Assembly: GCA_022750195.1 (NCBI GenBank)
Contig: JAKIWE010000004.1
Span: forward strand, 62,001 to 126,000
Source of the DNA: Thermoplasmata archaeon
GTDB lineage: Archaea > Thermoplasmatota > Thermoplasmata > Lutacidiplasmatales > UBA184
DNA length: 64,000 nucleotides
Direction of reading: 5' to 3'
The translations under genes were made by a program, and so were the position numbers. The notes under the pieces are model-generated. The model was not told the DNA's origin. It made no database searches and saw nothing but the letters and a program-made list of their open reading frames with translations. Positions 1 through 64,000 of the stretch are shown piece by piece (positions within the stretch are counted from its first letter, which is position 1; every line of letters begins with the position of its first letter).

Positions 1-2223
1 CGCGCCGGCGTTGAGCTCGCGCACGAGGCGGTACGCCTCCAGCAGCTCGATCTCGGCCCGGGCCAGGTCTCCCCGTGCGAGCAGGATCTTGCCGGCGATG
101 ATGTAGGTCTGACACAGTCCGAACCGGTCGCCGACGCTCTCCAAGATCGCGCGCGATCGCTGGTTCGCCTTCTCGGCGCCCTCCAGGTCGCCGGTCTCCC
201 GGGTCAGGTCGGCGGTGTTGAAGAGAGCCCAGCCGAGCCGCCGCGGGTCGTGGGCTGCCTCGGCGTGCTCGGCGGCGAGGGCGAGGACCTTCAGGCCCTC
301 CGTCGTTTGACCGTGCTGGCTCATCACCACGCCGAGGAACAGCTCGGCGTAGGCGGCCTCGGCCTTGTCGCCCATGGCCACGAGCTTCTCGGTGGCGGCT
401 CGGTAGGTCGCGATCGCCTCCTGCACCCGGTCCGGGATCATGCCCAGGACGTTCGCGCGCCGGACCTCCTCGAGGGCGATCTCGCGCGGGTCGTTGAGCG
501 TCCGAGCGAGCTCGAGGGCCCGATCGTGGAAGGCGAGCGACGGCCGATAGTGCCCCCGGTAGTACTCGATCTCGCCCCGAAGGCGGGCCACCGCGATGCG
601 GGCCATCGCGGGCACTGCCTCGGCGTCGCCCTCGTCGACGGCCACGAGGAGCTTCTCCGCGTCGTCGAGGCGCCCCTGGTTCACGAGACTTCGGGCCAGG
701 TAGATGCTGGCGAGGGCGCGCTGAGAGGCCGGCACGGCCGAGCCGGGCTTCTTCGCGTCGACCACGGCGGTGAGCAGCTTCTCGGCACGGTGGAGCTCGC
801 CGAGCCGGTCGAGCTGGACGGCGAACGGGAGCACGATCTCGAGCTCGCCGGCCGCATCGTGCGGCGAGGCGCGGCGGTGCGCCTCCAGGGCGTGCTCGAG
901 GTGTTCGACCGCGACCGAGGGGGAGTAGGTCCGGATCGCGAAGTCGGCGGCGAGCCGGTTGTAGCCCGCGGCCTTGTCGTCGACCCGTCCGAGGTAGAAG
1001 TGGCGAGCGAGCGCGTACATCGTCCCCACGTTGGCCGGGGCGGCGCTCTCGATCGCCTCACCGACCTTCCGGTGGAGCAGTCGGCGCCGGGTATCGGTGA
1101 GCGACTGGTAGACCTCCGCGCGGAAGTCGTCCCGGACGAACTCGAGACGCTCCCCGGGTCGCTCCCGCAGGAGCCCACGCCGGACGAGCGCGTCGGTGAT
1201 CTCGGTGAGCCGCTCCTCCTCCTCCCCGCTGGCCTTCAGGAGGAGCGGGAACTCGATCTCCCGGCCCACGACCGACGCAACTCCGACCACGCGCTGCTCG
1301 TCGTGGGAGAGTTCGGCGAGCAGCCGCTCGGCGGTTTCCGGAGGCCTTCGCGGGTCGACGACCCCACCGTGATCCGCCCGTAGGATCTGCTCGAGGAACA
1401 GCGGATTCCCCGCGGTCTGGGTGTGCCACCGGGTGATCTCGTCGTTCTCGAAGGTGTGGCCGGGGTGGACGACCCGGACGAACTCGGCGACCTCGTTCGG
1501 GGTGAACGGACGGACGACGACCCGCTCGGCGTGCCCGTCCCGCTCGAGCCGCTCGAGAAGCGCCCGCCGCGCGCCGGAGAGGTTCGCCTGGGGGAGGACC
1601 GTCGCGACGACCCAGAGCGTCGCCGGCCCGACCTGCGGGGCGAGGAAATCCAGGAACTCGATCGACGCCTCGTCGGCACGGTGAAGGTCTTCGAGGATCA
1701 GCGCCGTCGGACGGCGACGGGCGCGGTAGAGCAGGTCCTCGGTGAAGTTGCCGATCAGACGCCGTCGTCCGCCCTCCGAACTCTCTTGCGGGCCGCCGAG
1801 CGTCTCCAGCATCCGCTCCTCGATCGGACGGCTCTCGCCCGGCAGGGGGTCGTCGGCGCGGGGGGCGAAGCCGATCATCATCGCGTCGGTCGGCGCCACG
1901 GGGGCGAAGACGAGCCCGGCCGACGTCAGGTCCGGGCTCCCGGGGAGCAGGTCGGACTCCTCGGCGCCCAACGCCTGACGGACCAGGTCGAACGGGGGGG
2001 GATTGTCCGTGGGGGAGCTGCGACCGACGAGGACGTCCAGGCCGCGGAGGCGGCACTCGTCGACCAGGACCCGGGCGAGCGTGGTCTTGCCGGTGCCGAC
2101 CTCGCCCTCGAGGAGGGTCAGGCCCCCCTGGCCGTTGCGAACGCTGTCGATCCGACGGCGCAGCTGGTCGAGGAGGTCGAGCCGGCCGACGAACGGACGG
2201 TCCGTCGGGGCCGCGCCCTCCAT
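1..2223 (-). CDS. AAA+ (AAA_16-type) ATPase with TPR-like C-terminal repeats, signalling/regulatory type; 3' end truncated by window edge
   Basis: Continuous minus-strand frame from ATG at 2221-2223 (MEGAAPTDRPFVGRLDLLDQLRRRI...) with Walker A LLEGEVGTGKTTLA and Walker B ALILEDLHRADEA, then TPR-like helices. Absent from the ORF track because no stop lies inside the window. TATA-like GATATACG about 25 nt upstream. Confidence 0.85.
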   Translation of the reverse strand, partial: MEGAAPTDRPFVGRLDLLDQLRRRIDSVRNGQGGLTLLEGEVGTGKTTLARVLVDECRLRGLDVLVGRSSPTDNPPPFDLVRQALGAEESDLLPGSPDLTSAGLVFAPVAPTDAMMIGFAPRADDPLPGESRPIEERMLETLGGPQESSEGGRRRLIGNFTEDLLYRARRRPTALILEDLHRADEASIEFLDFLAPQVGPATLWVVATVLPQANLSGARRALLERLERDGHAERVVVRPFTPNEVAEFVRVVHPGHTFENDEITRWHTQTAGNPLFLEQILRADHGGVVDPRRPPETAERLLAELSHDEQRVVGVASVVGREIEFPLLLKASGEEEERLTEITDALVRRGLLRERPGERLEFVRDDFRAEVYQSLTDTRRRLLHRKVGEAIESAAPANVGTMYALARHFYLGRVDDKAAGYNRLAADFAIRTYSPSVAVEHLEHALEAHRRASPHDAAGELEIVLPFAVQLDRLGELHRAEKLLTAVVDAKKPGSAVPASQRALASIYLARSLVNQGRLDDAEKLLVAVDEGDAEAVPAMARIAVARLRGEIEYYRGHYRPSLAFHDRALELARTLNDPREIALEEVRRANVLGMIPDRVQEAIATYRAATEKLVAMGDKAEAAYAELFLGVVMSQHGQTTEGLKVLALAAEHAEAAHDPRRLGWALFNTADLTRETGDLEGAEKANQRSRAILESVGDRFGLCQTYIIAGKILLARGDLARAEIELLEAYRLVRELNAGA

Positions 2224-2252
2224 GCCGCCGGATACGGGGGGTTCGGCGTATA

Positions 2253-3452
2253 TCAGCGTCGGGCCGGAGCGCGCTTCCAGAACGGGAGCGCGACCACCTC
2301 GGCCGTCGCCCGGCGGCCGCGGACCTCGAGCTCCACGCGCGTTCCCACGGCCGCGAGCGGCGGCGCGAGGTAGGCGAGCGCGATCCCGCGGTGGAGCGTC
2401 GGCGAGAGGCCGCCGCTCGTCACCGTGCCGACCGGTTGACCGTCGCGTAGGACCGGGGTCCCGTGCCGCGGCACGAACCCCTCGTCCGTGACCGAGAGTC
2501 CGACCAGCTGGAGGGAAAGCCCCTCCTTCTGCTGCTTCTCCAGCGCTTCTCGCCCGACGAAGACGTGGTCGAAGTCGACGAACCTCTCCTGCCCGGCCTC
2601 GAGCGGGGAGCGATCCTCGAAGAAATCCTGGCCGGAGAGGAGATAGCCCTTCTCCAGCCGCAAGGTGTCCCGCGCCCCGAGTCCGACGGGCGTCGCGCCC
2701 GCCTCCGTCAGCCGGTCCGCCAGCTCGACGGCGGAAGGGCCCGCGACGAACAGTTCGTAGCCGAGCTCGCCCGTATAGCCGGTCCGGCTCACCCAGATCG
2801 ACCCCGCGAGCGCGTCGGGCAGTTCCGCTCCCACCTCGCCCGCGGCCCTGGCCGACGGCGACGGCGTCCGCGGGAACCCACGGCCGGTGTAGAACGCCAG
2901 CGGGCCGAGGTCCCAGCCGAAGAGGGTCTCGAGCAGGGTCCGCGACCCGGGGCCTTGCACGGCGAGGATGGCGACGGCCCCGTTGCGACGGGTCACGGTC
3001 GTGTCGGGGCGGCGGTGCTGCTTCAGCAGCTCGACAAAGCGCGAAGTCCGACCGGCGTTCGGGACGACGAGGTGCCGTCGCTCCGGGAGCGAGCCGTCGT
3101 CCAGGCGCGTGATCAAGAGGTCGTCGACGATCTTGCCGTCCTCGGCGAGCCAGAAGGCGTACCGGCACTGGCCGGGGGCGAGCTTCGCGACGTCGATCGT
3201 CGTCCTCCGGGCGAGCAGGGAGGCCGCGCTCGTCCCGTCCACCGTGACGATGCCCATGTGCGAGACGTCGAACAGACCGACGTGGTCTCGTACCGCCTCG
3301 TGCTCGGCGAGGATGCTGCGGTAGTAGAGCGGCATCTCCCAGCCCGCGAACGGAACCATGTGACCGCCGTGGCGCAGATGGAACGGGTACAGGGGGGTGC
3401 GTAGGAGCTCGACCGGAGGGGCGGCCACCGGGGTCGCTGCCGCGCCGCTCAC
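2253..3452 (-). CDS. gcvT: Glycine cleavage system T protein (aminomethyltransferase)
   Basis: LLRTPLYPFHLRHGGHMVPFAGWEMPLYYRSILAEHEAVRDHVGLFDVSHMG is typical GcvT. GTG start overlaps the upstream stop (GTGA). Confidence 0.9.
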   Translation of the reverse strand: MSGAAATPVAAPPVELLRTPLYPFHLRHGGHMVPFAGWEMPLYYRSILAEHEAVRDHVGLFDVSHMGIVTVDGTSAASLLARRTTIDVAKLAPGQCRYAFWLAEDGKIVDDLLITRLDDGSLPERRHLVVPNAGRTSRFVELLKQHRRPDTTVTRRNGAVAILAVQGPGSRTLLETLFGWDLGPLAFYTGRGFPRTPSPSARAAGEVGAELPDALAGSIWVSRTGYTGELGYELFVAGPSAVELADRLTEAGATPVGLGARDTLRLEKGYLLSGQDFFEDRSPLEAGQERFVDFDHVFVGREALEKQQKEGLSLQLVGLSVTDEGFVPRHGTPVLRDGQPVGTVTSGGLSPTLHRGIALAYLAPPLAAVGTRVELEVRGRRATAEVVALPFWKRAPARR

Positions 3453-4606
3453 GTGACGATCTCCTCCAGCCGCCCGGTCGTGATCGCCCGCCGGATCTCG
3501 ACCGCGATGCGACGGCCGGTGCTCATGGGGCCCCGCCACAGAGCGTTGCCGTACGGATGGCCGAGCGCCAGGTGAACGTTCGTGCCTCCGCCGATCCGTG
3601 CCGCGACGTCGAAGATCACCGGCGCACCGTCCGCGTCGAGGCAGGTCTGCAAGGTGAACGGACCGAGGATCCCGGGCGGATAGCGCGACGCCGCCGCCCG
3701 GACGAACCGCTCGGCGAGCTCGAAGACCGATTCGAGCACCGACTCGCGGACGGTGAGCGTCCCGTGGCCGACCACGGTGTAGCGAGGCAGCCGCGCCGCC
3801 TCGCCGATCTCCAGCTGTTGGGCGGCCGGGAGGCGGGCGATCCCGTCGAGCGAGCTCTCCCGACGTTCGTCGACCCCGAGGAGCTCGAGCCGATCGTCCT
3901 CCGCCGCGAGCGGGGAGTAGAAGAAGTTGAAGTTGAACACCGGCCCGAGGATGTACTCCTCGATCCGGGCGACGGCGAGGTCGTCCGTCCGGACGACCCC
4001 TTGGCGGACCAGCGCCTCGCTCTTCGCGCGGAACTCCTCCGGCGAGGCGACCGTGAAGAACCCGCGTTCGAGGCGTCGGGTCGCGTGGGGAAGTTTCACG
4101 ATGGCCAGCCCCCGGATCGACTCCGGGGACGGGATCCGGCGGGGGGTCGCTACGCCCGCGCCCTCGAGCAGCGTGTAGTAGTTCTCCCGCTCGGTCCGCT
4201 CCTCGATCCTGAGCAGCGTGCGAGAGCCGACGATCGGTACCCGGAAGTCGTTCTCCAACACGTCCAACGCGACGTAGGAACTGAGCGCCCGGTTCGGGAC
4301 GACGAGAGCGTGGGCGGCCCGGAGCCGCTCCTGGGGGCCCGCCCCCGCGACGTCGGCGAACCTGGGGTAGGTCCAGACATCGTCGACGAACCCCCGCACG
4401 ATCGCCCCGGCGGCGTCGCGCCGGGTCCGGAAGTACCGGTCGTACGTCCGCTCCCGTCCGCGCTCGGCGAGGACGAGCGTCCGGAACCCCTCCTGGGAGG
4501 CGCCGTCGGCGATGTCGAGCGCGGAGTGGGAGCCGATCGCCGCGATCACCGGGTCCGGCGGGAGGGCTCGGGCGAGCGCCTGCATCTCGGAGCGCGGGAT
4601 CGGCAC
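3449..4606 (-). CDS. purP: Formate-dependent AICAR ligase (FAICAR synthetase, PurP)
   Basis: Archaeal PurP-like ATP-grasp protein: IGSHSALDIADGASQEGFRTLV..., FNFNFFYSPL, FDVAARIGGGTNVHLALGHPYGNALWRGPMSTGRRIA. Confidence 0.88.
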   Translation of the reverse strand: MPIPRSEMQALARALPPDPVIAAIGSHSALDIADGASQEGFRTLVLAERGRERTYDRYFRTRRDAAGAIVRGFVDDVWTYPRFADVAGAGPQERLRAAHALVVPNRALSSYVALDVLENDFRVPIVGSRTLLRIEERTERENYYTLLEGAGVATPRRIPSPESIRGLAIVKLPHATRRLERGFFTVASPEEFRAKSEALVRQGVVRTDDLAVARIEEYILGPVFNFNFFYSPLAAEDDRLELLGVDERRESSLDGIARLPAAQQLEIGEAARLPRYTVVGHGTLTVRESVLESVFELAERFVRAAASRYPPGILGPFTLQTCLDADGAPVIFDVAARIGGGTNVHLALGHPYGNALWRGPMSTGRRIAVEIRRAITTGRLEEIVT

Positions 4607-4623
4607 GGCGAGCGTCGGCTAGG

Positions 4624-6822
4624 CTAGAGGAGTTTAAGCGCTCGGGCCACGCGCTCGGCCGTCAACGGCAGCTCGGTGACCCGGGCGCCGGTCGCGTCCG
4701 CGACGGCGTTCGCCACGGCGGCCGCGACCGGGATGATCGGCGGCTCCCCGAGCCCTTTCATTCCGAACGGGCCGGCGCCCGGGAATCCCTCGACAACGTC
4801 GAGCTCGATCGGCGGGACGTCCCCGAGGGTCGGGAGCCGGTAATCGAGCAGTCCGGCGTTGAGCAGATGACCGTCCGGGCCCCAGAGCATTTCTTCGGTG
4901 AGCGCGGCGCCGAGGCCCATGACCACCCCGCCTTCGACCTGTCCCCGGACCATCGCGCTGTCGAGCACGGAGCCGACGTCCGGCAGGGCGGCCGACCGGA
5001 CCACGCGCACGGCGCCGGTCTCACGGTCGACGTCGACCTGGGCGACGTGGACGGTCGCCGTGAAGTCGGTGTACGGGTAGAAGGTGCCGTCCACGACGCG
5101 CTCCTCCGCAATGGTGCCCGACTTCCCGTAGTGACGTTCCCGGACGACCAGGCCGGCGCCGTTCCGCTCCTTGACGGTGAGCAGCTCCCCGACCGGACGA
5201 CGTTTCGTGCCGGCCACGGCCACGAGCTTCCCCTGCTCGAGCTCGAGGCGGGCTGGGCCGGCCGCGCCCAGACGCTCGCCGAGCGTCGTTCCGATACGGT
5301 GGGCGGCCTTCTCGACCGCTCGCCCGAGCGCCGCAACGGTCCGGCTGCCGAAGACCCCGCTGTCGTACGGCGCCGAGGCGGTGTCCCCCGCGAGGACCCG
5401 AACGGTGCCGGACGGCAGGCCGAGGGACCGCTCCGCGACCTCGGCCAATCCGACGACGACGCTCCCGTTGCCGATCTCGTGCTCGACCTGCAGGACCGAT
5501 ACGTCGTCCGCGGTGACCCGCAGGATCGCTTCCCCGCCGGCGCTCGTCCCCGTCGACCAGTACCCCACTCCGACCCCGATCCCCTGGTGGGGGTCGAGCT
5601 CCTTCCTCCACCGCGCCACGAGCAGCGCGGCCCGGCGGAGCGCCTCGGCCCCCCCGAACGGTCCCACCGACTGTCCGAGATGCGTCGTTGAGCCTTCCCG
5701 CCAAACGTGAGCCAGGCGGAAGTCGATCGGGTCGACGCCGAGCGTCCGGGCGATCCCGTCGACGTGCGACTCTCCCATGAAGACGGCCTGAGGCATGAAC
5801 GGGGCGCGGTGGGGACCGAAGGGGGGCTTGTTGGTGCGGACCGCGTACCCCTCGATCTCGAGCGCCGGGACCTCGTAGGGCCCGAGCAGGAAGGCGATCG
5901 CGTAACCAGTGGCGAAGTCCCGGCCCGGTAGCATGGCCCCCGCGTCGAGCAGCAAGCGGACGCGACGACCGGTCATCCGGCCGCTTCGCACCGCCGTCTC
6001 GAACCGGACGATCGAGGGCAACGTCGTACGTCCGAGGAGGAACTCCTCGCGGAAGGTGAGGGCGAGCTTCACCGGACGACGACTCGCCCTCGCGAGCACG
6101 AGGGCGTACGGCTCGAGGAGCGCGGAGGTCTTCCCGCCGAAGGCGCCGCCGACCCAGCTCCCGTCGACGACGAGCTGCTCCTCCTTGAGGCCCAGGATCT
6201 CCGCGGCATCCTCGCGAACGCCGAACGGCGATTGCGTCGAGGTCGTCACCTTCCAGAGGCCGTCGGTGACCTCCGCCAGACAGGCGTGGGGCTCCAGCGC
6301 GGCCTGGTGGATGCCGTTCGTCCGGTAGATCTCGCGGTGCACGGCGTCCGCGTGGGCGAACGCCGCCTCGAGGTCCCCGTGCTTGGCGCGGACGTGGGCG
6401 ACGACGTGGGGGGAGCGCGGTCCCTCCTCGCCGGGCCAGTCGGGAAAGACCTCCTCGATCTCCGAGATGGCGGGAAGCGGGTCGACCTCGACCCTCACGG
6501 CGCGGGCGGCCGCCCGCGCCTGCGCGAGGGTGCCGGCCGCGATGGCGGCGATTGGCTGATGGCGGTAGTCGACGGTCGAGGAGGGAAACACCGGGCGTTC
6601 GGCGGTCCCGGCGCGCTTCGGAAGGAGGTCGGCAAGCTCCGCGGCTCCGACGGCGGCCACGACCCCCGGGAGCTTCCGGGCCGGTTCGAGGTCGACGCGG
6701 CGTATGCGACCGTGCGCGAGCGGGGCACCTACGAGGGCTCCCCAAAGCATCCCAGGCCGGGCGAGGTCGGTGCCGAACTCCGTCGTGCCCCGAAGCTTGG
6801 CGTCGGCGTCGCGCCGGGTCAT
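4624..6822 (-). CDS. Xanthine dehydrogenase/CO dehydrogenase family molybdopterin-binding large subunit
   Basis: GGAFGGKTSALLEPYALVLA, GPFGMKGLGEPPIIPVAAAVANAV. Start ATG 6820-6822 overlaps the 2Fe-2S subunit stop. Confidence 0.9.
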   Translation of the reverse strand: MTRRDADAKLRGTTEFGTDLARPGMLWGALVGAPLAHGRIRRVDLEPARKLPGVVAAVGAAELADLLPKRAGTAERPVFPSSTVDYRHQPIAAIAAGTLAQARAAARAVRVEVDPLPAISEIEEVFPDWPGEEGPRSPHVVAHVRAKHGDLEAAFAHADAVHREIYRTNGIHQAALEPHACLAEVTDGLWKVTTSTQSPFGVREDAAEILGLKEEQLVVDGSWVGGAFGGKTSALLEPYALVLARASRRPVKLALTFREEFLLGRTTLPSIVRFETAVRSGRMTGRRVRLLLDAGAMLPGRDFATGYAIAFLLGPYEVPALEIEGYAVRTNKPPFGPHRAPFMPQAVFMGESHVDGIARTLGVDPIDFRLAHVWREGSTTHLGQSVGPFGGAEALRRAALLVARWRKELDPHQGIGVGVGYWSTGTSAGGEAILRVTADDVSVLQVEHEIGNGSVVVGLAEVAERSLGLPSGTVRVLAGDTASAPYDSGVFGSRTVAALGRAVEKAAHRIGTTLGERLGAAGPARLELEQGKLVAVAGTKRRPVGELLTVKERNGAGLVVRERHYGKSGTIAEERVVDGTFYPYTDFTATVHVAQVDVDRETGAVRVVRSAALPDVGSVLDSAMVRGQVEGGVVMGLGAALTEEMLWGPDGHLLNAGLLDYRLPTLGDVPPIELDVVEGFPGAGPFGMKGLGEPPIIPVAAAVANAVADATGARVTELPLTAERVARALKLL

Positions 6823-7295
6823 CGCTTCTCCGTCACGAGCGCATGAACCGCCCGTCGGATGGCACTGTAACCGGTGCAGCGGCAGAGGTTCCCCCCGAGG
6901 TCGTCCAGCAGCGCCGCCTCGTCGACGGCCTTCGGTCGCGACTTGATCGCGCCGGTGACGGCCACGACAAAGCCGGGCGTGCAGTACCCGCACTGCAGGG
7001 CGGACTCCCGCCGGAACGCGGCCTGGACCTTCCGTCCGGTCGGGTCCTTGGAGAGCCCCTCGATCGTGACGACCTTCTGCCGGGCGATCTCGTGGGTGAG
7101 GGTCAGACACGCGAGGACGGTGCGGCCGTCCACGAGCACGGTGCACGCTCCGCAGTCGCCGGTGCGGCAACCTTCCTTGGTGCCCCGGGCACCGAGCCGC
7201 CAGCGGAGCGTATCGAGCAACAGTTCGTCGTCGGGGATGTCCCGCCGGCGCACCCGGCTTCCGTTGAGCGTAAAGTCGACGGACGGCGAACTCAT
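6819..7295 (-). CDS. (2Fe-2S)-binding small subunit of xanthine dehydrogenase-family enzyme
   Basis: CRTGDCGACTVLVDG and CGYCTPGFVVAVTG...GGNLCRCTGYSAI motifs. Confidence 0.93.
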   Translation of the reverse strand: MSSPSVDFTLNGSRVRRRDIPDDELLLDTLRWRLGARGTKEGCRTGDCGACTVLVDGRTVLACLTLTHEIARQKVVTIEGLSKDPTGRKVQAAFRRESALQCGYCTPGFVVAVTGAIKSRPKAVDEAALLDDLGGNLCRCTGYSAIRRAVHALVTEKR

Positions 7296-8206
7296 CGAGA
7301 CTCCTTCCCTGGAGGTCGTCGGCGGGCGGCCGCCACGCGGCGGGCCCGGTGGATCTCCGTCCCGGGTGCGGCCGGCAAGGACGAGGTCAGCGACGTGACC
7401 GCCCGTTTCACGAGGACCTGGACGAGCCGGCGCCGGTACGCTTCGCTCGCGCGCTTGTCGGTGGCGAACGGCGCCCGCCGCGCGGCTTCCTGAGCGGCGA
7501 GCTCCAACGCGAGCGGCGCCGGCAAGCCCTGACCGAGGAGCTTCTCGGCCGTCGGGAGCCGGACCGCACGCGGGGTCACCCCGCTTAGGGCGATCCGCCA
7601 CTCGGGCGCGGAGCTCCCTCGGGCCACGGCCACGCCGACCTGCGAGATGTCGTTCGCGAGCCGGACCCGCTGCCAGAGGTATTCGGAGGGGAGCGGCGAA
7701 GGGAGGGTTACCGACTCGATCAGCTCGCCGGGGGCGAGCGCGGTCCGCCGCGACCCCCGCACGAAGGCGTCGACCGGCAGTTCGCGCCGTCCCCCGGTGC
7801 GGACCAGCGTGAGGGTGGCGTCCAAGACGAGGAGCAGCGGGATGAGGTCGGAGGTCGGCGAGGCCCTCCCAAGGTTACCACCGAGCGTCGCGCGATGCCG
7901 GAGCGCAACGCTCCCGACGGCGTGGATCGCCCGGGCGAGGCTCGGGAGGCGGCGCTGGACGCGTGGGTCCGCCTCGATCTCGGCGAGCGGAGCGAGCGCG
8001 CCGATGGTGAGGCTGGGACCGTTCCATCGGAGGGCGCGCCACGGCAGACGGCGGAGCGAGAGGAGCTGCCGCGGCCGGTGGGTCCCGTCTTCGAGGTCGA
8101 TCAGAAGGTCGGTCCCGCCCGCGAGGACGGCCGTCTCCTCCGGACGGTCGGCGAGCAGACGCAGCGCCTCGGCGACGGTCGCCGGCGTCGCCAGCGTGAA
8201 GCTCAC
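7292..8206 (-). CDS. FAD-binding medium subunit of xanthine dehydrogenase-family enzyme
   Basis: LAGGTDLLIDLEDG, ATLGGNLGRASPTSDLIPLLLVLDATL; ATGA overlap with the small subunit. Confidence 0.9.
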   Translation of the reverse strand: MSFTLATPATVAEALRLLADRPEETAVLAGGTDLLIDLEDGTHRPRQLLSLRRLPWRALRWNGPSLTIGALAPLAEIEADPRVQRRLPSLARAIHAVGSVALRHRATLGGNLGRASPTSDLIPLLLVLDATLTLVRTGGRRELPVDAFVRGSRRTALAPGELIESVTLPSPLPSEYLWQRVRLANDISQVGVAVARGSSAPEWRIALSGVTPRAVRLPTAEKLLGQGLPAPLALELAAQEAARRAPFATDKRASEAYRRRLVQVLVKRAVTSLTSSLPAAPGTEIHRARRVAAARRRPPGKESR

Positions 8207-8303
8207 GGGCCGCGCAGGCGCTCTCGGTTCAAATCGCTAGCCGCGGGGGAGGCCGCGACCATGGCGCTTTAATTCCCCGGGTCCACTGGGGGCTCCGTTC
8301 GCG

Positions 8304-8825
8304 ATGCCGTTCGAGCTCGCGGTGCGTTACAGTACACCGCTCACGCCGCTCCGGGACCTTGACGAAGTGCTCAAGGAGTTCCTCCGGCTGATCGGCTACC
8401 TACCTACCGCCGACGACCTCCGCCAGGGCGAGGGACCTATCGAGCGAAGCCTCGCCTACCGCCTCGTCCGCGAGTGTCTGCTGCGCGACCCGGCGCGGCC
8501 GTGGTACGTCGAAGAGCTCGTGGCGGTGCTCAAGACCTCGAAGCCGACCGTCTACCGCCACATCAACAAACTCAAGTCCCTCGACCTTTTGGAGGAGGTC
8601 GGAAGCAGTGCGGATGGGAAGGGACGGAAGGGCTACCGCCTCCGGTACGGGAGCCTCGCGCGCGCCTGGGACTTCACCGAGGCGAACGCGCAGAACGCGC
8701 TCCGCCGGTACCGCGAGACCGTCGACCACCTCCAGGGACTGATCCACCAGGCGAACGAGATGGCGGCATTGAAACCGATCAGCACGACGAAAGGCGCCGC
8801 GCGTGAACGAGGGCTCGCCCGATGA
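8304..8825 (+). CDS. Winged-helix HTH transcriptional regulator
   Basis: PWYVEELVAVLKTSKPTVYRHINKLKSLDLLEEVG is a wHTH; divergent from the Mo-hydroxylase operon. Confidence 0.7.
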   Translation: MPFELAVRYSTPLTPLRDLDEVLKEFLRLIGYLPTADDLRQGEGPIERSLAYRLVRECLLRDPARPWYVEELVAVLKTSKPTVYRHINKLKSLDLLEEVGSSADGKGRKGYRLRYGSLARAWDFTEANAQNALRRYRETVDHLQGLIHQANEMAALKPISTTKGAARERGLAR

Positions 8826-9127
8826 GCGCCGAACCGAGCGGGCCGGCGAAGAAGCCGTCGATCGTGCTCACCGCCGGCTCGAAGGTGAAGGTCCGCTCCG
8901 CGGGGACCCGCGACGACGCCCTGGTCTCGACCGGCGTCTTCCGGGGGCTCGTCTCCGTCGGAGGGGACAACTCGCTCGCCGTCGAGCTCGACGGGACCGT
9001 GAAGGACGAGAAAGGGAAGATCCGGCTGATCCCGCTCAACGCGCTCCTCGCCCTCGACGTGCTCGAGGCGGCGAAGGTCGAAGAGGAGAAACGGACCGAC
9101 CCGGGGGCTCCCGGGTACTTCCGCTAG
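8822..9127 (+). CDS. Hypothetical small protein, possible Sm-like beta-barrel
   Basis: Good frame, 4-nt overlap with upstream gene; KKPSIVLTAGSKVKVRSAG...LAVELDGTVKDEKGKIRLIPLNALLAL. Confidence 0.6.
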   Translation: MSAEPSGPAKKPSIVLTAGSKVKVRSAGTRDDALVSTGVFRGLVSVGGDNSLAVELDGTVKDEKGKIRLIPLNALLALDVLEAAKVEEEKRTDPGAPGYFR

Positions 9128-9140
9128 TCCCGCGCGGGAA

Positions 9141-9241
9141 CGGGCTTGCCGGGAGTTCCGCCGCCGGCGCCGCCGACGGATTCGAACCCGGGTCTTTGGC
9201 TTCGAAGGCCAAAAGGATAGTCCAGACTACCCCACAAGCCC
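9141..9241 (-). tRNA. trnR(tcg): tRNA-Arg(UCG) with a 26-nt insertion (probable intron) in the 3' side of the T-arm
   Basis: Reverse complement GGGCTTG-TG-GGGTAGTCTGGACTATCCT-T-TTGGC-CTTCGAA-GCCAA-AGAC-CCGGG-TTCGAA[TCCGTCGGCGGCGCCGGCGGCGGAAC]TCCCGG-CAAGCCC-G. Removing the bracket gives 7/7 acceptor pairs, 5/5 anticodon pairs and 5/5 T-stem pairs. CCA not encoded. Confidence 0.85.
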
Positions 9242-9263
9242 GCAGTAGGGCCAGCCGCGGCGC

Positions 9264-9272
9264 GCTATTTCC
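9264..9272 (-). promoter_or_regulatory. TATA-like box upstream of tRNA-Arg
   Basis: Minus-strand GGAAATAGC about 25 nt upstream of the tRNA 5' end. Confidence 0.4.
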
Positions 9273-9276
9273 CCGT

Positions 9277-12200
9277 TTAGGCCGCGGGGTCAGGGCCGCT
9301 CGTGCCCGGCGAAGTTGCCGGGGGGTAGCCGTCGAGCGTCGTCTGCGACGCCGTGCCCGGGAACAGCGTCGCGAGGGAGGCCTCGAGGATCCCGATCCGT
9401 TGCCGAAGGTACGGCGGCACGCCTTCCATCGCCGCGAGCCGCTGGGAGAGCGCGATGTACTTGCGGACGTTCGCCTCGTGGACCGTGGGGAGCAGTTCCC
9501 CTTCGCACAGCCCCCCACCGGCTCCGCGGGCCGTGCACCGTCCGGCCAGCGGCGGACGACGGTAGGAGGTGTTGCACCGCTTGCACCGGAACTTCTGCGT
9601 GGCGTAGCTCTTGAGGTTCCCCATGACGTCGGGGAGGAAATGGCTGTTCAGGACCAGCCGAACGGCGTCCGCGACGTCCACGGCACGGATCTGGGCGGCG
9701 AGCGTCATCGACTGCTCGACGATCCGGTTCATCGAGCCCGCTTCCCGGTACGCCGAGAGGACCGGGCCGCCGGCGATGTCGGCCGTGTCGTGCGTAAAGC
9801 CGAGGTGCCGCATCGGTTCGGCGTCGTCCAGGCGCCGGCCGAGCGTAGCGATCAGCGGCTCGACCTCTTTCGGTGGCCTACCCTCGGCGGCGGCGCGGTA
9901 GAACGCGAGCGGGTAGCGAACGGCGACGTCGACATTGTGCGCCTCCTTGTCGACCTCGGCCAGGTCGAGGCGCGTCGTCAGGACCAGCGGCTTGTCCATG
10001 AGCCCGCCCCGGCTCGAGGGCAGGTACGCCCGGGAGAAGTTGATGAGCGCGTCCAACAGCAGGGTGACCGAGTCTTCGTCGCCGTCGCAGTTCCGGCGTT
10101 TCGCCGCGTGGAACGCGGGATGGGCGAAGCACGCTTCGGCCTCCGTGAACCCGATGATCCGTCCCGTCACGCCCCCGGAGGTGTGGGGGGCGAGGGCGAC
10201 GACGAGCGCCCCGGTGAGGTCGTCGAGTCGGCTAGCCCGGTAGAACGGCTCGAGACGGTAGATCCGCACGAGCTCGTCGTCGACGAATTTGCCGAGGCGG
10301 AGTAGGTACTCCCCGCAGGCCCGCGCCACGATGAGGTCCTGCGGGTACAGTTCGACCAGCTGCTCGACCTCCTCGAGCGGGGCCCCGAGCCAGTCGGTCG
10401 TGTACCCGAGCCCATGGGCGCGTTCGACGGAAAGACCGATCTCGCGTGGGCGAAAATGGGTCAGTGGCAGGTCGGTCAGGTCGAACCGCGCCGTGCCGTC
10501 CTGGTAGACGGAGACCCCGTGGACCGCGCGCAGCGCCCCTTTGTCGAGGAGCTCGGGGACCTTGCCGGGGGAGGTGAGGCCCTTGACGCCCTTGACCTCC
10601 GGAGCCCGGCGCAGATGCAACCGTTCGACGGCCTGCGCCCAGAGCGGGGCGACCGGTAGCGCCTCGGTCACGACCTTGCCCGTGGGCTCGGTGTGGCCCC
10701 CGCAGGCGCATTTCGGCCAGACCGTCTGGCTGTGGCAGGCTGGGCACTCCCGGACTCCGAGCTGGACCGAGACGCCCCCCCCGATCGACCGCCGGGCTGC
10801 CTCGGGGACGGAGCGGTGCGCGCCGCCGGCCTCTCCGAGCGGGAACAGGACGTGCACGTTCGGGCTCATCGTCCGCTGCCGAGCTTTCTCCGGCCGGCCC
10901 ACGCGGGCACCTACCCGCGACGGGGCGCGCGCACGGATCTCCACGCCGGCGAGCTCGCTCGCCAAGGCGAGGACATCACCGCCCTCCGCAGGCACCGCGA
11001 TCCGTCGCCGGATTCGGTCGTCGTCCGGCTCGAGCCCGAGTCCGAGGAGCAGCGCCCTCGACGCTTCGGGCTCACCGCGTAGACAGCCGTCCGGCATCCG
11101 TTGGTGCAGCCACCCGAGCCGCACGAGGCTCTCGCGGTCGACCACGTTCGGGCGGAGCAGGAGGCGACGTTCGAGGAGCCGACCGTTCTTCTCGACGGCG
11201 CGCGAGATCTCCCGGACCTCCTCGGCGCTCAGGTCGTGCCAGAACAGAAGGTGGGCGGGATGCAACGGCACCTTCCAGCGGTGCGCGATCGTCACCGCCT
11301 CCTCGACCGACGGGGTGCGTTCGATCTCCTCCGGAGGAGCTCCGGCGGCCCGCAGCTCCTCGTCGTGCCAGTCGACCGAGTACGCTCCCGGCACGAGCGG
11401 ACGGTTGTTCTCGAGAAACTCGCCGAACGGAACCAGGAGGCTGCCCAGGTCGACGATCCGCACCAGGCGTGGGAGGATCGCCTCCGCGCTCGCCGCATCG
11501 TTGACGGCCAGCAGAGTACCGTCATCGAGCTCGACGATCGGTCCCTCGATCGTGTCGCAGACGCCCATGGCGGTCGCCTTGCCGGGGTACTCGACCTTGA
11601 CCTGAGTGCCGATCGCCACGAACTTACGGAGCACGACCATCGTCGCCGGGTTCACCGCGTACGCCGCCAGACCGGCCGTGCGGGCCCGGCCGTACGTCAA
11701 GCGGAATCCCCCCGCTCGGTTCGGATGGGCGAGGACGGGCCGGCCGCCCACCGCCTCGGCGAGGTACTTCGGGTCGTGCGGGGACTCCTCGGCCGTCGTC
11801 GACCGGCCGATCTCGTCGAGGAACTCCCAACCGGAGAGGCCGAGCTTTTCCACGACCTTGCGGAGCTTCGCCGCCTTCTGGCAGAGGCCTTCGGCGATGA
11901 CGAGGCAGGCTCCCCCTCGGACGCCGTTGGTACCGACGCGCGGGAGGTCACGGAACGCAGAGACCTCCTCGTCGCCTTCCGTCGATTCGCCGGAGATCGC
12001 CACCGGAACGTTCCGGGCGATCGTCGCGATCTCGGCGGCGGACGGAACGTACTGGAGGTGCTGCAGGTGCTTGTACAACGGGATCTCCTCCTGGTACCGC
12101 TCGACCTCCGCGGAGGTAGCGTGGAACGCGCCGAGGCCGACGTCGCGTCGGACGATGTCGGCGAGGAGGACCGACAGTGCCTGCGCCGTTCCGCCGGCCG

Positions 12201-12627
12201 CACGGATCGGTCCGGCGTAGTACAACTCTAGGTACGGCTCCCCGCCACCGTTGGCCCGGAGGTGAACCTCGGCCAGTCCCTCGAGCGGGGCGACGAGGAT
12301 CCCTTCGGTCAGGATCGCAAGGCCGACGCGGAGGGCCGCGTCGAGCCGCTCCTCCAGCGTCGCCCCGCGGGCCGGGTCCTGGACGATCCGTCGGGCCATC
12401 GTGACCGCGACCTCCTCACGCGGGAGGCGTGCAGCCAGCTCGCGGATCTCGAGCGCCACGCCCTGGAGCGGCAGGTGGCCGAGGAGCTTCTCGACGCGCA
12501 TCGCCATGTCCTCGGCGAGCGGGATCTCCGGGGTGAGCGTCGGGTCGAAGCCGGCACGGCGCGCCGCGGTGGCGACGGCGTAGGCGTCGTGAACGGCGGT
12601 GTCGATGGCGCGGGAGTACGCGTCCAA
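9277..12627 (-). CDS. polC: DNA polymerase D large subunit DP2; no intein apparent
   Basis: LELYYAGPIRAAGGTAQALSVLLADIVRR, CPACHSQTVWPKCACGG, RRNCDGDEDSVTLLLDALINFSRAYLPSSRGGLMDKPLVLTTRLD. Confidence 0.96.
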   Translation of the reverse strand: MDAYSRAIDTAVHDAYAVATAARRAGFDPTLTPEIPLAEDMAMRVEKLLGHLPLQGVALEIRELAARLPREEVAVTMARRIVQDPARGATLEERLDAALRVGLAILTEGILVAPLEGLAEVHLRANGGGEPYLELYYAGPIRAAGGTAQALSVLLADIVRRDVGLGAFHATSAEVERYQEEIPLYKHLQHLQYVPSAAEIATIARNVPVAISGESTEGDEEVSAFRDLPRVGTNGVRGGACLVIAEGLCQKAAKLRKVVEKLGLSGWEFLDEIGRSTTAEESPHDPKYLAEAVGGRPVLAHPNRAGGFRLTYGRARTAGLAAYAVNPATMVVLRKFVAIGTQVKVEYPGKATAMGVCDTIEGPIVELDDGTLLAVNDAASAEAILPRLVRIVDLGSLLVPFGEFLENNRPLVPGAYSVDWHDEELRAAGAPPEEIERTPSVEEAVTIAHRWKVPLHPAHLLFWHDLSAEEVREISRAVEKNGRLLERRLLLRPNVVDRESLVRLGWLHQRMPDGCLRGEPEASRALLLGLGLEPDDDRIRRRIAVPAEGGDVLALASELAGVEIRARAPSRVGARVGRPEKARQRTMSPNVHVLFPLGEAGGAHRSVPEAARRSIGGGVSVQLGVRECPACHSQTVWPKCACGGHTEPTGKVVTEALPVAPLWAQAVERLHLRRAPEVKGVKGLTSPGKVPELLDKGALRAVHGVSVYQDGTARFDLTDLPLTHFRPREIGLSVERAHGLGYTTDWLGAPLEEVEQLVELYPQDLIVARACGEYLLRLGKFVDDELVRIYRLEPFYRASRLDDLTGALVVALAPHTSGGVTGRIIGFTEAEACFAHPAFHAAKRRNCDGDEDSVTLLLDALINFSRAYLPSSRGGLMDKPLVLTTRLDLAEVDKEAHNVDVAVRYPLAFYRAAAEGRPPKEVEPLIATLGRRLDDAEPMRHLGFTHDTADIAGGPVLSAYREAGSMNRIVEQSMTLAAQIRAVDVADAVRLVLNSHFLPDVMGNLKSYATQKFRCKRCNTSYRRPPLAGRCTARGAGGGLCEGELLPTVHEANVRKYIALSQRLAAMEGVPPYLRQRIGILEASLATLFPGTASQTTLDGYPPATSPGTSGPDPAA

Positions 12628-12732
12628 CAGCCTCCGGAACGGCCCCGGACGATAACAGCTAGTGGCGGAACCGCGAACTCTCTGCGACGGTACGGCGAGT
12701 CGGCGCGCTGCCCGCCGTTGCCTCCGTGGGCC

Positions 12733-13368
12733 TCAAGCGTGCAACTGTTCGACGCGCTTCCACCATGCGGCGAGGTTCGGGAACTCGCCCGGTAGGCGTT
12801 GCTCGACGAGGACCAGTGGAGCCAAACCACCGAACACTCCGAAATCTGCCAAGCTAGGTCGGTCGAGGAGCCACTCGCGCGAGGCGAGCGTCTCCTCGAT
12901 GAGGGAGAGATGCGCGTACAGGTCACGCCGGAACTCCTCATGTCGGGCATCCATGACGGCGAACGACCCGCGGGACCGGGTTTGCATCTCCTCGAAGACC
13001 CACCGTTCGTGCTCGTCCGGGAACATCGGACCCACTCGGGTCACCACGTAGCGCCACACCCGCTCCTCGAGCACCTGGTGGCCCCAGTCCTCGAGGAGAC
13101 GAGCTGCGCCGCGGTGTCCGTCGGGGTACAGCGTCGGCTCGGGCACCTTCCCCTCGAGAAAATCCGGGATCTCCTCCCAAGGGACGACCCGGTCGTCCCA
13201 GCTCAATGCGGGAATGTAGTCCTGACCGGTGGCCTTGAGGAGTTCGCGCTTGTCGTGGTACGGTACCAGGACGCGGTGGACGGCGACCCGTTTGAACGCG
13301 AGCATCCGGTCGGCCGACACGCAGTAGTGGCTCCAAGGACCGTAGTAGAGGCGCGGTTCCGAACGCAT
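12733..13368 (-). CDS. Glutathione S-transferase-like protein
   Basis: Thioredoxin-like N-terminus (LYYGPWSHYCVSADRMLAFKRV...YIPALSWDD) and helical C-terminus (LDRPSLADFGVFGGLAPL). Confidence 0.7.
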   Translation of the reverse strand: MRSEPRLYYGPWSHYCVSADRMLAFKRVAVHRVLVPYHDKRELLKATGQDYIPALSWDDRVVPWEEIPDFLEGKVPEPTLYPDGHRGAARLLEDWGHQVLEERVWRYVVTRVGPMFPDEHERWVFEEMQTRSRGSFAVMDARHEEFRRDLYAHLSLIEETLASREWLLDRPSLADFGVFGGLAPLVLVEQRLPGEFPNLAAWWKRVEQLHA

Positions 13369-13422
13369 CGGGCCGAGAAGCCTCCGCCCGGGCTAAAGGG
13401 TGCCGGCCCCTGTGCGCGGGGA

Positions 13423-14733
13423 CTACGGCACCACCAGTTCCGCCTTCTCGGTGGCGACCTCCTCTCGAGGAGGATGGCCGAAGCGGGCGAGGGCCCGTGG
13501 GAGCAGGAACCCTGCTCCGGCGACCGTCCAGAGGATCCCGCCGACGAGGTAGGTCGGCAGGATCCCGTACCGAACCACGAGCAGCCCTCCCCCGATCTGC
13601 GCTAGGGGTATGATCGCCCAGCTGCCGAGCGAGTCGATCCCGAAGTACCTGCCCTGCATCTCGGTCGGCACGACGAGTTGGGCCGCGGTGAGCCACACCG
13701 TCCCGGCGACGCCGGCCGCGTATCCCATCAGGAAGACGACCGGCACGGCCACCGGGATCACCGGGAAGACGGCGAGGGTCAGGAGGCCCGCGCCACCGGC
13801 GCAGCCGGCGCCCAGCACCCACAAACGGCCCGCGTACCGGACCGCTCGGGTGCGTCCGACCGTCAGCGCGCCTAGTCCCTGGCCCGCGGTCAGGGCCACG
13901 AGGAGGCCTCCAAAGACGAGCGCGCTCCCGTGCAGCGCGAGCGCGTCGTAGACGACGAGGAACGCGAAGAAGAGCGACTCGAAGAAGTTGAAGAACCCGG
14001 CCGAGATGGTCAGTTCGAGAAGGCCGCGGGCGCGGCGCAGCCACGCGAAGCCCTCGCGCAGGTCGGCGACGAACGCGCCCCTTCGACCCGACGACCCTCG
14101 CTCGGAGGCTCTCGCGGTAGGGACCACGAGCGAGGCGATCAGCAGCCCCGCGACGAGGAAGGTGGCGGCGTTGACCCCGATACCCACGATCGGACCGACC
14201 GTGAGGATCATGACCCCTCCGACGGAGGAACCGAGCAGGCTCATCGTCGACTGGACCGAGTGGAGGACCCCGTTGGCCGACGCGATCGATCCTGGACCGA
14301 CCACCGCGGGGACGATCGCCTGTTCCGCCGGCGCGAAGATCGTTCGCAGCGCGCTCACCACGAACGTCGCGGCCAGCACGGCGAGCAGACTGAATCCCCG
14401 CGTCCAAAGGACGACGACGAGGAGTCCGACCGTCCCGGCGGCTGCCAGGTTGGCCCCGCTCATCAGGCGGCGCCGGTCGTACCGATCGACGAGGGTCCCC
14501 CCGACCAGGCTGAAGAGTATTCCCGCGCCCAGCGCGGCCGCCCCGAAGTAGCCCACGTCGAGCGCTGAGCCGGTGGCGCTGAAGATCAACCAGAGCAGGC
14601 AGACCTGGGCCACCGCGCCGCCCGTGTACGAGGCGAGCGTCGCCCCGAGGAGCTTGAGGAAGTTCGGGTCACGGGCGAGTCGGCGACCTGACTGGAGTTC
14701 GGTGGGGGTCACCCCCGTTTCTGCCTGGACCAT
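13423..14733 (-). CDS. MFS transporter (MFS_3/enterobactin exporter-like)
   Basis: Multiple hydrophobic segments; FSLVGGTLVDRYDRRRLMSGANL loop motif. Confidence 0.8.
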   Translation of the reverse strand: MVQAETGVTPTELQSGRRLARDPNFLKLLGATLASYTGGAVAQVCLLWLIFSATGSALDVGYFGAAALGAGILFSLVGGTLVDRYDRRRLMSGANLAAAGTVGLLVVVLWTRGFSLLAVLAATFVVSALRTIFAPAEQAIVPAVVGPGSIASANGVLHSVQSTMSLLGSSVGGVMILTVGPIVGIGVNAATFLVAGLLIASLVVPTARASERGSSGRRGAFVADLREGFAWLRRARGLLELTISAGFFNFFESLFFAFLVVYDALALHGSALVFGGLLVALTAGQGLGALTVGRTRAVRYAGRLWVLGAGCAGGAGLLTLAVFPVIPVAVPVVFLMGYAAGVAGTVWLTAAQLVVPTEMQGRYFGIDSLGSWAIIPLAQIGGGLLVVRYGILPTYLVGGILWTVAGAGFLLPRALARFGHPPREEVATEKAELVVP

Positions 14734-14880
14734 CTCCCTTCTCTCGTCCGTGCGGTCTGACCCTGGCCCCCGAATCCGGCGTTACTCCTTGCGGAACGGG
14801 GTCCCGTGCGTTCCCATCACCGGTCGTGACCCTTAAAGGAGAAATCCAATGCCCGGCGAGGCGGCCGGGGTCCTTCAGAT

Positions 14881-15384
14881 ATGTCGGCGGGCGCAACAAG
14901 TCCGGGGGGACTGGTCGGGTCGGCCCCGGAGGACGCGGAGGGGCGCGCCGCCAACCTTCAATCCCTGCGCCAGTTCGCGTGGGTTGGACTCCTGATCCTC
15001 GTCCTCCAGAACGTGACAGGGATCGCGCTCAACCTGTACGTGGTGCTCCCGGTACCCTCCTCGTTCGAAGGGGTCTTCGTCCTCAACGCGCTCCTCACGG
15101 TCCACATCGCGGGCGCGTTCCTCCTGGTCGTGGGCGGCGTGCTCCTGGCACGGTACGGTTGGCGAACCCGGTTGCCTCGACTCCGTGCCGTGTCGCTCGG
15201 GGCTCTCGTTTCTGTGATCGTGGCGCTGCAGGAGGGGTTCGCTTTCACCTTCACGCAGGACAGCATCTTCTCCTTCGGAATGGAGATGGGCTTCCTCGGT
15301 GCGATGATCCTTTGCGGGGCGCTGTTATTCTTGACGGGCGTAGAGGTTCCGGCACGCGAAGCGCCAGCACGTGTGACCACCTAG
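14881..15384 (+). CDS. Hypothetical membrane protein (about 4 TM)
   Basis: Hydrophobic helices; TATA-like CCCTTAAAGG about 50 nt upstream. Confidence 0.6.
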   Translation: MSAGATSPGGLVGSAPEDAEGRAANLQSLRQFAWVGLLILVLQNVTGIALNLYVVLPVPSSFEGVFVLNALLTVHIAGAFLLVVGGVLLARYGWRTRLPRLRAVSLGALVSVIVALQEGFAFTFTQDSIFSFGMEMGFLGAMILCGALLFLTGVEVPAREAPARVTT

Positions 15385-15489
15385 ATTCCCACCGGTCGAC
15401 TCCGCTCGCTGCGGGGTGCCACTGGGTCGTCGAGCTCGTTTCCCATCGACCGACGAATCTATGCTTCGGTGGAGAGCAGAGATTCTCCG

Positions 15490-15771
15490 ATGTCGGGTCT
15501 CCTCGGGATCGACCCGGACCGGGTCCTGCCGCGCCTGTTACCCAAGGACCACAAGGTCGGGTTGGCCGCCTCCGAATGTGAGCGGAACGTAGAGGCAGTC
15601 CGCGAGGCCCTTCAGGAGTTTCGCGTGCGCTGGTATGCCGATCCACCGGACCTTGACGGCGCCGTGGGCGCGATCCGGGATCTCGTCGGCGCGACCGAAC
15701 GTCTTCGCGGTGCAGCGAAGGACCTGGTGACCATCGTTCAACCCCGGTCACCTTTTTCCGGATCGCGATAG
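15490..15771 (+). CDS. Hypothetical small protein
   Basis: ORF MSGLLGIDPDRVLPRLLPKDHKVGLAASECERN..., plausible composition. Confidence 0.45.
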   Translation: MSGLLGIDPDRVLPRLLPKDHKVGLAASECERNVEAVREALQEFRVRWYADPPDLDGAVGAIRDLVGATERLRGAAKDLVTIVQPRSPFSGSR

Positions 15772-15923
15772 CGCAGGTCGCGGGGAGCGGCCTCGCGTGG
15801 CGCTCCCGTTCGAGGAGAAAACGCGAGGAACACCCCGTCCAACAACACGTTTAAGTACGGAGTTCCAAAGTCTTTGAGCAGAGCGTATGACGCTCGTCTG
15901 ACAAACGGGTGAGGAAGGAACCG

Positions 15924-17057
15924 ATGAAATCAATCATCCAGGAAGCGATCGCCAAGCACCAGGAGAGCCAAACCCTGGTCGAGGAGAAAAAGCCGACCGC
16001 GCCGGCGTACGCGAACGCCGACGACGAGGAGTTGGCGAAGCTTGCCGAGACGCTGAAGGTCAACATCCGCATCGTCGGATGCGGCGGCGGCGGCTCCAAC
16101 ACCATCAACCGGTGCGTCGAGGAAGGGATCCAGGGCGCGGAGATGTGCGCCATCAACACCGACGCGAAGCACCTCCTGACCATCCACGCTCCGCGCAAGA
16201 TCCTCATCGGCCGACGCGCCACCAAGGGTCTCGGCGCGGGCGCCCGGCCGGAGATCGGCGAAGAGGCGGCCCGGGAGAACGAGGAGGAGCTGCGTGCCTT
16301 CCTCAACGGTGGCCACATCGTCTTCATCACGGCGGGCATGGGCGGCGGCACGGGTACCGGCTCCGCGCACCTCGTCGCGCGGCTCGCCAAGGAGGCCGGG
16401 GCGCTCACGATGGGCGTCGTCACCCTTCCGTTCTCCGCCGAAGGCGCCGTCCGCATGGAGCAGGCCCGCGATGGGCTCGAGCGGCTGCGGCGCGTCTGCG
16501 ACACGACCATCGTCATCCAGAACGACAAGCTCCTCGAGCTCGTCCCCCGGATGCCGCTCGATGCCGCGTTCAAGCTCGCCGACGCGGTGCTGATGACCGG
16601 GATCAAGGGGATCACGGAGATCGTCACCCGTCCGGGCCTCGTCAACCTCGACTACGCCGACATCATGACCGTCATGAAGGACGGCGGCGTCGCGTTGATC
16701 GGGCTCGGCGAGAGCGAGAGCGCGACCGACCGGGTCACCGAAGCGGTGACCGAGGCGCTCACCTCCCCCCTGCTCGGCAACGTCGAGCTCAAGGACGCCA
16801 CCGGTGCGCTCGTCCGCGTGATCGGCGGGCCGACGATGACCGTCAGCGAGGCCGAGAAGGCCGCCGCGCTGGTCGGCGGGAAGATCTCCAAGCGGGCCCG
16901 CATCATCTGGGGCTGCTCGGTCGAGAACTCCCCGGAGATGGAGAACACCCTCAAGGTGCTGCTGATCATCACCGGGGTCCGGGCGACGAACCTTCTGGGA
17001 CAGAAGGGAGGCTACGCCGCCGGTGAGTCCGAGGAAGTCATCGACCTCGTCCGGTAA
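15924..17057 (+). CDS. ftsZ: Cell division protein FtsZ (upstream in-frame start at 15909 possible)
   Basis: IVGCGGGGSNTINRC, AINTDAKHLL, GMGGGTGTGSA. Confidence 0.96.
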   Translation: MKSIIQEAIAKHQESQTLVEEKKPTAPAYANADDEELAKLAETLKVNIRIVGCGGGGSNTINRCVEEGIQGAEMCAINTDAKHLLTIHAPRKILIGRRATKGLGAGARPEIGEEAARENEEELRAFLNGGHIVFITAGMGGGTGTGSAHLVARLAKEAGALTMGVVTLPFSAEGAVRMEQARDGLERLRRVCDTTIVIQNDKLLELVPRMPLDAAFKLADAVLMTGIKGITEIVTRPGLVNLDYADIMTVMKDGGVALIGLGESESATDRVTEAVTEALTSPLLGNVELKDATGALVRVIGGPTMTVSEAEKAAALVGGKISKRARIIWGCSVENSPEMENTLKVLLIITGVRATNLLGQKGGYAAGESEEVIDLVR

Positions 17058-17403
17058 CCTGACCCACCGCTCCCGCTACCTCGGCATCGAGGTGGCGGGA
17101 GCCTCTTTGGTTTCGCCCCGCTGGCTCGAGCGTGCGCTGGGTGACCGTTTAGCCGCCTCGACCGCCCCGGGCGCTCGCGTTCGATTGATCCGCATGGAAG
17201 GACGGCGAGCGCTCGTCGAGGTCGACCACCGGACCGCCCCGCTGGCGCGGTCGGCGTGGAACGCCCCGATCCCCGGCCCTGCAGGTGCGCCGGTCGGCAT
17301 CGTGACCGTGCGAACCTGGGGCACCTTGGTCAAGGGGAAGGCCTGGCTTCGACGTCCGTCCGGTCCGACGGAACGGCGCGAGACAGTTCGCGGCTCCGGA
17401 TAA
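17023..17403 (+). CDS. Possible RNase P Pop5/Rpp14-like component
   Basis: RYLGIEVAG...RVRLIRMEGRRALVEVDHRT...IVTVRTWGTLVKGKAWL resembles the Pop5 pattern; overlaps the ftsZ 3' end. Confidence 0.45.
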   Translation: MSPRKSSTSSGNLTHRSRYLGIEVAGASLVSPRWLERALGDRLAASTAPGARVRLIRMEGRRALVEVDHRTAPLARSAWNAPIPGPAGAPVGIVTVRTWGTLVKGKAWLRRPSGPTERRETVRGSG

Positions 17404-17662
17404 CGCCCGACCTCGCCGGCAATCGGGAAGTCCGCCGCCGACCGCCCGGAGCTTCTTCCCCTGGACCTCCTCGCGGCTGCCCACCGACGGGAATCCTTCC
17501 CAACGCCCTCGCCCGCCGCTTCAGCGCTACTTCTCGCGCTGCTCGAGCATGGACCCGTACCGAGTCACTCCGGGATTCCCGAGTGGTCCCCGCCGCCCGA
17601 CTTCCCTCCACCCGCGCGGGCGGAGGAACAAGGATGATGCCGCGTGCCCTTTGTGCCTAGGA

Positions 17663-18214
17663 ATGACCGTGGGACGCGGGAAGGTCATCCTTCTCCGAGG
17701 CCCAATCGGATCGGGCAAGACCACCCTCCTACGCGGGCTCGGCCGTCGGCCGAAGACCCACTTCTGGATCCTAGAGTCCGACAAGGCCCTGGACTTCCAT
17801 CCGAGCGACCCTCACGGAAAGCATCCCGAGCATTTCGGGCTCGAGGTCGACCTCCTTGCGTTACACGGCCGAATTGTCCTGGAGCGCGGTTGGAACTTGT
17901 TGATCGAGTTCGGGTACATCTCGCGGGCGCACCTCGACCGCTTCCTCCGGGGGATTGGTCGCTCTCGACGTGATCCCCGAGTTCTTCTCCTCCGGCTGAC
18001 CGTCGACCCTAGGGTCGCGGTCCGAAGGAAGGCCACCCTGACGGCCCGATACGTGTTGGCCAGCCACCGTGGTTGGCAGCCTGAGCCTGTGTCGCCGGAG
18101 ATCGTGATCGACACCGACGGGCTACGCCCCAGTCAGGTGCTCCAGGCGGCCCGCACGGCTTTGAGGTCCCCTTCGCCGCGGAGGGGACGTACGACGAATC
18201 CGGCTGGACCTTGA
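17663..18214 (+). CDS. P-loop nucleotide kinase/AAA-like protein
   Basis: GKVILLRGPIGSGKTTLLRGLG Walker A; in-frame upstream start at 17549 also possible. Confidence 0.6.
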   Translation: MTVGRGKVILLRGPIGSGKTTLLRGLGRRPKTHFWILESDKALDFHPSDPHGKHPEHFGLEVDLLALHGRIVLERGWNLLIEFGYISRAHLDRFLRGIGRSRRDPRVLLLRLTVDPRVAVRRKATLTARYVLASHRGWQPEPVSPEIVIDTDGLRPSQVLQAARTALRSPSPRRGRTTNPAGP

Positions 18215-18431
18215 CACCTGGCCCATTATGCGTCCTCAACCCCACCGACCGGGCCTCAGAACGGCCCGCGGGGTGCCCACGTCCGTAGCTCGCGGTCGGG
18301 GGGGGTTCAGAAGCCTTCGCGCTCTCTCGATGTTCGAGCTCCGGGGCGCCTCTTGAAACCAAGCTGGCCGCCGACCCACGATATAAATACCGGGGGGAGG
18401 CGTTGTACTACGCCCAGAACGGGTGGGCGTT

Positions 18432-19965
18432 CGTGCTCCAACCTCGTACCATTCGCCAGCGGCGGGCCCGCGCTCGCCGGGGCCAGGTCAGCGCCGTCGC
18501 CACGGTGCTCGGGCTCCTGCTGGTCGTGACGTTCATCACCACCTTCGTGCTGAATCCGCTGCCGGAGCTGATGGCCGACCTCGAGCTCCGCCACGTCTTC
18601 CTCGTCGAGAACCAGGTCTCGCGGCTTCAGTCGACGATCCTCGCCGAGGCGGACAACCCGCATCTTCGCCTGAGTCTCGCCTCCCCGGTTACCCTCGGCT
18701 CGCAGGCGAGTCCTCCGTTCGGTATCGGGGCCACCTCGACCGCGGCGTTCGCCGGAGGCTCCTCGAGGATCCAGACCACCTACCAGGTCGCGGAGATCGT
18801 CCCCGCCCCCCCTAGCTGGAACAACGGTAGCTCGTGCCTCACCGGCGGCAGCGGCCACTGTGCGGGCAACGGTCACATCGACACGTGGAACGTGACGAAC
18901 GCCAACAACACGACCTTCACCCTCACCGTGAACGGCAACTCGAACAGCATGGAGTACAACATCTCCGGGAACGACGACACGATCAATATCGGCTGGACCG
19001 GCGGGGACACCGGCTTCGTGCTGTTCAACATCAACGGCTCGCGCGACAACGTGATCTACAACAAGGGCGGCTCCGACACGACGCACCCGGTCGCCCAGTT
19101 CTTCTTTTACGGGGAGTCCGACACCTTCAATTTCAACCCGTCCGGCTCGCATTCGAGTCACGGCGGCATGACCGTCCAGGTCGTCTTCGTCGGCGAGGTC
19201 GGCGAGAGCTGCCCCGGCGGGAACCTTTCGGCCTCGGACCACGTCGGTGCGCTCTCCTCGGGGGGCAGCAACCTCGCCATGAGCGTGGTCTGGTGGAACC
19301 TCGTCGGCTGGGTCACCCCGATCCACCAGCAGACCTACCCAGGCGGCGGCGGGAACAACGAGACGATCTCCTGGTCGAACCAGAGCGGCTTCGTCCAGTG
19401 CGCCTTCACGCGGTCGTACACGTCGACCTACACGACGCAGAACCTCGGCGGCGTCGCGGTCACGCTCAACAATATCTACCTCCCCCGGGTCGTCGTCGCC
19501 CTCGACAACGGTGCGGTCGTCGAAGGGCAGGTCGGCGGAGCGAGCACGATGATCGACCCACCCGCCATCTCCTTCGTGCGCACTGCGCTCGGAATCGCCG
19601 CGTCAGTGACGCTGATGAACTTCATCGGCAATTTCACCGCCGAGAGCGGAGTGACCACCGCGGCGGTCGTCACGAGCCTCATCAGCGCTCACACGGTCAA
19701 TGTCGGGGGCACGAACGCCTCGCAGACTCTCGGAGGGACTTACTTCCTCAACCTGACGACCATGTTCCCCGGAGCGTGGACCGCGTTCTTCGCCAAGATG
19801 ACGCCCATGGTGCCCTCGGGCACGAGCTGTCAAGCGATCGCGCCGATCCCGAAACCGTACACCTGTCTTGACCCGCCCCCGGCGACCTACGAGAGGCTGG
19901 TCGTCCCGATCGTCGCCGAAGCGATCACGATCACCACGCTCACCATCGCGATCTCCCTCGACTGA
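18432..19965 (+). CDS. Surface protein with archaeal type IV pilin-like N-terminus and large extracellular domain (ORF could start at 18403)
   Basis: RRARARRGQVSAVATVLGLLLVVTFITTFVLN class III signal-like; many N-x-S/T sequons; TATA box ATATAAATAC at 18381-18390. Confidence 0.6.
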
Positions 19966-20026
19966 AGCGCGTCGGTTTCTCGACAGACTTATCTCGCTCC
20001 CTCGCTCCGAGGTCCGGGTACACGCT

Positions 20027-21586
20027 GTGCCGTCCGACGCGCTCGCGGCGGTCCGGATCCGGCGCGCGCTCCTCTCGGTGTTCTCCACCGACGGCCTGGT
20101 CGACCTTGCCGCCGGACTTCACCGGCACGGGGTCGAGCTGATCGCCACGACGGGCACGCGCAAGCACCTAGCGGACCACGGGCTCGCCTCGAAATCGGTC
20201 GAAGAGATCGGGGCGACCGCGGCCGCCCTCGGGGGCCGGGTCAAGACGCTCCACCCGGCCGTGCTGGGACCGATCCTGGCCCCGAGGACCCCCGACGGTC
20301 TCCGCGAGATCGCCCAGGAGGGATGGGCCCCCATCGACGTGGTCGTCGTGAACTTCTACCCGTTCGTCGCGACCGCCCGCCGTGGAGCAAGCCTCGCCGA
20401 GCGCGTCGAGGCGATCGATGTGGGCGGGGTGACCCTCGCTCGCGCCGCCGCGAAGAACTTCGCCTGGGTCGCGGTCGTCTCCGACCCGTCCGACTACCCG
20501 CCCCTCCTCCAGGAGCTCGCCGCTACGGGGGGCTCCGTCTCGCCGACGCTCCGCGCGCGCCTCGCCGAAGACGCCTTCGCCCGATGCGCCGCCTACGACG
20601 CCGAGATCGCGGTCGGGTTGGACCCGGCTTCCCCCAAGTTCCCGGAGCTGCTCGTCCTACGCCGTTCGAACCTCGAGCTGCGGTACGGCGAGAACCCCCA
20701 CCAGGCGGCGGCCGGCTACCAGCTCCTCGCCCCCGAGGCCGCGCCGCTGCTCGCGACGCCGCTCAAGCTGAGGAAGGGGGCGGCGCTCTCCTACACGAAC
20801 CTCATCGACCTCGACACGGCCGTCCGGATCGTGGGGGAGTTCCCCACCCCGACGGCCGCGGTCGTCAAGCACGCGACCCCCTGCGGGGTCGCCTCCGGGG
20901 CGACGATCGCCGACGCCATCGCCCAGGCGATCGCGACCGACCCGGTGGCGCGGTACGGCTGCGCGATCGCCGTGAACCGGCCGGTCGGCCTTGAGGTCCC
21001 TCCGGTACTGCACGGGGTCTTTGTCGACAGCCTCGCGGCCCCCAAGTTCGAGGACGAGGTCTTCCCGCTCCTCGAGAAGCGGGCGAAGCTCAAGCTCGTC
21101 GAGGCCCCGCCGCCGGAGCTCACCGTGCCCCGATGGGAGCTCCGCAGCACCCTGGGCCACCTGCTCCTCCAGGAGACGGACCAGCGGGAGCTCCTCCCGA
21201 CCGAGTTCCGACCCGTCACCTCGCGCACCGCGACACCGCACGAGGCGTGTGCGCTCGATTTCGCGTGGCGCGTCGCCCGCCACGCCCGGTCGAACAGCAT
21301 CGTCCTCGCTCAGGGGTCGGTCACGGTGGGAATCGGCTCCGGTCAGCCGACGCGCGTCAAGGCGGTCGAGCTGGCGGTCGAGGTCGCGGGGGACCGGGCC
21401 AAGGGCTCGGTGCTCGCCTCCGACGCGTTCTTCCCGTTCGCGGACGGCATCGAGGCTGCCGGCAGGGCCGGGGTCGCGGCGATCCTCCAGCCCGGGGGCA
21501 GCCTGCGCGACACGGAAGTGATCGCCGCCGCGGAGCGGTGGAAAATGGCGATGTACTTCACGGGTTGGCGGATCTTCCGCCACTAG
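20027..21586 (+). CDS. purH: Bifunctional AICAR formyltransferase/IMP cyclohydrolase
   Basis: VELIATTGTRKHLADHGL, GRVKTLHPAVLGPILA, LRYGENPHQAAAGY, VVKHATPCGVASGATIADAI, ASDAFFPFADGIEAA; GTG start. Confidence 0.94.
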   Translation: MPSDALAAVRIRRALLSVFSTDGLVDLAAGLHRHGVELIATTGTRKHLADHGLASKSVEEIGATAAALGGRVKTLHPAVLGPILAPRTPDGLREIAQEGWAPIDVVVVNFYPFVATARRGASLAERVEAIDVGGVTLARAAAKNFAWVAVVSDPSDYPPLLQELAATGGSVSPTLRARLAEDAFARCAAYDAEIAVGLDPASPKFPELLVLRRSNLELRYGENPHQAAAGYQLLAPEAAPLLATPLKLRKGAALSYTNLIDLDTAVRIVGEFPTPTAAVVKHATPCGVASGATIADAIAQAIATDPVARYGCAIAVNRPVGLEVPPVLHGVFVDSLAAPKFEDEVFPLLEKRAKLKLVEAPPPELTVPRWELRSTLGHLLLQETDQRELLPTEFRPVTSRTATPHEACALDFAWRVARHARSNSIVLAQGSVTVGIGSGQPTRVKAVELAVEVAGDRAKGSVLASDAFFPFADGIEAAGRAGVAAILQPGGSLRDTEVIAAAERWKMAMYFTGWRIFRH

Positions 21587-21611
21587 CCGCGAAGGCCACC
21601 GACGCCCCGGT

Positions 21612-21950
21612 TCAAACGAAGGTGAAGTACTTCCGCAGGATCGTGCGGAACTCGTTCGGGCTGACCGGTCCGACCTCCCGGCCCCGTTCCCGCCCCTCGG
21701 CGACGAACAGGTAGGTCGGGATCGAGTGGATGCCGTACGACCGCGTGACCCGGTCGGCCTCGCCGACATCGACCTTCGTGAACTTGATCCGGCCCGCGAG
21801 GCTGACGGAGAGGTCCTTGAGCACGGGCTCGACGGTGCGGCAGGGACCGCACCAGTCGGCGTAGAAGTCCACGACGACCGGCAACGGCGAGTGGATGACC
21901 TCCTCGTCGAACGTCTCGTCGTTCACCAGGATCAGCGTCTCGTTCCCCAT
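21612..21950 (-). CDS. trxA: Thioredoxin
   Basis: VVVDFYADWCGPCRTVEPVLKDL, IHSIPTYLFV. Confidence 0.93.
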   Translation of the reverse strand: MGNETLILVNDETFDEEVIHSPLPVVVDFYADWCGPCRTVEPVLKDLSVSLAGRIKFTKVDVGEADRVTRSYGIHSIPTYLFVAEGRERGREVGPVSPNEFRTILRKYFTFV

Positions 21951-22042
21951 GCGTCGTCCGCCGTCAGTGAACGAGCTCGGTAGGGCATTTGAACTCTGCG
22001 TTCCTCTCGCGCAAGGGGATAGGCTCGAACCGTCCGGGAGCG

Positions 22043-23119
22043 ATGTCACGGGGCGCGAAGCGTCCGGCGGCGACCCGGCGGCTCCTCCGTTGGTTCGATC
22101 GCCACCGCCGGGCGCTGCCGTGGCGGCGAAACCGGGACCCGTACCGGGTGTGGGTCGCGGAGGTCCTGCTGCAGCAGACGCGCGTCGCCCAGGCGGCCCC
22201 GTACTTCGAGCGGTTCGTCGACCGGTTCCCGACGGTCGAGGAGCTCGCCCGGGCCGACCGCGAGGAGGTCCTCAAGCTCTGGGAGGGTGCGGGGTACTAC
22301 GGCCGGGCCCGTCGGCTGCACGAGGCGGCCCGAGCGGTCGTCGCGCAGTACGGGGGGCGGCTCCCCCAGACGCCGGAGGCGCTGTCCCGGCTCCCCGGCA
22401 TCGGTCCCTACACGGCGGCGGCCGTCGCCACCCTGGCGTTCGATGCGCCGGTCGTCGCTCTCGAGGCGAACGGCCTGCGCGTCGCGGCTCGCCTGACGCT
22501 CGAACGGGGCGACCTGCGTCGCCCGGTCGTTCGCCGTCGACTCGAGCGCGCCCTCGCCGCGTACCTGCCCGCCGAGCGCGCCGGCGCGTTCAACGAGGGT
22601 ATCATGGAACTCGGGGAAACGGTCTGCCGACCGGTCGCTCCCGACTGCCCTCGATGCCCGCTACGGACGGAGTGCCGCGCGTTCCGCGAGCTCGCCAACC
22701 CAGCTTCGGTCCCGACGGCACAGGCCCGACCCAGGCGCCCTCATGTCGTGGCCGCGGTGGTCGTGGTGGAGCGGAACGGCAGGTGGCTCGTCCGTCGTAG
22801 GCCCCCCACCGGGCTGCTGGGGGGCCTTTGGGAGTTCCCCGGGGGTAAGCCTCGCCGGGGGGAGTCGCTGACCGCGGCCGCACGGCGGGAACTCCGCGAG
22901 GAGGCCGGTCTGACCGCTCGAGAGCTCACCCGCGTTGGGGTGGTGAGGCACGCCTACAGCCACTTCTCGGTCGAGCTCCACGTCTTCCAAGGGACGGCGG
23001 CGGGGCGGACACGCACCGAGCGGCCGGACGCCCTGCTTCGATGGATGACGCCCCCCGAGTTCGACCGCCTGCCGAGACCGAAGGCGACGATCAAGGTGCT
23101 CGGCCTCCTCACCCCGTAG
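22043..23119 (+). CDS. mutY: A/G-specific adenine glycosylase with C-terminal NUDIX domain
   Basis: RRNRDPYRVWVAEVLLQQTRV, LPGIGPYTAAAVATLAF, CRPVAPDCPRCPLRTEC (Fe-S), then NUDIX GGLWEFPGGKPRRGESLTAAARRELREEAG. Confidence 0.95.
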   Translation: MSRGAKRPAATRRLLRWFDRHRRALPWRRNRDPYRVWVAEVLLQQTRVAQAAPYFERFVDRFPTVEELARADREEVLKLWEGAGYYGRARRLHEAARAVVAQYGGRLPQTPEALSRLPGIGPYTAAAVATLAFDAPVVALEANGLRVAARLTLERGDLRRPVVRRRLERALAAYLPAERAGAFNEGIMELGETVCRPVAPDCPRCPLRTECRAFRELANPASVPTAQARPRRPHVVAAVVVVERNGRWLVRRRPPTGLLGGLWEFPGGKPRRGESLTAAARRELREEAGLTARELTRVGVVRHAYSHFSVELHVFQGTAAGRTRTERPDALLRWMTPPEFDRLPRPKATIKVLGLLTP

Positions 23120-24473
23120 GGAGGAGCTTTCCGGGGTTCAAGATCCCGTCGGGATCGCACCTCCGTTTGAACGACCGGAGCAGGTCGACAGCGACGGTGC
23201 CGAGCTCGCGGTTGAGCCACGACGATTTCACAAGGCCGATGCCGTGTTCCCCGCTGACCGTCCCCCCCAGGCGATGGGCCGCGAGGAGGACAGCCCTTCG
23301 GAGTCTGCGGCCGCCGGCACTTGCAGGGTCGATCCCGAAGTTCGGGTGCACGTTCCCCTCGCCAAGGTGACCGTACACCGCGAACGGGACCCCGGACCGA
23401 CGTGCGATCCGTCGGAGGGTGTCGACCAGTTCGTCCAGGCGGGCGAGCGGTACCGCCACGTCCTCACGGATTCGCCGACCCATCTCCGCGTCTAGTTGGG
23501 TCCCGGCCCGGCCCCTCAAGGTCCACAGCTCGTCCGCCTCCGCTACCCAGGTCGGCCGCCGGTCGACGCCTTCGGCCCGCAAGGCACGGAGGAGCCGGCG
23601 GGCCCCCTCCGCGTGAGAGGAACGGTGGGAAGCTTCCAGCTCAGCCATGAGGAGCCCGCCCGGACCTGGGTCGGTGCCGAGGGCGGAGCCGAGGAGCCGC
23701 GCAGACGGCCGGTCGGCGAACTCGACCGCGGAGAGCCCCGGAACGTTCGCGCCGGCAAGACGTACCGCCAGACGCCCAAGCCGGACCCGGGCCGGCAGGG
23801 GAACGACCAATCCTCGGCGCGACGCCGGACGGGGCGCCAACGCTACCGTCAGCTCCGTGAACCAGCCGAGGGTGCCCTCGCTTCCGACGAAGGCGCCGAG
23901 GAGATCGGGTCCGGCGCTCCGCTTGAGGGCGTCGGTCCCGAGCCTCAGGAGTTCCCCCGTCCCGAGCACCGCGCGGGCACCGACGATCCACCGCCGGGTG
24001 GGACCGTACCGGAAGCTCCGGGGCCCCGATGCGTTCGTGGCTGCATTCCCGCCCACGGTGGACTGCTGCCAAGAGCCCGGGTTCGGAGGGAAGAAGAGGC
24101 CCAAGTGGGCGAGGGCTCGATCGAGGTCTGCATTCACCACCCCCGGTTCCAGCCGGGCGCGGCGGGCCGACGGATCGACCGCTCGGATCCGATCCCAGCC
24201 CCCGAAATCGACCGAAACCGTCGAGGGCGAGCCGGAGGATTCGCCGTTCAGGGAGGTTCCGCCCCCTCGGGCGACCAGCCCGATCTTCTCCCGTCGGGCC
24301 CATAGGATCAGTCGGACAAGGTCCGGAACGGTCCGCGGTCGCACGACGGCCGCCGCCCCGCCGGAAAGATACGACGCGTCCCGCCCGAGCCGGTCGCGGA
24401 GAGCGGGGTCGACCAGGACCCGACCTGGGAGCAACCGGGAGAGGGACTCGAGAGGAACGGCGACGCGCCCCAT
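23109..24473 (-). CDS. FAD-binding oxidoreductase (GlcD/D-lactate dehydrogenase family)
   Basis: VARGGGTSLNGES, PNPGSWQQSTVGGNAATNASGPRSFRYG, SGEHGIGLVKSSWL, RCDPDGILNPGKLLP. Confidence 0.88.
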   Translation of the reverse strand: MGRVAVPLESLSRLLPGRVLVDPALRDRLGRDASYLSGGAAAVVRPRTVPDLVRLILWARREKIGLVARGGGTSLNGESSGSPSTVSVDFGGWDRIRAVDPSARRARLEPGVVNADLDRALAHLGLFFPPNPGSWQQSTVGGNAATNASGPRSFRYGPTRRWIVGARAVLGTGELLRLGTDALKRSAGPDLLGAFVGSEGTLGWFTELTVALAPRPASRRGLVVPLPARVRLGRLAVRLAGANVPGLSAVEFADRPSARLLGSALGTDPGPGGLLMAELEASHRSSHAEGARRLLRALRAEGVDRRPTWVAEADELWTLRGRAGTQLDAEMGRRIREDVAVPLARLDELVDTLRRIARRSGVPFAVYGHLGEGNVHPNFGIDPASAGGRRLRRAVLLAAHRLGGTVSGEHGIGLVKSSWLNRELGTVAVDLLRSFKRRCDPDGILNPGKLLPTG

Positions 24474-24521
24474 GACCGTCGCGGGGCAGGCGACCCGGGC
24501 TTACCGACTATCGGTCCGGAC

Positions 24522-24911
24522 TCAGCTAGGGGGCTGCGTCTCAGGGGGGGCGGGCGGAGGGGCGGGGCCGACCGCCTCGATCAGCTCTCGGACAGCGAAC
24601 GGCCGGCGCACGATGGCCGAGATACCGAGGTTGCGGGCCTTCGCGATCACTTCGGCCGAGCGGGTCCCGGTGAGGAGGACGACCTTGAGATTCGCGCACT
24701 GCTGGCGCGCCTGGACGATCGCCCGCTCCCAGTCCGGATCCTGCAGGTCCGCATCGACCACGACGACGAGATCTTGGGCGCCGGGAGGGATGGACAGGAC
24801 CGCCGCTCCGGAGGCGAGGTCGCCGACGATCCGGTGATGGTGGAGTCGGAGTAGACCCCGAAGTAGGAGTCGAGTCTCCTCGCTTCCGCCCGCGACGATG
24901 ACGTCCGTCAT
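24522..24911 (-). CDS. CheY-like receiver-domain protein
   Basis: MTDVIVAGGSEETRLLLRGLLRLHHH...DLVVVVDADLQDPDW...KVVLLTGTRSAEVIAKARNLGISAIVRRPFAVRELIEAV. Confidence 0.7.
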   Translation of the reverse strand: MTDVIVAGGSEETRLLLRGLLRLHHHRIVGDLASGAAVLSIPPGAQDLVVVVDADLQDPDWERAIVQARQQCANLKVVLLTGTRSAEVIAKARNLGISAIVRRPFAVRELIEAVGPAPPPAPPETQPPS

Positions 24912-25191
24912 GCCGTCCAGAGGCTCCGTACGGCGCGCGTACCCGCCGTCCCTACCCGGTAGGGACGCGGAACCGGGGTCACCGGGTCCGTTCGGGCAGC
25001 GGCGTGCCGCCGCACCTCTCCGCAGAATGTGGGTGGGACTGCTTCTTGAACCTTGCCGTAACTCGGGTGGACCCATTTCGGGCCCGACGCGGTGTTCTCG
25101 GCCCCTCGATCTTGGGCAAGCTCCGGGCTCCGAACGAGCTGCGAGAGGCCGTTCCCCGGGGGGCTTCGTTCACCGTCCACCCCACCCGGAA

Positions 25192-25201
25192 CCTATATAG
25201 A
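25192..25201 (+). promoter_or_regulatory. TATA-like element upstream of structured leader/ncRNA candidate
   Basis: CTATATAGAC in GC-rich context; expected TSS about 25220-25227. Confidence 0.45.
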
Positions 25202-25440
25202 CTGTCGCGGCTGTACAGATATTGGCCTCGGGTACCGGTCGAACGAGCTCAGGGTGGCAACGTCCGCAAGGCTCGGAGCCCGTCGACCGGTGCCTTCCCT
25301 GTTCGCCGAACTCTTGATGTGATTTTCTCGGCGTGCGCAGCGCCTACTCCCGGGCGCGATCTTCGGAGGAGAGCTCCCGAAACCCATTCGCTTCCGTTGC
25401 GGCGATAAGTTCTTCCGTCAAATTCGGGCACTGTTCGGCG

Positions 25441-26208
25441 ATGTCCTCTCTTTGGGGGCCGTCCCGTCGGGACGAGGTCCATCTGTTGAGCGCCCTGGAA
25501 TCGCTAGGTTCGACGTCCCTTGCCGGTCTTTCGGCGGCCCTCTCCTGGTCGGAGCGGAAGACGGAACGGTGCCTGAAGGAGGTCGTCGCCTCCGGCGCGG
25601 CCCCGTTGCGGTACAACGCGGCGCAGCGGACCGTCGAATGGGTCACTCGCTCTCGCGAGATCGCCGCCGCGGTCGCGCCTCCCGCCCCCCGAAGCTCCTC
25701 CTCCGCCCCACCGCCGCTTCCCACGGTTCCGCGGAGCGCTCCGAGACCAGCTCCGCCGCCGCCCCCGTCGGTCATCCCCCCGGCCCCATCGCTTTCGGGC
25801 CTCGTCCGCTGTCCGGTCTGCCATGCGAGCCTCACCCCGACCGGCACCACCGCGCACGGCTACTGCAACAAGTGCGGCCGCCTCGTCACGCTTCAGCGGT
25901 CCGCGCCGGCCGCCCCTTCGGCGCCGGCCCCTTCCCCCTCGAGCACGTCCGCCGCCGCCCTCCCACCGTCCGGAGGGGATCGCAAGGCGCAGGAGATGTT
26001 CGCGGCGTGGGTTACCGCGCGGCCGGTCCCGTGCCCGAAGTGTCGTACCCCGATGGGCCACCACGGCCTCGCGGAGTACAGCTGTCCGTCGTGCGGTCAG
26101 AAAGTGACCTTCCCCCGCCCGGAGCTCCCGAGTGGACCGCTCCGACCCACGGCCCCGGCCGCGTCTCCCTCGACCCCGCCGGTGCCGCCGTCGGCGCCGT
26201 CGTCCTAA
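25441..26208 (+). CDS. HTH plus Pro/Ala-rich linker with two zinc ribbons
   Basis: CPVCHASLTPTGTTAHGYCNKCGR and CPKCRTPMGHHGLAEYSCPSCGQKV zinc ribbons; N-terminal HTH-like region. Confidence 0.65.
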   Translation: MSSLWGPSRRDEVHLLSALESLGSTSLAGLSAALSWSERKTERCLKEVVASGAAPLRYNAAQRTVEWVTRSREIAAAVAPPAPRSSSSAPPPLPTVPRSAPRPAPPPPPSVIPPAPSLSGLVRCPVCHASLTPTGTTAHGYCNKCGRLVTLQRSAPAAPSAPAPSPSSTSAAALPPSGGDRKAQEMFAAWVTARPVPCPKCRTPMGHHGLAEYSCPSCGQKVTFPRPELPSGPLRPTAPAASPSTPPVPPSAPSS

Positions 26209-27731
26209 AACGTAACTTCCGTCCGGACGCGCCGGACCAGCGACCCGTCGGCGATCGCCTCCGTCACCCGGGCGATATCGGGGGCCGGCGAGCGGTCGTC
26301 GGACCACGGAGCGACCAACTCGCGGACGGCCCGCAACGCGGTTTCGCTGCCCCGTCCACCGGACGCCGGACGTCGCAGTTCGAGCGCCTGGGCCGCGACG
26401 ATCCATTCGACGGCGAGGACCCGCTGGGTGTTGGTGAGCAGGTGACGGAGCTTCGCCCCCGACCATGCCCCCATGCTCACAAAGTCCTCCTGATCGGCCG
26501 AGGTCGGAAGGCTGAACGCGCTCGCGGGGTGGGCGAAGGAGACGTTCTCGTTGACGAGCGCCGCCGCGAGGTACTGCGGGATCATGAACCCGGAGGTGAG
26601 CCCAGGCCTCGGCGTGAGGAACGCCGGCAAGCCGCGGTTCAGGGCAGGGTTGATCAGGCGGGCGATCCGACGCTCGGAGAATCCAGCGAGGTAGGAGGTG
26701 GCGAGACCCAGGGTGTCGAGGGCCAGGGCGAGGTTCTGCCCGTGGAAGTTGCCGCCGCTCACGAACTCGTCGCCGCCCATGACGACCGGGTTGTCGGAGA
26801 CGGCGTTTAGTTCCGCGGCGACGACCTTCTCGGCGAAGTCGGCCGCGAGCACGACGGCGGCGAAGACCTGAGGAAGGCACCGGAGGGTGTAAGGGTCCTG
26901 GCCGGCGTACGCGGTCCGCGCTACCGAGAGTCCGGTCCCGCCGAGGAGGGCCCGGAGCGACGCGGCCACCGCCCGCTGCTCGGGGAAGTTCCGCAGCTCC
27001 CCCAGGCGGTCGTCGAGCGCGGCAGGGTCCCCGCGCAACGCGTCGAAGGAGAGCGCCGCCGCCACTTCGGCCGCGGCGAGCGCCTCCCGAACGTCGGCGA
27101 CCGCGAGCGCGAGGTAGCTCGCCATAAGCGCGGTCCCGTTGACGAGCGCGACGCCCTCCTTCTCCATCAGCTCGAGCGGCGCGATCCCCTGGCGCTGGAG
27201 GACGTTGGCCGCCGGTTCGCGACGGCCGGTCGCGTCGACGAACTCCCCTTCCCCCACGAGCGCGAGCGCAAGATGGGCGAGGGGAGCGAGGTCGCCCGAG
27301 GCTCCGACCGACCCTTGTTCGGGGACGTACGGGATCAGTTGTGCGTTCAGCACCTCGAGCAACCGGTCCACGACCTCGGGTCGTACGCCGGAGTATCCCC
27401 GGGCGAGGGAGTTCGCCCGTAGCAGGAGCATCCCCCGCACGACGTCCGTGGGCAGGGCGGGTCCGGTGCCGCTCGCGTGGCTGCGCACGAGTGCGAGCTG
27501 GAGCGGACGGGCCTCCGAGGCTGGTATAGTTCGGTCCGAGAGGCTGCCGAAGCCCGTGGTCACCCCGTAGATCGGACGACCGGCGGCCACCGCCCGCTCG
27601 ACGGCGTGGCGGGCTTCCGCGATGCGTGACCTAGCCTCCGGGTCGAGGGAGACCGGGCACCGGCCCCGGACGACGGCGAGGAACGGGGCCAGGGTGAGCG
27701 ACCGACCATCGACGGGTAGGCTCTCGGTCAT
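26205..27731 (-). CDS. hutH: Histidine ammonia-lyase
   Basis: YGVTTGFGSLSD, QGSVGASGDLAPLAHLALALVGEGE (MIO-forming ASG), SGGNFHGQNLALALDTL. Confidence 0.95.
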   Translation of the reverse strand: MTESLPVDGRSLTLAPFLAVVRGRCPVSLDPEARSRIAEARHAVERAVAAGRPIYGVTTGFGSLSDRTIPASEARPLQLALVRSHASGTGPALPTDVVRGMLLLRANSLARGYSGVRPEVVDRLLEVLNAQLIPYVPEQGSVGASGDLAPLAHLALALVGEGEFVDATGRREPAANVLQRQGIAPLELMEKEGVALVNGTALMASYLALAVADVREALAAAEVAAALSFDALRGDPAALDDRLGELRNFPEQRAVAASLRALLGGTGLSVARTAYAGQDPYTLRCLPQVFAAVVLAADFAEKVVAAELNAVSDNPVVMGGDEFVSGGNFHGQNLALALDTLGLATSYLAGFSERRIARLINPALNRGLPAFLTPRPGLTSGFMIPQYLAAALVNENVSFAHPASAFSLPTSADQEDFVSMGAWSGAKLRHLLTNTQRVLAVEWIVAAQALELRRPASGGRGSETALRAVRELVAPWSDDRSPAPDIARVTEAIADGSLVRRVRTEVTF

Positions 27732-27791
27732 CCGGACCGTGGCCGCCCCCCCGCGCGTCCGACGAGGAGAGGTCGGCGGTTCGCTTCCCGC

Positions 27792-28325
27792 CTAGGCCGC
27801 TGCCGGGTAGACCATCTCGCCGCCAACCTTCTGGTTCGACGGCTGCTTGACGGTCTTCACGCCCTTCGACTTCCAGAACATCTCGGCCACCTGCTGGACC
27901 TGGGAGGAGAGCTCCTGGGCGTCGGCGAGGCTGGTCCCCTGGCGCGCTTTTGAGGCGCTCTTCATCGCCTTCCAGAACGTCTCGTGGAGCGTCGGCATCG
28001 ACTTCGCGTGGTCCGGCGTGAAGTAATCGCCCCAGATCACCCGAAGCTCGGACTTGACCCGCTCGGCGTGCTGCTCCTTGACCAATGTGTACCGGGCGAG
28101 CTTCGATTGGAAGGCCTCGACCTCCTCCGGCTTCGCGCCGGCGGCGGGCTTGGGGAGCTCAGCGATGAGCTGCATCATCCGGACGACCGTCAACGCCGCG
28201 ATCTGGGCCTCGTGTGGGTCATAAATGCCGCAGGGGATGTCGCAGTGCGCGTAGACCCGGCGCAGGTCTCCGGAACGGTCGGCAGGCGCGAGGTGGGAGC
28301 TCAACGCAGATCGGCGGGGCGACAT
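27792..28325 (-). CDS. sodN: Nickel superoxide dismutase precursor
   Basis: MSPRRSALSSHLAPADRSGDLRRVYA|HCDIPCGIYDPHEAQIAALTVVRM...: Ni-hook HCxxPCGxYDP and downstream NiSOD-like helices (IWGDYFTPDH...MFWKSKG). Confidence 0.95.
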   Translation of the reverse strand: MSPRRSALSSHLAPADRSGDLRRVYAHCDIPCGIYDPHEAQIAALTVVRMMQLIAELPKPAAGAKPEEVEAFQSKLARYTLVKEQHAERVKSELRVIWGDYFTPDHAKSMPTLHETFWKAMKSASKARQGTSLADAQELSSQVQQVAEMFWKSKGVKTVKQPSNQKVGGEMVYPAAA

Positions 28326-28355
28326 GGCCCGTCCAGCCGTGAGGGCAGGATAAAG

Positions 28356-28850
28356 GTGCCGGCACGGAGGAGCGCGGGGACCCGGTCGCGACAGGCCGGC
28401 GGGGAGTTCGAGGTCGTGGTCGCCGACCGGAGCATGGAGCCGTCCCTGAAGGACGGCGAGATCCTCCGGGTGCGGCCCCGCCGTCCTGGGGCCGGACCGC
28501 TGCCTCGCGGGTCGCTGGTGGTCGTTCACGATCCGGAGAGTTCCGACCGGTGGCTGATCAAGAGGGTGTTCGCGGTCGGCGGGGACCGAGTGCTGGTCGG
28601 CCCTCACGACGCGCAACGTCGCCCCGCCCGAGCGGCTCCGCTCGAGCGCCCCCCGACGGGGCCGGAGCGGTTCCTGGAGGAGCTCCTCGTGCCCCCGGAC
28701 CACGTCTTCGTGCTCAGCGATCGTCCGGAGGTCGGGCGCGACAGCCGCCAGTTCGGAGCGTTGCCTCCGGAGTCGATCGTCGGGGTCGCCCACCGGCGCG
28801 CCCGCGCACGACGGTCGAGGTCGTCGCGCCGTTCCGGGTCGGCCTCGTAA
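28356..28850 (+). CDS. sodX: NiSOD maturation protease (S26 signal-peptidase-like, SodX type)
   Basis: VVADRSMEPSLKDGEILRVRP (Ser) and DRWLIKRVFAVGGDRVLV (Lys), DHVFVLSDRPEVGRDSRQFG; divergent from sodN with 30 bp between starts. Confidence 0.85.
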   Translation: MPARRSAGTRSRQAGGEFEVVVADRSMEPSLKDGEILRVRPRRPGAGPLPRGSLVVVHDPESSDRWLIKRVFAVGGDRVLVGPHDAQRRPARAAPLERPPTGPERFLEELLVPPDHVFVLSDRPEVGRDSRQFGALPPESIVGVAHRRARARRSRSSRRSGSAS

Positions 28851-28888
28851 TCCTTATCCGACAAGCGATGTGGGGATTTCCCACATCG

Positions 28889-29956
28889 ATGCAGCAGCGT
28901 TCGCTCGCCCTGGTGGCCGTCATCGTCGCCGTCCTCGCCGCGGCCGCAGGGTTCACGGCCGGCTATCTCCTTCGACCGACCACGGCGAGTAGCCCCGGCG
29001 CACCGTCGGCCCCTACGGGGACCCTCTCGATCACCGCGGCCGGTACGTTGGGCACGCTGTTCCCGGCGGTGGCGAACCAGCTCGCGAACGAGTCGCCCGG
29101 CATCACCGTCACCCTCGCCTCCCAGCAGTACCAGGGGAGCCTCGCCGCCCTCGCGGCGATCACCCAACTCCACAACACCTTCGACGTGGCGGCGGCCGCC
29201 GACTACCGTCTGATCCCGTCGCAGCTCGAACCGAACTATGCGGCGCGCGAGTACGTCTTCGCGACGACCCCCGAGGTGCTCGCTTACGACCCGACGAGTA
29301 CCGCCCTCACCGGCGTGAACACGACGAACTGGCCGGAGAAGATCACGGCCTCCGGCTTCCGCCTCGCCATCGCGAACGCTTCCACCGACCCGAACGGCTA
29401 CAACGAGATCTTCGTCCTCGAGTTGCAGGGGGGGCTGTCGATGGGCTCGCTCGGCGCGCTCTACGGTCACTTCTTCACGACGCCCGTCGGCCAGCTCGCC
29501 GAGCCGAACCCGACCACGACGGTCGTCGAGCCGGAGACGCAGGCCGCGACGTTGCTCACCACCCACCAGGTGGCGGCGTTCATCATCTACCGTTCGTACG
29601 CGCTCTCCCACCACCTCAGCTTCGTCGACTTTGACCCGCACGTCGGTCTCGGCAACCTCTCCCTCGGCACGTCGGGGAGCTACGGCGCCGCGTCGACCAG
29701 CATCCTGACCGCGAACGGGACGAAGCTCATCCACGGTGCGCCGGTCGCCTTCGCGGTGACAGTGCCGAGCAACGCGCCGAACGCTGCCATCGGCACCCTG
29801 TTCGTCCACCTGCTGCTCTCCGCCGAGGGCGGGCGCTTCGTCACCCAGGCCGGATTCGTGGCGATCTCTCCGGCGTGGGTCGACAACGCCGCCGGCCAGT
29901 CGTCGTGGATCGCCCCTGAAGTGGTGACCCTCCCGTCGGCGCTCGCCGGCCCATAA
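28889..29956 (+). CDS. wtpA: Tungstate/molybdate ABC transporter substrate-binding lipoprotein/anchored protein (WtpA-like)
   Basis: Signal anchor; SITAAGTLGTLFPAVANQLANESPGITVTLASQQYQGS, FDVAAAADYRLIPSQLEPNYA, NASTDPNGYNEIF. Confidence 0.8.
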   Translation: MQQRSLALVAVIVAVLAAAAGFTAGYLLRPTTASSPGAPSAPTGTLSITAAGTLGTLFPAVANQLANESPGITVTLASQQYQGSLAALAAITQLHNTFDVAAAADYRLIPSQLEPNYAAREYVFATTPEVLAYDPTSTALTGVNTTNWPEKITASGFRLAIANASTDPNGYNEIFVLELQGGLSMGSLGALYGHFFTTPVGQLAEPNPTTTVVEPETQAATLLTTHQVAAFIIYRSYALSHHLSFVDFDPHVGLGNLSLGTSGSYGAASTSILTANGTKLIHGAPVAFAVTVPSNAPNAAIGTLFVHLLLSAEGGRFVTQAGFVAISPAWVDNAAGQSSWIAPEVVTLPSALAGP

Positions 29957-30828
29957 TGGCCAGCCGCCTGGAACGCCGCGTGCGAGCCTCGGCCGGGAGT
30001 CGGATCGGCCGGGCCGCGGCGGTCGTCGCCGCGCTCTCCCTGGGGGCGATGATCGTCGTCCCGATCCTGGCCCTGCTCACCTACGCTCCCCTCTCCGCCC
30101 TCCTAGGGGCCACCCGCGACGCGGGGTTCCGCGACGCGGTGGTGTTCACCCTCGTCTCCTCCGGCCTTGCCGTCGCGGTCGCGCTGCTGCTGGGCGTACC
30201 CACCGGCTACCTGCTCGCCCGCCGGAACTTCCGGGGAAAGGCGGTCGTCGAGGCGCTCGTGACACTGCCCATCCTGATCCCCCACCTCTTGGTCGGCGTC
30301 GCGCTGGTCGTCCTCTTCGACCGGGAGAGCCTGTTCGGAGGCGCGGTGAGTCGCCTCGGGATCCCGTTCCTCAACACCGTCTACGCGGTCGTGGCGGTGA
30401 TGGCGTACGTCAGCACCTCCTACGCCGTCACGGCGAGCCAGCTCGCCTTCCAGAGCGTCGACGCCGACCTGCTCGAGGCGTCGCGGACCCTCGGGGCCTC
30501 TCCGGCGACGGCGTTCCGGACGGTGACCCTTCCGATCGCCGCCCGCGGGATCGTGACCGGTGGGGTGCTCGCGTGGGGCCGGTCGGTGAGCGAGGTTGGC
30601 GGTCTGCTCATCGTGGCCTACACGGTCTACCCGGTCGGGGCGTTCGGCGGGCCGGTCACCAGCCCCGCGTCGGTCTACTTGTACAATCTGTACACTATTG
30701 GGGGGCTCCCGGGGGCGGCCCCAGCCGCGAGCCTGTTCATCCTGCTCGGCTTCGCCATCTTCGTGGGGGTCCGTCTGCTCGAGCGCCTCGGGGCGGTGGC
30801 CTGGCGGCGGATCGAGGTGCCCCCCTGA
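29956..30828 (+). CDS. wtpB: Tungstate/molybdate ABC transporter permease (WtpB-like)
   Basis: EASRTLGASPATAFRTVTLPIAARGIVTGGVLAWGRSVSEVGG permease signature. Confidence 0.85.
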   Translation: MASRLERRVRASAGSRIGRAAAVVAALSLGAMIVVPILALLTYAPLSALLGATRDAGFRDAVVFTLVSSGLAVAVALLLGVPTGYLLARRNFRGKAVVEALVTLPILIPHLLVGVALVVLFDRESLFGGAVSRLGIPFLNTVYAVVAVMAYVSTSYAVTASQLAFQSVDADLLEASRTLGASPATAFRTVTLPIAARGIVTGGVLAWGRSVSEVGGLLIVAYTVYPVGAFGGPVTSPASVYLYNLYTIGGLPGAAPAASLFILLGFAIFVGVRLLERLGAVAWRRIEVPP

Positions 30829-31859
30829 CGCAGTGGGAGGTCGACGGGCTCGCCAGCCGCGTCGCGGGATTCGGACTCGGGCCTATCGACCTGCGGCTCG
30901 ACGCCGGCGAGGCGGTCGCGGTCGTCGGCCGCTCGGGCGTCGGCAAGACGACGCTCCTGCGCACGATCGCCGGCCTCCTACCGCCGACCGCCGGGAGCCT
31001 CCGACGGGACGGTGAGGAGATGACCCACCGACCCCCGGAGGCTCGGCGGTTGGGGTACATTCCCCAGAGCCTCGCCCTGTTCCCCCACCGGAGCGTGGCG
31101 GGCAATGTCAGCTACCCGCTCGAGCGCAAGAGGTCCCCCCCGGCGGCCTCCGAGCTGCGGCTGCTCCTCGACCGGTTCGGCCTCCGTGAGCTCGCCGATC
31201 GGCGCCCCGCCCAGCTGAGCGGCGGGGAGCGGCAACGCGTCGCCATCGCCCGGGCGCTGGCCGCTGCTCCCTCCCTCCTGCTCTGGGACGAGCCGCTCTC
31301 GGCGCTCGACGCGTCGGCCCGCTCGGCGCTGGCGGAACTGCTCGGCAGCGTACAGCGCAAGGAACGGATCCCTCTGCTCGTCGTGACGCACGACCCCGAG
31401 GTCGCCTTCTCCCTCGCCGATCGCCTCCTGCTCCTCGACGACGGGCAGGCGGTGTTCTTGGGTGCGACGACGGCGCTCGCGGAGGGGACGCTCACGGCGT
31501 TCCTGGCGCGGTTCATCGGCTACGAGAACGTGATCCCCCGGGCGGCGCTCGAGGGGAGCGCCGCGTCCCCGCTCCGCGACTGGCTCTTGGAGCGTTCGGG
31601 CCCGGAAGGGATCGCGCTCGCCGCGGAGTCGCTCCGCCTGGTCGACCGCTCGACGCCTGGCTTCGACGGCGAGCTCCGTCACATCGCCCCACGACCGAAC
31701 GGCGTCGACCTGCGGATCGACGTCGACGGATGGCTTCTGGTCGTCCGTCATCGGCTGGCGCCGGGAGGCGGTGGATGCCCGCGACCGGGGGAGAGGCTCC
31801 GCGTGGAGCTGAGCGAAGAGGCTCTTCGGCCCCTCGCGGCGGAGGTCCGCTCCGGATGA
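30825..31859 (+). CDS. wtpC: ABC transporter ATP-binding protein (WtpC-like); start codon uncertain
   Basis: VVGRSGVGKTTLLRTIAGLL, AQLSGGERQRVAIARALAAAPSLLLWDEPLSALD; no ATG/GTG/TTG near the expected start, CTGA overlap with wtpB. Confidence 0.85.
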   Translation: MTQWEVDGLASRVAGFGLGPIDLRLDAGEAVAVVGRSGVGKTTLLRTIAGLLPPTAGSLRRDGEEMTHRPPEARRLGYIPQSLALFPHRSVAGNVSYPLERKRSPPAASELRLLLDRFGLRELADRRPAQLSGGERQRVAIARALAAAPSLLLWDEPLSALDASARSALAELLGSVQRKERIPLLVVTHDPEVAFSLADRLLLLDDGQAVFLGATTALAEGTLTAFLARFIGYENVIPRAALEGSAASPLRDWLLERSGPEGIALAAESLRLVDRSTPGFDGELRHIAPRPNGVDLRIDVDGWLLVVRHRLAPGGGGCPRPGERLRVELSEEALRPLAAEVRSG

Positions 31860-32533
31860 CCGCGCGGGCGACTCCCGTGACGGAGATCGACCTCGCCCTC
31901 CTGAGGGCGCTGACGACCGCCCCGACGCTCGTCGCGGCCTGCCGCCGCCTCGGTATCTCCCGCGATCGCGGGGTCTACCGGCTGGCGAGGCTCGCGCGGA
32001 TGGCAGGGGGCCCGGTCGTGGCCAGCGAGCACGGCGGGCGGTACGGCGGCGGCAGCCACCTCACCGTCCGGGGTCGGAGGCTTCTGCGACGCGGCGCGGA
32101 CGCCTTTCTCCTCTCCTCCGACGGGCGCGCGGGCCCGACCGAAGGCGGCGCGCTCCACGGCACCTACCACGCGCGACCCGAACCGACGGTGGCGCTCGGG
32201 CAGGGGCTGGTCCTTCACGTGGCGTTTGTCGCCCACGAAGGCGAGCCGGTCGCCGTGGCGGTGGACCCGGAGGCGGTGTTGCTCGCCCCCCGAGCGTTCG
32301 CGTCGAGCGCGCGGAACCGGTTCAGCGGCCAGGTGCTCGCCCTGCGGCGCCGTGCGGCTTCCACGCGGGAGGTGACGGTCGCCGTGCGGGGCCACCGGTT
32401 CCGCGCCGCGGTGACGAACCAGAGCGTCCGGGAGCTCCGGCTGGCCCGCGGGCGGCGGGTCGTGCTCTACGTCAAGGCGACGGCCATCCGCCGGGTTGCG
32501 GGGCCGGTCAGTCGCGAACGCCCTCGCCGGTGA
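31856..32533 (+). CDS. ModE-like HTH regulator with C-terminal TOBE-like region
   Basis: [37 protein letters not shown] (ModE/LysR-type wHTH) followed by TOBE-like [15 protein letters not shown]...[12 protein letters not shown]. Confidence 0.65.
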
Positions 32534-33500
32534 GCGAGAAGACCGCCTCGCCCTCGGGGAGGTTCGGCGAATCGATCAGCCGAGCGATCCGCTTCGGCGG
32601 CTTCGACTTCCGCAGGTAGATCCGGTAGGTCGCCGCGTGGGCAACGATGTTCCCGCCGATCGGACGGGTCGGGTCTCCGAACAGCACGTCCGGGCGGGAG
32701 GAGACCTGGTTCGTGACGATGACCGCGGCGTTGTAGGTGTCCCCGAACTTGAGGAGCTCGTGGAGGTGCCGGTTGAGCTGCTGCTGCCGGGGGGCCAGCT
32801 CGGCACGGCCGACGTACTCCGAACGGAAGTGGGCCGTGAGCGAGTCGACGACGATGAGGCGGATCGGCTTCTCGCGGGCGAGCTCCTGCGCCTTGGCCAC
32901 GAGGAGCATCTGATGGTTGGAGTTGAACGCGCGGGCGATGTGGATGCGGGTGAGCGCGAGCTCCGGGTCGAGCCCGATGGCTTTCGCCATGTCGACGATC
33001 CGCTCGGGGCGGAAGGTCGACTCGGTGTCGATGTAGACGACCTCGCCCTCGAGGCCTCCCTCGCTCGCCGGCAACTGGACCTCGACCGCGGCCTGGTGCG
33101 CGACCTGGGTCTTGCCCGTGCCGAACTCGCCGGCGAACTCGGTGATCGCCATCGTCTCGATCCCGCCGCCGAGCAGCTCGTCGAGCGACTTCGCGTTCGT
33201 CGAGATCCGCCCGAGCTTCTTGCGCCGCTCCAGAAGGATGGTACCGCTCTCGAAGCTCCCGACGTCCGCGAGGCGCCGGGCCTCGCCGATGATCTTCTGG
33301 GCCAGGGCCGTGCCGATCTCCGCGGCCTCGGCGACCGCTCCGGGCGAGGCGACAGCGAGCTCCATGAGGTCGGTGAACCCGGCCTCCCGAAGCTTGTCGG
33401 CCGTCGTGCTCCCGACGCCGCTCAGCTCCTCGAGAGCGACCTCCCGGCTCTCCTCTTCCGGCTCCGAGCCGGAGCCGCGGCCGGCCGCTTTCTGCGCCAC
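32508..33500 (-). CDS. radA: DNA repair and recombination protein RadA
   Basis: HhH N-terminus; [71 protein letters not shown]. Confidence 0.97.
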
Positions 33501-33580
33501 GTTCCGTTCGAGCCGTCCCGGGCGGATAAGCGTACGGGAGAGGTCGAGAAACGGCGAACGGTGACGGAGGCCGGTAGGCC

Positions 33581-34546
33581 CTACGTCGGCGTCGCCGCGG
33601 GGACGAACGGCTCGCCCGTGAGCCGTTGGTAGACCGTCGTGTACAGCCGGCTCACCTCGTCGACCAGGAGCGGCGGCAACGGTGGGATCGGCGGCTCGTC
33701 GGCGTTCGCCTCGCGGGCCTTCATCAGCTGGTCGAAGTAGCCGGTGCTCCGGTAGTGCTGCCGGACGAACTCCTTGGAGAACTCCACCTGGCGTCCCCGG
33801 GAGAACGCGTCCTTGTCCCAGAACCGGTCCTCGTCGGCGGTGCCGAAGGTGTCAACGACCATCGTCGCCCCGGCCGCGTCGACCGCGAACTCCTTCTTGC
33901 CGTCGACATGCAGGAGGCCGCGGGGGGCTATCTCCCGCTCCATGGCGCCGTCGATCTTCAGGATCTCCTCCCGGATGGCGTCCATCTGCCGCCGGTCGAG
34001 CGCCGCGAGGTCGTACGCCTCCTCCCAGCTCAGGAGCCGGTCGACCGGCTCGAGCTTGGTGGTCACTTCGAAGTGGGCGGTCGGGAGCTTCTCGCCGTAG
34101 GCGACCGGCTTCCCTTGCGGGTAGCCGAGGGTCTCGGCCGTCACCTTGCCGGCCTTCACCCGGTCCCAGAGGGAGCCGGCGACGTAGTACCGGACGATGA
34201 ACTCGAGCGGGATCAGGTAGTTCTTCGGGTGGGGGCCGAGCGTCTTCGGCTTCGGCACGACCTGCACCCGCCGCACGCGCATCGCGGTCGGACCGGAGCG
34301 TCCGAGGAAGTGGTGCGGGATGCCGAGCCGACCGCAGAGCGCGAACCAGTGGCTGGCGGTCGCCGCGAGCGTCTCGCCCTTGTGGGGGATCGGGTTCGGG
34401 ATGTGCTTGTCGAACACCGAGATGTCGTCGGTGAACCGGAACTCGAGCTCGGTCGGGGAGATCTCGTAGATCTCCTTCACCTTGCCCCGGCGCAGGTACT
34501 TCGGCGCCGTCGCCTCGTGGGAGCCGGACCGTGCGGTCGTCGACAT
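33581..34546 (-). CDS. purC: SAICAR synthase
   Basis: [72 protein letters not shown]. Confidence 0.94.
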
Positions 34547-34584
34547 GCTCGCGTTCCACGCGCGAGGGGCTACATAGCGAGCAC

Positions 34585-34641
34585 GTCGGGCGGGGGCGGC
34601 GTTCTCCGCCGCGCGAGGTGCCTGCCTCGCTCCCGCCCGAC
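34585..34641. repeat. Compact nested inverted repeats forming a predicted three-way junction
   Basis: P1 GTCGGGCGGG/CCCGCCCGAC (10 bp), P2 GGCGG-CGTTCT-CCGCC, P3 GCGAGG-TGCCTG-CCTCGC; only 3 junction nt. Confidence 0.75.
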
Positions 34642-34663
34642 CGCAGGCACGCTGGTCGCCCCG

Positions 34664-35383
34664 CTACCGCGGATCTGTCCCGTGCTTGCGGAGCCCCGCC
34701 TCGGTCAGGAGGACGCGGATCGAGTCCACCTGTTCGAGAGGAGTCGGTTGCTCGCCGGCCGCACCCGCCGGGAGATTGGGACCCTCGTGGACAAGGCTCC
34801 AGGCCCCCCAGTCCTGCGGGGGTCCGGGGACCAGGTGGAAGACGTTGCCGAACGCGAACCGGTCCTTCCGCTCCGGACCGGCGAACGAGGCGACGAGCTT
34901 GACGCCCTGGGCCTTGGAGGCCTCATGGAATCGCCGCGTGAGCTCGACGTCCTCGGGGTACAGGTGCACGATCCGGTCGACGTTCGTCGCGAAGAAGACG
35001 AGCGGCGTGGAAGGGGTCGGCAGGCGGGAGGTGATCGAATGGAGGGCTCGGGGCAGCCGAAGGAAGTCGAGCAGGCTGGCGACCTGCTCCGCCGGTTCGT
35101 CTGCGCGGATGACGCGCCAGAGGGCGGGGTTGTCCTCGGGGTTGGAGGGCCCCAGGTCGCGGAGCGAACCGGTCGAGTACCGACTCTCCGGAGGGACGAA
35201 CTGGGCGAGGACCGCCTCGTTCGCATCGGCCGTCGTGATTGGGTCCCGGATGAACAGCCAGACGAGCGTCCCCTTCGAGCGGCGCGCGATGGCGTAGGCG
35301 CAGAGCGCGGCCGCGGTCCGGTCCGCCCCCCAGACGAGCACCGAATCGGAGCCGTCGGTGACCGTCGCGGGGAACTCGGCCAT
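34664..35383 (-). CDS. Hypothetical protein, possible degenerate RecA/KaiC-like fold
   Basis: VLVWGADRTAAALCAYAIARRSKGTLVWLFIRDP...TPLVFFATNVDRIVHLY; no clear P-loop. Confidence 0.55.
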   Translation of the reverse strand: MAEFPATVTDGSDSVLVWGADRTAAALCAYAIARRSKGTLVWLFIRDPITTADANEAVLAQFVPPESRYSTGSLRDLGPSNPEDNPALWRVIRADEPAEQVASLLDFLRLPRALHSITSRLPTPSTPLVFFATNVDRIVHLYPEDVELTRRFHEASKAQGVKLVASFAGPERKDRFAFGNVFHLVPGPPQDWGAWSLVHEGPNLPAGAAGEQPTPLEQVDSIRVLLTEAGLRKHGTDPR

Positions 35384-35484
35384 CGTCCAGGCGGTCGCCT
35401 CGAGTCGTCATGTTCCTCGAGGGGAATGAAGCCTCGGTCGGGGGCGAAGGCCCGAGGTGGCCGGTCGCCGCCGGCGAAACTCCG

Positions 35485-36807
35485 CTAGGCCACGGCGAAC
35501 AGGCGCCAGGGCTCGTCGAGGCCCTTGAGGCGATGGAGCCCGCGGTCCTCAAAGTCGATACCGGAGCCCGCGACGAGGTCCTTCACGGTGCTCGTGACCA
35601 GGACGCTCGAGCCATCGGAGGCCCCGGCGACGCGTGCCGCGATGTGAACGCTGAGGCCCCCGATGTCGTCGCCCAAGACCTCGCACTCCCCCGTATGGAC
35701 CCCCGTGCGCACCGAGATCCCGAGCTCGCGAACCGACTGGCGGATCGCTGCGGCGCACCGGACGGCCCTCGCGGGGCCGTCGAAGATCGCCAGGAAACCG
35801 TCCCCGGTCGACTTCACCTCGCGTCCGTTGAATCGCGCGAGCTCGCGCCGGACGAGCCGGTTGTGCCGGGCGAGCAGATGGGACCAAGCCCGGTCCCCGA
35901 CCGACCTCGCCCGGCGGGTCGAGCCGACGATGTCGGTGAACAGCAGCGTCGTCAGCATCCGCTCCGGGGTCCGGGCGGCGCGCGTGCCGGTCAGGAACTC
36001 CTCGACCTCGTCGAGCAGGCTCCCGGTGTCCCCGACCCACCAGACGTGGTCGTTCCCCGGCAGCTCGACCCACTTCGCGCCCGGGATGTGCTTGGCGAGA
36101 TACCGGCCGTTGCCGACGAGGACATCGCGATCGTTGCGGCGGTGGAGCACGAGCGTGGGAACGTGGATGGAGGGGAGCACGCCCCGGATGTCGATGTCGG
36201 TGTTCATCCGTGCGAGGGTGACCGCGGCCGCCGGGCTCACGCTGAGCCGCCCGTAGGCGGCGAACCACATGCGGAAGCTAGGGTCCCGCGCCATCGACGG
36301 CGCGAGCGTGTCGAGCTCGACATCGCTCCCCCACCCCGCTTCGAGCTGACGGATCCACCGCTCGCGGGAGGCCCGCGTCGGGCCCCAGGGATAGTTCGGG
36401 CTCTTCAGCCGCTTGGCGAAGGCGCCGAACAGGATCAGCCGCTCGACCTGCTCCGGACGGGTGGCGGCGAAGAGGGCGCACATCGACCCGCCTTCGCTCG
36501 TGCCAAAGACCGACGCCCGCCGGACCCCGACCGCCTTCATCACGGCGCGGAGGTCGTCGACCCGCTGCTCGAGGATCGGCAGGCCCGAGACGCGGTCGGA
36601 GAGACCGGTCCCACGCTTGTCGAACCAGATCACCCGGGCGAAGGTGGCGAGGCGCTCCAGGAACCGGACGAACAGCGGCTCCTCCCAGGCGTACTCGATG
36701 TGGGAGGCCCAGCCCGGGACGAACACCAGGTTCCGGGGCCCGCGGCCGAAGACCTGGTAAGCGATGTGAACCCCATCGCTCCGCGCGTACTTGGTCTCGG
36801 GGATCAT
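35485..36807 (-). CDS. Alpha/beta-hydrolase fused to class III adenylate/guanylate cyclase
   Basis: Hydrolase VFGTSEGGSM nucleophile elbow and GNDHVWW; cyclase LLFTDIVGSTRRA, EVKSTGDGFLAIFDGPARAVRCA, TGECEVLGDDIGGLSVHIAARVAG. Confidence 0.93.
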   Translation of the reverse strand: MIPETKYARSDGVHIAYQVFGRGPRNLVFVPGWASHIEYAWEEPLFVRFLERLATFARVIWFDKRGTGLSDRVSGLPILEQRVDDLRAVMKAVGVRRASVFGTSEGGSMCALFAATRPEQVERLILFGAFAKRLKSPNYPWGPTRASRERWIRQLEAGWGSDVELDTLAPSMARDPSFRMWFAAYGRLSVSPAAAVTLARMNTDIDIRGVLPSIHVPTLVLHRRNDRDVLVGNGRYLAKHIPGAKWVELPGNDHVWWVGDTGSLLDEVEEFLTGTRAARTPERMLTTLLFTDIVGSTRRARSVGDRAWSHLLARHNRLVRRELARFNGREVKSTGDGFLAIFDGPARAVRCAAAIRQSVRELGISVRTGVHTGECEVLGDDIGGLSVHIAARVAGASDGSSVLVTSTVKDLVAGSGIDFEDRGLHRLKGLDEPWRLFAVA

Positions 36808-36933
36808 CCGGCGGCGGGAGCTTCCCTCCCGTCCTTTAGCTCTCCGCGGCCGGGGAGGTCTCGACGGTTGCCCGGTATCACAGAACCCCGGCGGTCCTAC
36901 GGCGGTGGCCGGAGCAAGAGTCCGCGTCGCGTG

Positions 36934-37719
36934 TCAGGGCGTGGGGACGAACGCGATGTGCGGGGCGCCGCGAGCGAGGTCGACCGTGACGAGGTGGCTC
37001 GGGAAGACGGGTCGGAGCCCACGGACCGTGAGGCCGAGCTCGTCGTGGTGGAGGGCCAGCTCCACGTCGGCCATCCCACGGACGGCCTCGGCGCATCCGA
37101 GTCCGGGCCGGAGGATCCCGAGGCAGAGATTGCCTCGCGCTCGGGTGGCCTTGATCCCGCGGAAGAACATACGGGCGGCGTTCTCGGCGCCCATCAGCAT
37201 CTCCATGATCTCGAACGCGACGAGCTCGACGAACATCCTCGACCGCGCTCCTCGTACCGCCGACTCGGCCGCCTGCATCTTCTCCATCTGCTTGGCCCGG
37301 TGAGCGACCCAGGCCTTCGAACTCGGCTCGACGCCGGCTTTGAGGCGAAGGTCGACCACGTACGGCGCGTCGGTGTCCTCCCCTACGTAGTCGATGACCC
37401 GCACCCGGCCGTCGAACCGGCGCCGGCCCACCCACGGCAATAGGTGGGCACGGAACGTCCGAGGCGATTCCCGGGAGGGTAGGACCGCCATGATCCCGTT
37501 CGAGTGGTGGAGGAAGTTGAGCAAGAGCGGCGTGAACAGCAGCTCGCGGTCCGCGAGCTCGATCGTCGGGTCGGTGTGGAACAGGGCCATCGAACCGCGG
37601 CCGAAGCCGCCGCCCAGGAGTCGGTCGAAGTCGGGGATTCCGGTCGAGAACCGGTCGTCGGAGTCGGGGACCGGCTTCCACCTCGCGTGTCCGTTGTTCG
37701 CTGCGGCGTGGCGGGACAT
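36934..37719 (-). CDS. KaiC/GvpD-like RecA-superfamily protein with degenerate Walker A
   Basis: FSTGIPDFDRLLGGGFGRGSMALFHTDP is a KaiC-like start lacking GKT/S. Confidence 0.65.
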   Translation of the reverse strand: MSRHAAANNGHARWKPVPDSDDRFSTGIPDFDRLLGGGFGRGSMALFHTDPTIELADRELLFTPLLLNFLHHSNGIMAVLPSRESPRTFRAHLLPWVGRRRFDGRVRVIDYVGEDTDAPYVVDLRLKAGVEPSSKAWVAHRAKQMEKMQAAESAVRGARSRMFVELVAFEIMEMLMGAENAARMFFRGIKATRARGNLCLGILRPGLGCAEAVRGMADVELALHHDELGLTVRGLRPVFPSHLVTVDLARGAPHIAFVPTP

Positions 37720-37913
37720 GGACGAGAGATGCCCGGGGGGGCTCTTAGACTCGCTCCTTTTTCGAGGTGAAACGCCTTCCGGAACGCCCGGTCCGTCTCC
37801 CGGGACATGTACCGTCCGGGCCGGAACAGTCGGCGCGCGGTTCGGGACGAAGCGGCCGGATTCCGGTTTGGCTCCCGGCCTCGGACCGAGCGACCCAGAC
37901 CGTTCCGGACGGA

Positions 37914-38450
37914 CTAGATCGACCGGGCGTGGAGCGCGCTGATCGGCCGGAATCCGCGTTTCGCGTAGAACCGGGCCGCGATCTCGTTCTGGGTCGGGAA
38001 CTCCGCCGTCACGATCCCCGCTCCCTGCTCCTTGAGCGCGCGCGTTGTCTCGGTGAGCAGATACTCCCCGACCCCGTGGCGCCGGTGGAGCGGGAGCAGG
38101 TAGATGTCGAGGATGACCCCCTCCATCTTGGGTGCGTAGAACGGTCGTTCGCGTACCTGCGCTCGCACCACCCCGACGATCTTCCCTCGCTCCGGCCCGA
38201 CCCCCTCGGCGGCGAGCACGATCGCCATCGGGTTCGCGAGATCGCTCGTCAGGATGTCGCGCGCGCGCTCCTCGACGTCGTCGCGGACCTTCAGGAGCGG
38301 GTCGAACTCCTCGTTGAGACGCTTCAATCGGACGAGCAGCGCTGCCAAGGCTTTCACGTCGGCCGCGCTCGCGCGGCGCAGGTGCACCGGCGCGGACGCT
38401 TCGGCGGCGGTCCGGATCGTCTCCCCTGCGCGCTCCTTGTTCGCGGTCAT
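37914..38450 (-). CDS. GNAT-family N-acetyltransferase
   Basis: VILDIYLLPLHRRHGVGEYLLTETTRALKEQGAGIVTAEFPTQNEIAARFYAKRGFRPI. Confidence 0.88.
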   Translation of the reverse strand: MTANKERAGETIRTAAEASAPVHLRRASAADVKALAALLVRLKRLNEEFDPLLKVRDDVEERARDILTSDLANPMAIVLAAEGVGPERGKIVGVVRAQVRERPFYAPKMEGVILDIYLLPLHRRHGVGEYLLTETTRALKEQGAGIVTAEFPTQNEIAARFYAKRGFRPISALHARSI

Positions 38451-39886
38451 CGTCCCCGTTTCCCCCGGGCCGGCGGCTCGTCCGGCATCGGAAGCGTGAG
38501 GCCCGCGCGCGTGAGCGCGTGGGCGAGCTCGACCGGGCGGCGCATCCTCGCCTTGGCCCGCTCGAGGAACTCGTCGCGCGAGAGCTTGTGCCGGGCCAGG
38601 CCGAGCTTCACCGTCGCCTCGGCGACGGCAGCGGCGATGTGAGGGAACACCTCGCTCTCCTCCATGGTCGGAAGCAGGTGGGTCGCCGTCAGTCCTTCGC
38701 GCTTCGCCTGCGCCGCCAGCTCGCGCGCGGCGACGAGGACGACCTCCTCCGGGATCGAACGGGCGCGGGCGTCGAGGATCCCGCGGAAGACGGGAGGGAA
38801 GACGAGCGAATTGTTGAGCTGGTTCGGGAAATCGCTGCGGCCGGTCGCGACGATCGCCGCGCCCGCCGCGAGGGCGGTCGCTGGCCAGATCTCGGGCACC
38901 GGGTTCGCCAGCGCGAAGACGATCGGGTCCCGGGCCATCGTACCGATCCAGTCGGGTCGGATTGTGTTTGGGTCCGGGGTCGAGGCGGCGATCAGCGCAT
39001 CGGCGCCGACGAGGGCCTCCGGCAGTTGGCCGGTGCGGCCACCTCCGTCGGTCGCGAGCGCGAGTCGGTACTTCCAGCGGTTGCGGATCGACAGCTCATC
39101 GACGTCCTCCCTCTCGGCGTGCAAGACCCCCTTGTGATCGACCAGGGTGAGCCGCTTCGGGTCGTGGCCGAGCGCGAGCAGGAGCCTCGCGGTCGCGAGG
39201 TTCGCAGCACCGGCCCCGAGGAGTACGGTCTGCACCGACCCGACCGAGCGACCGGTGAGCTCCAGCGCGTTGAGGTAGCCGGCGACGCTCGCGGCTGCGG
39301 TCCCGAGCTGGTCGTCGTGCCACACCGGGATCGGGAGCTTCTTCGCGAGCTCCTCGAGGATGCGGAAGCACTTCGGCGACGCGATATCCTCGAGGTTCAT
39401 CGCCCCGAAGGCGGGGGCCAATCGCTCCACGGTCTCGATGAACGCCTCGGGCGTGGCGACGTCGATCGGGATCGGCACGGCGTCCACGCCGCCCAGGTAC
39501 CGGAAGAGGAGCGCTTTCCCCTCCATGACCGGCAGCGCCGCGCGGGGACCGATGTTCCCGAGCCCGAGGACTCGGCTTCCGTCGGTGACGATGCCGATGG
39601 TGTTCCAGCGACCGGTGAGCTCGAACGACTCGTCCGGGTCCGCTTCGATCGCCCGGGCGACCGCGGCGATCCCCGGCGTGTACCACAGGGCGAAATCCTC
39701 CAGCGAGCGGACCGGTACCTTCGGGACGGTCTCGACCTTGCCCTGGTAGTACCGGGCCAGTCGGATCGAGCGCTCCCCCAGCGCGGCCGTCTGGGCCGCC
39801 TCGCTCTCGGCCGACTCGGCCACCGGAGCGCGTCGACGACGCGACGGCTTCTCTGGGTCGACCGGCGGGGAGGACGCTTGGACCAT
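38447..39886 (-). CDS. NAD(P)-dependent malic enzyme
   Basis: LWYTPGIAAVARAI, VTDGSRVLGLGNIGPRAALPVMEGKALLF, PVWHDDQLGTAAASVAGYLNAL, LGAGAANLATARLL. Confidence 0.94.
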   Translation of the reverse strand: MVQASSPPVDPEKPSRRRRAPVAESAESEAAQTAALGERSIRLARYYQGKVETVPKVPVRSLEDFALWYTPGIAAVARAIEADPDESFELTGRWNTIGIVTDGSRVLGLGNIGPRAALPVMEGKALLFRYLGGVDAVPIPIDVATPEAFIETVERLAPAFGAMNLEDIASPKCFRILEELAKKLPIPVWHDDQLGTAAASVAGYLNALELTGRSVGSVQTVLLGAGAANLATARLLLALGHDPKRLTLVDHKGVLHAEREDVDELSIRNRWKYRLALATDGGGRTGQLPEALVGADALIAASTPDPNTIRPDWIGTMARDPIVFALANPVPEIWPATALAAGAAIVATGRSDFPNQLNNSLVFPPVFRGILDARARSIPEEVVLVAARELAAQAKREGLTATHLLPTMEESEVFPHIAAAVAEATVKLGLARHKLSRDEFLERAKARMRRPVELAHALTRAGLTLPMPDEPPARGKRGR

Positions 39887-40013
39887 CGACCGGGGAACGA
39901 CCGACCTCCGCCAATATACATTTGGCCGGTCGATGGTCCCTTCGTCAACTGACGATGGGGCGGGCCGCCGGGACGGTCTTATCCCCCAACGCCCCTCGCA
40001 CGACGAACTTGCC

Positions 40014-41099
40014 ATGTCGCCGGCGGCCGAGGGCCTTCCGCATCCGTTCGCACGCCCACTGCGCGCCGGGGCGGTCTCCTTGGTCTCGCCCGTCGAGTTC
40101 GGTCGGATGCTCGCTGCCCCGGAGCCGCCGCTCGTCGTCGATGTCCGCCCGCCCGCCGAGCGGGCGCTCGCCCGCCTGCCGAACGACCGGAGCGTCCCGC
40201 TCTCGGAGCTGCCCCACCGGTACGGCGAGCTGCCCTCCGGCCGTGAGGTGATCGTCTACGACCAGTTCGGTTCCCAGGCCCGCCGCGCGGTCGAGTACCT
40301 TCAGCGCAAGGGGTTCCCCCGCAGCGCGGCGCTCGAAGGCGGTCTCGACGAGTACGCCCGGACCGTCGACCCGTCGATCCCCCGCTACACCGCAGGCCTC
40401 TCGCCCGGGGGCCTTCTCCTCCGTCAGTTCCCCCGCGCCGACTCCGGCTGTCTCGCGTACATGGCGGTCGACGTCGCGACCCAGCAGGCGGTCGTCATCG
40501 ACCCCGGGGTCGACGTCGCGCCGTACCAGGCCGCGTTGGCCGACGGCCCTTGGCAGCTCCGGGCGATCATCGAGACCCACACCCACGCCGACCACCTGGC
40601 CGGCCATGCCGCGCTCCACGCCTCGACGGGGGCCCCGATCTACGTGAGCCACCGGTCGCCGGCCCAGTACCCGCACGAACGGCTCCGCGAGGGCGACACG
40701 GTCGACGTCGGGCCGGAGGCGATCCACGCTCTCGAGACGCCGGGGCACACGCGCGACCATCTCACGCTCCGACTGGGTCGGTCGATCTTCACCGGCGACA
40801 CCCTCCTCATCGGCGCGTGCGGACGGACCGACCTGGGCGACGGCGACCCCGAGCTGCTGTACGAGAGCCTCACGCAGAAGATCCTTAGGCTCGACGACGC
40901 GACGGAGGTGTTACCCGCCCACTTCGGCCCGCACCACGCGCTCGTCGACCGGTACGCCTCCTCGCTCGGCTTCGAGCGGGCGACGAACGAGGCGCTCAAC
41001 CAGGGCTCGCGCGAGGCGTTCCTGAAGTACATGACCGAAGGGTGGCCGCCGAAGCCGGAGGCGTTCGACCGGATCGTCCGGACGAACCTCGAGGCGTAA
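40014..41099 (+). CDS. Rhodanese-like domain (no catalytic Cys) fused to MBL-fold persulfide-dioxygenase-like (ETHE1) domain
   Basis: VVDVRPPAERALARLP, VIVYDQFGSQARRAVEYL, then IIETHTHADHLAGHAAL, ETPGHTRDHLTL, FTGDTLLIGACGRTDL. Confidence 0.88.
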   Translation: MSPAAEGLPHPFARPLRAGAVSLVSPVEFGRMLAAPEPPLVVDVRPPAERALARLPNDRSVPLSELPHRYGELPSGREVIVYDQFGSQARRAVEYLQRKGFPRSAALEGGLDEYARTVDPSIPRYTAGLSPGGLLLRQFPRADSGCLAYMAVDVATQQAVVIDPGVDVAPYQAALADGPWQLRAIIETHTHADHLAGHAALHASTGAPIYVSHRSPAQYPHERLREGDTVDVGPEAIHALETPGHTRDHLTLRLGRSIFTGDTLLIGACGRTDLGDGDPELLYESLTQKILRLDDATEVLPAHFGPHHALVDRYASSLGFERATNEALNQGSREAFLKYMTEGWPPKPEAFDRIVRTNLEA

Positions 41100-41184
41100 C
41101 GCCCCGATTGCTCGCCGCGTAACCGGTTTTCTCACCCCGGACCGCGACACGGTTAAAGCACGGACCCGGCTCGCGGCGCCCTCC

Positions 41185-42159
41185 ATGAACCTTCGTGCAA
41201 GCTTGACCGGTCCTTTCCCCCGCCCCGAGTCGCTCGTCGCCGCGACGCGCGACCTGGACCGAGGCCGGACCACCGCGGACGCCGTCGACGAATTGTTCGT
41301 CCGGACCGAGAGCGAGGTCGTCGAGATCGAGCGCCGCCTCGGCCTCGACCCCGTGACCGGCGGCTACCTGCGCTGGGCCGACGTCTTCCGGCCGATCGCC
41401 GAGACCTGGGCGGGATTCACGGTCGGACCGGTGACGCGCTGGTTCGAGACGAACACGTTCTTCCGGCAGCCGATCCTGCACGCTCCCCCCGAGCGCGTCC
41501 CCGGTGCGCTCGCCGCCCGCCTGCCGGTCGCCGCGCGGACGCCGGACCCGGCGAAGGCGAAAGTGATCCTCCCGGGCCCGTACACCTTCGCGGGTCTGCT
41601 CGACAACCGCTCGGGCGAGACGCTCGAGTCGCTGATCCACCGGCTCGGGCGCCTCCTCGGCGCCGAGGTGAAGGAGCTGCGCGGGCTCGGCTACACTGTC
41701 TTCCAGTTCCAGGAGCCGCTGCTTGTCGTCACGCCGCCGACCGGCCCGCGGGCGGAGGCGGTCACGGCGGCGTACCGCGCGATCGCGGAGGCGAGCGAAG
41801 GCGCGACGACCATCCTCTGGACCTTCTTCGGGGACGCGGCACCGGTCTTCCCGCTGCTCGCCCACCTCCCGGTCGGCGTCCTCGGGATCGACCTCGCCGA
41901 GACCGACGCCACGTCGCTCACGACGCCGATCGAGCGGCGAGGGATCGGCCTCGGATGCCTCGACCCCCGTACCACGCTCGTGGAGGATTCTTCCGAGGTC
42001 GCGGCGATCGTCCGCCGGGTCCAAGAGAAGCTGCACCCCTCCTCCGTCTGGCTCGGCCCGGGCGGGCCGCTCGACCTCCTTCCGTGGGAGCCGGCGCGCC
42101 GGAAGCTTCACGTCCTGCCGGCCGCGATCCAGTCGGTGAACGCCGGGGCCGCCCGATGA
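41185..42159 (+). CDS. MetE-like protein (UROD/MetE-like half), partner of the downstream MetE
   Basis: LTGPFPRPESLVAATRDLDRG, ILPGPYTFAGLLDNR, FQFQEPLLVV. Confidence 0.75.
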   Translation: MNLRASLTGPFPRPESLVAATRDLDRGRTTADAVDELFVRTESEVVEIERRLGLDPVTGGYLRWADVFRPIAETWAGFTVGPVTRWFETNTFFRQPILHAPPERVPGALAARLPVAARTPDPAKAKVILPGPYTFAGLLDNRSGETLESLIHRLGRLLGAEVKELRGLGYTVFQFQEPLLVVTPPTGPRAEAVTAAYRAIAEASEGATTILWTFFGDAAPVFPLLAHLPVGVLGIDLAETDATSLTTPIERRGIGLGCLDPRTTLVEDSSEVAAIVRRVQEKLHPSSVWLGPGGPLDLLPWEPARRKLHVLPAAIQSVNAGAAR

Positions 42160-43295
42160 GCCGGCCGTTGTTCCCCACCCAGGAGATCGGGAGCCTCGCC
42201 CGGCCCCGCTGGCAACTGTTGGGTCAGCGCGGCGAGCCCCTCGACGCCGGCGCACGCGACGAGTTCGAGAAGTGGAACGCCCGGCTCGCCTTCGCGCCCC
42301 CGAACGACGCGTCGGCGGCAGCGCTCCTCCACGGCCGCTCGCGCGAGGTCGGTGCGGGGAGCGTGAAGGACCTGGGCGCGCTGTTCGGCCTGCGGTTCTT
42401 CGAGACGGCCGGACTCGACCGGGTCTACGACGGCGAAGCGCGGCGCGTCGAGATGTACGAGCACCCGATCCGCCAGATGCGCGGCTTCCAGTTCCTGGGC
42501 CACGTCCGCTCCTTCGACAACAAGTACTACCTCAAGGCGGCCGCCACCGGGGAGGTGAAGCTCGACCAGCCGTACCACCTGGACGAGTTCGACTTCGTCA
42601 AGGCGCACGCGGTCAAGGAGCCGAAGCTACCGATCACCGGACCCTACACGCTCGCCGACTGGTCGTACAACGAGTACTACCTCGGCCGGCAGACCGGCTG
42701 GAAGAACCGGGCCGTCCGCCGAAAGGCGCAGCGGGAGTTCGTCGTGGAGATCGCCCGGCACGCGATCCGCCCGACCCTCCAGGCGCTGATCGAGCGGGGC
42801 TGCCGGGTCATTCAGATCGACGAACCGGCCGCCGGAACCCATCCGGACGAGGCCGACCTGGTCGCCGAGGGGTTCAACGCGGCGACCGAGGGGCTGGACG
42901 CGGAGTTCTCCATGCACATCTGCTTCTCCGACTATCGGAGCCTGTTCCCCGCGTTGCTCGAGGCGAAGCGGGTCCACCAGTGGGCGTGGGAGTTCGCCAA
43001 CCGCGACGGCGACGGGCGCGACGGCTACGAGGTGCTCAAGATGTTCGCCGAGTACGGCGACACCCGCGAGATCGGGCTCGGCGTGCTCGACGTGCACCGC
43101 GACGAGGTCGAGTCGCCGGAGCTCGTCCGCGACCGGATCGAGCGGGCCGCTAAGATCCTCGGCGACCCGGCCCGGATCTGGGTGAACCCGGACTGCGGCC
43201 TGCGGACCCGACGTCTCCCGATCGCCTACCAGAAGCTCGAGAGCATGGTGAAGGGCGCCGCGCTCGCGCGGGCTAGCTTCGAAAAGTCGTCGTAG
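42156..43295 (+). CDS. Methionine synthase catalytic (zinc) subunit, core MetE
   Basis: PTQEIGSLARPRW, VIQIDEPAAGTHPDEADL, MHICFSDY, VNPDCGLRTR. Confidence 0.85.
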   Translation: MSRPLFPTQEIGSLARPRWQLLGQRGEPLDAGARDEFEKWNARLAFAPPNDASAAALLHGRSREVGAGSVKDLGALFGLRFFETAGLDRVYDGEARRVEMYEHPIRQMRGFQFLGHVRSFDNKYYLKAAATGEVKLDQPYHLDEFDFVKAHAVKEPKLPITGPYTLADWSYNEYYLGRQTGWKNRAVRRKAQREFVVEIARHAIRPTLQALIERGCRVIQIDEPAAGTHPDEADLVAEGFNAATEGLDAEFSMHICFSDYRSLFPALLEAKRVHQWAWEFANRDGDGRDGYEVLKMFAEYGDTREIGLGVLDVHRDEVESPELVRDRIERAAKILGDPARIWVNPDCGLRTRRLPIAYQKLESMVKGAALARASFEKSS

Positions 43296-43320
43296 GACCG
43301 GCGGGCCGGTCCGGTGACCC

Positions 43321-44946
43321 TCACGCCGAGCCGGGGGTCGGCTCGGCGGGCGTAGGGTGTGCGTCGTGCGCGGGCCGGGGGCCGTCCACGACCCGCGTGC
43401 CATCGGCCCGGAACCGGAAATTGATCAGTCGGAGGCTCACGAGGAAGCCGACGACGCCGAGCAGCGCGGAGGCGAGGAACACGTACCGGAAGGCCGCCAG
43501 GTCGGGGACCGTGCGGACGATCGGGACCGGGGTGTGGCCCGGCACGAGGACGCTCCCGACCACGATCATGGTCGTCGACGTGGAGAGGATCGCGCTCGCG
43601 AGGACGGGGCCCAAACTCTGACCGAGCGTCCGGAAGGTGGCGTTCATCCCCGTCTGGATCCCGGTCTCCTCGCGTCGCGAGGAGAGGACGATCACGTAGG
43701 TCATCGAGATGAAGCAGGTGACGACGCCGACGAGGCCCGGGATCGTCGCGAAGAGGATCTCGAGCGTGCTCCGGTTGAAGACCGTGAGGAGCAGCCCGCC
43801 GAGCACGATGAGAGCGCAGCCGGTGAGCATCATCGGCTTCGGCCCGTACCGTCCGATCGACCGGCCCACGAGCGGGGCGAACGCCATCATGGAGAGCGCG
43901 GTCGGCAGCGAGAGCAGGCCGAAGGTGAGCACGGACTGGCCCAGGCCCACCTGAGGGAGCTGGACCAGGATCGAGTTGGCGACGAAGACGAGGAACATCG
44001 CGGTGCCGGCGAGGACGCCGACCACGTTCGAGATGACGATGTTCCGCTCCTTGAGGCGCGCGAAGTCCACGATGGGGCTCCGGGCCCGCCGCTCCCGAAG
44101 CGCGAAGACCACGGCGAAGACGAGCGCTAGCACGAAGAGCTGCGGGACCCCAAAGGGGACACCGCCCAGGGTCACTCCCGATAGATTCGACCAGCCCCAG
44201 ACCCCGCCCTCGGAGAGCCCGATGAGGGTCGCCGCGAGCGCCCCGGCGAGGAAGGCCGCCCCCGGGACGTCCAGCGCGGCGCGGAGCCGCACGCGGGATT
44301 CCCGGAGATAGACGATCGTGAGGAGGACCATCAGGATGGCCACCGGAATGACCGTGTGGTAGGTGAACTGCCAGCCGAAGTCCTGCGTCAGGTAGGCACC
44401 TCCGGCGAGCCCGATGGCCGCCCCCGCGGCGAACATCGCCGAGATGATCCCCTGCGCCGCGCCGACGCGGTTCGGGGGGAACTCCTCCCCGACCATCGCG
44501 AAGGCGAGGGGGAACATCGACATCCCCAGCCCCTGGACCCCTCGCACCCCGATGAGCAGGTAGATCGCGTTCGCTCGGCTCACTCCGAGGGCGTTCGCGA
44601 TGTCCGGCGTGAAGCCGGCGACGCTCACCGCGATCGCGTAGACGCTCATCACGACGACGAGGATCCGTTTCTTGCCGTACAGGTCGCCGAGCTTGCCGAA
44701 GATCGGGGTCGACACCACGCCGACCAGCAGGTACGCGGAGAGGATCCACGCGACCGTGGAGATCGGCGGCCCCCCGAAGAAGACCTGGAAGCGGACGAGC
44801 GCCGGGACGACCATCGTCTCGACGTAGGTGACCATGAGCGCCGCCCCCGAGAGGATGAGCAGGACGAGCCGCGCGCGGGCCGGGTCGAGGCGGTCGCCCG
44901 GGGCTTGGGGCCACCCTCCCCCCGTCGCTTCTCGCGGCGCGGACAT
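43321..44946 (-). CDS. MFS transporter, DHA2/EmrB-QacA-like
   Basis: About 14 hydrophobic segments, IFGKLGDLYGKKRILVVVMSVY. Confidence 0.88.
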   Translation of the reverse strand: MSAPREATGGGWPQAPGDRLDPARARLVLLILSGAALMVTYVETMVVPALVRFQVFFGGPPISTVAWILSAYLLVGVVSTPIFGKLGDLYGKKRILVVVMSVYAIAVSVAGFTPDIANALGVSRANAIYLLIGVRGVQGLGMSMFPLAFAMVGEEFPPNRVGAAQGIISAMFAAGAAIGLAGGAYLTQDFGWQFTYHTVIPVAILMVLLTIVYLRESRVRLRAALDVPGAAFLAGALAATLIGLSEGGVWGWSNLSGVTLGGVPFGVPQLFVLALVFAVVFALRERRARSPIVDFARLKERNIVISNVVGVLAGTAMFLVFVANSILVQLPQVGLGQSVLTFGLLSLPTALSMMAFAPLVGRSIGRYGPKPMMLTGCALIVLGGLLLTVFNRSTLEILFATIPGLVGVVTCFISMTYVIVLSSRREETGIQTGMNATFRTLGQSLGPVLASAILSTSTTMIVVGSVLVPGHTPVPIVRTVPDLAAFRYVFLASALLGVVGFLVSLRLINFRFRADGTRVVDGPRPAHDAHPTPAEPTPGSA

Positions 44947-45016
44947 TCTCCGGCCGTAGCTCGACCGTCCTTTTTGAAGGTTCCCGGGCTTCAGGGCCCG
45001 GCGCTCCGAGGGCGGG

Positions 45017-45898
45017 TCAGTCGAGTCGGGTGAGTACTTCGACGCCGTTGGGGCGGACCAGCACGGTGTGCTCGGCCTGCGCGACGAGCCCCCGGCCCCG
45101 CTCAACGAACACCGGGTACGTCTGGAGATGCCGACGCGCCCGGCGGAGGCGCTCCTTGTCCGCGTCCCCGTCCAGCCACCGTGCCGTGAACGGCAAGGTG
45201 CGGAACCGCGCGAACGCGCTCTGCAGCCACGGGTCCTCCGTTCCCGGGTCGGCCCGGAACCGGACGATGTTGCCGAAGACTCCGTTCTCGATCGATCCGG
45301 CGCCGTTCGTCGCGAACGGTTCGATCGCTACGATCTCTCCGTCGTCCAGGCGCTCCCCACTGAGCCCCGAGGCGTTCGGGATCGACTTGCCCGCGTGCAG
45401 GACGTAGGTCTCGATGGTATGGCCGGTCAGGTCACGGATCGGCTTGAGACCCCGTCGCCCGATCGCCGCCTCGATCGCGAGGGAAAGCTCGTTGACCGCG
45501 ACGCCGGCCCTCACGTGAGCGATCCCGGCCTCCACACCCTCCCGGGCCGCCCGCATCAGGTTCTCGTGTCGACGACCGCCGCCGACCTCGACCGTGGCGG
45601 CGGTGTCCGCGACGGCGCCGTCCAGGTGGGCGCCGACGTCCACCTTGAGGAGATCGCCCGCTTCGAGCTTCGCCTCGTCGTCGGGGGAGGGGGTGTAGTG
45701 GGCCGCCTCCTCGTTGCGCGAGAGGTTGGCCGGGAACGCCGGCTCTGCCCCATGTCGCCGGATGTACCCCTCGATCTCCTCCGCGACCTCCCTGCGTGAA
45801 CGGCCCGGGGTCGCCAGCGAGACGCCCAGCTCCCGGGCCTCCGCGGCGATCCGCGCCGCCCGACGCCACCGCGGCAGCTCGTTCGCCGGGACCGTCAC
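45017..45898 (-). CDS. map: Methionine aminopeptidase (type II, archaeal)
   Basis: AAHYTPSPDDEAKLEAGDLLKVDVGAHLDGAVADTAATVEVGG, LTGHTIETYVLHAGKSIPN, VAIEPFATNGAG. Confidence 0.93.
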   Translation of the reverse strand: MTVPANELPRWRRAARIAAEARELGVSLATPGRSRREVAEEIEGYIRRHGAEPAFPANLSRNEEAAHYTPSPDDEAKLEAGDLLKVDVGAHLDGAVADTAATVEVGGGRRHENLMRAAREGVEAGIAHVRAGVAVNELSLAIEAAIGRRGLKPIRDLTGHTIETYVLHAGKSIPNASGLSGERLDDGEIVAIEPFATNGAGSIENGVFGNIVRFRADPGTEDPWLQSAFARFRTLPFTARWLDGDADKERLRRARRHLQTYPVFVERGRGLVAQAEHTVLVRPNGVEVLTRLD

Positions 45899-45902
45899 GC
45901 GA

Positions 45903-46478
45903 TCACCGCGCCGACGCCCGGGGAACGACCGAGGGGGAGGCGCCCGTGAGGTCGACCAGGATCGACGGGCTCCCGGTCGGAGCCGGCCCTCCCGCTACGT
46001 ACCGCGCGACGGCCCGGCCGAAGGTGCGTCGCGCCGCCGCGAGCGACCGGCTCGCCGGCTCGCCGTGTCGGTTCGCCGACGTACACGTGATCGGACCGAC
46101 GCGCAGCGCCAGGGCTCGGGCGACCGGATGGTCCGGCACTCGGATCCCCACCGTTCCGGCCGACCCGAGGATCGGGCTCGCCAGCTTTCGCCGCGCGGCG
46201 GCCGAGACGGGGAGCAGGACCGTGACCGGACCGGGCAGGAGTCGGCGAACCCATCGCCGGGCGCCGGACGTGAGGTCGGCCCACGGTTCGATCTCCTCCG
46301 TCGACGAGACGGCGATCGAGATCGGCTGGTCGGACGGTCGTCCCTTAGCGATCAGGAGCCGGGCGACCGCGGCCTCGGAGGTCGCCCGCGCTCCGAGCCC
46401 ATAGAGGGTGTCGGTCGGGTAGACGACGAGCGCGCCGCGGGCGAGCTCCCGGGCCGCTGCCTCGAGCCCTGCCTCCAT
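45903..46478 (-). CDS. tsaC: Threonylcarbamoyl-AMP synthase (Sua5/YrdC/TsaC family)
   Basis: ALVVYPTDTLYGLGARATSEAAVARLLIAKGRPSDQPISIAVSS, LLPGPVTVLLP, ITCTSANRHGEPA. Confidence 0.93.
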   Translation of the reverse strand: MEAGLEAAARELARGALVVYPTDTLYGLGARATSEAAVARLLIAKGRPSDQPISIAVSSTEEIEPWADLTSGARRWVRRLLPGPVTVLLPVSAAARRKLASPILGSAGTVGIRVPDHPVARALALRVGPITCTSANRHGEPASRSLAAARRTFGRAVARYVAGGPAPTGSPSILVDLTGASPSVVPRASAR

Positions 46479-46483
46479 GCCGC

Positions 46484-46942
46484 TCAGAGGTACGGTTGGT
46501 CGACGCGGGGGTAGGCGTGGTAGTCGTTCTCCCGGAAGAACAACGCGAGCTCCTTCTCGGCGGAAGCGACCGCGTCGGAAGCGTGGATCAGGTTCGGCGT
46601 CACGGCGATCGCGAGGTCCCCCCGGACCGTCCCCGGCGCCGCGGTCTGCGGGTTGGTCGCACCGGTCAGCAGGCGCACGACCGAGATGGCGCTCCGGCCC
46701 TCGACCGCGAGGGCCAGCACCGGTCCGCTCGTGATGTGCTCGACGAGCCCCGCGTAGAACGGCTTGGCCTGGTGCTCGGCGTAGTGCCGGGCCGCGAGTT
46801 CGGGCGTGACCATCACGAGGCGCGCGGCCACGATCTTCAGTCCCTTGCGCTCGAGGCGACCGAGGATCTCCCCGGCGAGCCCGCGCTTGACTCCGTCCGG
46901 CTTCACCAGTACTAAGGTCCGCTCGACGGTCCCCTCGCCCAT
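46484..46942 (-). CDS. ndk: Nucleoside diphosphate kinase
   Basis: [70 protein letters not shown]. Confidence 0.97.
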
Positions 46943-47041
46943 CGGCGCGCCGACGCGACTCCGGGCCAAAACCTTTGGCCGGCCACTCGGAGTCCCGTCG
47001 GCGTCCGACACGGTCAAGCACCGGACGGTTTCGCGGCACGC

Positions 47042-47812
47042 GTGGGGACGCCGAGGGTCCACGAGCAGGTCCTCGGCTTCGACGCCGTCGCCGAGGAGTA
47101 CGAAAAGGGGCGACCGGAGTATCCTGCGGACGCGGTCGCCGCCCTGATCGCGGGCCTCCGGGTCGCTCCTGGGAGCCCGGTGCTCGACCTCGCGGCCGGG
47201 ACGGGCAAGCTCACGCGGGCGCTCCTCCCGTTCGGGTTCGACCTCGTCGCCGTCGAGCCGATGGCCGGGATGCGTCGGGTCTTTGTGCGGGCGCACCCGC
47301 ACGTGCGCCTGCTGGACGGGACGGCCGAGGCGATCCCGCTGCCGGAGGCGAGCGTCGACGCGGTCGTGGTCGGTCAGGCGTTCCACTGGTTCGACGCGGC
47401 CCAGGCGTTGCCCGAGATCCGTCGCGTGCTGAGGCCAGGCGGCGCTCTCGGGCTGATCTGGAACCTGCGGGACGAATCGGTGCCGTGGGTCGCCAGGGTC
47501 GGCAAGCTCCTTGACGCGGTGGACCCCGGCGTTCCACGTACCCGGCTCAAGGCGTGGCGAGCGGCCTTCACGGAGAATCCGCGCTTCACTCCGCTCGAAG
47601 AGCGCACCTTCCACTTCCAGCAGCAGCTCGACCGGGACTCCGTGGTCGCTCGCTTCGTCTCGGTCAGCTTCGTCGCGAACCTCCCTCCGGCTCGCAAGGA
47701 GTCGTTCGTCCGCGAGCTGCACGCCATCCTCGACGAGGACCCGGTCACGCGAGGGGAGACCACGATCGACCTCGCCTATCGAACCGACGTATTCTGGTCG
47801 GCGGCTCGGTAA
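47042..47812 (+). CDS. Class I SAM-dependent methyltransferase
   Basis: [61 protein letters not shown]. Confidence 0.9.
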
Positions 47813-47817
47813 CGCGA

Positions 47818-48333
47818 TCACCCCGTCCAACGGGCGTCGCACGCGTCGAACCACGGGCACCTCGGGCAGCGACCCGGCCCCGGGCGGGCGCGGCCGTCGT
47901 ACGGCCGACGCGCCTCGGCGAGCGTGCGGGCAAGTTCCGTGCGCGCCGACTCGTCCCAGGGAAGTCGTGCCTCGGTGCCATCCCCGTACCGAAGCAGGCC
48001 GAACGGCGGCGGAGCCGTCGACCGATCCTCCAGCAGGGCGAGGTAGGCGTACACCTGCAAACGGTGGGACTCCGGAACGCCCCTCCGGGGGAACGACCGG
48101 CTCTTCACCTCCACGGGCACGAGCCGGCCGTCGGAGAGGCGTAGAAGTTCGTCGGGTCGGCCGACGAGACCCCACGTCTCGGAACGCATCGGGGCATCCG
48201 TTCGAACGGTGTCTACGGCGACGACAGTACCACCGGCCGGTCCACGCGCACGCCACCAGGCACGGGCCGCGACTCCCGCTACGACGACCGCCACCAGGGC
48301 GAGGAGCCCAAGGAGCAGGCGGAGGTCGATCAA
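47818..48333 (-). CDS. Cas4/RecB-like PD-(D/E)XK Fe-S nuclease, C-terminal half with N-terminal TM segment
   Basis: [31 protein letters not shown]...VPVEVKSR...[26 protein letters not shown] start in TTGA overlap with the upstream half. Confidence 0.82.
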
Positions 48334-48611
48334 CTCAGGATCGCCCCCACGAGGCAGGCGAGCGCGACCACGACCGCGATCACGAGCACGGTCCTCCAGG
48401 TGCCTCGGTGGTGCGAACGGAGCTGTTCCGAGGAGAGGTAGGCGGCGTGGAACCGCTCACCCGCGGCCGAGGAGCGCCGGCTCGCGGCGGAAGGGCCGCC
48501 CGCCGGTGGGTGGCGGCGGTACCAGAACGACCGTGGGCAGTAGGCGTAGTCGCCGACCTCGGAGGCCGAGAGCCAGCGCGACTCTCCGGTCGCTCCCCCC
48601 GCGCGCGGCAC
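48330..48611 (-). CDS. Cas4-like nuclease, N-terminal half with C-terminal TM segment
   Basis: [23 protein letters not shown]...[10 protein letters not shown] is a Cas4-like N-terminus; [20 protein letters not shown]. Confidence 0.75.
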
Positions 48612-48687
48612 CGACGGCCGAGGGTAGCCCCGGGGTTAGAACCTCAACGCTCGAGTGGAAGCTGACGGCCGTCGCCGGCCGGCGAAC

Positions 48688-49173
48688 TCAGGATTCGGAG
48701 CTCTTCTCGGCGGTGTCGGCCGCAGCTTTCGGCTTTCGGGCACGCGGAGCCTTCGCAGGCTTCTCCTTCTCGGCCGCCGCCTCGGGTGCGGTACTCGCGG
48801 GCATGGGGGAGTTGGGAGTCTTCGCTTTCGGTGTTCGGGCCGGCTTGGGTGCCTCGGTGGACGCGGATGCCTCCGGGGCTTTCGCGGCCGCGGGCTCGTC
48901 AGGCTTCGAAGGCTTGGCCGGGGGCGCCGGAGCGGACGGGGCCGGTCCTTTCGCGCGGGCGCGGGCCGGAGCGCTCCGTTGCTCGCTCTCGATCTTGAGC
49001 GCGTGGGCGCGGGTCCACTTCAGGCGGTGCCCGACGCGGCCGAGATGGAGCTGCTGCTTGCGGCAGGAGGAGGAGCAGAAGCTGAAGACGGTCCCGTCGC
49101 GCTTGACGAACAGCGTGCCGGTCCCCGGTTCGATCTCGTTCGCGCAGAACGAGCACTGTCGCTTGACGACCAT
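48688..49173 (-). CDS. rpl24e: 50S ribosomal protein L24e with long Ala/Pro/Lys-rich C-terminal extension
   Basis: CSFCANEIEPGTGTLFVKRDGTVFSFCSSSCRKQQLHLGR(V)GHRLKWT, then low-complexity tail. Confidence 0.93.
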   Translation of the reverse strand: MVVKRQCSFCANEIEPGTGTLFVKRDGTVFSFCSSSCRKQQLHLGRVGHRLKWTRAHALKIESEQRSAPARARAKGPAPSAPAPPAKPSKPDEPAAAKAPEASASTEAPKPARTPKAKTPNSPMPASTAPEAAAEKEKPAKAPRARKPKAAADTAEKSSES

Positions 49174-49191
49174 TCGCCGATCCCTGCCCCA

Positions 49192-49404
49192 CTACCGGAC
49201 GGAGAGCTTCCGCGCCTCGCGGGCGGTCTCGCGCAGGACGAGCACATCGCCCAGTCGGATCGGCCCGGCGACGTTGCGGGTGATGATCTTCCCGCGGTCT
49301 CGGCCCGCGAGCACGCGGACCTTCACCTGGGTCGCCTCCCCGGCCATGCCGGTGCGACCGATCAGTTCGACGACCTCCGCGGGCGAGCCCTTCTCCTCCG
49401 CCAT
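49192..49404 (-). CDS. rps28e: 30S ribosomal protein S28e
   Basis: [59 protein letters not shown]. Confidence 0.96.
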
Positions 49405-49434
49405 CGACGCGACCGCCCGTTGGACCTTCGGGCC

Positions 49435-49806
49435 TTACTTCTTGAGGTTGGCGAACGACGCGGCGAGCTCTTCGAGCAGCGCCTTGCCTTCTCCGGCCTC
49501 GACGATCGCGACGCTCGCCGCCGACTTCGATAGGCCGGCCGACTGGCCGAGCCGCTGCTTCTTCGGGACGTAGACGTACGGGATCCGCTTCTCCTCGCAG
49601 AGCATCGGGATGTGGACGAGGATCTCGACCGGGTCGACGTCCTCGGCCATCACAACGAGCTTCGCCTCGGCGCGTTCGCTCGACTTCGTGACCTCGTTCG
49701 TGCCCACGCGGACCTTGCCGGTCTCGCTGGCGACCTGGATCAGTTGCAGGGCCTTGTCGGCGAGTTCGCTAGGTGTCTCAAACCGCACGTAGATTGGGCG
49801 CGCCAT
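49435..49806 (-). CDS. rpl7ae: 50S ribosomal protein L7Ae
   Basis: VRVGTNEVTKSSERAEAKLVVMAEDVDPVEILVHIPMLCEEKRIPYVYVPKKQRLGQSAGL. Confidence 0.97.
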   Translation of the reverse strand: MARPIYVRFETPSELADKALQLIQVASETGKVRVGTNEVTKSSERAEAKLVVMAEDVDPVEILVHIPMLCEEKRIPYVYVPKKQRLGQSAGLSKSAASVAIVEAGEGKALLEELAASFANLKK

Positions 49807-49929
49807 CGACCGTACCTCGCGTCAGCGGAACCCCGCGTTCGCGGGGTCCTCGGCTCACGGGTAGGCCGCGGTAGTTCGTTCGCTATTTAACCGTTAGTTG
49901 ACCCCGGCGCCCGGTTCCGGTCGCCCGAT

Positions 49930-50286
49930 TCAGTCCTCCGCAGGCCGCAGAGGGTCCTCGGGAGCACCCATCGCATCGTCCACGATCGCCTCCGCGTCGT
50001 CCGCGTCCCCGCTTCCGTGCAGGAAACCCACAAACCCACAGTCCCGGCAGAGAATCCCGGGCAAGTAGCTGGTACGCACGATGGCACGGGAGATCAGGAC
50101 CTCATCGCCGACCACCCCGAGGACGTGCTGCTTGTCCGACCAGAAGACCCGTCCGTTCGTCCCCACGAACCCCCTCGCTACCGCTCCTCCGCAACTCGGA
50201 CACTTGCTCGGGAGCCCCGGTCCTGCCGGAGTGCTCGTCCCACCCGTGGAGGACGGATCGGGCACGGCACGGCACACGGGGCGCAT
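49930..50286 (-). CDS. Zinc-ribbon hypothetical protein
   Basis: CPSCGGAVARGFVG...ILCRDCGFVGFL paired CxxC motifs. Confidence 0.55.
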   Translation of the reverse strand: MRPVCRAVPDPSSTGGTSTPAGPGLPSKCPSCGGAVARGFVGTNGRVFWSDKQHVLGVVGDEVLISRAIVRTSYLPGILCRDCGFVGFLHGSGDADDAEAIVDDAMGAPEDPLRPAED

Positions 50287-50333
50287 GGGGAATAGGCTTC
50301 GTGCCGCAGTTTGGATGCCGACCTAGGGCCGAC

Positions 50334-50699
50334 TCAATGGGCCGGTACGACCCCGGGCGAATTAGGGAGGGTCGCGCCGCAGTGCTCGCACGTGGTGGCG
50401 CCCACCGGGACAGCGCCGCCGCAACGCGCGCAGAAGGTTTCGGGGCCGGTGGGCCAGCCGGGACCCACCGGCCGCTCCGTGGCGGGCGCCAACTCTCGTA
50501 CGAGCTCCGGAGCGCTGACCTCCTCGTCCTTCTCCTCGCGCCAAGCGATCCCCGCAAGCCATGCGCCAGCGAGGAGCAGAATCCCCCCGAGGAGCCAGAA
50601 CAGCCAGAACCGCGGGTGGCCTAGGGTCTGGACCTCGAAGAACGCCACGACGACATAGAACGGAAGGATCAGTAGCGCGGTGAGTCGGTAGACGTTCAC
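50334..50699 (-). CDS. Two-TM zinc-ribbon protein
   Basis: Two N-terminal hydrophobic helices; C-terminal CARCGGAVPVGATTCEHCGATL. Confidence 0.65.
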   Translation of the reverse strand: MNVYRLTALLILPFYVVVAFFEVQTLGHPRFWLFWLLGGILLLAGAWLAGIAWREEKDEEVSAPELVRELAPATERPVGPGWPTGPETFCARCGGAVPVGATTCEHCGATLPNSPGVVPAH

Positions 50700-50812
50700 C
50701 GAATCGGAAGCCCCCTAGGGGTCATCCCCAGAGGCGGGCAGGCCTCGGAGGACCGATATGGAGACCGCCTCCCAGTCTGGCTCTCGGAGCCCCGTGACGT
50801 ACCGCGCCGCCT

Positions 50813-51607
50813 TCATCCTGAGGTCGTCAAGGCCCGGTGCAGGAAAGGAAGTGCGATCGGCAGGGCAAGATCGCTTCGGTAGAAGCTCCCGAGATGGCCC
50901 ACGCCCGGTATCCGGACGATACGACCGTCCGGGAATTCCGCCACGGATTTCTCGGTGTAGCGGTCCAAATCCTCCCTTTCGCCCGCGATCATCAGGAGCG
51001 GCGCCGGGAAGGTCCCGAACGCGCTCCGCGGTCCGTGCCAGGAGCGCCAGGCGACGACCGACAGTGCCATCATGCGCGGGTCGCCCTCCCGGACGTTCTG
51101 CTCGATGGCCGGGGGGAACCGGTCGTTCTCCTCCTTCATGCACCCCTCCATCTCCGGCACGACCCCACCGTTGCCCGCGATCCGCGCGACCTCTGCAGCG
51201 GAATCCACGGGCCAGGTCAGTTCGTCGCGGTTGATCGGTCGGAGACCACCGGTCCCGACCAGCCCCTGGAGACGGTCGGGATAGGCGGCCCCGAAGGCGA
51301 CGCCGATCAGGACGCCGTTCGAATACCCCCAGAACGCTGCGTTCTCGACCTCCGCGTCATCAAGCACCGCCGCCACGTCCTCCGCGTAGCTCTCCATCCG
51401 ATGGTCGGCGAGGTCGCCGGGGCGTCCGCTCCGGCCGCGGCCTCGCTGATCGATCAGGATCACACGGAACCCGGTGAGGCCAGAGAGGTACCCAGCCTCC
51501 CGCCAGATCCGAAGGTCGCCGCCGTTCCCGGTGTGGAGCACGACGGCCGGGCCGTCACCCTCCACCTCGTAGTTGATCCTGACCTTTCCCCTATCGACGA
51601 AGGGCAC
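50813..51607 (-). CDS. Alpha/beta-fold hydrolase
   Basis: VVLHTGNGGDLRIW, ILIDQRGRGRSGRP, FWGYSNGVLIGVAFGAAYPDRL, GVGHLGSF. Confidence 0.85.
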   Translation of the reverse strand: MPFVDRGKVRINYEVEGDGPAVVLHTGNGGDLRIWREAGYLSGLTGFRVILIDQRGRGRSGRPGDLADHRMESYAEDVAAVLDDAEVENAAFWGYSNGVLIGVAFGAAYPDRLQGLVGTGGLRPINRDELTWPVDSAAEVARIAGNGGVVPEMEGCMKEENDRFPPAIEQNVREGDPRMMALSVVAWRSWHGPRSAFGTFPAPLLMIAGEREDLDRYTEKSVAEFPDGRIVRIPGVGHLGSFYRSDLALPIALPFLHRALTTSG

Positions 51608-51753
51608 GGGTCACCTCGGAGTCCCGGATCCGTCCTCCGCTGCCCGGTCGCTGCATGCAGGTCGGGATCGCTGGCGCCTCCGAAGGGCTTAGGGGATATC
51701 ATCGTTGGTCGCCGCCCCAGAGCGCCTAAGTATCGCCCGGCGCCTGAGAGCCC

Positions 51754-52272
51754 ATGGCCCGTTGGCGGCCGCTGCTCCTGGGCCTCGGCGCGGCACTGAT
51801 CGCTGTCGGGCTTCTTCTCCTCTACTTCCCGGTCCCCGGCCAGCCGGTCGGTGCGCGGGTCGTGCCGGTCGGCTTCGGTGAATCGATCACCGTCGCCGGC
51901 TCCTACGCGGTGTTCACCACCTCGATCCCGTTCCACGTGAGCTGGTCGTCGCCGTCGTCGGTCACTGTGAACGTCTTCCGGTGCGGGAGCGACCCGAGCT
52001 GCAACGCCACGATAGCCGTCCAGCCGACACCGATCGTCAACGGGACCGGTACCACCGGCACGATCTCCTTCACCGGTCAGAAAGGGCTCTCCTACCTCGT
52101 CGTCCCGAACGGGTCGGAGAACGCCACCACGGTGTCGGTCGACTACGCGTTACCCTGGGAGGGGGGCGCCCCGGGTCTCGGTCTCATCGCCGGAGGCCTC
52201 GTGCTCCTGCTGGTCGGACTGTTCACCGGGCGGCGCAAGCCGACCACGCCCGAGTCGAGCACCGCGGCCTAG
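51754..52272 (+). CDS. Membrane-anchored hypothetical protein with N- and C-terminal TM helices
   Basis: TM ... beta-rich extracellular part ... LIAGGLVLLLVGLFTGRRK. Confidence 0.65.
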   Translation: MARWRPLLLGLGAALIAVGLLLLYFPVPGQPVGARVVPVGFGESITVAGSYAVFTTSIPFHVSWSSPSSVTVNVFRCGSDPSCNATIAVQPTPIVNGTGTTGTISFTGQKGLSYLVVPNGSENATTVSVDYALPWEGGAPGLGLIAGGLVLLLVGLFTGRRKPTTPESSTAA

Positions 52273-52305
52273 CGTCTCGCCCGATCGTAGAACGGTCGGT
52301 GTTTT

Positions 52306-52320
52306 CTTATAAATATATAG
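52306..52320 (+). promoter_or_regulatory. AT-rich promoter/TATA region of the secreted phosphoesterase gene
   Basis: TCTTATAAATATATA in an otherwise very GC-rich window. Confidence 0.6.
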
Positions 52321-52379
52321 TATCACTGACTAGCTATTTAAATTGTAAAAATTCTGCGTAGTCGCGAGGTGAGAGCCTC

Positions 52380-53417
52380 GTGAGCGAAACCAAGAAACCG
52401 AAAGCGCTCGCCGTAGGGCTGACCATCGCCGCGCTCGGGGTCCTGCTAGTGGCAGGCCTCGTAGCCGCCGCCGGAACGAACGGGGGCCCGGCGCGCAGCG
52501 GACTCCTCGCAGCTCCGCCGGCCGGACCCCCAACGAAATGGTTCCCGACCCCGATCCGCCACGTCGTCACGGTCGTCCTCGAGAACGAAGAGGGTGCCTC
52601 CGTGTGGAACCAGGGACCGTACGAAGTCGCCCTGGCCAACAGCTACGCTTACGCGGCCGAAGGGTACGCCGTCACGCATCCCTCCGAGCCGAACTACCTC
52701 GCCCTCACGGGCGGCAGCGTGTTCGGCCGGTCGGGGACGGACGCCTACGCCGTGCTGCCGAACGCGAGCATCGCCGACCTGCTCGAGCTGCGGGGCCTGA
52801 GCTGGGGCGAGTTCGCCCAGTCGATGCCGCACCCGTGCGACGCGACGGACGCCTACCCGTACATGGTCAAGCACAATCCGTTCGTGTTCTACCAGGACAT
52901 CGTCAACAACACGAGCCGGTGCGACCACCACGTGCTGAACTTCAGCTCGTGGAACGCGGACGTCGCGTCCGGGAACATCCCGAACTACGCGTTCATCACG
53001 CCGAACATGATCAACGACGGCCACGACACGAGCACGTCGTACGCGGACGCCTGGCTCTCGGGCTGGCTGCAGCCGCTCCTGTCGAAGCCGTTCGCCGCGA
53101 GCACGCTGTTCATCGTGACGTGGGACGAGGGCGCGACGAACGAGGGGTACACCGTCGGGAACGTGACGCTTGGCGGCGGGAACATCTTCACGGTGTTCGT
53201 CAGCCCCTACACCCTCCACCGTGGGGCGTACGCGGCGCCGGTCTCGCACTACAACGTGCTGACGACCACGGAGTGGCTGCTGGGCGTCGGCTCCCTTGGG
53301 ACCAACGACACGGTCACCGCCTTCCCGCCGATGACCGGGATGTTCCACTTCCCGGGCTCCGGCCACTCGGTCAACTCGGCGGTCCCTGCGGTCGCTGCCG
53401 CGGTCCGGAGGCCGTGA
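52380..53417 (+). CDS. Secreted/anchored phosphoesterase (phospholipase C/acid phosphatase-like, alkaline phosphatase superfamily)
   Basis: Signal anchor; IRHVVTVVLENEEGASVW, HPSEPNYLALTGGS, TLFIVTWDEGATNEGY; GTG start with SD-like GAGGTGA. Confidence 0.75.
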   Translation: MSETKKPKALAVGLTIAALGVLLVAGLVAAAGTNGGPARSGLLAAPPAGPPTKWFPTPIRHVVTVVLENEEGASVWNQGPYEVALANSYAYAAEGYAVTHPSEPNYLALTGGSVFGRSGTDAYAVLPNASIADLLELRGLSWGEFAQSMPHPCDATDAYPYMVKHNPFVFYQDIVNNTSRCDHHVLNFSSWNADVASGNIPNYAFITPNMINDGHDTSTSYADAWLSGWLQPLLSKPFAASTLFIVTWDEGATNEGYTVGNVTLGGGNIFTVFVSPYTLHRGAYAAPVSHYNVLTTTEWLLGVGSLGTNDTVTAFPPMTGMFHFPGSGHSVNSAVPAVAAAVRRP

Positions 53418-53493
53418 TCCGCGCCGACCCGTTCTGCCAGAGCGAGAGCGAACCCTTTCCCCCCGCCCCGGGGGCCGGTCCTATCGAGGCTAC

Positions 53494-54543
53494 CTAGAGG
53501 TCGGCCGGCAGCGCGTCCGGGTGGCTCTCGAAGTACCGTAGGGCCGGTTCGAGGATCGTGCCGAGGCTCGTCGCGACGGCCCCCTTGAGGTCCTGCGGGT
53601 GGAGCTTCCCGCCTTCCCAGTCGCTCAGGAACGCCGCTTCGGTGTCGTACCGCACGGGGCCGCCGAACTTTGCCGGGCGTTCGACCTCGAGGCTCCCCGT
53701 CCAGGGAAACACCACGTACCGCACCAGCTCGACGACCGGGTTCGCCTCGACGCCGCGCGCCGGGCAGTACGCCTCGTTGATCCGGCTCCGGATCGCAGAG
53801 CGTTCGCACGGGATCGTGATCGAACCGGTCGGGTCCGACTTGCTCATCTTGCGGGCGACCGGGTCGTCGATCTCCATCCGGCCGGAGCCTTTGAGCGAGG
53901 AGATCAACGGAGTATGCACCGCCACCGGGACCGGCCAGCCGTAGTGCTGGGCGACCTCGCGCGCGAGCACGTAGGCTCGCCGCTGGTCGAGTCCGGCGTA
54001 GGCGAGGTCGACCGGGAGCTCGAAGACGTCCGCCGCCTGCATCGACGGGTAGAGCAGCTTCGCCGTGTCGAGCTGCCCCTCCTCTTCGCTCCGGCCGAGG
54101 ATCGTCATCGCCCGCTTCGTGCGCGCGAGGGTCGTGGCCTTCGCGACCCGTACGACCCGGGCCCAGTACTCCGCGCGACCGGTGAGCTCGTGGGCGAACC
54201 GGTATCGGACCTTCGCCGGGTCGACGCCGAGCGCCTCGAATCCGTGCGCCATGTACCGGCCCGCGGCCTCGATCCGTTCGAGCGATCCCCCGAGCTTGTC
54301 GTTGATCCAGGCATGCCAGTCGGCGAGGAACACCGTCACTTCGCAGCCGGCCTCCTGCAGGTCGCGGATCTTGCGCGCCGTGACGAGGTGGCCCAAGTGG
54401 AGTCGACCGGAAGGCTCGAACCCGATGTACGCTTTCGGGTGCGCCTCACGGGCGAACAGAGCGAGCAACTCCTCAGGGGTGAGGACCTCCGCGGTGTTGC
54501 GTCGGACCACGGCGGCCCGCGCCTCCGCGTCCATGGCGTCCAC
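53494..54543 (-). CDS. tyrS: Tyrosyl-tRNA synthetase
   Basis: KAYIGFEPSGRLHLGHLVTARKIRDLQEAGCEVTVFLADWHAWIND, PLISSLKGSGRMEIDDPVARKMSKSDPTGSI. Confidence 0.95.
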   Translation of the reverse strand: MDAMDAEARAAVVRRNTAEVLTPEELLALFAREAHPKAYIGFEPSGRLHLGHLVTARKIRDLQEAGCEVTVFLADWHAWINDKLGGSLERIEAAGRYMAHGFEALGVDPAKVRYRFAHELTGRAEYWARVVRVAKATTLARTKRAMTILGRSEEEGQLDTAKLLYPSMQAADVFELPVDLAYAGLDQRRAYVLAREVAQHYGWPVPVAVHTPLISSLKGSGRMEIDDPVARKMSKSDPTGSITIPCERSAIRSRINEAYCPARGVEANPVVELVRYVVFPWTGSLEVERPAKFGGPVRYDTEAAFLSDWEGGKLHPQDLKGAVATSLGTILEPALRYFESHPDALPADL

Positions 54544-54587
54544 TGCAACCGCCCGCCTATTTATCGGGCGGTCGGTCGAACCGTCGC

Positions 54588-55118
54588 GTGGCGGTCTCCC
54601 TCATCCCCGGCCGACGGCTCGCGAGCGACCCCGGGCGCGCCGCCGTCCTGGGTCGGGTCGCCGAGGTGGCCCACGAGTTCCACGAGCTCGACGGCCGGCG
54701 CATCCGCGTCGACATCTACGACGGCCGGTCCCGGACGGTCGGGGTGGCGTTCCCGGAGGAGGCGACCCCCAAGATCGCCTTCCACCGGAGGATCCTCCGG
54801 TCCCGCGAGCTTTCGGGCGTGATCGCCCACGAATTGACCCACCTCATCCAGCGGCCCCGCGGCCCCTGCCCCAACGGGGAGCGGGCGTGCGACCTGTTCG
54901 CCCTCGCCCGGTGCGGCAACCGATTCCCAAGCCCCCCGGCGTACCTGACCGTGCCGCGGGGGACGCGCGAACAGTGGCCGTTCTGGGCCCCGCTCGCCAC
55001 GGTCCTCGCCCGGGAAGCGCTGCGCGAGCGCGACGCGGGCCGCCGTCAGTACGTCCGTTGGTGGGAGGAGTCGTTCGGGCGCGCCGTCGCCCGGACGCGC
55101 CTCGGTACGAGCTCGTAG
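54588..55118 (+). CDS. HExxH zinc metallopeptidase-like protein
   Basis: ELSGVIAHELTHLIQRP HExxH motif in a coherent ORF. Confidence 0.7.
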   Translation: MAVSLIPGRRLASDPGRAAVLGRVAEVAHEFHELDGRRIRVDIYDGRSRTVGVAFPEEATPKIAFHRRILRSRELSGVIAHELTHLIQRPRGPCPNGERACDLFALARCGNRFPSPPAYLTVPRGTREQWPFWAPLATVLAREALRERDAGRRQYVRWWEESFGRAVARTRLGTSS

Positions 55119-55181
55119 GGAGCCGCCGCCACCTCCATATATTTTAAGGGCGAGGGTGGGCCTAGTTCACCATCCTGGTCC

Positions 55182-57503
55182 ATGAGTGAGCCGGCCGACC
55201 TCGCAACGGGCTCGCCCCACGACGCCTCCCCCGACGGGGACGTCGGGCGGCTGATGCGCGAGCTCGCCGTGAGCGGGTCGACGGCCCGGGCCCTGGTCGC
55301 CGCGGGCCACACGAGCGCCGAGTCGATTCGCCTGCTCCGGGACGAGGAGCTCGAGCGCCTCGGCGTCGACGCGACCGACCTCTCCCGCCTCCGTGCCCAC
55401 GCCGAGGCGTCGAGCACGGACCCGCCGCCGCTCGAGAGCTCAACGCCCCCATCCAAGGGGACGCGGCCGGCCGTCGACGGCAAGAAGAGCGTCGAGCGGT
55501 TCATGGAGAACCAACGTCGCGCCGACCGTCCCCGCCGTCGGCCGGCCTCCTCCCCGAAAGGCGGCTCGACCGAGGTGCTGAAAAAGTGGGTCGACGGCGA
55601 CGACCGGGCGATGGAGGCGTGGATCCAGTCGAGCGAGACCGCGGTCCCGCCGCCGGTCCCCGCGCCGACCCGCCCCCCACGGCCCGAACCCGCGGAAGCG
55701 CCCCCGACCGACGACGCCCTCCCGACCCTCCAACGCACCGGTCCCCGAGCCCCCTCCAACGTTTCCGAGCGGGAGGCGACGGTCGTCCGTTGGCTCACCG
55801 ACCTGCTCGACCGGGTGAAATCCGATCAGTTCGACCCTCGCTCGCTGCTCTCGGACGTCCAGGAGCTGCACCGCCAACTGTTCGAGGAGCGGAGCAAGCG
55901 CAAGCAGCACGAGGAGGAGCTCGAGCACGTCAAGCGCGGCTCGGTCGCGGTCATCAAGTACGTTCGCAGCCGGGAAGCGAAGGCCCGGGAGCAGGCGATC
56001 CAGGCGAAGGACGCCGAGATCGCGGAGCTTAGGCTCAAGCTCCTGAGCGCCGGCATCGTCGCGACCGACGACGGCGCGGCCGCGGGCGCCGACGGCGCCC
56101 CGACCGGACCGTCCGCTCCCTCCCCCGAGGGAGGGCCGGCGAACCTGGCCGCCGTCCGCGAGGTCGAACGCCAACTTCGTGAGGAGTACACCTCCCGGGA
56201 GCACGCGTTCATCGAGCGGGAGACGGAGATGCGCCGTCGCATCGTCCAACTGGAAGGGGAGATCCGCAACCTGCGGGTCGAGGCCCAGCTCACCCAGCAG
56301 CGCGCCTCAACGCCGCTCGACGAGCGAGGGTCGAGCGATGCGAGCCGCCGTCTGAAGGAGGCCGACGCTCGGGAGCGCGAGCTCGCGCTCCGGGAGAACG
56401 AGCTTCGGACGAAGTTCGAGGAGATCCGGATCGCCGCCGAGGAGCTCGAACGGAAGAAGGCGCCGCTCGCCTTCAAGGAAAAGGAGCTCGCCTCGTGGGA
56501 GACCCGCTTGACCGCGACGCGCGGGGCGCTCGAGATCGAGGCGCGTCGCCAGGAGCAGGCGACCGTCGAGGCGCCCGGCGGTGGGGTCGTGAACGCCGCG
56601 CGCGAGCGCGAGCTCGAGGACCTGAAGACCGAGGTGAACCGGAAGGAGGAGGACCTGCGCGCCCGCGAGAGCCTGCTCACGCAGAAGATGGAGGAGCTCG
56701 AGGTGCTCACGCGCAAGGCCGCCGCCGTCGAGGCGGAGGACATCCACGCGACCGCCGTCGGCGAAGCGCGGACCACGCGCGTTCGTACCGGCGTCCGCCG
56801 CCTCGACGACCTCCTGTTCGGGGGCCTGCCGCCGGCCGCGCAGGTCCTGGTGAACGGCCCGGCCCACACCGGCAAGGATGTCCTCACCCGGTTGTTCATC
56901 GCCGAGGGGCTCCGACAGGGCTCGGCGGCGATCTGGGTCTGTTCCGACCGGGCCTACACGCAGATCCGCGAAGAGATGACGGCCGTCCTGCCGAGCTACC
57001 CGGAGTTCGAGGCGAAAGGGGTCGTGCGGTACGTTGACCTGTACTCCCGCGCGCTCGGCGTCACCCAGGCCGACCCGTCGGTCCGGTTGCTGTCTCCGAC
57101 CGACAAGGGCCTCGCCGACCAGCTCGTCCAGGCGGTGAACCAGTTCTCCCAGGAGCTCAAGGAGAAGGCGCCGACCTACCGGCTCGCCTTCGAGTCGGTC
57201 TCGACGGTGACCGCCTACCTCGACGCCGCGGGCGTCTTCCGCTTCCTCCAGCCGTTCGCCGGCCGCCGGAAGCTCGACGGCGCCGCGAGCTACTTCATCC
57301 TGGAGACCGGCATGCACTCGGAGAACGACCTGCAGTCGCTGGAGCACATGATGGACGGCTCGGTGAACCTGAAGGTCGACCAGCTCAAGACGTTCCTCTC
57401 GGTGCGCGGGATCAGCGAGGTGCAGAGCCGCGCCTGGGTCGGCTACACCTTCAGCAAGAAGTCGTTCAGCCTCGGCTCGTTCTCGCTCGACCACATCCGG
57501 TGA
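55182..57503 (+). CDS. N-terminal SAM/HhH-like domain, long coiled coil, C-terminal KaiC-like RecA ATPase
   Basis: N-term RELAVSGSTARALVAAGHTSAESIRLLRDEELERLGV; coiled coil; C-term RTGVRRLDDLLFGGLPPAAQVLVNGPAHTGKDVLTRLFIAEGL. Confidence 0.85.
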   Translation: MSEPADLATGSPHDASPDGDVGRLMRELAVSGSTARALVAAGHTSAESIRLLRDEELERLGVDATDLSRLRAHAEASSTDPPPLESSTPPSKGTRPAVDGKKSVERFMENQRRADRPRRRPASSPKGGSTEVLKKWVDGDDRAMEAWIQSSETAVPPPVPAPTRPPRPEPAEAPPTDDALPTLQRTGPRAPSNVSEREATVVRWLTDLLDRVKSDQFDPRSLLSDVQELHRQLFEERSKRKQHEEELEHVKRGSVAVIKYVRSREAKAREQAIQAKDAEIAELRLKLLSAGIVATDDGAAAGADGAPTGPSAPSPEGGPANLAAVREVERQLREEYTSREHAFIERETEMRRRIVQLEGEIRNLRVEAQLTQQRASTPLDERGSSDASRRLKEADARERELALRENELRTKFEEIRIAAEELERKKAPLAFKEKELASWETRLTATRGALEIEARRQEQATVEAPGGGVVNAARERELEDLKTEVNRKEEDLRARESLLTQKMEELEVLTRKAAAVEAEDIHATAVGEARTTRVRTGVRRLDDLLFGGLPPAAQVLVNGPAHTGKDVLTRLFIAEGLRQGSAAIWVCSDRAYTQIREEMTAVLPSYPEFEAKGVVRYVDLYSRALGVTQADPSVRLLSPTDKGLADQLVQAVNQFSQELKEKAPTYRLAFESVSTVTAYLDAAGVFRFLQPFAGRRKLDGAASYFILETGMHSENDLQSLEHMMDGSVNLKVDQLKTFLSVRGISEVQSRAWVGYTFSKKSFSLGSFSLDHIR

Positions 57504-57527
57504 GCCGGCGCCCACGCCCCCACCGGG

Positions 57528-58544
57528 CTAGCCGGAGCGTTTGACCTCGAGGTACTTCTCGCCCCCGTCGCACAGCAGCATGACGCCGATGCCGAAGACG
57601 ACGATGACGGCCGCCGGGAACGTGAACATCCACCAGCTCGCGAACGGCGAGAGCAGGTTGTAGCCGTAGCAGGCGCCGGCGCCCAGCAGGTACCCCCACT
57701 CCGGGAAGATCGCCGTCGGGAACGGGGTGAGCGTGGCGAACAGGCCGGCCTGGCCGTTGCCGAAGCAGCCGATGAACTCGAAGACGGTGAGGACGAAGAA
57801 GACGTTGTAAACGTCGATCGGGACCTGGGCGAGCACCGGGTAGAAGCTGTTGGGTATGATGTGGTGGAGCACCAGTCGCCGGTCCGGCGCGCCAGAGGCG
57901 CGGGAGGCCTCGACATACGCCTCGCGCGCGACCTGTTGGGCGCGGGCCCGTACCGGCCGGGCGTAGTACGGCCAGAGGACGGCAGCGAAGCAGAGCCCGA
58001 AGAGGAGGAGGTACTGCGAAATGTTGACGAGGAGGTGGAGGCCGATCCACAGCACCAGGACGAGGAAGAACGGCGGGACCCCGACGACCACGTCGCCCGC
58101 CGAGGTGATCAGCCAGTCGACGCCCCCGCCGTGGAAGCCGCCGTACGCTCCGAGCAGGACCCCGGCGCTAAGGGCGAGCAGGATGATCCCGCCGATCAGC
58201 GCGAGGTCGAACGGGGTGGCGCGGACGAGCGAGCTCGCGAGGTCGATGCCGATGCCGTTGATCACTCCGAGCGGGTGGCGCGGCGACGGTCCGGGGGGGT
58301 TGAGCGACTGGGCGAGGGCGATGCTCGACGGTACGATCGCGATCGACGACCCGTAGCGAAGCAGCGCGTAGACCGCGATGCCGCCGAACACCAGCAGGAT
58401 CCCCGCGCCCGCGAGCAAGGAAGGCTGGCGCGCAATGCGGCTCCAGCGCACCCCTCGACCCGCGGCAAGGCCGCGGGCGACGGCGGCGTCGAACTCGTCG
58501 AGCTCCGGCGATTCCGATGCCGCCGGCGGAGCGGGCCCGCTCAT
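57528..58544 (-). CDS. Dipeptide/oligopeptide-type ABC transporter permease (DppC-like)
   Basis: VAREAYVEASRASGAPDRRLVLHHIIPNSFYPVLAQVPIDVYNVFFVLTVFEFIG (EAA-loop type). Confidence 0.88.
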   Translation of the reverse strand: MSGPAPPAASESPELDEFDAAVARGLAAGRGVRWSRIARQPSLLAGAGILLVFGGIAVYALLRYGSSIAIVPSSIALAQSLNPPGPSPRHPLGVINGIGIDLASSLVRATPFDLALIGGIILLALSAGVLLGAYGGFHGGGVDWLITSAGDVVVGVPPFFLVLVLWIGLHLLVNISQYLLLFGLCFAAVLWPYYARPVRARAQQVAREAYVEASRASGAPDRRLVLHHIIPNSFYPVLAQVPIDVYNVFFVLTVFEFIGCFGNGQAGLFATLTPFPTAIFPEWGYLLGAGACYGYNLLSPFASWWMFTFPAAVIVVFGIGVMLLCDGGEKYLEVKRSG

Positions 58545-61543
58545 CGGTTCGGCGCGACGAGGCGCGGGTCGAGGTACCGCGCGAGTACATCGGCCGCAAG
58601 GTTGCCGACGAGGATCAGGATGACCAGCATGAACACCGTCACCTGGTAGAAGTTCCCCACGGGCGGACCGGTCCCGCCGGTGGAGATCCCGAACCCCGTG
58701 AGCCCGACCTGGGTGATCTCGCCCAGGAGCAACGTCCCGATCCCGGTGTCGTTCGACAGCGCTTCGACCAGCGCCTGGGTGCCGATGTACACCGGGAGCG
58801 TGATCCCGAAGATCAGCACGAACAGCGGCAGCACGCGACGGGCGGTGTGGTGCCAGAGCAGCGTCGGCTCGTCGAGGCCCCGCGCCCGGGCCGCGACCAC
58901 GAACGGCTCGCGGACGGCGGAGGCGACGGCGTGGCGGGCGTACCGAAGGAAGATCGCGACGTAGACGAGGGCGATCACCGCGGCCTGCAGGAGGGTCTTC
59001 GTGAGCACGATCAGCTCGAAGGTCCACGCGCCGTGAAGCAGACCGTCGAGAAGCGGGAAGCCGGTCGGCTCGGTGTTGTTCCCCTGTCCGATCCACCCCG
59101 GCGGGCCCCCGTGCGAGGCGAACCAGAACTGGGAGGGAAGGATGCCGAACGGCGAATCGCCGAGCGCGTGGAGGACCGGTGTGGAGACCGTCTCGTCGAA
59201 GAGCAGAAGGACGAGGAACGTCGGGATCAAGAGACCGATGATCGAGCCCGTCCTCGCGCCGAAATCGAACGCCGACTCCCGTCGCCAGCCGGCGAGCAGC
59301 CCGACGACGTAGGCGATCGCCGCGGAGAGGCCGAGCGCCACGACCGCGAGCTCGATCGAGTCCGGCGCCCACCACGCGAGGAACTGCGTTGCCGGCAGCG
59401 AGAGGTGGCCAAACCTTGCGAGCCCCCAGTTGAGCGTGAACAGGTTCCAGATGAACGAGCCGAACCCTTCACCGAAGGCCGTCACGGCACAGACCGGGTT
59501 CGACCAGGCGGTCCGTGCGAGGCAGGCGGCGGGCCCAGGGCTCGTGAACAGCGCCGACGGTGAGAAGCCGTACGCCTCGCTGGTGAGGTAGGTCCCGAAG
59601 ACATAGAGGATGAGCAGCGCGCCGACGACCTGGACCGGGAGGAGCGCGGTTCGCATGAGGACGAACCGCGCGATCGGCGTCAGGATCGCGGGAGGGAGTC
59701 CTTCGGCCCTGCGGCGCCGCTGGGAGTCGACCACGTAGTAGCCGACCGCTCCCAACGCGAGGCCGGCCAGCGGGAGGAGGATCGCGACGCGACCGGAGGT
59801 CGGGTCGCCGAACGCGGGGGCATTCGAGTCGAGCTGAAGGGCGATCGCGCTGACCGGTCCTCCCGAGACGTCGACGTGGGTCGCGAGCCCGACGTACCCT
59901 TGCGGGGGATCGACGCTGAGGAAGTTCGAACCGTTCGGCGCGGCGAGGACGAACAGCCCGAGGCGGCCGGTCGTGTTCGATGCGACGTACCCGTACTCCC
60001 CCTCGATGATGACCACGACCCCGACGAGGGGATGGCCGGAACGGGAATCGACCACCGAGCCGGAGATCCGGTAGAAGGCCGGAGGCCGGAGAACGAAGTC
60101 GACGCCCGCCAGCGGACCGGCGACGACGACGGTCTTGGTCACGGGCGGGTACCCCGCGCCCCCGGCGGTGAGGTCGTAGGTCCCGTTCGAGAGGTTGAGC
60201 AGGTAGCGGCCCTGCCGGTCGGTCGTCGTGGCGGCGACCCCGGCGCCGACCTGCGCGCCGGCGATCGCGGTGCCGTTCCGGTCGGTGACGATTCCGGTGA
60301 CCGGCTCGACGGGGCCCGTGACGCCGGGGCGCCCGAAGCCGGTCAGGCAGCCGACCTCGTTCCCGACGTAGAGAAGCCCCCGCTCGAGCGCGGGGGACGA
60401 GTAGACCGCTGAGCTGAACAGGTTCGAGCTCCAGAGCAGCTGGCCGGTCCCGGGCGTGTAGGCGTCGAGGAACTCGTTTGCGTCGACCAAGTAGACCGCG
60501 TTGAAACCGAGCGCGGGGCTCGAGAGAACCGGGTAGCCGGTGTAGCCGAGCAGGTGCGCCCAGAGCAGGCTGCCGTTCCTGGCGGAGAGGGCCAGCACGC
60601 GACCGAGGTCCGTGACGACGAACACCCCGCCGTCGCCGACCGCCGGCGTCGACTCGATCACATCCCCGTGGAGCGCCGCGTAGCCGGGGAACTGCCAGAG
60701 CTCCGAACCGTTCCCGGTCGAGAGCGCCGTGATGTTCGCGCTGCGGTCGCCGAGGATGACCGCCCCGTACGACACGGCGGGGGCGCTGTCCACCGGAGCC
60801 CCGACCGAGTGGGACCAGAGGAGGGCACCGTCCAAGCTCAGCGCGAGCACGGTGCCGTTCCCGGTCGCGACGAACAGCTCGTTCCCCTCGAGGGCGGGCG
60901 CCCCCGCGACCCCGTTGCCCAGCGCGAGCCGCCAATCGACATGGCCGGTCGCGACGTCGATGGCGGCGAGCGTCCCCGTCGTCGTGCCGACATACACGCG
61001 GGCGCCGTCGTCGGCGATCCCTTGCACGATCCGCCCGCCGAGGTTCACGTTCCAGACGACCGTCCCGCTGTCGGCGGCGTACGCGGTGACGGTGCCGTCG
61101 CCCCCGCCGAGGATGAGGAACGGGGCGAGCAGGTCGGCGGTGGTCGGGTCGGTAGGGCCGGCCGTCGTCCACTCCAGCACGGCGGTCGTATTGTAGGCGT
61201 AGACGTGCCCCAGGGCGTCGGCGACGAAGACGCGCGTCGCGTTCGCGACCGGACCGACCCGGATCGGGCTCGCGTTGCCGCCCGCCCCTTGGCAGGTGAT
61301 GAACGCCGTGCTGCCCTGGGCGGGGCCGTTCGTTGGGACGAAGCCACTTCGGTTCTGACCGCCGTGGAACGTCGTCCAGTCGATCGGCCCGGCAACTACC
61401 GGACGCGTCGAGAGCGTGAGCGGCGCTCCGGGCGTCGGCCCGGGGGGCACGAGCGCGACGGAGAGCAGCGCGAGGACCGCGAGCAGTCCCAAGGCGACCC
61501 ATCGGGACCGCCGGCCGCCCACTCCGACCCCCGGCCGAGGCAT
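58541..61543 (-). CDS. PQQ-type beta-propeller + carboxypeptidase-regulatory-like domains fused to DppB-like ABC permease
   Basis: Repeated SSPALGFNAVYLVDANEFLDAYTPGTGQLLWS-type blades; TGIVTDRNGTAIAGAQVGAGVAATTTDRQGRYLLNLSNGTYDLTAGGAGY; C-term FVVAARARGLDEPTLLWHHTARRVLPLFVLIFGITLPVYIGTQALVEALSNDTGIG. Confidence 0.9.
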   Translation of the reverse strand: MPRPGVGVGGRRSRWVALGLLAVLALLSVALVPPGPTPGAPLTLSTRPVVAGPIDWTTFHGGQNRSGFVPTNGPAQGSTAFITCQGAGGNASPIRVGPVANATRVFVADALGHVYAYNTTAVLEWTTAGPTDPTTADLLAPFLILGGGDGTVTAYAADSGTVVWNVNLGGRIVQGIADDGARVYVGTTTGTLAAIDVATGHVDWRLALGNGVAGAPALEGNELFVATGNGTVLALSLDGALLWSHSVGAPVDSAPAVSYGAVILGDRSANITALSTGNGSELWQFPGYAALHGDVIESTPAVGDGGVFVVTDLGRVLALSARNGSLLWAHLLGYTGYPVLSSPALGFNAVYLVDANEFLDAYTPGTGQLLWSSNLFSSAVYSSPALERGLLYVGNEVGCLTGFGRPGVTGPVEPVTGIVTDRNGTAIAGAQVGAGVAATTTDRQGRYLLNLSNGTYDLTAGGAGYPPVTKTVVVAGPLAGVDFVLRPPAFYRISGSVVDSRSGHPLVGVVVIIEGEYGYVASNTTGRLGLFVLAAPNGSNFLSVDPPQGYVGLATHVDVSGGPVSAIALQLDSNAPAFGDPTSGRVAILLPLAGLALGAVGYYVVDSQRRRRAEGLPPAILTPIARFVLMRTALLPVQVVGALLILYVFGTYLTSEAYGFSPSALFTSPGPAACLARTAWSNPVCAVTAFGEGFGSFIWNLFTLNWGLARFGHLSLPATQFLAWWAPDSIELAVVALGLSAAIAYVVGLLAGWRRESAFDFGARTGSIIGLLIPTFLVLLLFDETVSTPVLHALGDSPFGILPSQFWFASHGGPPGWIGQGNNTEPTGFPLLDGLLHGAWTFELIVLTKTLLQAAVIALVYVAIFLRYARHAVASAVREPFVVAARARGLDEPTLLWHHTARRVLPLFVLIFGITLPVYIGTQALVEALSNDTGIGTLLLGEITQVGLTGFGISTGGTGPPVGNFYQVTVFMLVILILVGNLAADVLARYLDPRLVAPNR

Positions 61544-61649
61544 CCGACGCCTTCCCGCCGCCGGAAAGGTCCCACTCGTCTTGAGCTGGTCTCCCGTGCG
61601 TGCGCGAGGGCGAGCCCTTTTGAGCGCCCGCGCTGTGGTTCGTCGCTAG

Positions 61650-61955
61650 GCTAGACCGGGGGGTTGGGCGTCCCCTTTTACACCGAAACCGTCCTTAGCG
61701 GGGGTGACAGGCAGGAGCGACGTTCGGGCGGACCTTTCGTCCCAAGGATCTTCGTCGAAGCTCTGTTCCATCGGGCCGCGGGCCCCGCGACGAGCGCCCG
61801 GAGGGGCGCCCTAGCGGGTATCCATCACGGGCACCGGGTCAGGTCCTGACGGGAGCAGCCTTACCGTGACCCGTCGACGCTGGTGGGGCTACGGGGCGGA
61901 GAAGCGGCCGGGAGTCACGACCGGTTCCCCCGGGCGGCCATTCCGCTGGCCTAGC
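61650..61955 (+). ncRNA. ffs: SRP 7S RNA
   Basis: 5' GCTAGACCGGGGGGTTGGGCGTCCCC resembles archaeal 7S RNA; S-domain helix 8 GGGTCAGGTCC-TGAC-GGGAGCAGCC; 3' GGCCTAGC pairs with 5' GCTAGACC (one A.C mismatch); about 306 nt. Confidence 0.88.
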
Positions 61956-61983
61956 ACCCCGCTCGTCGGATCGACGGGGTGCT
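61953..61983 (+). terminator. Perfect 9-bp stem-loop at the SRP RNA 3' end (terminator/processing candidate)
   Basis: AGCACCCCG-N13-CGGGGTGCT. Confidence 0.45.
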
Positions 61984-62149
61984 GAGCCCTACTCGATTCG
62001 CGCCCGCGGGATGGGTCGATTTCGAGCTCGGTTTCACCCGCTGCCCCGGGGGGCGCTGAGGCACTGTAGCCGACTCCCCCCGAGGCGCGTTCAACTAACG
62101 GGCTGAGTGCGGAGATTTAAGGGGCGGCCGCCCGCTTCGTCTCCGACCG

Positions 62150-63151
62150 ATGGACCCGTTCAGCCACCTTCTGCTAGGATACCTGCTCGGATTCGGCCTT
62201 TGGGGACCGGGCCAGATGCAGTTCGTCGTAGCTGCGGCGATCGCCGGGGCGCTCCCCGACGCGGACGTGGCCATGTTCCCTCTGGCACGGCGCTTCCCGC
62301 TCTTGCGTCACCGTGGCCTCTCCCATTCCCTCGTCGGCGTCACGGCCATCGCGGCGGTCGGCTGCGTTCTCGTGCCCCGAGCGATGGCGTGGGGGTTAGG
62401 CCCCGATTTCGCGGTCGGCTCGCCCCTCACGTTCTTCGTCGCGCTCGAGGTCGGCGGCCTCTCGCACGTCTTCCTGGACTCCCTCGACCACTGGTCGGTC
62501 CCGATCTTCGCTCCGTTCTCGCTGCGCGAGTACCACTTCGATGTGGATCGGATCGTCAACGTCGGGTCGATGGCGTTCACCGTCGTCGGCTACGGGGTGA
62601 TGCTCTACGAGCGGGGCCGGGTGCCCCTCGAACTCTGGGTCCTGACGACCTGGGTGCTGCTCGCGGCGATCCTCGTCTACTTCGTCGTCCGCATCGCAGG
62701 GCGTTGGAGGGCCGGGATCGTCCAACGACGCGAAGGATTCTCCGCGGTGATCCCGCAGATGAACCCGCTCGAGTTCATTCTGTTCGGCGAAGAACGGAGC
62801 GGCGAGCGGGTCCGATTCCGGCACGCTCGGTATCACCTGCTGCTGGGGTACCGAACTCCACCGAGCTCGATCGATTTCCCCCTCCCGCCCTCGACCGCGG
62901 TCCCGGTCGCCGGCGAGGCGGAGGCGTTGGCGCGGAGCTACGCTCCCGCGCTCGCGGCCAGCTGGATGTTGGCGGAAACCCACCACTTCGGACTGATCCG
63001 GGCTCAGCCGGATCGCTTCGACGTCTACTGGTACTCGCTCGAGGTCAACTTCGCCGGCCGCTCGGTCGGGGTGATGGCGAGCGTCGACCGTGCCACGGGA
63101 ACCGTCACCACCCGCAATCGGTCGCGCAATCCTGCACGAGCCTTTCCCTAA
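62150..63151 (+). CDS. Membrane-bound metal-dependent hydrolase-like protein (DUF457/YdjM family)
   Basis: MDPFSHLLLGYLLGFGLWG, AIAGALPDADV, LRHRGLSHSLVG; TTTAAG box about 35 nt upstream. Confidence 0.8.
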   Translation: MDPFSHLLLGYLLGFGLWGPGQMQFVVAAAIAGALPDADVAMFPLARRFPLLRHRGLSHSLVGVTAIAAVGCVLVPRAMAWGLGPDFAVGSPLTFFVALEVGGLSHVFLDSLDHWSVPIFAPFSLREYHFDVDRIVNVGSMAFTVVGYGVMLYERGRVPLELWVLTTWVLLAAILVYFVVRIAGRWRAGIVQRREGFSAVIPQMNPLEFILFGEERSGERVRFRHARYHLLLGYRTPPSSIDFPLPPSTAVPVAGEAEALARSYAPALAASWMLAETHHFGLIRAQPDRFDVYWYSLEVNFAGRSVGVMASVDRATGTVTTRNRSRNPARAFP

Positions 63152-63199
63152 CTCGCGCTCGCCCAGCGGTTTCCGGCGTTGTCGCCCGGCTTTCCTCCG

Positions 63200-63652
63200 T
63201 CAGCTTCGCGACTCTGACTCTCGGCTTTGGGGACGGAGTTCGAGCCCGATCTGTCGCGCGGCGCCGAGGTCGTCGCGGCACGCCCAGTGCTCCAAGATTC
63301 TCCCATCGACCACGCGGAAAAGGTGGAGATGCTGGACGGTGTACGACCGACCGCTCGGAGGGAGGCCCGTGAAGATCCCGCTGTTCACTGCGAACGCCGG
63401 CTCGGCGGCGTGGACGCCATGGCAGGTCGTCCGTACGGAGACCCACTCCCCCTCGGCGACCATCTCGTGCAAGGTGTGGCTCTCCTGGACGGCTCGAAGG
63501 CTGGCGTAGACCTTCTCGATCCCGGCGGGGTCGATGGGACGACCGTGATTGAGCGCCGCGGCCGACCAGAGGCCGGCCGCACCGCGGAGGTCGCCTGCGC
63601 CAAGAAGTTCGAACTGTTGACGAATGAGCGCCTTGTTCGCCTCGGTCGTCAT
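63200..63652 (-). CDS. SnoaL-like ester cyclase/polyketide cyclase family protein
   Basis: MTTEANKALIRQQFELLGAGDLRGAAGLWS...RSYTVQHLHLFRVVDGRILEHWACRDDLGAARQIG. Confidence 0.82.
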   Translation of the reverse strand: MTTEANKALIRQQFELLGAGDLRGAAGLWSAAALNHGRPIDPAGIEKVYASLRAVQESHTLHEMVAEGEWVSVRTTCHGVHAAEPAFAVNSGIFTGLPPSGRSYTVQHLHLFRVVDGRILEHWACRDDLGAARQIGLELRPQSRESESRS

Positions 63653-63677
63653 CCCAGGGAGACAGGAGCGATCCGTG

Positions 63678-63684
63678 AAAAAAA
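63678..63684 (-). terminator. Candidate oligo-T terminator of the truncated minus-strand gene
   Basis: Run of seven T on the minus strand, about 50 nt downstream of the stop at 63735. Confidence 0.4.
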
Positions 63685-63734
63685 GGACGGGGCACCCACG
63701 TCCGGAGTCCCGGAACCTCCGAGGCACTACCGGA

Positions 63735-64000
63735 CTAGAAGATCGCGCAAGTCCGGAAATTGAAGGCCCAACCACCGTGGAACAGCTCGGTGACTCCGGG
63801 GTCCGGGTTGGAGATCTGCCACACCCCCACGTTCGCGGGAAAGCGGTAGGAGTACCTGACGAGGGCTGGGAGCTGCGCGGGTACCAGGAGCGTGTGCCCG
63901 TTCGAGGTGAACGGGATCTCGAAGGAGTACTCCGTCGAGGACGAATCGGACGCGGCCGCGCCACCCCCACAGGTCGATGCGTTGAACCGCACGGAAGCGG
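63735..64000 (-). CDS. C-terminus of a secreted/hypothetical protein; 5' end outside window
   Basis: Open minus frame to window edge ...MRFNASTCGGGAAASDSSSTEYSFEIPFTSNGHTLLVPAQLPALVRYSYRFPANVGVWQISNPDPGVTELFHGGWAFNFRTCAIF. Confidence 0.5.
   Translation of the reverse strand, partial: ASVRFNASTCGGGAAASDSSSTEYSFEIPFTSNGHTLLVPAQLPALVRYSYRFPANVGVWQISNPDPGVTELFHGGWAFNFRTCAIF

Follow-up and report, generated by a model that had tools for sequence, protein, structure and literature searches.

Probable splitting of a Thermoplasmata tRNA-Arg(UCG) gene by a bulge-helix-bulge intron at position 59/60

An interrupted tRNA-Arg(UCG) gene

Can a tRNA gene whose T-arm is broken by an insert still give rise to a normal tRNA? 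The question is raised by a locus in the window, the whole 64,000-nucleotide stretch of DNA analysed here, whose CGA-reading tRNA-Arg(UCG) belongs to a soil-type archaeon. Judged from sequence, the locus is very probably the organism's apparently sole tRNA-Arg(UCG) gene, split by a bulge-helix-bulge (BHB) intron between positions 59 and 60 (Table 1). The earlier note had described a tRNA-Arg(UCG) with a 26-nt T-arm insert, and its coordinates, the minus strand and the full stem pairing of the excised product are all borne out: with 9180–9155 removed, the acceptor (7/7), anticodon (5/5) and T-stem (5/5) pairs are complete and the anticodon is TCG. It was also right that the boundaries can slide by up to 3 nt on sequence alone; they are placed here by homologues and motif geometry. 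The anticodon loop, CTTCGAA, is unbroken and the insert lies at 59/60, so this is not a canonical 37/38 intron. Most of 38 syntenic tRNA-Arg(UCG) genes have a similar TATA-like box, at −29 to −32, and PolD alone contains seven CGA codons.

Table 1. Features of the tRNA-Arg(UCG) locus, in window coordinates
Feature	Position	Strand	Remarks
tRNA-Arg(UCG) gene, unspliced	9141..9241	minus	discriminator base G at 9141
5' exon, positions 1–59, 61 nt	9181..9241	minus	near-identical in about 37 syntenic genes
Probable 26-nt intron TCCGTCGGCGGCGCCGGCGGCGGAAC, between 59 and 60	9155..9180	minus	absent at the same locus in L113 and L116; BHB statistics in text
3' exon: T60, T-stem 61–65, acceptor 66–72, G73	9141..9154	minus	
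U54U55C56G57, exon side of BHB central helix	9183..9186	minus	
CGGA, intron side of BHB central helix	9157..9160	minus	4/4 pairs in 36/36 syntenic intron-bearing Arg genes tested
Intron hairpin, inner helix 8 bp	9161..9179	minus	fold −13.4 kcal/mol; compensatory changes at 7/7 tested pairs
TATA-like box GAAATAGC, 30 nt upstream of tRNA-Arg(UCG)	9264..9271	minus	putative promoter
PolD large subunit gene, directly upstream of tRNA-Arg(UCG), synteny anchor	9277..12627	minus	NCBIfam PRK04023 / polC

A PolD search groups the host genome with Thermoplasmata near Candidatus Lutacidiplasma silvani, UBA184 and UBA61. In about 37 Lutacidiplasmatales-type genomes tRNA-Arg(UCG) lies just downstream of polD and carries an insert of 23–38 nt at the identical site; in this polD-linked set the mean identity is 94% for the exons and 47% for the introns. 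Two further genomes, L113 and L116, have the polD-linked gene without the insert. In a quick PolD tree L116 is the first branch, on a long branch that makes its placement unsure, and L113 falls inside the intron carriers; a minimum of two events, of gain or of loss, is therefore needed to account for the Arg intron.

Standard finders handle the locus poorly: ARAGORN calls the spliced 75-mer as tRNA-Arg(tcg) and leaves the unspliced gene uncalled, and the Rfam tRNA model gives it just 22.7 bits in a whole-genome search. Such missed or low-scoring calls would suit a pseudogene, that is, a decayed tRNA with a random insert; this reading is very improbable, since, over about 37 genomes, the insert diverges but the exons are kept, with compensatory stem changes, and since a genome-wide search found no other tRNA-Arg(UCG) in a host assembly 95.65% complete with 5.57% contamination, figures that make an overlooked second copy possible. 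The intact second gene by which the earlier note would have recognized a pseudogene was thus looked for and not found.

An interrupted tRNA gene is also what a covariance model points to. The model, in which the BHB structure was encoded, was trained on six intron-bearing tRNAs of the host genome (Asn, Ala, Gly, Gln, Glu and Asp), and the held-out tRNA-Arg(UCG) matched it with 77.6 bits (E=7.5e-17); this value, together with the recurrence of the insert at the same site in the syntenic genomes, places it beyond chance. Intact tRNAs mostly score about 37 to 55 bits, with a maximum of about 63, and because they match too, match length is required to separate intron-bearing from intact genes. A loose pattern (GTTCRA-N20-50-GGAAC) was uninformative as an intron finder, with 246 matches. 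Of 162 spliced forms, ARAGORN called 153, tRNA-Arg(UCG) among them, as against 56 when unspliced.

Elsewhere in the window, an ARAGORN call of tRNA-Thr(CGU) at 34482–34573 (plus strand) has no Rfam tRNA support and is probably false; a clear tRNA-Thr(CGU) lies elsewhere in the host genome. An archaeal SRP RNA (125 bits) is found at 61644–61956 (plus strand).

The splice motif and its covariation

The earlier note had proposed a relaxed BHB with a central helix formed by G53–C56 and GAAC. The BHB itself, in the T-arm, stands; the helix was one register off, and in the proper register the motif is not relaxed, being the canonical arrangement of a 3-nt bulge, a 4-bp helix and a 3-nt bulge, with bulges A58 A59|N and A C|U60. 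Of 40 genes read as Arg(TCG), 39 show complete (4/4) pairing of U54–G57 with CGGA, as against 22 for the GUUC/GAAC register, which is rejected. In the 33 distinct Arg sequences, 94.5% of the cells of the proposed BHB are paired, compared with 83.0% after column shuffling and 31–54% when it is slid by one to three columns, and both sides of a pair have changed in 55 cells, compared with 14.8 in the shuffles. Compensatory changes occur at two T-stem pairs and all seven tested inner pairs; the central helix is 100% paired, and its variation is confined to one side. Introns were cut to equal length, but just for building the model and counting pairs.

The same geometry is seen more widely: among 146 T-intron tRNAs, positions 54–57 pair 4/4 with intron positions −6 to −3 in 104, and the other tested offsets give 0 or 1. 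The base facing position 57 follows that position, with G57 facing C in 91 of 92 cases and A57 facing U in 14, G in 40 and C in none (Fisher value 1e-39, which ignores relatedness). These 146-intron statistics are biased, because part of the set came from searches with a model in which the central helix is encoded; the polD-linked Arg set was found by synteny and is free of this bias.

The insert folds as a stable hairpin and might persist after maturation as an additional T-arm hairpin. On sequence evidence we consider such retention very unlikely: the exon/intron pairing has exact BHB geometry, insert length varies from 13 to 46 nt between tRNAs, and a disrupted T-loop is expected to impair the contact between D-loop and T-loop. 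The sequence shows that the precursor can fold with the T-stem (49–53/61–65) as outer helix, U54U55C56G57 paired with CGGA near the 3' end of the intron, and the cut sites held in the two 3-nt bulges beneath the intron hairpin. In the favoured reading, excision, a two-repeat α′2-type EndA would cut at each bulge, and ligation of the exons, presumably by the RNA ligase RtcB, would yield a normal tRNA of 75 nt that reads CGA. Folded alone, the precursor has a minimum-energy structure other than the cloverleaf. Half of the splice motif comes from the conserved T-loop sequence UUCRAA, and this would account for the build-up of introns at 59/60 in many isotypes of the phylum.

A single two-repeat splicing endonuclease

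The architecture of EndA, singled out by the earlier note as worth establishing, is at odds with its view that a broad-specificity endonuclease is needed: the host genome holds a single EndA gene of about 353 aa with two repeats (2x PF01974, 2x PF02778), which aligns over 28–335 with A. fulgidus EndA. The catalytic Tyr/His/Lys motifs are present, the catalytic repeat lying on the C-terminal side, and by its predicted two-repeat single protein the enzyme is of the α′2 type. Neither a three-unit protein with the ARMAN loop (ε2) nor separate α and β genes ((αβ)2) were found, and the ARMAN-2 enzyme 4fz2 gives only piecemeal matches. The two domains share a single frame in all but one of 13 genomes; in the exception, one domain was found, in a truncated frame. 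The crenarchaea-specific EndA loop is an insertion of 15–18 residues with a conserved Lys before a strand of the N-terminal domain; against A. fulgidus EndA only, the host protein shows no insertion at the position assumed for this loop. The first repeat carries a conserved LPRGG...KTP segment, which is absent from A. fulgidus EndA in the alignment.

Enzymes of the α′2 type have been rated narrow (PMC6379350) and strict for the canonical BHB (PMC12397907), and homodimers have been credited with BHL-like motifs as well (PMC8707768). The Arg intron is compatible with either the narrow or the wider view, because it is canonical; the discriminating cases for α′2 specificity are the A57–G introns.

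Position 59/60 introns in the phylum

The earlier note took a T-arm intron in such a genome to be uncommon, an expectation that the wider survey overturns: 59/60 introns are present in 14 of about 44 host tRNAs (Arg-UCG, Arg-UCU, Asn, Asp, Ala-GGC, Gln-CUG, Glu-CUC, Gly-UCC, His, Leu-UAG, Lys-UUU, Ser-GCU, Ser-CGA and Ser-GGA), the total being a hand count in which two Pro tRNAs were not found, and direct reading of the sequences showed inserts at this site in 13 Thermoplasmatota families. Leu(UAG) and Lys(UUU) have, besides the 59/60 intron, D-loop inserts that are probably introns, Arg(GCG) and initiator Met have D-loop inserts only, and by eye Trp, Tyr, one Met and Leu-UAA have apparent 37/38 introns. 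The anticodon loop of tRNA-Gly(UCC) has C at position 33, where U is usual.

In the Lutacidiplasmatales-type family, the best covariance-model match reaches E ≤4e-15 in 46 of 46 searched genomes, a value reached, where checked, by insert-bearing genes only. Within the order and class, ten further families (f2–f7, f9, f19, f20 and f25) showed inserts on direct reading, as did two outside the class (f29 and f47); in f15, a family with many complete genomes, model matches are no stronger than those of intact genes. One genome (G010) has T-arm introns of just 13–14 nt, several in tRNAs with an anticodon-loop insert too. In f5 and f7, tRNA-Trp carries anticodon-loop inserts of about 97–99 nt with box C/D-like motifs, which resemble the known guide-RNA intron of tRNA-Trp.

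As to their origin, the T-arm introns of one genome could be recent copies of a single mobile intron, which is compatible with splicing and would account for the one position and the similar 3' ends in 14 tRNAs. We consider this very unlikely, since the common 3' ends are those required by BHB pairing and since, once the last six bases are removed from the 14 introns, the best score (11.0) is matched in 99 of 200 shuffles, with a slightly raised mean. As to their benefit, introns may be kept for disrupting the attachment sites of integrating elements, the idea of Randau and Soll, which is likewise compatible with splicing. The 3' halves of tRNAs are often used by integrases, and the intronless tRNA-Ile, a single case, has two downstream copies of its 3' fragment; the 14 intron-bearing tRNAs nevertheless leave about 30 others open, and this benefit seems unlikely. 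The Ile gene is tRNA-Ile(GAU) (C11:447714–447788); its 3' part, together with the downstream flank, recurs twice at a distance of 21–28 kb (469441–469514 and 475775–475848), like traces of integrating elements.

In earlier accounts, non-canonical tRNA introns are almost confined to Crenarchaeota (PMC3218864) and are linked with endonucleases of broad specificity (PMC6379350, PMC12397907); T-loop introns have been reported in other archaea (PMC3218864). Thermoproteales and other Crenarchaeota resemble the host in that each genome holds several BHB introns at sites other than 37/38, T-loop sites included (PMC3218864, PMC6379350), whereas, compared with Crenarchaeota with the (αβ)2 enzyme, Thermoplasmatota have one dominant fixed site, 59/60, and a two-repeat EndA. 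In Thermofilum pendens and Cyanidioschyzon, permuted tRNAs also have their T-loop joint at 59/60 (PMC3218864); unlike them, the host has its exons in normal order and a short intron. The Asgard Atabeyarchaeia and Freyarchaeia likewise have many non-canonical introns outside Crenarchaeota (PMC11291895), with 92–95% of tRNAs intron-bearing as against about one third with 59/60 introns in the host, a comparison by fraction only. Canonical 37/38 archaeal introns share the BHB geometry of the host 59/60 introns, which differ in their site and in a central helix built on T-loop bases 54–57.

No description of the Thermoplasmatota 59/60 class was found in the open-access literature searched, which is no proof of novelty, and the main text of the Lutacidiplasmatales paper makes no mention of introns (PMC9287336). 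Some 59/60 introns may already be annotated in databases, because the training data of the non-canonical intron model in tRNAscan-SE 2.0 were in part euryarchaeal (PMC8450103). With plain tRNA models, tRNA counts in T-intron genomes are probably underestimated, because the Rfam tRNA model missed or under-scored many such genes here.

The large 59/60 set with a single two-repeat EndA decouples intron position from enzyme class, and in Thermoplasmatota it offers a natural experiment on intron clustering at one site. It is possible, and we put it forward tentatively, that the phylum as a whole has a position-specific class of T-loop introns that takes half of its splice motif from the universal T-loop sequence, occupying about one third of the tRNAs in the Lutacidiplasmatales-type family and including A57–G variants that an α′2 EndA, a type rated narrow, would have to cut. 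If this were true, the EndA of this group would have a widened specificity of its own, perhaps by way of the LPRGG...KTP segment.

Follow-up and report, generated by a model that had tools for sequence, protein, structure and literature searches.

The propeller–permease fusion gene and its partner

The window we analysed is a 64,000-nucleotide stretch of DNA from a Thermoplasmata archaeon, and two overlapping genes in it code for a fusion protein and a DppC-like permease (Table 1). The original prediction had read the first as a single open reading frame of 1000 amino acids joining a signal or transmembrane (TM) segment, a propeller, two Ig-like domains and one TM helix to a complete DppB-like permease, with the DppC-like gene next to it through an ATGA overlap, and we confirm both points, the first by the agreement of Pfam, AlphaFold2 and Foldseek. 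The frame runs through all 1000 codons without interruption from the first ATG, GTG or TTG available to it, and the protein is matched by the Pfam families PQQ_2 (6e-39), CarboxypepD_reg (4e-16, in two stretches) and BPD_transp_1 (residues 745–995; 2e-18 and 67 bits against a cut-off of 26.4). Pfam gave no match to solute-binding protein (SBP) families in the fusion protein, and the fold of the ectodomain according to Foldseek is that of a propeller.

Table 1. Features of the fusion locus in window coordinates; the fusion gene is read from 61543 to 58541.
Feature	Position	Strand	Evidence
Fusion gene, 1000 aa (signal/TM, PQQ_2 propeller, two CarboxypepD_reg, TM, DppB-like permease)	58541..61543	-	ORF, Pfam, AlphaFold2
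N-terminal hydrophobic segment, residues 15–33, signal peptide or anchor	61445..61501	-	Hydropathy; helix 14–28 in AlphaFold2 model
8-bladed PQQ_2/BamB-like propeller, residues 56–405	60329..61378	-	Pfam, AlphaFold2, Foldseek
First CarboxypepD_reg (transthyretin-like, TTR) domain, residues 412–487	60083..60310	-	Pfam, AlphaFold2
Second CarboxypepD_reg-like domain, residues 490–575	59819..60076	-	Pfam, AlphaFold2
Linking TM helix with RRRR, residues 583–614, returning the chain to the cytoplasm	59702..59797	-	AlphaFold2, hydropathy/charge
Complete DppB-like permease, residues 623–998	58550..59677	-	BPD_transp_1; profile match to E. coli DppB 8z1v
TM1–TM2 external loop without the DppB scoop motif	59423..59599	-	Profile alignment, motif count
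Coupling-helix (EAA) region; G and R kept, DppD-contact D235/T239/N258 replaced	58826..58918	-	Residue comparison
X-type DppC-like permease partner, 338 aa, ATGA overlap with fusion gene	57528..58544	-	ORF, Pfam

The AlphaFold2 model, built on an alignment of 29 rows, has a mean pLDDT of 81 and a pTM of 0.50, and because of the latter value the relative placement of the domains should not be relied upon. It contains propeller strands at residues 79–403, β-sandwiches at 412–474 and 490–571, a TM helix at 586–614 and permease helices at 623–996. Foldseek grouped the propeller with 8-bladed BamB-like structures (rmsd 1.8 Å and TM-score 0.92 on the target for the designed 8-bladed Cake8), and with its match to PF13360 it has both marks of a BamB-like PQQ_2 propeller. 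The hydrophobic segments alternate with positive-inside charges in a manner that places residues 34–582 outside the cell, and this ectodomain carries 13 N-glycosylation sequons against the 3.45 expected by shuffling. It has only two cysteines, Cys84 and Cys399, which are both present in 11 of 16 sequences and both absent in the other five (Fisher p = 2e-4, ignoring relatedness), and this paired presence and absence suggests that they probably form a disulfide which closes the propeller.

Recurrence of the fusion in related genomes

The same fusion was found in related genomes, with 21 genes for PQQ-propeller fusions identified in 16 of the 103 genomes of one Thermoplasmata family (probably Lutacidiplasmatales). 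Twelve of the 78 genomes of the window's genus carry the full fusion, five of them in two copies, and four further genomes belong to a second genus. The relatives concerned are Thermoplasmata metagenome-assembled genomes (MAGs), one of which is Candidatus Lutacidiplasma silvani; the hosts are uncultured archaea of acid soil. The genes occupy two syntenic loci, one with SHMT, a KaiC-like coiled-coil gene and TyrRS (locus A), and the other between a MetE-like gene and either an MFS or a map gene (locus B). The window comes from a draft genome with an estimated contamination of 5.57%, and a mis-assembly or mis-annotation could in principle have joined two genes; however, the fusion recurs with 40–70% identity and conserved synteny in 16 genomes which were assembled independently in several projects, so that it is neither due to chance nor to mis-assembly, and we give this explanation practically no weight. 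Nor did we find, in any of the relatives, propeller and permease encoded by distinct genes divided by a stop.

Every part of the fusion protein is under purifying selection, with dN/dS values in five species pairs of 0.28–0.37 for the propeller, 0.38–0.44 for the TTR domains and 0.16–0.24 for the permease, which is the most constrained part.

A permease subfamily with exchangeable ectodomains

Profile matches and a tree place the permease of the fusion in a distinct subfamily, which we refer to as X and whose 60 genes are spread over 42 of the family's 103 genomes. When our permease profile (A3) was run against 400 genomes of the class, all matches at 4e-82 or better came from this family alone, the next best, from 4e-57, were canonical OppB proteins, and no X permease was found with the permease profile outside the family in a sample of 390 genomes of the phylum. 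The tree separates X from the canonical permeases with a support of 100/100. The architecture described in the original prediction stands, and the fusion is one form within a wider subfamily whose ectodomains are exchangeable, which that prediction had missed.

A domain search of the 60 genes identified 21 with the PQQ propeller, 21 in which a Kelch propeller plus PKD occupies the same position, and 15 with no ectodomain at all, which indicates that members of the subfamily can do without one. One further gene has CarboxypepD_reg only (G048) and another has Ig-like repeats that we recognised by eye and which have no Pfam match (G026). One of the 60 genes is cut by a contig end, and L138, cut in this way, was left out of the counts; L139 had been taken for a permease-only gene because of a miscalled start, and its open frame is in fact 908 codons long and includes Kelch. 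The stop-masked L195 had no Pfam match and carries no weight. X-type DppC is found beside X-type DppB across the genus, the two are joined on one chain in two of the Kelch forms (L132/L188 and L136/L189), and in G102 a thermopsin is fused to the X-type DppC (thermopsin 1e-35, BPD_transp_1 5e-15). A separate 395-amino acid gene adjoining an X pair of G102 looked YVTN-like by eye and had no Pfam match, and we do not claim it as a propeller.

The PQQ and Kelch ectodomains have no profile–profile similarity (hhalign probability 0.2%). The PQQ forms fit a single origin and the Kelch forms likewise: a tree with PQQ as one clade was not rejected (AU p = 0.48), and the Kelch sequences group weakly (47/12) after the removal of long branches. 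The Kelch model is less confident than that of the PQQ fusion (pLDDT 72.8), and most of the solved folds nearest to it are Kelch domains that bind proteins or peptides, among them the C-degron binders KLHDC2, KLHDC3 and KLHDC10, a likeness which may offer a lead on peptide binding.

Scoop motif and ATPase-contact residues

DppB of the E. coli DppABCDF importer has, between TM1 and TM2, a scoop motif that reaches into the cleft of the SBP and seals the cavity, and DppA is required for the activation of the ATPases (PMC12136057). A profile alignment to solved DppB shows the scoop segment to be missing from the X family, and the helix motif associated with it was found in none of 59 X permeases, compared with 16/16 canonical archaeal OppB/DppB and 3/3 solved DppB/OppB proteins. 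We infer from these alignments that the X permeases lack the scoop. The TM1–TM2 loop is mostly shorter in the Kelch and permease-only forms, and in most PQQ forms it is of canonical length and unrelated in sequence, often with a cysteine. At the level of sequence we regard four things as established: the architecture of the fusion, its recurrence, the signals of its topology and the fact that the scoop motif has been lost.

The residues D235, T239 and N258, which contact DppD, are present in all 16 canonical proteins and in none of the 59 X permeases, and their replacement means that OppD may not couple to X-type DppB. The coupling helix of these proteins nevertheless has an invariant G244 and mostly keeps R241, R257 and H254, and that of X-type DppC is near-canonical, with E194, H210 and N214 resembling OppC and most contact residues kept. 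This asymmetry between a DppC with its contacts kept and a DppB with altered ones suggests an OppF-like ATPase on the DppC side and a rebuilt DppB side.

Gene neighbourhood

The original prediction had remarked that no SBP or ATPase gene adjoins the fusion, and this holds more widely, as, within the limits of the contigs, we found no propeller fusion with an SBP or OppD/F-type ATPase gene less than 6 kb away. ATPase-like neighbours near G112 (an ABC exporter) and G389 were discounted, since by best match they are not of the OppD/F type. The partner ATPases had been expected elsewhere, and the putative partners in the host genome are its only four oligo_HPY ATPases, which are confined to two other clusters; the SBP_bac_5 genes sit in separate clusters, apart from the fusion operon, and PKD–SBP_bac_5 proteins are also encoded. 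In three permease-only members the X pair lies directly behind OppF, following OppB-C-D-F in G014 and G031 (the latter with an Opp SBP beside its X member) and OppF at a contig end in G115. An ATPase common to several importers has a precedent in MsmX (PMC7658222).

Lutacidiplasmatales are reported to encode thermopsin, S53 and A4 extracellular peptidases together with a peptide/nickel ABC system (PMC9287336). Three of the six thermopsins of G102 are at X loci, pro-kumamolisin (S53-type) genes are divergent beside two Kelch-X genes, and PNGase A-like genes adjoin two X pairs, and this context of the X loci supports extracellular protein breakdown. It should be noted that the neighbours of the PQQ fusions are housekeeping genes and not proteases. 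As the X pairs are relatives of Dpp/Opp, peptides are the default guess for their substrate.

Proposed mechanism and alternatives

The best explanation we can offer, which we hold with about equal measures of belief and doubt, is that the fusion forms an importer which takes up oligopeptides without an SBP, its tethered propeller capturing the substrate and its ATPases being encoded elsewhere. The chain would enter the membrane and expose the propeller and two spacer domains outside, re-enter through one TM helix and continue as a full six-helix permease paired with the DppC-like product of the overlapping gene. The tethered propeller would take the place of a free SBP and hold at the pore mouth either oligopeptides or the protein or glycopeptide fragments that acidic surface proteases release, and energy would be supplied by oligopeptide-type ATPases encoded elsewhere, most probably through a subunit of the OppF type facing DppC, the ATPase contact on the DppB side presumably having been rebuilt. 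That the propeller might replace a binding module had been raised in the original prediction, and it receives indirect support from the loss of the scoop motif (0/59) and from the two unrelated propellers found at one position; the relatives that lack an ectodomain, one of which (G031) adjoins an Opp SBP, count against it.

The main rival, which we consider rather unlikely, is that the ectodomain is a scaffold or adhesion module which binds polymers, other cells or surface proteases and so keeps the importer close to its food, and that an SBP encoded elsewhere, such as a PKD-anchored Opp SBP, delivers the substrate. Among the surface modules typical of archaea are propeller, PKD and TTR domains (PMC5498576, PMC10354927), and since propeller–PKD modules are common as stand-alone surface proteins, tethering could serve adhesion; the genome does encode PKD–SBP_bac_5 proteins, the thermopsin–X-DppC fusion fits co-localisation rather than binding, and X ectodomains are swapped and sometimes absent. 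However, the scoop motif with which an SBP would be engaged is missing from all X members tested, and there is no SBP gene near any propeller fusion.

It is distinctly improbable that the permease part is a transport-inactive anchor or sensor, with the protein serving to signal or to keep the propeller on the cell surface. A locus with no ATPase gene and the three replaced ATPase-contact residues of DppB would be consistent with this, but the permease is the part under the strongest constraint, the coupling helix still has its G and R, the gene next to it continues to encode a DppC partner whose own coupling helix is near-canonical, and two genes have DppB and DppC fused in one chain. Less probable still, to the point of being hard to credit, is a propeller acting as an enzyme (a quinoprotein dehydrogenase or a tetrathionate hydrolase-like protein) whose product is imported. 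PQQ-dependent quinoprotein dehydrogenases have a PQQ-binding propeller with a vicinal disulfide, whereas the two ectodomain cysteines of the fusion are not vicinal and both are absent from 5 of 16 sequences; PF01011 scored 23.2 bits against a cut-off of 26.7, and although tetrathionate hydrolase 7cqy was among the Foldseek matches (15% identity), BamB-like folds matched better.

To return to the SBP-independent importer, we suggest more tentatively that the X subfamily may represent a new mode of ABC import, in which the SBP and its docking scoop have been dropped, tethered and exchangeable modules (two unrelated propeller families, Ig-like repeats and a protease on the partner) capture or generate oligopeptides at the pore, and ATPases are shared with ordinary Opp systems via the DppC side. 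If true, this would show a possible way for acidophilic archaea to link the breakdown of proteins outside the cell with uptake, and would provide a sequence rule (scoop loss and coupling-helix asymmetry) with which to recognise such importers in other genomes.

Comparison with known systems

The current understanding of type I ABC importers is that they require an SBP, and the X subfamily, with no scoop motif and two unrelated propellers at one position, would make it directly testable whether this dependence can be replaced. The original prediction knew of no standard ABC importer of this form, and we too found no earlier report of a propeller or Kelch fusion to an ABC permease in the open-access literature. 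E. coli DppB/DppC (of DppABCDF) and the Opp permeases have the permease fold, the DppB–DppC pairing and the presence of a coupling helix in common with the fusion, whose permease profile matches 8z1v, 8wd9 and 8z21. In contrast to these, the fusion has an N-terminal ectodomain, no SBP or ATPase in its operon and three replaced DppD-contact residues, and as the scoop motif is not found in it, the X permease should not be filed as a canonical Dpp/Opp protein.

BamB and other PQQ_2 propellers share the fold and Pfam family of the fusion propeller, but BamB is part of the outer-membrane BAM machine whereas the fusion propeller is joined to an archaeal ABC permease. The propeller/PKD proteins of archaeal surfaces are made of the same kind of modules and are stand-alone or adhesion-fused (PMC5498576, PMC10354927), and we found none described as attached to an ABC permease in the literature searched. 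The closest known case of a propeller in the service of an ABC importer is AztD, which hands zinc to the SBP of AztABC (PMC6689063); AztD, however, is separate from the permease, carries zinc, feeds an SBP and has no link to the Dpp family. OpuA and GlnPQ, like the fusion, carry an extracellular module on the permease chain (PMC11065425, PMC8025302), and in these it is a periplasmic-binding-protein domain, whereas the fusion has a propeller and spacer domains and no SBP domain was detected in it. On our preferred reading the fusion would work like an importer with a fused binding domain, as in OpuA and GlnPQ, with a domain of another kind, and its propeller may supply the pump with food molecules in a way that is new.

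Variation in permease chains, partners and sites

Single-protein permease chains were found in relatives of the window's genome, one with a thermopsin and another with a Kelch propeller ectodomain (see table), and the architecture of the latter recurs in a further stretch from a family genome (L136) in which the 5' end is cut off. In genus g36, four permeases of the same subfamily as the fusion gene (X; L190, L191, L192 and L193) have several additional matches to the Kelch–PKD profile after the first, which suggests that their ectodomains are longer. Elsewhere (L113, L116, L140 and L141) one propeller-permease gene is followed by two X-type DppC genes in tandem, and this arrangement suggests that the two are alternative partners for the propeller-permease.

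Features of the window and of related stretches
Feature	Location	Strand	Length	Remarks
Thermopsin acid protease + beta-helix-like region + DppC permease	L094:2573-6454		1293 aa	Single protein
Kelch propeller + PKD + DppB + DppC permeases	L132:4378-8283		1301 aa	Single chain
MetE-like/MFS gene junction	window 43296-43320		25 bases	
Coiled-coil protein with KaiC-type ATPase domain	window 55182-57503	+	773 aa	
Archaeal SRP RNA gene	window 61644-61956	+		Rfam RF01857, 125 bits
SBP_bac_5 protein with PKD domains	L100:8187-11468			Window's own genome
SBP_bac_5 protein with PKD domains	L099:4237-7236			Window's own genome

The KaiC-type coiled-coil gene is a neighbour of the fusion at locus A, and is conserved there in many relatives. 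We note that the SRP RNA gene begins about 100 bases upstream of the start codon of the fusion gene, which lies on the opposite strand. A second, paralogous propeller-permease pair is present at the MetE-like/MFS junction in two family genomes (G055 and G108); compared with these, the window's genome has no such pair at this junction. The two SBP_bac_5–PKD proteins, both of approximately 1000–1090 aa, are surface-type peptide-binding proteins of unusual size.
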